33,889 nt of DNA from Gammaproteobacteria bacterium. GTDB taxonomy: Bacteria; Pseudomonadota; Gammaproteobacteria; Poriferisulfidales; Poriferisulfidaceae. Below the pieces are notes generated by a model. The model did not search any database. It was given only the letters and a program-made list of their open reading frames with translations, and was not told the DNA's origin. Where the stretch lies: assembly GCA_026706895.1 (NCBI GenBank), contig JAPOXW010000026.1, positions 1 through 33,889 of the forward strand, in the 5' to 3' direction. Position numbers and translations under genes: made by a program. Of this stretch, positions 1 to 33,889 are shown one piece after another; position 1 is the first letter of the stretch; each line of letters opens with the position of its first letter.

Positions 1-98
1 CGCCGAGGGGCGCGCGGAAGACCGCATCGAAATCCAGCTCCAGGGGCGCTGGTAGCACGAACCCCGGGCCGCAGAGGCACTCTGGAGCCGGCGCAACC

Positions 99-509
99 TT
101 GCGGGGCTGGCGTCGGGAGAACCCGCCGCATCCGCCGGACGCTTCAAGGCGGAACCGGGCTACGGCCGCAACGACTCCGGCGGGCGGCACCCTCACCTCC
201 TATGTCGGATATGAACTCCATGGATCAGACGTGCGGGGGCGTCTCGGCGCGCGGCTCGAGGCCGGTCGCAGGGTCCGACTCCATCTGGAAGGCGTCAGCG
301 TCGACGAGCAGTCCCTGGAGATGCGGGACTCCGTGCACTGGCAGGCCCGTGCCGCCGGCCGTGCCCTGGGATTTGCGGATGCCGCGATTGCGGCCACGGC
401 GGGGAGTTATGGACTGACGATCCTGACCCGTAACCTGCGCCACTTCATACCGCTTGGCGTTGACGCGCTGGATCCCCTGGACACCTTGCCTCGGCTCCAC
501 AAGGATTAG
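99..509 (+). pseudogene. C-terminal fragment of a VapC/FitB-like PIN-domain toxin (remnant)
   Basis: Only the last ~75 residues look like a protein family. The stretch with FADAAIAATA, followed by GLTILTRNLRHF and GVDALDPL, matches the end of VapC/FitB PIN ribonucleases, where a late catalytic Asp precedes an Ala-rich helix and a TRN..F strand. The N-terminal half, which should carry a first acidic residue in an LDTN-like motif, is replaced by Arg/Pro-rich sequence with no family resemblance. There is only a TTG start without a Shine-Dalgarno, and no antitoxin gene is visible beside it. I read it as a decayed toxin gene. The frame stays open to the left edge, so a longer gene entering from outside is not excluded. 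Bases 1-186 otherwise show nothing I can assign. Confidence 0.45.
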
Positions 510-521
510 GTCGGGGAGACT

Positions 522-1880
522 TTATTTTTTCCCTGATTTCTGCCCGGCTTCGGTTACCTCCGCCGAGATCGAGCCGTCGGAAACCTGCAACTCAAAGGCA
601 TCGCCAACATCTGCCTGACTAGTTTTACGGATCAGTTCAGGGCCTGCCGGAGTCTTCAGGGTTGCGATCGAATAGCCGCGCTCGAGCGTCCGCAACGGAC
701 TGACGGCCTCAAGCGTGCCGCTTGCCTGCTCCAGCCTCGCCCGCAGGGCCTGGCGCAGGTTGCGCGTTGCTGTATCCATCCGCCATCGGTATTGCCGGAC
801 GGCCTGCACCAATCCGGCGAGGCGCGGCTTCGGTGAACAGGCGATCAGGCGGCGGTAGGACAGCGCCAACCGGTGTTGCCGCCGCTCCATGTGTTGCCGC
901 AGCACTTGGACCAGGCGCTCGGATGTTTCGTCCAGTCGTTGCTGATGCCCCCGGATCCGGGCTGCCGGGTGGGCAAGTTCAAGCCGATGGGTCTGGTTGC
1001 CCAACTCCTGGTGGGCCTGTTTCAGGAGAAGCCCGAGAAGATTATGAATCCGCCCAAGGAACCGCAAACTCTGTCGTTTCAGCGCAGTTGAGTCCGGACT
1101 TGCCTGTTCCGCCGCCGCGGTCGGGGTGGCGGCCCGGACATCGGCCGCGAAATCAGCCAGGGAAGTATCGGTTTCATGGCCGATGCCGGTGACCAGCGGA
1201 ATCGGGCAGGCGGCGACCGCCCGCACGACCGCTTCGTCGCTGAACGCCAGGAGGTCTTCGAAACTGCCGCCTCCGCGGGCCAGGATCAACACGTCGCACC
1301 GGCCGTCTTGGGAAGCGAATTCCAGGGCCCAGGCCAGCGAGGTCGGGGCTCCTTCGCCCTGGACTCTTGACGGGTACACGCAAAGCCGGGCCACCGGCCA
1401 ACGCCGCCGCAAGGTCCGCGCCACGTCCCGAAGGGCCGCGCCGTCGCTGGAAGTGATGACGCCGACCGTCGAAGGATAGGCGGGCAACGGCTGCTTCCGG
1501 CTCGGGTCGAACAGCCCCTCGTCCCTGAGCTTGGCCTTTGTTTCCTCTAGGCGTCGCAGCAGCTCCCCCCGCCCCTCCGGCTCCATGTCCTCGACGACCA
1601 GCTGGTAACTGCCCCGCTGCACGTACAGGTCGACCCGGGCCTGCACCCGGACGGCGTCCCCGTCCTGGGGGGCGAACGAGACGCGCCGGTTCCGGTTTCG
1701 GAACATGGCGCAGCGGATTTCCGAGTCCGGATCCTTCAGGGTGAAGTACCAGTGGCCGGAGGCGTACTGCTTCAGGCCACTGATCTCCCCGCGCACGATG
1801 ACTTCCGAGAAATTCTCCAGCAGAAGCGTCCGGACCTGCTGGTTGATTTCGGCGACGGTATAGACGGAGGAGTCGGGCAT
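522..1880 (-). CDS. xseA: Exodeoxyribonuclease VII large subunit
   Basis: Large catalytic subunit of exonuclease VII, a cytoplasmic nuclease that degrades single-stranded DNA from both ends with several copies of the small subunit XseB. The protein is about 452 residues, close to the E. coli length of 456. It opens with the family start (VYTVAEINQQV), then an OB-fold (VRGEISGLKQYASGHWYFTLKD), then the conserved core with VGVITSSDGAALRD, the glycine-rich ARGGGSFEDLLAFSDE, and TGIGHETDTSLADFAADVRAATPTAA (read as two adjoining blocks). A long helical region and the end motif RGYSIA follow. I chose the ATG at 1880; a TTG at 1901 would add seven residues. Neither has a clear ribosome site. No xseB is present in the window. 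It is transcribed divergently from the initiator tRNA. Confidence 0.95.
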   Translation of the reverse strand: MPDSSVYTVAEINQQVRTLLLENFSEVIVRGEISGLKQYASGHWYFTLKDPDSEIRCAMFRNRNRRVSFAPQDGDAVRVQARVDLYVQRGSYQLVVEDMEPEGRGELLRRLEETKAKLRDEGLFDPSRKQPLPAYPSTVGVITSSDGAALRDVARTLRRRWPVARLCVYPSRVQGEGAPTSLAWALEFASQDGRCDVLILARGGGSFEDLLAFSDEAVVRAVAACPIPLVTGIGHETDTSLADFAADVRAATPTAAAEQASPDSTALKRQSLRFLGRIHNLLGLLLKQAHQELGNQTHRLELAHPAARIRGHQQRLDETSERLVQVLRQHMERRQHRLALSYRRLIACSPKPRLAGLVQAVRQYRWRMDTATRNLRQALRARLEQASGTLEAVSPLRTLERGYSIATLKTPAGPELIRKTSQADVGDAFELQVSDGSISAEVTEAGQKSGKK

Positions 1881-1944
1881 GGGGCCAGGGTGTGTGTCCA
1901 AGTGATTTTAGGGCATATGCTAGAATCAGCGCCCGACCAAGTGA

Positions 1945-2021
<77 letters not shown>

Positions 2022-2033
2022 CCGCAACCGATC

Positions 2034-2510
2034 TCAGGAATGGGGGGCCTCTTCGGCTCCCTTTCGCTCATATAGCGCCTCGGCATGGCGTTTCAGTCCT
2101 TCGGCCGCATCGTTGAAGCCGCGGCGCATGTAGCCCCCGTTCAGCAGCAGGACCACCGGGGCCAGCAGGCCGGTCAGCTGGTCCGTGTTGTGATAGGCGC
2201 AACGGGTCTCGTCCAGCGGCTCCAGGACCTGCCGCCGCACCGCGACCAGGAACCAGCGCGCCCCGAACGTCTTGGTCCAGGCAATGAGACGGGGCGCCTC
2301 GAACGCGCATACGGTTTCAGTGAGCTTCATCATCGCCGGCCCCATCCGGACCCGCAGGTGCGCGGGCGATCCGATCTTGAAATCCGTCTGCAGCCGAGGG
2401 GTGAACGGGTTCCACTCCCGGTATTTCTCGACCTCGGTCAGGACGCCCCAGACCAGGCCGACCGGCGCGTCGATCCGAACGGGATCGGTGCGGACCTCAA
2501 ACTTCCTCAT
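2034..2510 (-). CDS. SRPBCC-fold (polyketide cyclase/START-like) protein
   Basis: 158 residues with the SRPBCC helix-grip pattern: an N-terminal strand (VRIDAPVGLVWGVLTEVEKYREWNPF), mid-strands ending in RLIAWTKTFG, and a long C-terminal helix (GFNDAAEGLKRHAEALYE). This fold binds hydrophobic ligands; members act as cyclases, lipid carriers or stress proteins, and the substrate cannot be told from sequence. The ATG at 2510 is chosen because GGAGG lies five bases upstream. The open frame continues further but loses resemblance. The start overlaps the end of the upstream SDR gene by 14 bases, so the two are translated from one message and the protein probably handles the same kind of lipophilic substrate (inference). 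Confidence 0.8.
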   Translation of the reverse strand: MRKFEVRTDPVRIDAPVGLVWGVLTEVEKYREWNPFTPRLQTDFKIGSPAHLRVRMGPAMMKLTETVCAFEAPRLIAWTKTFGARWFLVAVRRQVLEPLDETRCAYHNTDQLTGLLAPVVLLLNGGYMRRGFNDAAEGLKRHAEALYERKGAEEAPHS

Positions 2511-3507
2511 GCTTGCCTCCGCCGGGTTTCCCGAGGGTTTCGACCCATGCCTCCGAGCACTCCCACAGCCGCTTCGATACGGCCTCGTCCCTGCATGCGT
2601 CGGTGGGTTCCCCGGCCTTGCAGCGCACATAATACCGCCCGCCCCGCAACGGGGACTTGCTGGCGCACAGCACGATGGTCTGTGCGCCATGCGTTCGGTG
2701 CAGCATGATGAGGGGCGCCAGCGCGGAGCTGGTCCGGCTCCAGGCGTCTCCGATCCTTCCTTCCGGGAGCTCCACCCGCGTCATGTTGGTGTCGACGGAG
2801 CCCGGATGCACGGCCATCGAGTGCAGGTTGTATTCCCGCGCGAACCGCCTCTCGATCTCGCGCGAGAAGTGGATCATCGCCAGTTTCGACCGGCCGTACG
2901 CGGCCAGGGGATGATAGGGTTTTTCGTCGTCGAACAGGTCGTCGTTCCGGCCCTGGTCGTGCAGGTGGGAAGAGACGTTGACGACCCGCGCATCCCCGCT
3001 TTCGAGGCCGCCCTGTTTCAGGAGCGGCAGCAGCAGGCTCGTCAGGTGGAAGGCCCCGAGATAGTTGGTGCGCCAATGAATCTCGAAGCCGTCCGCGGCC
3101 AGGGGGCTCCTTGTCCATGGCTTGAGGATGTCCTTCAGGATGCCCGCGTTGTTGACCAGCACGTGCAGTCTTCCGCTGCAATTCTCGCGGTACCATGCGG
3201 CGAAGCCGTCGACGCTGCCGACGTCGCACAAATCCAGCGGTCGGACCGCGATGCCGTCTTCGTCGACGCCGGCCTCGCGCAGGTCGTCCCTCAGGGACTT
3301 CTCCGTCTGCGCGACATGGCGCCGGCTGGTGGCGACGACCGAGGCGCCCCAGCCCGCGAGGATCTTGGCGGTTTCATAGCCGAGGGAGTGGGGGCTGGCG
3401 CCGGTCACGATGACGTGCCGCCCGGACATGTCGGTCCGTTCCGCCATCGGCTTGGGGGTGAGGAGGCCCCACACGTGCTTGGCGGTTTTCGACAGCGCGC
3501 GGGGCAT
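2497..3507 (-). CDS. Short-chain dehydrogenase/reductase (SDR), retinol-dehydrogenase-like
   Basis: 336-residue cytoplasmic NAD(P)-dependent oxidoreductase of the classical SDR type. Visible motifs are the cofactor-binding TGASPHSLG (residues 35-43), SRR near 61-63 suggesting NADPH preference, NNAG at 119-122, Asn148 in the N-Y-L helix, VSS at 178-180, and the catalytic YGRSK at 204-208, followed by HPGSVDT. The layout resembles retinol-dehydrogenase/WWOX-like SDRs. The N-terminal ~28 residues precede the Rossmann fold and may be a linker. The start at 3507 (ATG) has no strong ribosome site; frames upstream are low-complexity. It is the middle gene of a leftward unit with a membrane protein and an SRPBCC protein. 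The substrate is unknown; the neighbours suggest something hydrophobic. Confidence 0.88.
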   Translation of the reverse strand: MPRALSKTAKHVWGLLTPKPMAERTDMSGRHVIVTGASPHSLGYETAKILAGWGASVVATSRRHVAQTEKSLRDDLREAGVDEDGIAVRPLDLCDVGSVDGFAAWYRENCSGRLHVLVNNAGILKDILKPWTRSPLAADGFEIHWRTNYLGAFHLTSLLLPLLKQGGLESGDARVVNVSSHLHDQGRNDDLFDDEKPYHPLAAYGRSKLAMIHFSREIERRFAREYNLHSMAVHPGSVDTNMTRVELPEGRIGDAWSRTSSALAPLIMLHRTHGAQTIVLCASKSPLRGGRYYVRCKAGEPTDACRDEAVSKRLWECSEAWVETLGKPGGGKHEEV

Positions 3508-3551
3508 GTTCTTGCGGGGTCGGCTCGGCTCCCGGAGGGTGCGCTTCCGCG

Positions 3552-4226
3552 TCAGTGGCCCAGAACCCCGTAGTGGCCCTCGACGATCAGCCGGATGGAG
3601 ACGTACAGCCCGAGCAGCGGGAACAGGATCCAGACCGAATTGGGTCCCACGACGTAGAGGTAGTAGAGACGGTTCATGCCGATTTGCCGATGCCGCCCGG
3701 CCACGTGGAAACTGACCCAGTACAGCGAGGTGACATAGGCCCACTGCCAGAACAGGGCGACGCCGAGGATGCCCGCATAGAGGGCCGGCATGAACTCGAC
3801 CGTGAAGGCCGCGTACAGGAGAAGCGTCGGGACCGGCGTGAAGAAGCCGTTGCCCATGTCGACGTTGAAGCCGAACGTGCGGCGGTCGGCGTAGGAACCG
3901 TCATAGGTGGAATAGGCGGACCAGAGGTCGCCCCAGAGTTCCGTGGACAGCAGGCGCCGCAGCGGGACCCGGGAGGTCAGGAACTCCGCGCCGGGCGCGC
4001 GGCCGGTCTTCTGCTGCCGCTCGCGCCAGTACTCGGCTCGGCCCGCGATATGGTCCCGGCGGAAGAACAGGCAGGCTTCCCAGTAGCAGATCAGCAGGTT
4101 GGCCGAAAAAAACAGGGCCAGCAGGCAGTAGGCCGGGTCCAGGCCCCCGTGCTCGTGGTAGTGCAGGCCGATGCCGGGCAGCGTGAGGCCCGTCACGGCC
4201 AGCACCGCGAACAGGATGACCGTCAT
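3552..4226 (-). CDS. Polytopic membrane protein, possibly EXPERA/emopamil-binding-like
   Basis: 224 residues with about five hydrophobic segments: residues ~3-22, 31-57, 133-152, 153-172 and 188-216. The segment with LWSAYSTYDGSYADRR at ~101-116, followed by helices and a late YYLYVVGPNSVWILFPLLGLY, has the rhythm of EXPERA-domain proteins (EBP, TMEM97), where an acidic Y.D.RY motif and a W.vP helix recur. I do not see the full signature, so the family call is tentative. The ATG at 4226 is the first that keeps the membrane-protein character. It leads a leftward unit with the SDR and SRPBCC genes, 44 bases before the SDR start, and diverges from a TonB-dependent receptor. If the EBP likeness holds, a sterol- or lipid-isomerising role would be plausible; this is inference only. 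Confidence 0.5.
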   Translation of the reverse strand: MTVILFAVLAVTGLTLPGIGLHYHEHGGLDPAYCLLALFFSANLLICYWEACLFFRRDHIAGRAEYWRERQQKTGRAPGAEFLTSRVPLRRLLSTELWGDLWSAYSTYDGSYADRRTFGFNVDMGNGFFTPVPTLLLYAAFTVEFMPALYAGILGVALFWQWAYVTSLYWVSFHVAGRHRQIGMNRLYYLYVVGPNSVWILFPLLGLYVSIRLIVEGHYGVLGH

Positions 4227-4471
4227 GCCCGGGCCGGCCTCGCGCCGGGTGCCCCCGCATCTCCGCCCTGCGCCTTCGCCGGGCTCTCGTGGGCGGGATT
4301 GTGACGGCGGGTCGAGGGAATCATTGACGGGGCATCTCGCCAGGGAAGGCCGTTCTGCATCCGGTCGAATCGGACGGTGCAGATTGTACGGCAGGACGGA
4401 CCGGGGCCAAAGCGGCGCAAGCCCGGAAGGGTCGCCGGCCGAAGAAGAACCAAAGCCGGGTGCTCCTGCCA

Positions 4472-4477
4472 TATAAT
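4472..4477 (+). promoter_or_regulatory. Possible -10 box for the TonB-dependent receptor gene
   Basis: A perfect TATAAT lies 29 bases before the receptor ATG within the 280-base divergent region 4227-4506. The bases 17 upstream do not form a good -35 box, so activation by a regulator would be expected if this is real. No Fur-box-like palindrome was found in the region. Confidence 0.3.
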
Positions 4478-4506
4478 TGAATCTCCGGCACGCCTTCGAG
4501 AATCCC

Positions 4507-7161
<2,655 letters not shown>

Positions 7162-7219
7162 GCAAAGCGGAGAGCCCTGCGCCTGGGAAATAGGGACCCT
7201 GATCCGGATCCATGGCGCA

Positions 7220-7759
7220 TTAATCTGGAAGCTCTTGTTCGATTAAAATTTTGTAACGAGAGCCGGCGGGTCGCAATTCCGACGCAACCAAAGCGCACCG
7301 GCGCACCGTCCACTGGATGTCTGGTTCCAGATCTTCCGGCAACTTTTTCCGTAGGTCGGCCTTGCGAATTAGGGTCACGTGTGGGTGGTAGGTTCCCTTC
7401 CCAACGCGCCGACCGATTTTCCTGACCTGCCGACGTAGCGATTGATACAAGGCCTCAAGTTCCGAAGACAATTCGGAAGGGCCGACCCACAGGATGCGGG
7501 CATTGTTCTGCCGGAATCCCCCGAGTGTGTCGAGCACCAAGTCGAATGGTTCCCCTTCAATGCCCGCGGCGATGGCGCGAACGGCATCTACCTTGTCAGC
7601 TTCGACATTGCCGAGGAACACCAGGGTCAGATGCAGGTTCTCCTCGGGCACGGGGCGCCCGCCTGCCTGATCCAAGTCTTTTTGCAACTGGCGCAATTGC
7701 TTGCGCACGGCCCCATCGGGCAGCAATGCGAAAAACAGTCGCTGCGGTGAGTCCGGCAA
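7220..7759 (-). CDS. thpR: RNA 2',3'-cyclic phosphodiesterase (2H family, LigT/ThpR)
   Basis: 179-residue 2H-superfamily phosphoesterase, which opens 2',3'-cyclic phosphates on RNA and can reversibly ligate tRNA halves in vitro. Both H-x-T-x motifs are present: HLTL at ~43-46 and HVTL at ~127-130. Length matches E. coli ThpR (176 residues). The start is set at a TTG (7759) because the next residues (PDSPQRLFFALLP) align with the E. coli beginning (SEPQRLFFAID), and because an upstream ATG at 7885 would lie inside the preceding gene. The TTG follows that gene's stop codon by seven bases, so it is probably translated by coupling. Confidence 0.9.
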   Translation of the reverse strand: MPDSPQRLFFALLPDGAVRKQLRQLQKDLDQAGGRPVPEENLHLTLVFLGNVEADKVDAVRAIAAGIEGEPFDLVLDTLGGFRQNNARILWVGPSELSSELEALYQSLRRQVRKIGRRVGKGTYHPHVTLIRKADLRKKLPEDLEPDIQWTVRRCALVASELRPAGSRYKILIEQELPD

Positions 7760-7766
7760 GTCGCGG

Positions 7767-7991
7767 TCAGTGGGCCTTGTGGAATTTGCCGTAGGAGACT
7801 TCGGTACTTGCAACCCGTTGCGGCCAGAAGGTTTTCTCGGGTTCCTTGGCGCACAATTCGGCGCACTTCTGGGTCGCCTCGCCATAGGTCATTTCGCCGT
7901 CCAGCTGCCCGGTCTCGAATTGATACTTGGCTCTCCAGGCGATGATGTAGCCTTCTTCATCGGCCGGTCTGACTAGGGTTTCTTCACTCAT
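7767..7991 (-). CDS. Small conserved-looking cytoplasmic protein, function unknown
   Basis: 74 residues, no signal peptide or membrane segment, rich in charged residues, with two cysteines in TQKCAELCAKE and several aromatic residues (IIAWRAKYQFE, TFWPQR). I do not recognise the family. It starts with ATG at 7991 and has only a weak ribosome site. It is the first gene of a two-gene leftward unit with thpR, seven bases ahead of it, and is divergent from pdxH across a 61-base gap. That gap holds AT-rich sequence (TAATATAAC around 8021-8029) likely to contain one or both promoters. The co-transcription with thpR makes it a real gene rather than a chance frame. Confidence 0.7.
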   Translation of the reverse strand: MSEETLVRPADEEGYIIAWRAKYQFETGQLDGEMTYGEATQKCAELCAKEPEKTFWPQRVASTEVSYGKFHKAH

Positions 7992-8052
7992 CGGGTAAGG
8001 GTGTGGTTAGGTGTGTTTAATAATATAACTGATACGGAGGACAACACCCCAA

Positions 8053-8658
8053 ATGGACAGGCTGACCCGCGCTTCCGCCGGAACAGACCCGCTTGAACTG
8101 TTTGCCCGTTGGCTCGCGGAAGCGGAGCAGGGGGGCCTGGTGCTGCCGAATGCGGTGAATCTGGCGACGGTCGATACCGAAGGCCGGCCCCGGGCACGGA
8201 TGGTGTTGTTCAAAGGACTGGAGGCCGAAGGCTTCGTGTTCTACACCAATTACCACAGCGCCAAGGCCCGGGAACTGGAGAGCCGTCCGGATGCCGCGCT
8301 GACTTTCTGGTGGGAGCCTCCCGGGCGGCAGGTCCGGGTGGAGGGCACGGTTCGCCGCCTGGACGCGGAGATCAGCGATGCCTATTTCCGAACCCGTCCC
8401 CGCGACAGCCAAATCGGGGCGTATGCCTCCAGGCAGAGCGAGGAAGTGGCGGACCACCATCAGCTGGAAGACCAATACCGGGAAATAGAGAAGCGGTTCG
8501 AGGGTCGGGAGATCCCGCGACCCGAATTCTGGGGAGGTTACGTGTTGATGCCGGAGCGGGTCGAATTCTGGCAGAACGCCTCCGGGCGGATGCATGACCG
8601 CATCCGCTACCGGCGAACGGCCGAGGGAGGCTGGAGGCAGGACCGCCTGTCCCCCTGA
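8053..8658 (+). CDS. pdxH: Pyridoxamine/pyridoxine 5'-phosphate oxidase
   Basis: 201-residue FMN enzyme that oxidises pyridoxine or pyridoxamine phosphate to pyridoxal 5'-phosphate, the last step of vitamin B6 synthesis and salvage. Family blocks are clear: AVNLATVDTEGRPRARMVLFKG, FYTNYHSAKARELESRPDAALTFWW (in two parts), RQVRVEGTVRRL, Y/F-RTRPRDSQIGAYASRQS, and the C-terminal EFWQNASGRMHDRIRY with FMN-contacting residues. Length is slightly below that of E. coli PdxH (218) because the N-terminal extension is short. GGAGG lies 13 bases before the ATG. It begins a rightward operon with a methyltransferase, rnhA and dnaQ. Confidence 0.96.
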   Translation: MDRLTRASAGTDPLELFARWLAEAEQGGLVLPNAVNLATVDTEGRPRARMVLFKGLEAEGFVFYTNYHSAKARELESRPDAALTFWWEPPGRQVRVEGTVRRLDAEISDAYFRTRPRDSQIGAYASRQSEEVADHHQLEDQYREIEKRFEGREIPRPEFWGGYVLMPERVEFWQNASGRMHDRIRYRRTAEGGWRQDRLSP

Positions 8659-8672
8659 ACCGATCTTTCCGC

Positions 8673-9416
8673 ATGAGCATCGCCAATCTCTACGAGCAGC
8701 TGGGACTCTGGTACGCAAGCCGGGCCGGACAGGAGTCCCTGGCTCTGATCCATGAACATTTGGCCAATCTCCAGGAGAACCTGTCCGGGCAACATGCGTT
8801 GTACTGCGGGCCGGACATCCTGTTCAACGAAGTCTCAGCGGCACGAGGCAACTTCGATCATCGGTTTTTCATGCACCCTGGGGCCGGCCAAGGCCAGATC
8901 CGCGGCCGGCCGGATGCACTGCCGTTGGCGGCGAACTGTCTGGACCTCCTCGCCTTGGCTCACCCCTTGGAGTTGAGCGATCAGCCACATGGGGTTTTGC
9001 GTGAGGCGGATCGGGTACTGGTCGGGAACGGACACCTTCTGTTGGTCGGCTTCAATCCGTGGAGCTGGTACGGGCTGTACCGGTTGCTTGCGGTCGGGCG
9101 CTTTCCGTGGGACCGGCATTTCTACGGTTTTCGGCGGATCCGGGATTGGCTTTCGGTGTTGAATTTCGAAATTCAGGACTGCCGTTACGCGGCATTTCGG
9201 CCTCCGATTCAAAGCCGGTTTCTGCAGCAGCGCGCCAGCGGCTTGGAACTCCAGGCCCGCTGGCGGCTGGATCATCTGGGTGGCGTATACTGCGTGCTGG
9301 CACGCAAGTTGCGCGTCCCGGTCACTCCGGCACGCGAACGCTGGTACCGTTCGCCGGTTCTCATCTCCGAAAGGCTTGCCGGGGTGGAACCGACTTCCAG
9401 AGGAATGAATCCGTGA
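8673..9416 (+). CDS. YafS-like SAM-dependent methyltransferase
   Basis: 247 residues resembling E. coli YafS, a class I methyltransferase-fold protein of unknown substrate. Visible parts are a methyltransferase-11-like core with LPLAANCLDLLALAHPLEL in place of the usual motif and LREADRVLVGNGHLLLVGFNPWSWYGL, which is characteristic of this family. The glycine-rich SAM loop (motif I) is poorly conserved (HALYCGPDILFN), so catalytic activity is not assured. It lies 14 bases after pdxH and overlaps rnhA by four bases. The yafS-rnhA-dnaQ neighbourhood is also found in E. coli, supporting the assignment. Confidence 0.85.
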   Translation: MSIANLYEQLGLWYASRAGQESLALIHEHLANLQENLSGQHALYCGPDILFNEVSAARGNFDHRFFMHPGAGQGQIRGRPDALPLAANCLDLLALAHPLELSDQPHGVLREADRVLVGNGHLLLVGFNPWSWYGLYRLLAVGRFPWDRHFYGFRRIRDWLSVLNFEIQDCRYAAFRPPIQSRFLQQRASGLELQARWRLDHLGGVYCVLARKLRVPVTPARERWYRSPVLISERLAGVEPTSRGMNP

Positions 9417-9853
9417 AACAGGTTCGAGCCTACACCGATGGGGCTTGTCATGGGAACCCGGGCCCGGGTGGCTGGGGGGTCGTGCTGGAGTCGCGCGGGC
9501 ACACGCGCGAACTGCTGGGAGCGCAAGAGCAGACTACCAACAACCGGATGGAACTTCAGGCGGCGATCGAGGCCTTGGACAGCCTGAAAGAACCCTGCGA
9601 AGTCGAACTCGTAACCGATTCCACCTACCTGAAAAACGGCATGCAATCGTGGCTGGCCGGCTGGAAGCGCAAGGGTTGGAAGACCGCCGCGGGCAAACCG
9701 GTCAAGAACCAGGACCTCTGGCGGCAATTGGATGTGCTGGTCGAAACCCACCGGGTGCATTGGCGCTGGGTGCGGGGCCACAGCGGCGTGGAAGGGAACG
9801 AACGTGCCGACGCTTTGGCGAATGAAGCGATTGCCCGGATGTCGGGATCATGA
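9413..9853 (+). CDS. rnhA: Ribonuclease HI
   Basis: 146-residue RNase HI, which cuts the RNA strand of RNA:DNA hybrids (R-loops, primer remnants). All catalytic residues are in place: Asp9 (YTDGACHGNPG), Glu47 (NNRMELQ), Asp69 (VTDSTYL), His123 and Asp133 (RGHSGVEGNERADALA). The basic substrate-binding handle (WKRKGWKTAAGKPVKNQDLW) is also present. The start is a GTG at 9413 overlapping the methyltransferase stop, with AGGA upstream; the frame is open much further left but only as a shadow of the methyltransferase gene. It overlaps dnaQ by four bases (ATGA). Confidence 0.97.
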   Translation: MKQVRAYTDGACHGNPGPGGWGVVLESRGHTRELLGAQEQTTNNRMELQAAIEALDSLKEPCEVELVTDSTYLKNGMQSWLAGWKRKGWKTAAGKPVKNQDLWRQLDVLVETHRVHWRWVRGHSGVEGNERADALANEAIARMSGS

Positions 9854-10569
9854 GCGATTCGATTTCTCGCCAGGTTGCGCTCGATCTTGAAACCACGGGC
9901 CTGACGGTGGGCAACCGGATCATCGAGATCGGCTGCGTGGAGATCATGGACCGGGACCTGACCGGACGGCAGTACCAGTCTTATGTCAACCCGGACTGTG
10001 CAATCGAAGAGGGCGCGCAGCGGGTGCATGGAATCACTGCCGAACAACTGGTGGGCAAGCCCAGGTTTCCGGAGATCCTCGACGAGGTGCTGGAGTTCGT
10101 GAAGGACGCGGAAGTCCTGATTCACAATGCCGGATTCGACTTGGGGTTCCTCAACCACGAACTGGAACTGGCGGGACGTGCCGACAAATTCGAGGATTGC
10201 TGCCTGAAGGTCACGGACACCCTGATGCTGGCGCGGGAAAAATCGTCGGGGGGCAGCAGTTTGGATCAGTTGTGCGACTTCTACCAGGTTGATCGCAGAC
10301 AGAGGGAATGGCACGGGGCTCTCCTGGATGCCCAGTTGCTGGCTCATGTCTATCTGAGGATGACAGGGGGGCAGATGGGGCTTTCGCTGGAAGTCCAGAC
10401 CCGTCGCCGCCGTGCCAACGTCGAAAAAGCCCCCATCCCTGTCCTGCGGGCCGGTCCAGAGGAACGGCGTTCGCACGAGGAATTTCTTGGCGTTATCCAG
10501 GCCGAATCCGAGGAAGGCCGGGCTTGCGTCTGGCAGGAATTGGATCGCCTTTCGAAGGAAGACGGGTAA
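9850..10569 (+). CDS. dnaQ: DNA polymerase III epsilon subunit (3'-5' proofreading exonuclease)
   Basis: 239-residue DEDDh exonuclease that proofreads the replicative polymerase core. ExoI is DLETTG with Asp12 and Glu14, ExoII is IHNAGFD with Asp97, and ExoIII is HGALLDAQ with His155 and Asp160. After the exonuclease domain, QMGLSL at 175-180 sits where epsilon carries its weak beta-clamp motif. The C-terminal tail (to 239) would bind the alpha subunit. Unlike E. coli, where rnhA and dnaQ are divergent, both genes here are co-directional and overlap by four bases, so they share an operon that starts at pdxH. Confidence 0.96.
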   Translation: MSDSISRQVALDLETTGLTVGNRIIEIGCVEIMDRDLTGRQYQSYVNPDCAIEEGAQRVHGITAEQLVGKPRFPEILDEVLEFVKDAEVLIHNAGFDLGFLNHELELAGRADKFEDCCLKVTDTLMLAREKSSGGSSLDQLCDFYQVDRRQREWHGALLDAQLLAHVYLRMTGGQMGLSLEVQTRRRRANVEKAPIPVLRAGPEERRSHEEFLGVIQAESEEGRACVWQELDRLSKEDG

Positions 10570-10644
10570 GAGGCAAAGCTCGATTCCGCCTGATTTTCTC
10601 TGGGGCGGGGGCACTGGACATCAAATATCCGAGTGGCCTCGGGA

Positions 10645-10672
10645 TTGGCACCGGCAACCCAAATCTGCTAAT
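10645..10672 (+). promoter_or_regulatory. Putative sigma-70 promoter for the 86-residue membrane protein gene
   Basis: TTGGCA at 10645-10650 and GCTAAT at 10667-10672 with a 16-base spacer, placing a start ~65 bases before the GTG start codon at 10746. It lies in the 176-base gap after dnaQ. Match quality is moderate. Confidence 0.35.
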
Positions 10673-10745
10673 CTAGGCGCAAACAACAAGGCCTCCGGGC
10701 GGAATCCGGTCACGGGGGCGATTAATCCAACTGGAGGATGTTTTT

Positions 10746-11006
10746 GTGGACAAACTGATTACCGGAATCATCATCGCGGCCGTGGTGGTCTTCTTCTACT
10801 GGCTGTATCAGACGGGTGGCGAAGAGGCGCCCGCGGTGTCCGAGACGGCGGCTGAATCCGCATCGGAAGGGTCTTGGGTGGCGGTCGTCGGGCTCGGCGA
10901 GGAAGCGCATGTCGCAGGCCACTACAACAGCTATGCGGAGTGCTATCAGGCTGTTGCGGGCAAGGTCGACGTGAGCGTCACTCCGTATTCCTGTACCAAT
11001 CAATAA
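10746..11006 (+). CDS. Small membrane-anchored protein with a C-terminal extracytoplasmic domain
   Basis: 86 residues. An N-terminal hydrophobic helix (residues ~4-20, ITGIIIAAVVVFFYWLY) is followed by an acidic Ala/Glu/Ser linker (~24-42) and a compact ~45-residue domain with two cysteines (C70-like in YAECYQ and the last SCTNQ) that could form a disulfide outside the cytoplasm. It starts at a GTG with GGAGG eight bases upstream; an overlapping ATG at 10739 runs into a stop quickly. I do not recognise the family. The strong ribosome site and a promoter-like sequence upstream support expression. It is convergent with smpB. Confidence 0.75.
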   Translation: MDKLITGIIIAAVVVFFYWLYQTGGEEAPAVSETAAESASEGSWVAVVGLGEEAHVAGHYNSYAECYQAVAGKVDVSVTPYSCTNQ

Positions 11007-11055
11007 TCCGCTGAAACCGGACGGGAAGCCTCCGCCGGCGTCGATTCCCGGCGCT

Positions 11056-11550
11056 TCAGGGTTTCCCGCCTTGCCGGGCGGACCGACGCAACAGGCGTTC
11101 GCGGTCGCGCTCCCAGTCGCGAGTCTTCACGGTCTGTCGCCGGTCGTGCCTGTGCTTGCCGCGCGCCAGCGCCAATTGCAGTTTTGCCCGACCCTGTTTC
11201 CAATACAGTGACAGGGGGATCAGGGTGTAGCCCCGCCGGTCCACGGCACCCTGAAGATGAGCAATTTCCTTCCCGTGCAAAAGCAGCTTTCTAGGTCGGG
11301 CCGGGTCGGTCGGCAGATGAGAGACGTTGGGCAAGGGGGTGATGTGGCTGCCCAGGAGCCAGCCTTCGCCCTTGCGGATGGAGATGTAGCCCTCGTTGAT
11401 CTGGACGCGCCCCTCGCGCAGGCTCTTGACTTCCCAGCCGGTCAGGGCCAGTCCGGCTTCGAAGGTTTCCTCGATGGCGTAATCGTGCCGGGCCCGGCGG
11501 TTCCGGGCGATGGTGGGATCAGGGGCCTTGGCTTGGGTTTTCCGGCTCAT
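11056..11550 (-). CDS. smpB: SsrA-binding protein SmpB
   Basis: 164-residue partner of tmRNA in trans-translation, which frees stalled ribosomes and tags the nascent chain. The OB-fold with IARNRRARHDYAIEETFEAG, GWEVKSLREGRVQINEGYI and the conserved PRKLLLHGKEIAHL is complete, and the basic C-terminal tail (GKHRHDRRQTVKTRDWERDRER..) that enters the mRNA channel is present, with K-x-x-x-D-R-x-x-x-x-RDW spacing typical of SmpB. The ATG at 11550 fits the usual beginning; an upstream ATG at 11607 would add 19 atypical residues. It is divergent from the CorB-like gene. The tmRNA gene ssrA is not in the window. Confidence 0.96.
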   Translation of the reverse strand: MSRKTQAKAPDPTIARNRRARHDYAIEETFEAGLALTGWEVKSLREGRVQINEGYISIRKGEGWLLGSHITPLPNVSHLPTDPARPRKLLLHGKEIAHLQGAVDRRGYTLIPLSLYWKQGRAKLQLALARGKHRHDRRQTVKTRDWERDRERLLRRSARQGGKP

Positions 11551-11673
11551 GGCGTCTCGTGAGAAAAAATCGTCTCCGTGCGGTCTCTGAGGCCTGTGCC
11601 CAAACATTCAATTATAGGCATGGGACGTGCCGGCCTGTCGTGAGGCCGCCCCGACTTTGAGAGGAAAAGCGTC

Positions 11674-12966
11674 GTGAGCTTGTTTTCACTGCCGGAACTG
11701 GTCGCCTTGCTGATTCTGCTTTTCCTGCTGTCGGCGTTTTTCTCCGGCTCCGAAACCGCGCTGATGGCGCTGAACCGTTACCGGCTCCGTCATCTGGCAG
11801 AGCAGGGCAAATACAGTGCCCGTTGCGCGCAGGCGTTGCTCGACAAGCCGGACAAACTGATCGGGTTGATCCTTCTCGGCAACAACCTCGTCAACATCCT
11901 GATTACCCAGTTGGCCACGTACCTCGGCTACATCTACTTTCAGGAGATCGGGGTGGCCGTGGCCACAGGCCTATTGACCGTGGCCATCCTGGTTTTTGCG
12001 GAAGTGGCGCCGAAGACCTTGGCGGCGTTGCACGCCGAGCGTGTCGCCTACCCGGCCGCCGTCGTGTACCGGCCGCTTCTGGTCATTGCCTATCCGCTGG
12101 TGTGGCTGATCAACCAGTTCGCCAACGGCCTGCTTCGGATCTTGGGAATGCCGCGGGAGGAAGCACGCAATGCGCTGACTCGGGAAGAACTCCGCAGCGT
12201 CGTGCACGAATCCCGCAACCTGATTTCCCGGGAGCATCGAAAGATGTTGCTGAGCATCCTGGATCTGGAGAAGATCATGGTGGAGGACGTGATGGTGCCG
12301 CGCAATGAAATCGTCGGGATCGATCTCAGTGACGACTGGAGCGGGGTGTTGGATCAATTGCAGAACCCGACCTACACGCGGGTGCTGGTATACGAGGGAG
12401 GGCTCGACAAGGTCTGCGGCATGCTGCACTGGCGCAAACTGTTGCCGCACATCCTGAACGAGGACCTGTTGCCGGAACACATCCGGGAAACCATGCGGGA
12501 GCCTTATTTCATCCCCGAGGGAACCAATCTCAACCGGCAGTTGTACAATTTCCAGAAACACCGGCGCCGGGTCGGCCTGGTGATCGACGAGTACGGCGAT
12601 ATCCAGGGCCTGGTGACCCTGGAGCACATATTGGAAGAGATCGTGGGAGCGTTCACCGTGGATTCCGGAACATTGGACCCGGGGGTCTATGAAACCCTGC
12701 CCGATGGTAGCGTCGTGGTGGACGCGGGCATTCATGTCCGCGAACTCAATGATCTCCTGAACAGCCACTTTCACATGGACGGGCCGAGAACGCTCAACGG
12801 TTTGATTCTGGAACACCTGGAAGATATCCCGGCGCCGGGCACCAGCATGCTGATTGACCGCTACCCGGTGGAGGTGGTCAAGACGGATGAAACCTCGGTG
12901 CGCACGGTTCGGGTCTATACGCGCCTCGAATCGGCCCCGGACGACCAGGGGAACGGCAATGCGTGA
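11674..12966 (+). CDS. CorB/YfjD-type (HlyC/CorC family) membrane protein with CBS domains
   Basis: 430-residue inner-membrane protein of the CNNM/CorC family, linked to magnesium and cobalt efflux. Order of domains: DUF21 membrane region (~1-190) with SAFFSGSETALMALNRYRL and VFAEVAPKTLAA, a pair of CBS domains (~205-330) with MVEDVMVPRNEIVGID and GLVIDEYGDIQGLVTLEHILEE, and a C-terminal CorC_HlyC domain (~345-425) with DGSVVVDAGIHVRELND. Start is a GTG at 11674, with GAGAGGA about ten bases upstream. It overlaps fdhD by eight bases. The proximity to smpB is also seen around E. coli yfjD. Confidence 0.92.
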   Translation: MSLFSLPELVALLILLFLLSAFFSGSETALMALNRYRLRHLAEQGKYSARCAQALLDKPDKLIGLILLGNNLVNILITQLATYLGYIYFQEIGVAVATGLLTVAILVFAEVAPKTLAALHAERVAYPAAVVYRPLLVIAYPLVWLINQFANGLLRILGMPREEARNALTREELRSVVHESRNLISREHRKMLLSILDLEKIMVEDVMVPRNEIVGIDLSDDWSGVLDQLQNPTYTRVLVYEGGLDKVCGMLHWRKLLPHILNEDLLPEHIRETMREPYFIPEGTNLNRQLYNFQKHRRRVGLVIDEYGDIQGLVTLEHILEEIVGAFTVDSGTLDPGVYETLPDGSVVVDAGIHVRELNDLLNSHFHMDGPRTLNGLILEHLEDIPAPGTSMLIDRYPVEVVKTDETSVRTVRVYTRLESAPDDQGNGNA

Positions 12967-13813
12967 ACCGGAGTTGAGCGATCAGGGCCTAAGCCCCACG
13001 CACGAAGTCGCGGCACGGGACCAGTATGGCGATGTGCGAACGGTCCGCATTGCCGGGGAACGCCCACTGACGCTGAAGGTGGATGAACGCGAGGTAGTGA
13101 CGCTGATGACGTTGGGCATGCATCCGGAAGAACTGGCGCTTGGTTATCTGCGCAACCAGCGGCTGGTGGAACGGCTGGAAGACATTGCAGCCGTGCGGGT
13201 CGATTGGGAGCGCGAGACGGTTTCGGTCGATATGCGCCCAGGGTGCGGGATCACGGACTGGGAAGAGAAGTTGTCCCAGCGCACGGTCACCACGGGCTGC
13301 GGACAAGGGACCGTATTCAGTTGCACGCTGGACAAGCTTTACGACCAGCGCCTGCCGAAGGCGATGGTCCGCCAGTCCTTGATTTATCGCTTGTTGGCCA
13401 ACATCGCGAGTTCCAATCAGATCTACAAGGAGTCTGGTGCCGTGCACGGGTGCGCGTTGTGCGCGGGAGAGGATATCCTGATGTTTGTGGAGGATGTCGG
13501 GCGCCACAATGCGGCGGACACCATTGCGGGGCGCATGTGGTTGCAGGGCATGGACGGGGCGGACAAGATTTTCTACACAACCGGACGGTTGACCTCCGAG
13601 ATCGTCATGAAATGTGCGGGCATGGGGATCCCGGTACTACTGTCGCGCTCCGGCGTCACGCAGATGGGTGTGGAATTGGCCGCAGATCTGGGAGTCGTGA
13701 TGATCGCGCGGGCCAAGGGACGCGCTTTCTTGACGTATAACTTGGCTGAATGCGTGGAGTATGACGCACCGCCAAAGCGGCCACCCGAGGCCGAGCCGAA
13801 AAGCAGCAGCTGA
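12959..13813 (+). CDS. fdhD: Formate dehydrogenase sulfurtransferase FdhD
   Basis: 284 residues. FdhD transfers sulfur from IscS to the molybdenum cofactor to activate formate dehydrogenase. Family blocks are VDEREVVTLMTLGMHPEELALGYL, SGAVHGCALC, FVEDVGRHNAADTIAGRMW, FYTTGRLTSEIVMKCAGMGIPVL and LSRSGVT. In E. coli FdhD the sulfur-carrying pair is a CGVC motif; here the corresponding TTGCGQGT (Cys114) has one cysteine only, while a CALC pair occurs at 165-168. To my knowledge CGQG forms exist in other proteobacterial FdhDs, so this looks like a subfamily. The ATG at 12959 overlaps the upstream stop. No formate dehydrogenase genes lie in the window. Confidence 0.9.
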   Translation: MREPELSDQGLSPTHEVAARDQYGDVRTVRIAGERPLTLKVDEREVVTLMTLGMHPEELALGYLRNQRLVERLEDIAAVRVDWERETVSVDMRPGCGITDWEEKLSQRTVTTGCGQGTVFSCTLDKLYDQRLPKAMVRQSLIYRLLANIASSNQIYKESGAVHGCALCAGEDILMFVEDVGRHNAADTIAGRMWLQGMDGADKIFYTTGRLTSEIVMKCAGMGIPVLLSRSGVTQMGVELAADLGVVMIARAKGRAFLTYNLAECVEYDAPPKRPPEAEPKSSS

Positions 13814-13822
13814 CAGGCAGGA

Positions 13823-13849
13823 ACAGTCTGGACGCTTGCGCCAGACTGT
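13823..13849. terminator. Hairpin between convergent fdhD and the autotransporter gene
   Basis: ACAGTCTGG at 13823-13831 pairs with CCAGACTGT at 13841-13849, and CGC/GCG extend the stem inside. No U-run follows on either strand, so it may be a factor-dependent or mRNA-end-protecting hairpin rather than a classical intrinsic terminator. Confidence 0.45.
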
Positions 13850-13862
13850 CCTCTCCCGAAGA

Positions 13863-16208
13863 TTACCAGTTGAAGTTGCTACGCAGCATGATGCCGTGGC
13901 CGGAGTCGCCATATGCCGGCTGGTCGTGCAGGATCTCCAGGCTCATCTGCACCGATGATCCGGCGTTGAACTGCCCGCCCAAGCTCAGCTGCCGCGAGCC
14001 TTCGCCCGACAGCGACACGTCGGTATACGGCATCAGCACCCCTGGGCGCCCGCGCCACAGGGCGACCATGCCATACGCAACCCGCGCATTCACGCGCAAC
14101 GGCGACTGGTCGTCCAATAACGCCCCTCCGATGGCGTCGGCCTCCCACATCTGCTGGACGCCGCTGGCCGTCTGGCCCCACTGCGGCTCTATGCTGACCG
14201 CCAACCCGATGCCGTCCGCGCCCGGGTCGATTCGCACCAGCCCGCTGAAGCCCCATTCGTCGTAGTCGCCGTCGTGGCCGAGCAGGGCACGGCCCCGGCC
14301 TTCGAAGGTCACCCCGCCGGTTGGGTCGGAATAGCGCAGCCCGGCCCCGGCCTCGAAGCCCTCGCCGTCCCCGCCGTCATGCCGCACGCCGACTTCCAGC
14401 GACGAGCTCATCGTGCCCCCCGACTCGAGGGCCTGCTCGTGGACGGCCTCCAGCATCAGCCGTGGACGGTTGGCGTCCAGCGTTAGGCTCTCCAAGGTTC
14501 CCTCGCCGTCGATGTCGGCCCACGTGTACGCGGTCTCGGCCTTGATCCGCACGGTGGTTCTGCCTCCCTTGATCACTTGGTCGCTGTCCACCAGAAGCCC
14601 GCTCACGCCGGCCGCCACCATCTGTTGCTCCAGGTCGCTTTCCTGCTTGGCTGCGGCATCGTCGTCGATCTCGATATCGCCCCAGCCGTAGCCGGCCGTG
14701 GCCCACACGTTGATGCAGTGGTCCACCCGCCAGCCCGCGTACGGGTTGACGCTGGTCAGTGTGGTCGTGGACTCGCCCGAGCCCCCGCTGATGCCGTCGT
14801 AATCGACCTCCGCTTCCGCCCATGACACCGAGAAGCCAGCCAGCATGTCCGTGCCCACCCGGGAATCCATTCCGAAGTTGATGCTCGTCACGTCGCCCTC
14901 GTAGTGCATAACCTGCCGGTCTCCACCAGAGAAGTCGCGGTAGTCGCCGTTGCCCCAGATCGTCACGTTCCGGAACAGGCCGCCACCGGTGGCCGCCGCG
15001 TTGAGCGGCAGGGTGAAGGACGACCCGGCGAGTAGCCGGCCGAAGTCGAAGGTGCCGCTTTCCAGCGATTGCCCGTGCGCCAGCAGGGCGTCAGAGAGGC
15101 TGGAGGCACCGTTGAAGTTGAGCCCCGCAGCTTGCGAGGCGTCGTCGGCGATTGCCCGCTCGATGCGGTTCGATACCGCATCGACCATGCTGGCGGTCAT
15201 CGCCCGCATGACCTGGGGCTGGATGGTCTCGATGGCCAGATTCTGGCGGTGGGCAATCACTCCAGAGTCACTGAGGTAAAAGCCCGAGCCGATAATATAG
15301 CGCTCAATGCGTCCGTTTGCCCTCGTGACTTCGAACTCGCGGGCATATCCCACCTTGGGGGTGTTGGCGCTGTCGGCCTCGTCAATGGGATCGTCGAAGT
15401 AATACTGCACGAAGCCGCCTTCCGGGCTGCTTTTTGCCGCGTTGAGGACCTGCGGCAGGATAAGTTCTCCGGTGACAACGTCTCGCTGCGTTGGAATCAA
15501 AGGTCGAACCTCGAATCTGTCGGGAAACGCTCCGTGAAATAAGATGATGTTGCTGGAAAGATCCAAGATATATAAGTACACGGAACCGTGCCGCCAGGGC
15601 CCGTTCGGATCCCGAAAGGCAACCTTGGCTTTCGAAAGGCCGTCTCGACCGCCGGCCCTTCCAAACTCTTTAAATTGCTCGATCGCGTTCGCGACGAAAG
15701 CCTTCAAGGTTTCGCGGTCCACCACGTCTTGGGCGCGGATGGTCGGATCGCCGTAATCGATTGGTTCTCGAGCCAAGTGGGATGCGTTGAGGTCGAATCC
15801 GGTGAGCAGTATGATTGGAGCCCCCGCAGCACCCGTGTAGGCGCTGGCATAGCCGGAAACGCCTGGGATGCCCATGATACGGGCCGTCGGTTCCCGCAGC
15901 AATCTGCCCGAGACAGCAGCCGGGTTGGTTAAATCTGCTCGGGGGACTCCCAGCGAAGTGAGAATTGCTGCAAAAATCCTAGGATTCAGGAGGTTGCCCG
16001 ACAACGCCATGTTCTTCGCGTGAAGGAACACCCTGCCGGTTGGCGCCAGTTGCACCAGGTAAGTAGAGCCGGAACGCCAAGATCCCCCTTCTTGCCTGAT
16101 AAGGCATCCAAAATGGAGCCCTGTCGCTCGATTTGCCGCGACTGCCTTCTTGAAATCTTCTCTCGCGGATAGCACAAATTGTTCGAGGGTGGCAGTGCCA
16201 TTTTCCAC
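13863..16208 (-). CDS. Autotransporter with two Cache-like domains (main reading frame after an amber codon)
   Basis: About 781 residues. Two repeats of a PAS-like Cache pattern come first. Repeat one has AREDFKKAVAANRATGLHF, a W-R-x-GSTYLVQLAPTGRVFLHAKN block and GIPGVSGYASAYTGAAG. Repeat two has GPWRHGSVYLYILDLSSNIILFHG, then GGFVQYYFDD and YIIGSGFYL, which are hallmarks of ligand-binding Cache domains. A linker (~330-400) leads to an autotransporter-type beta barrel (last ~350 residues, WAEAEVDYDG, WATAGYGWGDIE) ending in the aromatic SNFNW needed for outer-membrane insertion. This frame alone has no signal peptide and no ribosome site before its GTG at 16208. The export signal lies directly upstream in the same frame beyond a single TAG (see 16212-16370). 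Intact function needs read-through or a correction of that codon. Confidence 0.8.
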   Translation of the reverse strand: MENGTATLEQFVLSAREDFKKAVAANRATGLHFGCLIRQEGGSWRSGSTYLVQLAPTGRVFLHAKNMALSGNLLNPRIFAAILTSLGVPRADLTNPAAVSGRLLREPTARIMGIPGVSGYASAYTGAAGAPIILLTGFDLNASHLAREPIDYGDPTIRAQDVVDRETLKAFVANAIEQFKEFGRAGGRDGLSKAKVAFRDPNGPWRHGSVYLYILDLSSNIILFHGAFPDRFEVRPLIPTQRDVVTGELILPQVLNAAKSSPEGGFVQYYFDDPIDEADSANTPKVGYAREFEVTRANGRIERYIIGSGFYLSDSGVIAHRQNLAIETIQPQVMRAMTASMVDAVSNRIERAIADDASQAAGLNFNGASSLSDALLAHGQSLESGTFDFGRLLAGSSFTLPLNAAATGGGLFRNVTIWGNGDYRDFSGGDRQVMHYEGDVTSINFGMDSRVGTDMLAGFSVSWAEAEVDYDGISGGSGESTTTLTSVNPYAGWRVDHCINVWATAGYGWGDIEIDDDAAAKQESDLEQQMVAAGVSGLLVDSDQVIKGGRTTVRIKAETAYTWADIDGEGTLESLTLDANRPRLMLEAVHEQALESGGTMSSSLEVGVRHDGGDGEGFEAGAGLRYSDPTGGVTFEGRGRALLGHDGDYDEWGFSGLVRIDPGADGIGLAVSIEPQWGQTASGVQQMWEADAIGGALLDDQSPLRVNARVAYGMVALWRGRPGVLMPYTDVSLSGEGSRQLSLGGQFNAGSSVQMSLEILHDQPAYGDSGHGIMLRSNFNW

Positions 16209-16211
16209 CTG

Positions 16212-16370
16212 CTACGCAGTCACACTCGGATCACCAATAGGAGTTACCCCGGGAGTCGGCGGACAGGCTGCATTCGTTTGCGCCGAGGCCGGATGCGCAC
16301 CGAGACCGACGGCGGCCAGCATGAGGAGACAAAATGCGGCTGGCTTGGTTTTCTGAGCCCCGGCTTTCAT
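16212..16370 (-). pseudogene. Signal peptide and N-terminus of the Cache autotransporter, ended by an in-frame amber codon
   Basis: Codons 1-52 begin at the ATG at 16370, preceded by a strong GGGAGGA ribosome site. They encode a clear signal peptide (KTKPAAFCLLMLAAVGLGAHPASA, given here as hydrophobic core FCLLMLAAVGL and cleavage after ASA at ~30) plus ~22 mature residues (ending DPSVTA). Codon 53 is TAG (16212-16214), then CAG GTG GAA continues in the same frame into the 781-residue autotransporter. The downstream frame has kept full coding quality to its last codon, so the interruption is recent, a sequencing error, or suppressed. A single C-to-T change of a CAG glutamine codon would explain it. 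Confidence 0.75.
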
Positions 16371-16531
16371 CTTGAAGTTCCTCCCTGGGGAAATCAACGG
16401 CTGCGGAAATCACTGGGCTAAGAAAGTCTAGCACACAGAATTGAGCGCCGGGCTATGGTTTGGTGGCGGATTGGGTCTGATGGGTTCGGCCACTCCGTCT
16501 GAGCCGAAAATTCCCAGCTTAAAAAGGAAAA

Positions 16532-16560
16532 GGGGGGCGTTTCAATCTGAAACGCCCCCC
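16532..16560 (-). terminator. Strong intrinsic terminator of katG
   Basis: A 13-bp perfect stem (GGGGGGCGTTTCA at 16532-16544 with TGAAACGCCCCCC at 16548-16560) and a three-base loop, 15 bases beyond the katG stop. On the minus strand it is followed by TTTTCCTTTTT. The plus strand also has a short T-rich tail, but no rightward gene ends here. Confidence 0.9.
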
Positions 16561-16574
16561 CTTGTTTTCCGAGA

Positions 16575-18917
<2,343 letters not shown>

Positions 18918-19054
18918 TCAGCGCAGGACTTCAGGCATCCCGGAGATGCCGGCTGCGGTTGTAAGCGCCCGCGACCTGGCGGTCGGTCTGGTTCGGCGTA
19001 CAGGGTTGCCTGAAACGCTGGGGCCGATGCTTTTCCAAAGACCCTTGGACGCGC

Positions 19055-19480
19055 CTACCCCCGCTCTCGCAGCAGGTTTGCGCCCGCCGCCCCAAGCAGC
19101 AGTGGCAGGGTCGCGTCGATCAGCATCCAGATGACGGTGATCGCATCGGGACCTGTGGGCGCGTAATTTGGGCTCAGCAGGCTGAAGTAGCTCCAGAGCA
19201 GCAGGATGCCGACGCCCAGGAAGCCGTAGAAAAGTACGTTGGCGGCCAGGTACTCCCGGGTCACCGCCTCGCCACCCTCGCGGTCGACGGCACGTTTGCG
19301 CAGATACGCGAAGACGGTGCCCGCCACCCATGCCAGCACCATCAGCGGGTCAAGCGTCTCCCAGAACGGGCTGTAGGGTTGCCCCGGTTCGGAAACGTGG
19401 TACAGCGGTTCGACCACCGTGTGGAACGCGACTGTGGCAGCCATGGCAATCAGCGCCCAGCCCAGAATTCTTTTTGCCAT
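19055..19480 (-). CDS. Four-helix integral membrane protein, function unknown
   Basis: 141 residues with four hydrophobic helices at ~5-25, 43-61, 78-102 and 112-137, a short charged cytoplasmic loop between helices two and three (RKRAVDREGGEAVTREY), and a charged C-terminal end. No catalytic or transport motif is recognised. The ATG at 19480 has AAGGAGG five bases upstream. It is divergent from rplY and lies 287 bases upstream of katG in the same direction. Bases 18768-19054 hold the katG promoter/operator region and otherwise nothing I can support. Confidence 0.75.
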   Translation of the reverse strand: MAKRILGWALIAMAATVAFHTVVEPLYHVSEPGQPYSPFWETLDPLMVLAWVAGTVFAYLRKRAVDREGGEAVTREYLAANVLFYGFLGVGILLLWSYFSLLSPNYAPTGPDAITVIWMLIDATLPLLLGAAGANLLRERG

Positions 19481-19603
19481 GTAGGCCTCCTTCCTCCCGA
19501 GATGATGCGGCGCAGAATACCACGAGCCCTCCGGGCTTACAAATCCAGGCAAATTTCCAGGCGAGAGCGGTGCGTTTCGTGTCGCGAGAGACTCTTGCGG
19601 CGC

Positions 19604-19632
19604 TTGCCCTAAAAGGCATTTGAGTTGATAAT
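19604..19632 (+). promoter_or_regulatory. Putative sigma-70 promoter of the rplY-pth-ychF operon
   Basis: TTGCCC at 19604-19609, a 17-base spacer, and GATAAT at 19627-19632. Transcription would start about 28 bases before the rplY ATG. Confidence 0.5.
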
Positions 19633-19666
19633 ACGCGCCCCCAGCGACAGAGGGGATGAACGGATC

Positions 19667-20374
19667 ATGAGCGAAATCGATTTCAGCCTGTCCGCAGAGC
19701 CGCGCAAGGAAACCGGAACCAGCGCGATGCGGAAGATGCGTCGTGCAGGCCAACTGCCTGGCGTGGTTTATGGCGCGGGGGGCGATGCCGTTCCGATCAC
19801 CTTGTCGGGTCTTGAAGTGTCCCGCCATTTGGAACATGAGGCCTTTTACTCGCACGTCCTGAACCTGAAGCTGAAGGGCAAGAGAGAGGGGGAACAGGTC
19901 ATCCTGCGCAGCGTCCAGCGCCATCCGGTCCGTTCGGACGTGCTGCTGCATATCGACCTGCAGCGCATCAGCAAGGATGCGAAGATCAAGATGACGATCC
20001 CGCTGCATTTCAAGGGCGAGGACATCGCGCCCGGCGTCAAGGAGCAGAGCGGCCTGATCAGTCACCTGATGACGGAAGTGGAGGTCTCCTGCCTGCCTTC
20101 CGATCTTCCGGAATTCATCGAAGTCGACATTTCCGGATTGCATATCGGCGAACTGGTCCATCTTTCCGACCTGGCGATCCCGGAAGGTTTGGAACTGGTC
20201 GAACTGTCGCACGGACACGATCATGCCGTGGCCACCATCCATGTCCGGCGCGAGGAGATAGAGGAAGAAGAAGTAGCGGTCGAAGAGCCTGAGGGCGAAG
20301 AAGGCGAAGAAGCCGAGGAGCAGGCAGCCGAGGCCGAAGAGAAAGACGCGGATTCTGCCGAAGAAGAGTCCTGA
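19667..20374 (+). CDS. rplY: 50S ribosomal protein L25 (long, CTC form)
   Basis: 235 residues. L25 binds 5S rRNA in the central protuberance. The N-terminal 5S-binding domain (~1-95) has RKETGTSAMRKMRRAGQLPGVVYG, with HIDLQRISKDAKIKM at its end; the C-terminal TL5/CTC beta domain (~100-190) has GVKEQSGLISHLMTEVEVSCLPSDLPEFIEVD (in two blocks) and HLSDLAIPEGLE. The last ~45 residues are an extreme Glu/Ala tail, common in long L25 forms. The ATG at 19667 begins the conserved part; the ribosome site is AGGGG at ~19651. It is followed by pth after 14 bases. Confidence 0.95.
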   Translation: MSEIDFSLSAEPRKETGTSAMRKMRRAGQLPGVVYGAGGDAVPITLSGLEVSRHLEHEAFYSHVLNLKLKGKREGEQVILRSVQRHPVRSDVLLHIDLQRISKDAKIKMTIPLHFKGEDIAPGVKEQSGLISHLMTEVEVSCLPSDLPEFIEVDISGLHIGELVHLSDLAIPEGLELVELSHGHDHAVATIHVRREEIEEEEVAVEEPEGEEGEEAEEQAAEAEEKDADSAEEES

Positions 20375-20388
20375 TCGGAACCGGGCCA

Positions 20389-20988
20389 ATGGCGGAATCA
20401 GGCGATGCGGTCCGGTTGATCGCAGGGCTTGGCAACCCCGGTGCGGAATACGCCCGCACCCGCCACAATGCCGGATTCTGGCTGATTGATGCGCTGGCCG
20501 AGCGGTTGGATGCGCACCTGCAACCTTCCCGGCAACTGAAAGGCGAAACTGCGTCAGTCGAAGTGGAGGGGCATCCGCTTCGCCTGTTCAAGCCGAACTC
20601 CTACGTCAATGTGAGCGGCGCCTCGGTCGCGGCGGCGTGCCGCTACTTTCGTATTCCCGCCTCGGGCCTGCTGGTCGCGCATGACGACATCGACCTGCCG
20701 GACGGCGCGGCACGGCTGAAATTTTCCGGAGGGCACGGCGGCCACAAGGGCATCCGCGACATCACCCAGCATCTCGGCAAGGATTTCTGGCGCCTTAAAC
20801 TCGGTGTCGGGCACCCCGGGCGGGCTTCGGAGGTGGTGGGCTACGTGCTCAAGCCGCTGTCCAGTTCGGACCGTGCCGCGGTGGATCAGGCGGTGCAGCA
20901 GGTACTGGAGCATGCCGGCAGTCTTGTCGCGGGGGATTTCCAGAACGTCATGAACGCGCTGCATGACCCGAACGGTCCGACCGGATGA
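20389..20988 (+). CDS. pth: Peptidyl-tRNA hydrolase
   Basis: 199-residue Pth, which frees tRNA from dropped-off peptidyl-tRNA. Catalytic His26 lies in RTRHNAGFW, with Asn16 (GLGNPG), Asn74 (KPNSYVNVSG) and Asp99 (HDDIDLP) matching E. coli Asn10, Asn68 and Asp93. Where E. coli has Asn114 (GGHGGHNG) this protein has Lys120 (GGHGGHKG). At the phosphate-clamp positions Lys105/Arg133 it has Lys111 and Lys137. Basic residues are known at the Asn114 position in some other Pth families, so activity is likely kept. It overlaps ychF by four bases. Confidence 0.95.
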   Translation: MAESGDAVRLIAGLGNPGAEYARTRHNAGFWLIDALAERLDAHLQPSRQLKGETASVEVEGHPLRLFKPNSYVNVSGASVAAACRYFRIPASGLLVAHDDIDLPDGAARLKFSGGHGGHKGIRDITQHLGKDFWRLKLGVGHPGRASEVVGYVLKPLSSSDRAAVDQAVQQVLEHAGSLVAGDFQNVMNALHDPNGPTG

Positions 20989-22079
20989 GCCTCAAGTGTG
21001 GGATCGTCGGGTTGCCCAACGTCGGGAAATCCACGCTGTTCAATGCCCTGACCTGTGCCGAGGCGGCAGCCCAAAATTATCCGTTCTGCACGATCGACCC
21101 GAACCAGGGCGTGGTGCCGGTTCCGGATCATCGGCTTGACCGTTTGGCCGATCTGGCGGGGTCGGCGCGGCGGATCCCGGCCACGGTGGAGTTCGTCGAC
21201 ATCGCCGGGCTGGTCCGGGGCGCTTCGCAAGGCGAGGGGCTCGGCAACCAGTTCCTTGCGCATATTCGCGAGGCGGATGCCATCGCCCAGGTCGTGCGGT
21301 GCTTCAAGGACGACAACATCGTCCATGTAGACGGGGCGATCGACCCGGTCCGGGATTGCGAGACGATCCGGACGGAACTGCTCTTGGCCGACTTGGGGAC
21401 GGTGGAGCGGTCGCTTGAGAAGTGGCGGCGGCAGGCCAAGACCGGCGACAAGGAAGCCCGTGCGGCGCAGACCGTGCTGGAGGCAGTCCGCGAAAATCTA
21501 AACCAAGGCATCCCGGTGCGTGAACAAGGGCTGGGCGAAGCGGAGCGAGACGTGCTGAGCCCGCTTTTCCTGCTGACGGCCAAGCCGTCCCTGTTCATCG
21601 CCAATGTCGACGAGGATGGTCTTTCCGGCGGGAACGACGCCCTGCGTGCACTGGAGGAATACGCGCGCGGGAAAGGGACCGATGTCATCCCGATCTGCGC
21701 TGCCCTGGAATCCGAGATTTCCCGCCTGGATGTGGAAAGCCGGGAGGATTTTCTAGCGGGCCTGGGTTTGTCCGCACCGGGATTGGATCGAGTGATCGAG
21801 GCGGCCTACCGGCTTCTGGGCTGCATGACGTATTTCACGGCGGAACCGAAAGAGGCGAGGGCATGGACCATCCGCCGGGGCGTGCACGCCTCGCAGGCGG
21901 CAGGCGCAATCCATACCGACTTTGAGAAGGGATTCATTTGTGCGGACGTGATCGCCTATGAGGATTACGTCGCCTGCGGCGGGGAGGCGGGCGCCCGGGA
22001 GGCCGGCAAGAGCCGGACGGAAGGCCGGGACTACGAAGTGCGGGAAGCGGACGTCATCCACTTCCGCTTCAACGTGTGA
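20985..22079 (+). CDS. ychF: Redox-regulated ATPase YchF (OBG-family)
   Basis: 364-residue P-loop protein of the Obg family that prefers ATP to GTP and binds ribosomes. Present are the P-loop GLPNVGKS (9-16), switch region with NYPFCTIDPNQGVV, G3 DIAGLVRGASQGEGLGNQFL, the altered G4 NVDE in place of NKxD that explains ATP preference, a coiled-coil insertion, and the C-terminal TGS domain with the YchF-specific end VHFRFNV-like (VIHFRFNV). Standard length. It is the last gene of rplY-pth-ychF and ends eight bases from the convergent higA. Confidence 0.97.
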   Translation: MSLKCGIVGLPNVGKSTLFNALTCAEAAAQNYPFCTIDPNQGVVPVPDHRLDRLADLAGSARRIPATVEFVDIAGLVRGASQGEGLGNQFLAHIREADAIAQVVRCFKDDNIVHVDGAIDPVRDCETIRTELLLADLGTVERSLEKWRRQAKTGDKEARAAQTVLEAVRENLNQGIPVREQGLGEAERDVLSPLFLLTAKPSLFIANVDEDGLSGGNDALRALEEYARGKGTDVIPICAALESEISRLDVESREDFLAGLGLSAPGLDRVIEAAYRLLGCMTYFTAEPKEARAWTIRRGVHASQAAGAIHTDFEKGFICADVIAYEDYVACGGEAGAREAGKSRTEGRDYEVREADVIHFRFNV

Positions 22080-22087
22080 TAGATGAA

Positions 22088-22387
22088 TCAGGGGGCGTGC
22101 GGCCTGCCGTCTTTGGTAGGAAGGTTCTGGATTGATTTCCCTGCCGATTCTTCGGCGACCATCAAGTCGAACTGAGACTGAAGGCTGATCCAGAATTGAG
22201 GGCCGGTGCAGAACCAGTGACCGAGCCTCAATGCAGTGTCGCCAGTGATCGATCGCTTGCCCCTGATGATCTGACTGATGCGGTTGGGTGGCACGTCGAT
22301 TTGACGGGCAAACTCGGTTGGAGTGATCCCGATCTCGGCAAGTTCGTCCTGAAGGATGGCGCCGGGATGAACAGCTCTTGAAAACAT
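22088..22387 (-). CDS. higA: HigA-family antitoxin (module 1)
   Basis: 99-residue Xre-type HTH antitoxin. The start HPGAILQDELAEIGITPTEFARQIDVPPNRISQIIRGKRS (two blocks) is the HigA signature, followed by GDTALRLGHWFCTGPQFWISLQ. It neutralises HigB and represses the operon. The ATG at 22387 has GAGGAGG four bases upstream, a much stronger ribosome site than the toxin has, which favours antitoxin excess. It lies 18 bases after the toxin stop. Confidence 0.92.
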   Translation of the reverse strand: MFSRAVHPGAILQDELAEIGITPTEFARQIDVPPNRISQIIRGKRSITGDTALRLGHWFCTGPQFWISLQSQFDLMVAEESAGKSIQNLPTKDGRPHAP

Positions 22388-22405
22388 GACTCCTCCTCAA
22401 AAGGT

Positions 22406-22690
22406 TCAGTGGCAGTCTTGAATTATCACGTTGCTGGGGCCTGTCTGACCGTCTGGCCACTCGAAACATAGCCGCCACTGCCGGTTGATTCGAATAGAGT
22501 GCCAGCCGAGACGGTTGCCCTTGAGAGCCTCGAGCCGATTGCTGGGTAATGCGCGCAGGCTTTTCAGGGAAAGTGCTGCATTCAGGATCGAAAGCCGTTT
22601 CGAGGCTTGCTCCTCAAACCCGTGAAATGCGGGGACATGAATTCCTTTCGCGAAATTCTCGGTGCTCTTGTCGCAATAGCTCAGGATCAT
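22406..22690 (-). CDS. higB: HigB/RelE-family mRNA interferase toxin (module 1)
   Basis: 94 residues of the HigB (RelE-superfamily) fold, a ribosome-dependent mRNA-cutting toxin. Signature parts are KRLSILNAALSLKSLRALPSNRLEALKGNR and GWHSIRINRQWRLCFEW, ending VIIQDCH where the usual ending is DYH. The ATG at 22690 fits the family start exactly. No ribosome site precedes it, and the -10 box is only two bases upstream, so the transcript is predicted to be leaderless or nearly so. Confidence 0.92.
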   Translation of the reverse strand: MILSYCDKSTENFAKGIHVPAFHGFEEQASKRLSILNAALSLKSLRALPSNRLEALKGNRLGWHSIRINRQWRLCFEWPDGQTGPSNVIIQDCH

Positions 22691-22692
22691 GG

Positions 22693-22721
22693 ATTATAGA
22701 AATAATGATGATGTACGTCAA
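22693..22721 (-). promoter_or_regulatory. Near-consensus sigma-70 promoter of higBA module 1
   Basis: On the minus strand TTGACG (22721-22716), a 17-base spacer and a perfect TATAAT (22698-22693). The box ends two bases before the higB ATG, so the start site should fall at or just inside the start codon. Confidence 0.85.
22709..22720. promoter_or_regulatory. Imperfect palindrome TGATGTACGTCA in the higBA-1 promoter (candidate HigA operator)
   Basis: A 12-base dyad with ten symmetric positions (TGAyGTACrTCA), overlapping the -35 box. HigA proteins autorepress by binding such dyads in their promoters. Confidence 0.45.
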
Positions 22722-22806
22722 GCGTCTTTATTTCTGTCCGGGAGGTTCAATCGCACATTTCCCTGCTTTCGCCTCATGCCCGAGCGCCTTTGGGGTTTCC
22801 GGTGTC

Positions 22807-23103
22807 TTATGCGGCCAAGGTGACCCCGAACTTCCGCACCCTGATTTCCCCTTCCCGCTGCAGCGCGTGCCACAGGTCGTACTGCATCTGCTGCTGTAGC
22901 CAGGTCTCCGGGTTCCCGCCGAATCCCTTGGACAGGCGAATGGCCATTTCCGGGGAAATCCCGAGGCGACCGTTGAGCAGCATGGAAAACGTGTTGCGCG
23001 ACACTCCCAGGCCTTCGGCTGCTTCGGTCACCGTCAATTCCAAGGGATCTAGGCAGACCCGGCGGATGAATTCTCCAGGATGCGGCGGATTGTGCATGAG
23101 CAT
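22807..23103 (-). CDS. higA: HigA-family antitoxin (module 2)
   Basis: 98-residue Xre-type antitoxin: [43 protein letters not shown] (blocks HPGEFI and [14 protein letters not shown] are diagnostic), then [30 protein letters not shown], a typical HigA end. The ATG at 23103 has GGGAGGA ~7 bases upstream; the frame is open further left only as toxin shadow. It differs strongly from the module-1 antitoxin, so the modules were acquired separately rather than duplicated. It lies 14 bases after its toxin. Confidence 0.93.
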
Positions 23104-23117
23104 GTGGTTTCCTCCCC

Positions 23118-23396
23118 CTAGTGGTAGTCCAAACAGTTGACACCGGCGACCCCGCCCTCGGCAAAGCGAAAGACTATTCGCCAATTCCTCCCGGCCGAAA
23201 TCGCCCGGTAGCCCGCATGGTCGCCTCTCAGGGGATGGAGCGCAAAGCCGGGAAGGTTCAGGTCTTCGGGGACCGTTGCCGCATTCAGGCGCGTGAGCGC
23301 ATCCCTGACGGCTTGGCGGTGCTCGGCGGGAATGCGCCTCGGGTCCCCGCGCAGGAAAAACCGCTTGAGTGCCCTGCTCCTGAAATTCCGGACCAT
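23118..23396 (-). CDS. higB: HigB/RelE-family mRNA interferase toxin (module 2)
   Basis: 92 residues of the HigB family: [19 protein letters not shown], then [29 protein letters not shown], and the core [16 protein letters not shown] with the ending VNCLDYH. The toxin comes first in the operon, as is typical of higBA. As with module 1, no ribosome site precedes the ATG (23396) and the -10 box sits three bases upstream, so a leaderless message is predicted. Confidence 0.93.
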
Positions 23397-23399
23397 GGA

Positions 23400-23428
23400 A
23401 ATGTAATGTGTATTATTACTATTGTCAA
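23400..23428 (-). promoter_or_regulatory. Sigma-70 promoter of higBA module 2, with an internal inverted repeat
   Basis: On the minus strand a perfect TTGACA (23428-23423), a 17-base spacer and TACATT (23405-23400), three bases before the higB ATG. GTAATGTGTATTATTAC (23403-23419) has perfect five-base arms (GTAAT/ATTAC) inside the promoter and could be the HigA operator. Confidence 0.7.
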
Positions 23429-23463
23429 CTCCATCGATGTCTTGGGTCTTTGAATCAGGGCCC

Positions 23464-23838
23464 CTATGGGTAGACCAGATAGTAAGGAGTCCTAACGGGG
23501 GAGGGGAAATCCGGATAGTGTTTGATCACGTCCTTGATCGGCAGGATCCGGTGACGTCCGCGCTTGGCGTACTCCACGTACTCCCGGTACCAGCGTTCCC
23601 GTTCGCTCCATCCCCGGAAGTTCCGGGGCACGACGGTTCGGGTGGAACTCGAGCTCGACCGGACAGTTCCGCCCGCCTCGACGATTTGGCGATGACAGGC
23701 CGAGTCGGTCAGTGCCAACTCGGTGCATTTGGCGTAGGTGTGTGGGGTGGAGCCCGGCGTTTGCGCCGAGGCTCCGTCCGTTGCGCTGGCCAGGATTATG
23801 AGAATTGGCAGCAGGTGGGGGTTCGGTTTCATCAGCAT
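23464..23838 (-). CDS. Small exported protein at the end of the pilus operon, function unknown
   Basis: 124 residues with a signal peptide (hydrophobic LLPILIILASA, likely cleavage after ASA at ~25) and a mature part of ~99 residues. Two cysteines (YAKCTELALTDSAC) could form a disulfide. A Ser/Thr-rich stretch (GGTVRSSSSSTRTVV) precedes an aromatic, basic C-terminal half (WSERERWYREYVEYAKRG and YYLVYP). I do not recognise the family. The ATG at 23838 has GAGAGGA upstream; a second ATG is two codons later. It follows the large prepilin-like gene by 12 bases and is the last gene of the operon. A role as a periplasmic or surface accessory of the pilus is inferred from position only. Confidence 0.75.
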   Translation of the reverse strand: MLMKPNPHLLPILIILASATDGASAQTPGSTPHTYAKCTELALTDSACHRQIVEAGGTVRSSSSSTRTVVPRNFRGWSERERWYREYVEYAKRGRHRILPIKDVIKHYPDFPSPVRTPYYLVYP

Positions 23839-23850
23839 TGGAATTTCCTC

Positions 23851-24726
23851 TCAGTATGAGCATTTGACGAAGACGGCGATGGTGGCCGTGTCGGAAGTGG
23901 CGCTTTCCTCGCCTCCGGATCCGGTGATGACCGCCCGCACCCGCCAGGAGTCGGTGAGATCGTCTACCGGCAACTGGATTCCGTGCAGCGCCCGGCCGCT
24001 GGGTGGCGAAACCCGGCTGAGAGCGGTGAAGATGCGCGGCGTCATGCTGTCCGGACAGGTCGGTTTGCGGATCAGATCGCCGGGACTGGCCGCGGTGGCG
24101 AACTGCACGGAATTGAGCAAGGTCTGCCCGGTCTCGGTGGCCACGTCGCGGGCGCCGAACAGGTACTGGTTGCCCAAGTTCCAGGTTGCCGTGGGGCTGG
24201 CGGAGCCGTCCAGCGGCATGAACGCGCCCCCTGTGCCGGGCGGGTCGGCGGGTCGGGGGTAGTGCACGGTCACAACCATGCCGGAGGCTGACGCGCCAGG
24301 GACCTTTTGGACGAGGGCGGCCGCCTGTCCGGCATTCTCCGCGGTGGCCGCGATGGTGAAATGATTGGAGTCGCAGGACAGCACGTACCCGGCCCGGTTT
24401 CCCTCGGAATCGAGATAGGGAGACAGCCGGGATGCGCCCTTCAGCAGGCCTTTCGCGTTCAACTCGTTGTACGCTCCTTCGCACAGCAACATCTCCAGCG
24501 GCCACCCGCCTTCGTTGATGAGGTAATGCTGTGCCGCATTGGCCAGGCGGTAGATTTCTTCCGCTGCCTGCTCGGTGCGGTCGCGTTCGAGATCGTCGAC
24601 AAGACGGCGGGTGGCACTGAGCTGAAGGGTGCCAGCGAGAATCGAGAACAATGCCAGAGTGATGACCAACTCCAGCAGGCTGAAGCCCGACTGGTGCGCA
24701 CAGGGGCTTGAACGGGAGGGCTTCAT
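23851..24726 (-). CDS. Large type IV prepilin-like protein (PilV-like minor pilin/adhesin)
   Basis: 291 residues. A 14-residue leader ends in Gly before FSLLELVITLALFSILAG, the class of N-terminal helix with Glu5 that prepilin peptidase processes. A coiled helix (RRLVDDLERDRTEQAAEEIYRLANAAQHYL) continues it. The ~220-residue globular part has four cysteines (LLCEGA, LSCDSN, PTCPDS, VKCSY), enough for two disulfides, and Gly/Ser/Thr-rich beta sequence at the end. Size and place after the other pilus genes fit PilV, the tip adhesin of R64 thin pili. No shufflon-type inverted repeats or recombinase gene are present. ATGA overlap with the preceding gene. Confidence 0.75.
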   Translation of the reverse strand: MKPSRSSPCAHQSGFSLLELVITLALFSILAGTLQLSATRRLVDDLERDRTEQAAEEIYRLANAAQHYLINEGGWPLEMLLCEGAYNELNAKGLLKGASRLSPYLDSEGNRAGYVLSCDSNHFTIAATAENAGQAAALVQKVPGASASGMVVTVHYPRPADPPGTGGAFMPLDGSASPTATWNLGNQYLFGARDVATETGQTLLNSVQFATAASPGDLIRKPTCPDSMTPRIFTALSRVSPPSGRALHGIQLPVDDLTDSWRVRAVITGSGGEESATSDTATIAVFVKCSY

Positions 24727-25145
24727 TCGGTCCCCTGCCGGATCTGGCGCAGCCGTCGTGCCCGCCAAAGCGGAATGCGGAGTTCCGAGGCTGGAAAGGG
24801 GACTCGCACGGCTTCGGTCTCTCCATCAATCAGAATGCGAGGGTCGGCGCCGTCAAGCGCGACCCGGTAGGTTTGCCCGTCACCCAGCCGGGCCGGAACC
24901 GAGAGGTGAGGCAGGGCGGTTTGCAGGTCGGCGGCGGTGGCGACATCACCGGTGAGCAGGCCGTTCCGGTGTGCGCGGGCGGCCAGCGACGCAATGTACC
25001 GGCTCTCAGTCCACTTCACATGGATTTTTCCCGCATCGATGCGTGCGCCGGCGAACGAGCCGATCAGGCCAATTGCGAGGCCCACTATCGCCAGTGCGGC
25101 CAGCACTTCCGGAAAGGTGAATCCTTGTTGCGTGACGGCCTTCAT
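24723..25145 (-). CDS. Type IV prepilin-like protein (minor pilin)
   Basis: 140 residues. The short leader MKAVTQQG is followed by FTFPEVLAALAIVGLAIGLIG, a standard prepilin helix with Glu5. The mature domain is ~110 residues and has no cysteine. It carries the feature VPFPASELRIPLWRARRLRQIRQ, a basic C-terminal end. It starts within the stop of pilR (ATGA overlap) and overlaps the next prepilin gene by four bases. It is likely a minor pilin that primes assembly, but it could be a major subunit; the sequence does not tell which. Confidence 0.8.
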   Translation of the reverse strand: MKAVTQQGFTFPEVLAALAIVGLAIGLIGSFAGARIDAGKIHVKWTESRYIASLAARAHRNGLLTGDVATAADLQTALPHLSVPARLGDGQTYRVALDGADPRILIDGETEAVRVPFPASELRIPLWRARRLRQIRQGTE

Positions 25146-26287
25146 TGAACGGAGATCGAGTAGATCGGAACCAGGAATCCCTTGACGAGCAGCAACATGA
25201 GGGTCAGGACCACCCCCGAGTAAAACCAGCGGGTCCAACGCACGGTTCGTTCCAGATGCCAACTGATTTCGGTGTGCAGGTTGGTTTGTATGGCCGAGAA
25301 CAAGTGCGGAAGCTGTGCCGTCGGCGCATCCTCAAACCGGTACAGCCCCACCGCCAGGGTACGGCTGAAATAACGCTCGGACAGACTCTGCGAAAGACTG
25401 TGCCCGGTGCGCAGGCGCGTGTACAGGTACTGGCTGGCGCGCTTTCCGAGCAGGGGATGCAGCGAGCGCACCAGGTCGGCGAGATGAACGCCCTTGCGGA
25501 AGGCCGGGGCGAGGACGGCGAGCAGTACGGAGGAACGTTGCCCACGCACCAGGGCATCGATGTCGCGTAGCGGAGGGAGCGTCCGGATGCGGCTCCAGAA
25601 TCGGTATCCGGCGAAGGCGAATATGACGACCACGCCCAGCGTCAGAGGCAGGTAGCGGGTCAGCAGGGCATGCAGGGTCATCAGAATGTCGGTCGCGAGA
25701 GTTGTTTGGATCTCGACACGGCCGGACAGGCGGTCAAGCAGCATCTGGAACAAGAATGGCGTGAGGGCGAACAGGCCGAGTGTGGCCACCGTGTACAGGC
25801 CAGCGCGCAACAGAGGGGCATGGAGCTTCTCCCGGCTTTGCCGTTGGCGATCCAGAAACTCTGCCGCCTGCAGCAACATGTCGGGAACCTGCCCGAGACG
25901 CTCTCCCTCGCGGCACAGGGCAATGGCGAAAGGGTGCACGTTGAGATGCAGCAGGAGTTCGGCGGGAGCCAGGCCGGCCAATCCCGCCGCACTTCGGGAG
26001 TGCCGGTTCCGCAGCAGTGTCGGGAGTTGTGCGACCACCCGGTCCAGTTCCTCGGGTGTCAGACTGCCGCGGCTTAGTTGCATGGACATCTGGGCCAACA
26101 GCAGGCGCTGTTCATTGAGATCGACCCGCCGCAGGCCCAGCCATTCCTTCCAGTGCCGCCGAACCGACAGCACCCGGCGGTGGGCGACCGCCGGGTGCCG
26201 GCGCGCGGAATCCGGGCTGTCCGCATCCACCGCGAGCGGGATGGTGGCGCCCTGCGGCGACAGGCAGCGCACGGCGTAGAGGGTCAC
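25142..26287 (-). CDS. pilR: Type IV pilus inner-membrane platform protein (PilR/GspF family)
   Basis: About 381 residues. Two repeated four-helix GspF-type cytoplasmic domains are seen, the first with LLLAQMSMQLSRGSLTPEELD and CREGERLGQVPDMLLQAAEFLD, the second with LRTGHSLSQSLSERYFSRTLAVGLYRFEDA. Hydrophobic segments lie at ~150-175, ~200-225 and at the C-terminus (WFYSGVVLTLMLLLVKGFLVPIY). This protein links the assembly ATPase to pilin insertion. The start is uncertain: a GTG at 26287, three bases after the pilin stop, is the most upstream codon that makes sense; there is no ribosome site, so re-initiation after the pilin gene is likely. Confidence 0.82.
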   Translation of the reverse strand: MTLYAVRCLSPQGATIPLAVDADSPDSARRHPAVAHRRVLSVRRHWKEWLGLRRVDLNEQRLLLAQMSMQLSRGSLTPEELDRVVAQLPTLLRNRHSRSAAGLAGLAPAELLLHLNVHPFAIALCREGERLGQVPDMLLQAAEFLDRQRQSREKLHAPLLRAGLYTVATLGLFALTPFLFQMLLDRLSGRVEIQTTLATDILMTLHALLTRYLPLTLGVVVIFAFAGYRFWSRIRTLPPLRDIDALVRGQRSSVLLAVLAPAFRKGVHLADLVRSLHPLLGKRASQYLYTRLRTGHSLSQSLSERYFSRTLAVGLYRFEDAPTAQLPHLFSAIQTNLHTEISWHLERTVRWTRWFYSGVVLTLMLLLVKGFLVPIYSISVQ

Positions 26288-26289
26288 GG

Positions 26290-26751
26290 TCAGGGAATCC
26301 GGTAGTTCACCGTCAGCGTGTCGTTGTTGCTGCCATAGGTGGCCGAACTGATGGCCGAACCCGATGCGAGCCCGAGGGCGGTGGCGAGATCGGGACCGAA
26401 GGCGTCCGCATCCTCGGCGCTGGTGAGCACCCAACTCAGGCTGACGGTTCGCGCAGCCGGAGTCCCCAGCGTCCAGGCATCGCCGAACGGTCCGTTGGCG
26501 GAGACGCCGGCATCCGTGATGTCCGTTTTGGTGACGCCGGTCAGGCTGCCGTTGATCGCGCGGTATGAAATCAAGGCGGCAGGGATGTCGTTGAGCAGGG
26601 TGTCCTTGCTGCTGGCCATCGCCAGTTCCGTCTCGGCCGTCCCGAAACTCGTGACGATCGTCGAGACGAGAATGCCGATCAGCGCGATGACGGCCAGGAT
26701 CTCCGGCAAGGTGAATCCGCGTTGGCGGAGGCTTGGGTTCGGATGTTTCAT
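26290..26751 (-). CDS. Type IV prepilin (candidate major pilin, PilS-like)
   Basis: 153 residues. A 12-residue basic leader (KHPNPSLRQRG) precedes FTLPEILAVIALIGILVST, with Glu5. The ~130-residue mature protein has no cysteine, is rich in Ala, Ser, Thr and Gly, and ends in beta-type sequence (NNDTLTVNYRIP). Its place directly between the ATPase and platform genes differs from R64, where the pilin gene follows pilR. Overlaps the ATPase gene by four bases. No separate promoter or strong ribosome site is visible, unusual if it is the main structural subunit. Confidence 0.8.
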   Translation of the reverse strand: MKHPNPSLRQRGFTLPEILAVIALIGILVSTIVTSFGTAETELAMASSKDTLLNDIPAALISYRAINGSLTGVTKTDITDAGVSANGPFGDAWTLGTPAARTVSLSWVLTSAEDADAFGPDLATALGLASGSAISSATYGSNNDTLTVNYRIP

Positions 26752-28451
26752 GATGCGGGGTTCTCCGTGAAAGTAAGTTGAAGGGGAAGGGTGTGCGACT
26801 CGGGAACCTGGACGGGTTCACCGGGGGGTTCGGGCAGGATGCGCAGGCATTCGGCCCAAGTGGTCTGTCCGGCGCGAACCAGGTCCGTGGCATCATCCCA
26901 GAGATTCCGGAATCCCTGAGTGCGGGCGGTGTCGTACAGTTGCGTCAGGCCGGCGCCGTCGGCGATGCCGCCGGCGAGCCGGGGCTCCAGGAACAAGGTC
27001 TCCGCAATGCAAATGCGTCCGCGATAGCCGCTGTACTCGCAACGCTCGCATCCCTCCGGGCGGGCGACCGGCCAGCGTTCACCCGGCGGCAGCCCGAGCA
27101 GCCCGGTGGCTTCCCAACCGGCTTCGTCGTAATTGTGCGTTGCACAGACCGGACAGACTTGGCGGACCAGCCGCTGTGCACTGACAGCGGCCAGGGTGTC
27201 GGCGATCAGGTGGGAGTGGACGCCGAGGTTGCGCAGGCGCTCGATGGCGCCAAGGCTGTTGTTGGTGTGCAGGGTGGAGAGCACCAGGTGACCGGTCAGG
27301 CTCGCCCGGCAGGCGAGCCGCGCCGTCTCCTCGTCCCGGATCTCGCCGATCAGGATGACGTCCGGGTCCGCGCGGAGGAGCGCTCGCAGGCCCGTGGCGT
27401 AACTCATCCCGATGTCGTCGTTGATCTGGATCTGGTCGATGCCCGGGATCTGCACCTCGATGGGGTCCTCCAGCGTCTTGATGGAGACCTGGCTGCGGTT
27501 GCGCCGAAGGATCTCCATCACCAGCGCATAGAAGGTCGTGGTTTTGCCCGCTCCGGTCGGGCCGGTCAGCAGGAACAGGCCGCTGTTCATGGCGACGATC
27601 CGGCGCAATGACTTGATGAAGGCAGGTCCCAAGGCCAATTGATTCAAGGTCTGCACCGAACGCTGGTAGCCGGCCGCGATGCGCAGCGTGAACGAGCCCC
27701 AGACCTTGCGGCCGATGGTGACCGGACACATGTTGACCCGGATGAAGAAGACCCGCCCCCTCAGGGACATCTCCAGGCTGCCGTCCTTCGGCGTGTTGTA
27801 GACCCCATGCTGGTTCCCGGACAAGGTCAGCAGGGTGTTGGAGATCAGCCGGTAGTTGCACCTTTCCGACATCACCATGCGTTCCTCGCGCAGGGTCAGG
27901 AGCAGCCCGTTCCGGCGCATCTTGATTTCCACGGCCTCGTTGTCGCGCGGCACGATGTGAAGATCGCTGGCCTGGTGGTCGATGGCGAGCGTGAGCCATT
28001 CGTGCAGAACCTGTTCCGCCTCCGGAGACAGGGACGGGTCCTGGGCCTTTTCGGAGTGAGCGTCGGGCTGGATCGGGATCAGCCCGGTTTCCCCGCGGTG
28101 CCGATCCAAGGCATCCCTCGGCAGTGCCAGTTGCGGATTTCGGATCAGAGGTTGACAGGCGAACGGATCGGCCACGAACAATCGGCCGTCGGCCCAGGCC
28201 ACGGCACCGTCCGCGGCATAGTCCAGGGGGCCGTGCTGGTTCTCGGAATACACCGGCATTGAGAAGGCCTCCGACAGGGCCAGCGTGACCGATTCCACGT
28301 CGGCGCCGGCCCGCAGCAGGCGGGGGACAATCGCCTCGGGGGTGTTCGGGCAGGCCAGTTGCATGGCATTCGACGGCAGGGCGCCGGAATTGACGAGCGT
28401 CTGACGGACCGCCTCGAAGCGTTGCACGATCCGATCGGACAGAACGTTCAC
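26748..28451 (-). CDS. pilQ: Type IVb pilus assembly ATPase (GspE/PilB superfamily, R64 PilQ-like)
   Basis: 567-residue hexameric ATPase that powers pilus extension. The N-terminal part (~1-140) is family-variable. The core has SDLHIVPRD (~162-170), Walker A GPTGAGKTT (297-305), Asp box TLEDPIE (327-332), Walker B ILIGEIRDEE (366-375), His box with TGHLVLSTLHTN (386-397), and a zinc-type Cys set, CPVC (433-436) and CERC (468-471), which marks extension ATPases rather than retraction ones. Start is a GTG overlapping the pilP stop. The name pilQ follows the R64 scheme; in Pseudomonas PilQ means the secretin. Confidence 0.92.
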   Translation of the reverse strand: MNVLSDRIVQRFEAVRQTLVNSGALPSNAMQLACPNTPEAIVPRLLRAGADVESVTLALSEAFSMPVYSENQHGPLDYAADGAVAWADGRLFVADPFACQPLIRNPQLALPRDALDRHRGETGLIPIQPDAHSEKAQDPSLSPEAEQVLHEWLTLAIDHQASDLHIVPRDNEAVEIKMRRNGLLLTLREERMVMSERCNYRLISNTLLTLSGNQHGVYNTPKDGSLEMSLRGRVFFIRVNMCPVTIGRKVWGSFTLRIAAGYQRSVQTLNQLALGPAFIKSLRRIVAMNSGLFLLTGPTGAGKTTTFYALVMEILRRNRSQVSIKTLEDPIEVQIPGIDQIQINDDIGMSYATGLRALLRADPDVILIGEIRDEETARLACRASLTGHLVLSTLHTNNSLGAIERLRNLGVHSHLIADTLAAVSAQRLVRQVCPVCATHNYDEAGWEATGLLGLPPGERWPVARPEGCERCEYSGYRGRICIAETLFLEPRLAGGIADGAGLTQLYDTARTQGFRNLWDDATDLVRAGQTTWAECLRILPEPPGEPVQVPESHTLPLQLTFTENPAS

Positions 28452-28918
28452 GGCACCGTCTTCTCAAGCGGGATCCGGAGCCGCATTCCATCGGAGCTTT
28501 GGACTTCAAGCGAGTCGACGCCGACCGAATGGATTTGCCAAGGTCCAAGTTGCTGTCCGGCACGAACCTCGACGTACTGGCCGCTGTCGAGACGCAATTG
28601 CGCGCGTCCCTGGTAGACATTGACGAGCCGCGGCAGGTCTAGGGTTCGCGCTGGGATCGGGCCAGGATGGTCCGCTTCTCCGGCTGGCGACGGGATCAAT
28701 TCCGCACCTGGGCAGGGATAGCCGGTCTGCCGGCATTCCTGAAGTTTCTTCGCGATCCGCAACTGGACTTCAAGGAGCGCGTCTGTGGCATGCAGGCGCT
28801 GCAATTCGTGAACATGGGTCTCGGCCTCTTGGAGGATTCGCCGGGAAGTTTCTTCGGCAGGGTCGCCGTCCGCCAGCACCGGGGCGGACAGGACGGCTGC
28901 CAGCAGGGCCGCCCTCAT
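28448..28918 (-). CDS. pilP: PilP-like periplasmic pilus biogenesis protein
   Basis: 156 residues with a signal peptide (LLAAVLSAPVLA, cleavage near residue 16). A helical, coiled segment (EETSRRILQEAETHVHELQRL) is followed by a C-terminal ~60-residue beta domain with LVNVYQGRAQLRLDSGQYVEVRAGQQLGPWQIHSVGVDSLEVQ (read as YQGRAQLRL, then GPWQIHSVGVDSLEV), the pattern of R64-type PilP and of GspC/PilP homology regions. It probably joins the inner-membrane platform to the secretin. Start ATG at 28918 overlaps the upstream stop. Confidence 0.75.
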   Translation of the reverse strand: MRAALLAAVLSAPVLADGDPAEETSRRILQEAETHVHELQRLHATDALLEVQLRIAKKLQECRQTGYPCPGAELIPSPAGEADHPGPIPARTLDLPRLVNVYQGRAQLRLDSGQYVEVRAGQQLGPWQIHSVGVDSLEVQSSDGMRLRIPLEKTVP

Positions 28919-29424
28919 GTTTCACCTTTGACGTTGGGGTTCGCACCGAGCATGAACAGCACGGCATGCGCGATTCCACCCGAGGCCCGGATCTCGTCCA
29001 CGATCAGCGGCACCTGCGGTTGGGCGGTTCGGCACAGCCAGACGACGGACGGAAACGTCCCGCGCAGCGCAATTTTCCACACCGTGCCACCGAAACTGCC
29101 GATTCGTCGCTGGACTGCTTCCGGGTAGAAGCTCGGGTCCGCTTCAATAACCTTTATCTCATGCACTCCCGGCAGGGTTTGGGCCAGTTGGCGCAGTTGC
29201 CGCAGTTGCCAGTGGATGGGGCGCACTGGTGGCAGGCTTTCGAGACGTTGCCGGGATTGCACAAACCTCGCATACTGTTCGGAAATCCCGGCCAGGTCCG
29301 GGGTGGCGCGCTTCTGGTCAAGCATGATCACGACGAAGCCCGCGAGGCTCAGGCACAGGATGCCGAACAGCGCGGGCAGTCCTTGCTGCTGCCACCGGCT
29401 ACCAGACAATGCGAAGCGAGCCAT
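28915..29424 (-). CDS. Bitopic inner-membrane platform protein (GspM/PilO-like)
   Basis: 169 residues: a short cytoplasmic N-terminus, one membrane helix (~16-35, LPALFGILCLSLAGFVVIML), a coiled region (ISEQYARFVQSRQRLESL and QLRQLRQLAQTL) and a small C-terminal domain with alternating beta strands, the ferredoxin-like layout of GspM/PilO. It overlaps the preceding gene by 26 bases. Sequence identity to a named protein is not evident; the call rests on topology and position. Confidence 0.6.
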   Translation of the reverse strand: MARFALSGSRWQQQGLPALFGILCLSLAGFVVIMLDQKRATPDLAGISEQYARFVQSRQRLESLPPVRPIHWQLRQLRQLAQTLPGVHEIKVIEADPSFYPEAVQRRIGSFGGTVWKIALRGTFPSVVWLCRTAQPQVPLIVDEIRASGGIAHAVLFMLGANPNVKGET

Positions 29425-30268
29425 CGGGCTGGTGCGTGATCTGCCGGGTCATCAGTCCGGCCGGAGGAGCGGGAGGGAACGTATCGAGCGGGTACACGAT
29501 GGCCGTTAGCGTCGGGGCGGCCAGCACAGAGGCTTGCGGCAGTTCGATTGGCTGGAAGTTCCAGGACAGGACCAGCAACTGATCGAGACGGCGTGACTGG
29601 TCGATGGGTTCAATGCGCCCGCCGGCTTCCAAGCGGGCGAGATCCTGTTGCAGTTGGACGGTCTGTTCGCGCAGACGTTCGGCCTGCTGCACCTTCTGTG
29701 CATGGCGATGGCTCAGGATATGGTCGGCCGCGGTGCCGGCGAACGCGCTGCCGAGAACCATGATGCCAGCGGCTGTCAGAGCCCGAAGGCGGACGCGGGC
29801 CTTCTGAGCCCGGCGGTATCGCAGGGTTTGGATTGGCTGCGACGGAAGGCTTAGGACTTCGGGTGCCGGGTCGATCCAAATTGGCTCGGGCGCGGTGTCG
29901 GTCAGTGCGAACGCATCCAACAGGGTTTCGCCCGTGATCCGTCCGCTGCAGGCGTTTCCGGTTTCGCGAAGAAGGTAGCGTCCTCCATGCGGCTCGGTAT
30001 CTGTGGTGACCTGGTACAGGCCGGGTTTCTGCGGGATGAGCCCGGACGCGATCAGGACCTGCCAGAGCCCGTACAGGGGCAGGCCAGGATAGAGTTCGGA
30101 CAGGGCATCGGCAGATTCCTGCTCGACATAGAGGGGCAGCTCCGGATCATCCGAAGCGACGGTCATCAGACGTTCGGCCAAAGCACCGGTGAGGTGCGTC
30201 AGCACCAAGTCGTCCACCAGGATCACCTGATGTGAGCCGATCCGGGTAGGGCGATCGAGTGGAATCAT
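29399..30268 (-). CDS. Bitopic pilus platform protein with a large cytoplasmic domain (GspL/PilO2-like)
   Basis: 289 residues. A cytoplasmic domain of ~160 residues is followed by one membrane helix (~162-182, LTAAGIMVLGSAFAGTAAD), a coiled coil (HRHAQKVQQAERLREQTVQLQQDLARLEA, ~190-218) and a ~70-residue periplasmic end. This is the layout of GspL or fused PilM-PilN, which dock on the ATPase. R64 PilO sits at the same place but is longer. The ATG at 30268 shares one base with the pilN stop (TGATG) and has GAGGTGG upstream; upstream frame is shadow. No separate pilM is present, so this protein may cover part of that role. Confidence 0.6.
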   Translation of the reverse strand: MIPLDRPTRIGSHQVILVDDLVLTHLTGALAERLMTVASDDPELPLYVEQESADALSELYPGLPLYGLWQVLIASGLIPQKPGLYQVTTDTEPHGGRYLLRETGNACSGRITGETLLDAFALTDTAPEPIWIDPAPEVLSLPSQPIQTLRYRRAQKARVRLRALTAAGIMVLGSAFAGTAADHILSHRHAQKVQQAERLREQTVQLQQDLARLEAGGRIEPIDQSRRLDQLLVLSWNFQPIELPQASVLAAPTLTAIVYPLDTFPPAPPAGLMTRQITHQPDGSLRIVW

Positions 30269-31782
30269 CAAATGGCCACCTCGATGGGGGTGATAACGAT
30301 CATCAGTTCCCGGTTGGTCTTCTCCAAGGTGGAGCTGGCGAAAGCCCGGCACAGGAAGTGGTCGCAGTTCAATTGGTGGGCGGCCTGCAATGACCGGCTC
30401 TGGATCAGCCCGCCGAGCAGGATGGGCTTGCCGCTCCGGGTGATGGCCAGCGTGGCCATTTCCTGGATGGCGATGTTGGGTCGCACGACAGTGGAGATGC
30501 CAGTCTCGAATTCGCTGTGCGAGCGGATCGACGACAGCACCGGGACGACTTCGACCAGGATGGAACCGTCATGGCGCATGCGCGGAGTGACGGCGATGCG
30601 GAAACCAACCCGGATGTGCTCGAATTCAGTGGCGAGGACCGGTTCGCGACTGCCTTCGCCGAGCACCAGGTCGGTGCCGGCGATGAAGCTGACCTCCTCT
30701 CCATCACCGAGGAAAGTCGTCATGCCGTTGACAACGGTGAAGACCGGGTCGCTGCGGACCGTGACCTGGCCGTGCCGCGATAGTTGCTGCACCATGGCGT
30801 TGAGGCTCCAGCGCCCGAATTCCAATGCCGCATCGACTTCCCAGGCTCCGCCGGCGCGTACGAAAGACAGGTTGCCGGGTACGGTTCGGGACGCGGCGAT
30901 ACGCCGGTCCACCGAATCGTAGAGCAGGCTCAAGTCCAGTCCGCCGCCGGATCCTTCCTCGCGGGAGACGTCGAGAATGGCAACGGCCATCAGGACCTGC
31001 CGCGCACCCCTGCGGGTCTGTTCGGTCAGCCAGGCGTCGAGTTCGTGGATGCGCGAGACCGGCCCCCGTGCGCGCAGCAGGCCAAGGCGCTGGTCTGCGA
31101 CCAGCCAGGTTTGGAGGGGCGCCCCGGGTGTCGATGCCGTTCCAGTGTCGGACACCCCCAGGATCGAACGCGCATTGGCGAGCAGGTCTTCCCATGGGGA
31201 ATCCGTGTGGTCATAAGTCACCGTCGCGGCTCCCTCTTCGGACTGGCTGCCGTCTTCACTGCTTTCGCCGTCTTTGCTTCCGGTGGAAGAAGACAGCGAG
31301 ACGGCTTGGCCGACCTTGAGTTTCGCCTGACCGTGGCCGGCAAATGTGCTGACGTCCCAGGAACGCGTCAGGTAGGACGACACGTGCACGATCGGCAATT
31401 CGGGATCCAGTTCCAGTGCGTAGCCGGTCATGCCCTCAAGAATGTCCAGGTACTGTCGGAGGCTGAGATCGTTGACGCGGACGCTGTAGCGCTGGCTCAG
31501 ATCGATTTCCGGAGTGGCGGGCACGAGGTTCAAAGCCGGGTCGGCCCGGGTCAGGCACTCGACCAGCGTGACTTCCCTGAGGTTGAGAGTGACGGACAAA
31601 TCAGCATTTTCTGCATGCGGTTGCTCGATGCGGACGAACGGGCGAGGCGGTATCGGTGGAGCGGGTGTCGCGGTCGGGGCATCCAGCGGTTGCGGGAAAT
31701 GGATTTCGCCGGGCGAGATTTCCGGTCCGGCGCAGGCATGCAGCGCAAGTGCGACCAGGGGCAGTGCAGCGCGTGAGTTCAC
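30268..31782 (-). CDS. pilN: Type IVb pilus secretin lipoprotein (PilN/BfpB-like)
   Basis: 504-residue outer-membrane secretin. A lipobox (ALHAC, Cys17) marks it as a lipoprotein. A Pro-rich spacer, an N-domain with VECLTRADPALNLVP and LSLRQYLDILEGMTGYALELD, and a low-complexity Ser/Asp/Glu linker (~165-195) follow. The C-terminal secretin domain (~330-495) has VRSDPVFTVVNGMTTFLGDGEEVSFIAGTD, VGFRIAVTPRMRHDGSILVEVVPVLSSI and MATLAITRSGKPILLGGLIQS (each part of a longer conserved run). The start is a GTG at 31782 that overlaps the pilL stop (GTGA). Membership of the PilN subgroup rests on the lipobox, the gene order and the downstream PilP/PilQ set. Confidence 0.9.
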   Translation of the reverse strand: MNSRAALPLVALALHACAGPEISPGEIHFPQPLDAPTATPAPPIPPRPFVRIEQPHAENADLSVTLNLREVTLVECLTRADPALNLVPATPEIDLSQRYSVRVNDLSLRQYLDILEGMTGYALELDPELPIVHVSSYLTRSWDVSTFAGHGQAKLKVGQAVSLSSSTGSKDGESSEDGSQSEEGAATVTYDHTDSPWEDLLANARSILGVSDTGTASTPGAPLQTWLVADQRLGLLRARGPVSRIHELDAWLTEQTRRGARQVLMAVAILDVSREEGSGGGLDLSLLYDSVDRRIAASRTVPGNLSFVRAGGAWEVDAALEFGRWSLNAMVQQLSRHGQVTVRSDPVFTVVNGMTTFLGDGEEVSFIAGTDLVLGEGSREPVLATEFEHIRVGFRIAVTPRMRHDGSILVEVVPVLSSIRSHSEFETGISTVVRPNIAIQEMATLAITRSGKPILLGGLIQSRSLQAAHQLNCDHFLCRAFASSTLEKTNRELMIVITPIEVAI

Positions 31783-32543
31783 GGCTGTCCCAACACGACC
31801 AGTTTCTGGTCTTCGAAGATGTGCAGAACGAATTCATCTTGGGCCTGATCTCCGAGTTTTCGAGCCAATTCGGTCAGAGCATCCCACCAGGTCGTCGAGG
31901 AAATCAACGAGACCCGGGCTTGCAGAAGAATGGATGGGACTTCCGGACGAAGCGTCCAACCAGGGGGGACAATCAGATCCAACGCCTCCTGCAGGGTCAT
32001 GTCTTCAACGAAGATTTCGGCCGGATCATGCAAGCTGGTCGGCAGGGGCAGGCTCATTGCCGCCGGATCCGGGTCTTCCATGGCAAGGCTTTGGGCACCC
32101 TCGATTTCAATAGGGGAAGTCTGCCGCTCCAGTTGCGTCTGCCACTCTTCGGTCGGCTGGATAATCAGTGTGCGATACAGCGGATTGACCTTGAGTTGCC
32201 AAGCCCCGCCAGTCAGGACGCCCAGAGCTTCCGACAGGTGAATGGGTCCAAGGTTTCGGTGCACCTCAGGCAGCGGCTGTGGCATCAGGATAGTTTTCGC
32301 CCAGTGGCTGCGTCGTTCGTCAAGGCGGTAACCCGAGCGCGTCAGCAGGTGGGCCAAGGCTTCGCCGACGGTGGCAATTTCCTGCGGGAACCGGATCTGG
32401 GTCAGGGTGACCTGGAGAGGGTGGCGTTGCGCATGGCTGCTGCCGGGCATCAGGTAGGCGTAGCGGGCGATGGGGACAGGATCTTCGGCGGCCGACCCCA
32501 GGCCGGGGAGGGCGAGGCAACAGGCAAGAAAGATTCCGCGCAT
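31779..32543 (-). CDS. pilL: PilL-like protein (PFGI-1/R64 type IVb pilus)
   Basis: 254 residues with an N-terminal signal peptide (IFLACCLALPGLGSA, cleavage ~19). The region ~25-130 resembles the PilL N-terminal domain of integrative-element and R64 pili: a YAYLMPGSSHAQRHPL stretch, then VGEALAHLLTRSGYRLDE, MPQPLPEVHRNLGPIHLSEALGVL and GGAWQLKVNPLYRTLII. A second secretin-N-like repeat (VEDMTLQEALDLIVPPGWTLRPE) follows. Such proteins act in the periplasm, probably with the secretin or peptidoglycan. It heads the operon; GGAG lies seven bases before the ATG at 32543. Confidence 0.75.
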   Translation of the reverse strand: MRGIFLACCLALPGLGSAAEDPVPIARYAYLMPGSSHAQRHPLQVTLTQIRFPQEIATVGEALAHLLTRSGYRLDERRSHWAKTILMPQPLPEVHRNLGPIHLSEALGVLTGGAWQLKVNPLYRTLIIQPTEEWQTQLERQTSPIEIEGAQSLAMEDPDPAAMSLPLPTSLHDPAEIFVEDMTLQEALDLIVPPGWTLRPEVPSILLQARVSLISSTTWWDALTELARKLGDQAQDEFVLHIFEDQKLVVLGQP

Positions 32544-32593
32544 GGGCAGGCTCCGGTTGGTCCTGCCACATTAGGCCAGCGAAGAGGCGAAAT

Positions 32594-32625
32594 CAAGGAA
32601 AAATGGTCGGAATTTTTAGACCATT
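32594..32625. repeat. Dyad repeat, copy 1, upstream of the pilus operon
   Basis: 32 bases identical at 31 positions to 33609-33640. It contains the inverted repeat AATGGTC...GACCATT with a ten-base AT-rich spacer; in this copy the arms extend to ten bases each. It lies 51 bases before the pilL start codon and 57 bases after the CPBP gene. It could be an operator, an attenuator or, because of a T-rich end on the minus strand, a weak terminator of the CPBP gene. Confidence 0.75.
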
Positions 32626-32681
32626 TTTATCTTTTATAAATCAATAAGTTATGAAACAAAAAAAGGTGCTGAATCTTAGTT

Positions 32682-33530
32682 TCAGGGTGTTTTTCCGAGT
32701 TTTGGGGAGAGGTGCCAGAGCCCGAGGACGAGAATGGCCATCCACGCGACGCCGGTCCAACCACCGGATGCGTCGGTGCCGAGCCAAGCGGGACCGAAGG
32801 GACCGGGGTAGGTGAAGAACTGAAAGGATTTAAGGCTGAAGACCATGGCGGCATGCGCACCGATACAGAACGCCAGGCTGCCGGTGCGTAGCCGCACGAG
32901 GCCGAGGCCGAGGCCGATCAAAAGCAATAAGGACAGGCGGGGCAGTTGCTCTAACCACTGCTCGGGCATATCGAGCGTGGCACTGGCAAGCAGCAGCCAT
33001 CCTCCGTTCCACTGGCCCACCAATCCCGGATCGGGCGTCGGATTGAGGAAATGGATGCCGGCGAAAAACAGGGCCGAGGCGGTCAGCGGCAACCCATAGC
33101 CGGACACCCGGGACAGCAGGAGACCGCGGAAATACAGTTCTTCCACCGTCGCAACGGCGAGTGCCGCAATCAGGTATCCGGCCAGCTTGGTGCTCAACTC
33201 AAGGCTCCACATCCAGGGATCGAGGAAACGCGCGTTCATCTCAAGGAGGAACAACCACAGGGGTATCAGCAGGGCGGCCGTGAGGGAGAATGCGATCAAC
33301 CCCTGCACGAGCAGGGATTCGATGCCGCCGCTCAGGCCGAGGGCGTCCCGGGTAACCCGGTGTCGCGCCCACAGCACGAGCACGACGACGGCAACCAGCA
33401 AGGCACCGTATTTGACGAGTTTGTGGTGCGGAACCGGCAGCGGCCAAGTCGAACAGACCAGGCCCGATAGAAATGCACCGCCCGCCAGTGCGGCGAGCAA
33501 CAGGAGAGCGTAGGTCCAGAAGCTTCGCAC
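32682..33530 (-). CDS. CPBP-family intramembrane protease
   Basis: 282-residue polytopic membrane protein of the CPBP (Abi/CAAX-protease) family, glutamic-type intramembrane peptidases. Motif 1 is EELYFRG (Glu130, Glu131, Arg135), motif 2 FFAGIHF (His160) and a later GAHAAM provides the third site. About eight hydrophobic helices are visible. Start is a GTG at 33530; no good ribosome site is seen and no upstream ATG. A 5-bp hairpin at the stop followed by seven U on the minus strand (32664-32658) is a weak terminator candidate. The gene lies just upstream of the pilus operon in the same direction and shares a dyad repeat with it. The substrate is unknown. Confidence 0.88.
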   Translation of the reverse strand: MRSFWTYALLLLAALAGGAFLSGLVCSTWPLPVPHHKLVKYGALLVAVVVLVLWARHRVTRDALGLSGGIESLLVQGLIAFSLTAALLIPLWLFLLEMNARFLDPWMWSLELSTKLAGYLIAALAVATVEELYFRGLLLSRVSGYGLPLTASALFFAGIHFLNPTPDPGLVGQWNGGWLLLASATLDMPEQWLEQLPRLSLLLLIGLGLGLVRLRTGSLAFCIGAHAAMVFSLKSFQFFTYPGPFGPAWLGTDASGGWTGVAWMAILVLGLWHLSPKLGKTP

Positions 33531-33608
33531 GAGAATCGATTCACCAATCTTCGGAAACCCATGATTTTAGAGGAAATGGAACCGACTACACCAAACAGGC
33601 CCCAAAGG

Positions 33609-33640
33609 CAAGGAAAAATGGTCGGAATTTTCAGACCATT
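33609..33640. repeat. Dyad repeat, copy 2, upstream of the CPBP protease gene
   Basis: Second copy of the 32-base element, with one difference (C for T at 33632) and a seven-base perfect arm AATGGTC/GACCATT. It lies 78 bases before the CPBP start codon and 117 bases before the rightward partial gene at 33758. Because there is no gene ending here, a terminator role is unlikely for this copy. Confidence 0.75.
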
Positions 33641-33757
33641 GTTTCTTGCTTTCTCCTTTCCTTTTAGGCACGATTTGGATTTGCACCGGATGGGCTCGAA
33701 AGACATCTTGTCATTACCCATCCTGCCAGGGAAAGACTATTCTTAAGGAGAACTTCC

Positions 33758-33889
33758 ATGGACCCGAACGTTCAGAAATCCACTTCCGCTTCCGTTTCAC
33801 GCAAGCAACCCGCTTCGCGTCCGCCCGGGTTCGATACATATATGGTTCGTCCCCTCCCTGCAAGCCCGAAGCTGACATGGGGGTCGATC
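33758..33889 (+). CDS. N-terminus of an unidentified protein, cut by the window edge
   Basis: Open frame from ATG at 33758 to the last base, 44 codons, with AAGGAG eight bases upstream. The start is Ser/Lys/Pro-rich (KSTSASVSRKQPASRPPG) followed by FDTYMVRPLPASPKLTWGSI, so it is a soluble, disordered beginning without a signal peptide. No family can be assigned from this part. It is divergent from the CPBP gene. Confidence 0.6.
   Translation, partial: MDPNVQKSTSASVSRKQPASRPPGFDTYMVRPLPASPKLTWGSI

What the first reader, a model, noticed from the sequence alone, without database searches (positions are those of the whole stretch)
32594..33640. Near-identical 32-bp dyad element before both the pilus operon and the CPBP protease gene
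32594-32625 and 33609-33640 match at 31 of 32 bases in otherwise unrelated intergenic DNA. Both hold AATGGTC-N10-GACCATT, both are in the same orientation, and both lie 50-80 bases upstream of a leftward start codon. This suggests one DNA-binding regulator controlling pilus and protease together. Copy 1 could also act as a terminator, but copy 2 has no gene ending before it, which favours an operator or leader element.
Basis: partly seen in the sequence, partly recalled or inferred. Interest (0 to 1): 0.65.

Follow-up and report, generated by a model that had tools for sequence, protein, structure and literature searches.

The report
Shared switch for pilus, secretion genes
A 24-base DNA palindrome, kept letter for letter at eight promoters in an uncultured gammaproteobacterium and at matching promoters in its sister species, appears to be the docking site of one still unknown regulator that runs a pilus, a relaxase-less type IV secretion system and a family of coiled-coil proteins together.

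Summary
The two copies match at 31 of 32 bases, and the dyad AATGGTC-N10-GACCATT is exact in both. The genome (1.69 Mb, 98.7% complete) holds exactly 8 dyads and no degenerate ones. All 8 precede gene starts. The five other genomes of the genus hold 25 more exact copies, and orthologous genes keep the element while its flanks diverge; it is essentially absent elsewhere.

Each site has a fixed layout: an IHF consensus about 26 bp upstream (not at copy 2), the dyad, then a -35-like TTGNNT 5 bp downstream. A subset has CTTTACAT direct repeats further upstream.

The targets form a regulon: the PFGI-1-class pilL pilus operon in the window, both leading units of an ICE-type T4SS, several CCDC90-like (PF07798) coiled-coil genes, and a divergent CPBP/CCDC90 pair at copy 2. 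Sites vanish together with their genes.

The REP, terminator and RNA-hairpin readings fail their tests. Best reading: the operator of one sequence-specific regulator, probably an activator aided by IHF, comparable in logic to the SetCD, AcaCD and BisDC regulons. The genome has no FlhC homologue, so it is not a member of that family; the regulator is unidentified.

The parts
32602..32625 (-). Dyad copy 1 (gene strand AATGGTC-TAAAAATTCC-GACCATT), upstream of the pilL operon
32639..32651 (+). IHF consensus site AATCAATAAGTTA (WATCAANNNNTTR, 9 of 9), reverse orientation relative to the gene, 13 bp upstream of dyad copy 1
   Evidence: 2 matches in the window, 0.25 expected; position conserved at other sites
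32591..32596 (-). Inferred -35-like TTGATT for pilL, 5 bp downstream of the dyad
   Evidence: column conservation; inferred
32568..32573 (-). Inferred weak -10-like TAATGT for pilL (17 bp spacer)
   Evidence: inferred, weak match
31779..32543 (-). pilL, first gene of the pilus operon (PFGI-1 class ICE type IV pilus protein PilL2)
   Evidence: TIGR03748 94.7 bits, cut-off 64.15
23851..31782 (-). Rest of the conjugative type IV pilus operon: secretin, PilP-like, ATPase, T2SSF-like, prepilins
33617..33640 (-). Dyad copy 2 (gene strand toward CPBP: AATGGTC-TGAAAATTCC-GACCATT), in a divergent intergenic region; near-symmetric flanks GCAAG...CTTGC
33606..33611 (-). Inferred -35-like TTGCCT toward the CPBP gene
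   Evidence: inferred
33646..33651 (+). Inferred -35-like TTGCTT toward the divergent CCDC90-like gene
   Evidence: inferred
32682..33530 (-). CPBP (Rce1-like) intramembrane protease-family gene
   Evidence: PF02517 52.9 bits, cut-off 22.4
33758..33889 (+). 5' part of a divergent CCDC90-like gene, cut about 80 nt in, apparently by an insertion sequence; remainder at the start of contig C1
   Evidence: intact orthologues in L147 and L151

Best explanation
The dyad is the operator of one sequence-specific dimeric DNA-binding regulator. Its sites sit just upstream of weak sigma-70-like core promoters, with IHF bound further upstream at most of them. The regulator most likely activates transcription: IHF bends the upstream DNA, and at three promoters this would bring a second set of proteins bound to CTTTACAT repeats toward RNA polymerase. 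Together the sites form a genus-specific regulon: the PFGI-1-class type IV pilus, an ICE-type T4SS without its cognate relaxase, CCDC90-like coiled-coil proteins and one CPBP protein. Shown: sequence, copy number, placement, conservation, gene association, and presence of ihfA and ihfB genes. Inferred: protein binding, activation rather than repression, the transcription start, and the identity of the regulator (unknown).
For: Exactly 8 sites in the genome, 0 in the reversed control, none degenerate at up to 3 mismatches over 19 positions. All 8 precede gene starts. Same genus: 3-7 exact sites in each of five genomes; other relatives 0, apart from one single site in G053. Three extra near-copies in the genus lie at expected orthologues. 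Between distant orthologues the arms are 308/308 identical, against 33-39% in ungapped flanks (biased by exact-match selection, but one search shows few others). IHF consensus at a fixed offset: 17 of 32 sites match 9/9 against 0.8% expected; ihfA and ihfB present above cut-offs. TTGNNT at a fixed position after the dyad. Sites go with genes: G001 lacks the T4SS ATPase and both T4SS sites; G004 lacks pilL and its site; a G004 CCDC90-like gene and its dyad are deleted together, leaving the upstream repeats. CTTTACAT-N11-CTTTACAT occurs only at these promoters, plus that remnant.
Against: No regulator is identified and none of the 8 sites precedes a recognisable regulator gene. The -35/-10 match is weak (mean 7.05 of 12 against 6.25 shuffled; no promoter passes the standard scan). 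Copy 2 lacks an IHF site. Position alone cannot separate activation from repression.
Confidence: 0.72

Rival explanations
1. The same dyad is a repressor operator: the regulator holds the pilus, T4SS and CCDC90-like genes silent until a signal, with IHF as an antagonist or co-repressor.
For: Palindromic operators with near-perfect symmetry are common for repressors (general knowledge); core promoters lie just downstream.
Against: The dyad lies upstream of the -35-like hexamer rather than over the -35/-10 region; core promoters are weak; a fixed IHF site upstream is more typical of activation (general knowledge).
Confidence: 0.17
2. A hairpin in the transcribed leader (attenuator or RNA element): the promoter lies upstream (TTGATT as -35) and the dyad folds in the mRNA.
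For: Both strands fold better than shuffles (z -3.4 to -5.1); a T run follows the second arm.
Against: Inner pairs are broken in 6-9 of 15 variants and covariation does not exceed shuffles; arms are invariant rather than compensated; the TTGATT occurs in the opposite orientation (ATCAA) at the same place in class B sites, as expected for IHF, not a -35; a conserved TTGNNT lies downstream of the dyad.
Confidence: 0.06
3. An intrinsic terminator of the upstream gene.
For: Stem followed by a T run; copy 1 follows the CPBP gene.
Against: Copy 2 and the sites in L001 and L005 lie between divergent genes; the scan calls no terminator at either dyad, though its loop limit of 8 excludes a 10-nt loop.
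Confidence: 0.02
4. A REP, MITE or other mobile repeat.
For: Several near-identical intergenic copies.
Against: Only 8 copies, all at gene starts of the same gene families, none degenerate, kept at orthologous places in species whose flanks have diverged.
Confidence: 0.02

Closest known systems
SetCD boxes of SXT/R391 ICEs (PMC4344509) and AcaCD boxes of IncA/C plasmids (PMC4207636)
   Same: A dedicated master activator site immediately upstream of the -35 of several promoters for conjugation genes; weak -35/-10 elements reported for SetCD promoters.
   Different: AcaCD sites listed in the paper differ in sequence (SetCD's logo is in a figure and was not compared); AcaCD and SetCD are FlhDC-like and no FlhC homologue exists in this genome; here an IHF site lies at a fixed offset; targets include CCDC90-like genes and no relaxase.
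ICEclc transfer competence regulon, BisDC (PMC9286271)
   Same: Eight of nine bimodal promoters of an ICE carrying related core genes share one motif (27 bp) and are switched on together.
   Different: The motif sequence is in a supplement I could not read, so it was not compared; BisDC is the activator there, which I recall as FlhDC-like, and no FlhC-type protein is found here.
PAPI-1 pil2 operon control by TprA (PMC8565334)
   Same: Regulation of a pilL2 pilus operon of the same class through a site upstream.
   Different: The TprA site lies 254-287 bp upstream, MvaT silences the promoter, and ihf inactivation did not induce ppilL2 there.
Legionella LGI type T4SS (PMC3864950)
   Same: Genomic-island-type T4SS without an identifiable relaxase.
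   Different: Legionella islands carry their own lvr regulatory module; no comparable dyad is described in the passages read.

Membership tests
Shared operator of one regulon | Same sequence at promoters of functionally linked genes and not elsewhere | tested here: met
   8 sites, all at gene starts; pilus, T4SS and CCDC90-like genes
Shared operator of one regulon | Site retained with orthologous genes and lost with them | tested here: met
Shared operator of one regulon | A protein binds it | not testable with these tools
   needs EMSA or pull-down
FlhDC-type activator box (SetCD, AcaCD, BisDC) | FlhC-family subunit encoded in the genome | tested here: not met
   PF05280: 0 matches at E up to 1
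FlhDC-type activator box (SetCD, AcaCD, BisDC) | Site immediately upstream of the -35 | tested here: inconclusive
   TTGNNT 5 bp after the dyad at most sites, but the promoter itself is inferred
IHF-assisted promoter | WATCAANNNNTTR at fixed distance and IHF genes present | tested here: met
   binding itself untested; CPBP site is an exception
REP/MITE repeat | Many copies with a range of decay, independent of promoters | tested here: not met
Intrinsic terminator | Follows the end of a gene | tested here: not met
   divergent contexts at copy 2, L001 and L005
Structured RNA leader | Compensatory changes in the stem | tested here: not met
   no Rfam match there
PFGI-1-class ICE machinery | PilL2 and T4SS core proteins | tested here: met
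   TIGR03748, TIGR03744, TIGR03746 and TIGR03756 above cut-offs; others below
PFGI-1-class ICE as a transmissible element | MOBH relaxase TraI_2 | tested here: not met
   0 of 6 genomes; coupling protein TIGR03743 only below cut-off, also in T4SS-less G001

The most novel reading that the evidence does not exclude
The dyad marks a domesticated, relaxase-less conjugation apparatus in which CCDC90-like membrane coiled-coil proteins, relatives of mitochondrial MCUR1, are working partners or cargo of the T4SS and pilus, all switched together by a new regulator with IHF.
Probability: 0.2. Interest if true: 0.75.

Novelty: new variant of a known kind. Interest (0 to 1): 0.52.

Why it matters
It ties an orphan ICE-type secretion system, a conjugative pilus and the CCDC90-like family, whose bacterial members had no function assigned in anything I found here, into one regulon. 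That gives a handle on what those proteins do in an uncultured lineage. The dyad also offers bait to find the regulator, and a sequence tag that predicts further members of the system in related genomes.

Tried and rejected
FlhC-type activator: searched, absent. Rfam: only a tRNA in the window. RNA structure: folds well but without covariation. Viral contigs: 2 matches, not followed. A regulator gene beside the operons: nothing convincing; two HigA-like antitoxin genes lie past the end of the pilus operon but have no dyad. Paper searches on DUF1640/CCDC90 and on possible host symbioses gave nothing that bears on function.

Full report
Observation. The two copies are as described: 31 of 32 bases, same orientation, exact AATGGTC-N10-GACCATT in both. 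Read on the strand of the leftward genes the element is AATGGTC-TRAAAATTCC-GACCATT followed by TTTCCTTG.

Copy number. The window's own genome (1.69 Mb, 33 contigs, 98.7% complete) has exactly 8 copies and the reversed-pattern control has none. Allowing 3 mismatches over 18 or 19 fixed positions adds no place. A decaying repeat would show intermediates. The five other genomes of the genus have 4, 6, 7, 3 and 5 exact copies; of the other relatives searched only one has a single copy, with a different spacer.

What follows the sites. pilL (TIGR03748, above cut-off) and its pilus operon in the window. Two successive units on contig C30: the first starts with a 215-aa protein followed by a weak TIGR03759 match; the second starts with a RAQPRD-family protein just below cut-off, then TIGR03746, TIGR03749, TIGR03752, TIGR03756, the VirB4-type ATPase TIGR03744 (852 bits) and TIGR03755, and later a TraG_N protein. 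Four CCDC90-like genes (PF07798, weak to clear matches). At copy 2, the CPBP gene on one side and a divergent CCDC90-like gene on the other, the latter intact in L147 and L151. The other genus sites examined, including the three near-copies, precede members of the same set; two G005 sites at contig ends could not be assigned a gene. A further CCDC90-like gene ends the T4SS region.

Natural experiments. G001 has no TIGR03744 ATPase and no T4SS sites; G004 has no pilL and no pilL site. At one G004 locus the direct repeats remain while the dyad and most of the CCDC90-like gene are deleted. The element therefore follows the genes.

Promoter anatomy. Aligned on the dyad, 17 of 32 sites carry a 9-of-9 IHF consensus, all beginning 24-27 bp upstream, in either orientation, against 0.8% in composition-matched sequence. 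The G005 sites of the GGCAAATTCC type were oriented the wrong way in that test; turned round, they show TTGATA or TTGAAA at this place, so the count is conservative. ihfA and ihfB are encoded. Three promoters of the genome (second T4SS unit and two CCDC90-like genes) add CTTTACAT direct repeats 19 bp apart, which occur nowhere else in the genome at up to 2 mismatches. Downstream of the dyad a TTTCC block and a TTGNNT hexamer are conserved at a fixed position, then conservation drops, with weak -10-like hexamers such as TACAAC, TAGAAC or CATCAT 16-18 bp on. The sigma-70 score is only slightly above shuffled sequence, so the core promoter is inferred from position and conservation.

Sequence against structure. 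The 14 arm bases do not vary among the exact copies, while the centre drifts by species group: mostly TRAAAAWWCC in G000-G002, mostly WAAAAAWWYT in G003-G004, GGAAWWTKCC in G005. The three inner pairs are broken in 6 to 9 of 15 variants and there is no excess of compensatory change. This suits protein reading of duplex DNA rather than an RNA hairpin.

Mechanism. The best reading is an operator for one dimeric regulator, likely an activator, upstream of weak promoters with IHF as architectural helper. The logic resembles SetCD, AcaCD and the ICEclc transfer-competence regulon (PMC4344509, PMC4207636, PMC9286271), but there is no FlhC homologue, and it differs from the TprA/MvaT control of PAPI-1 pilL2 (PMC8565334). 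The MOBH relaxase is absent from all six genomes and the T4SS genes lie between housekeeping genes in this genome, so the apparatus may no longer move its own DNA; this last step is inference.

Limits. The genomes compared are largely fragmented assemblies; several sites lie at contig ends. The exact-match search favours conserved arms, though the relaxed search found only three more. The regulator is unknown. No experiment was done.

Noticed in passing
window 33842-33889 and L245 1-60: The divergent CCDC90-like gene is split between the end of contig C6 and the start of contig C1, with ATGGTTCGTCCC / GGGACGAACCAT at the break: likely terminal inverted repeats of an insertion sequence.
   Followed up: partly
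L147 8200-9140: In G001 a transposase-like gene sits just upstream of the pilL dyad and its insertion appears to have replaced the IHF site; the dyad itself is intact.
   Followed up: partly
L161, L162, L164, L165: In G005, DnaA-box-like TTATCCACA sequences lie about 40-60 bp upstream of four dyads.
   Followed up: no
window 22088-23184: Two HigA-like antitoxin genes and a HigB-like gene lie downstream of the pilus operon.
   Followed up: no
L174 9500-19940 and L009 90-4070: ICE-type T4SS genes embedded between housekeeping genes (pgeF-like and rluD-like on one side, purH and groEL on the other), without a MOBH relaxase in any of the six genus genomes.
   Followed up: partly
L009, L012 and orthologues in L155, L156, L158-L160: CTTTACAT direct repeats 19 bp apart, with a third looser copy at some sites, upstream of a subset of dyads: possible site of a second regulator.
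   Followed up: partly
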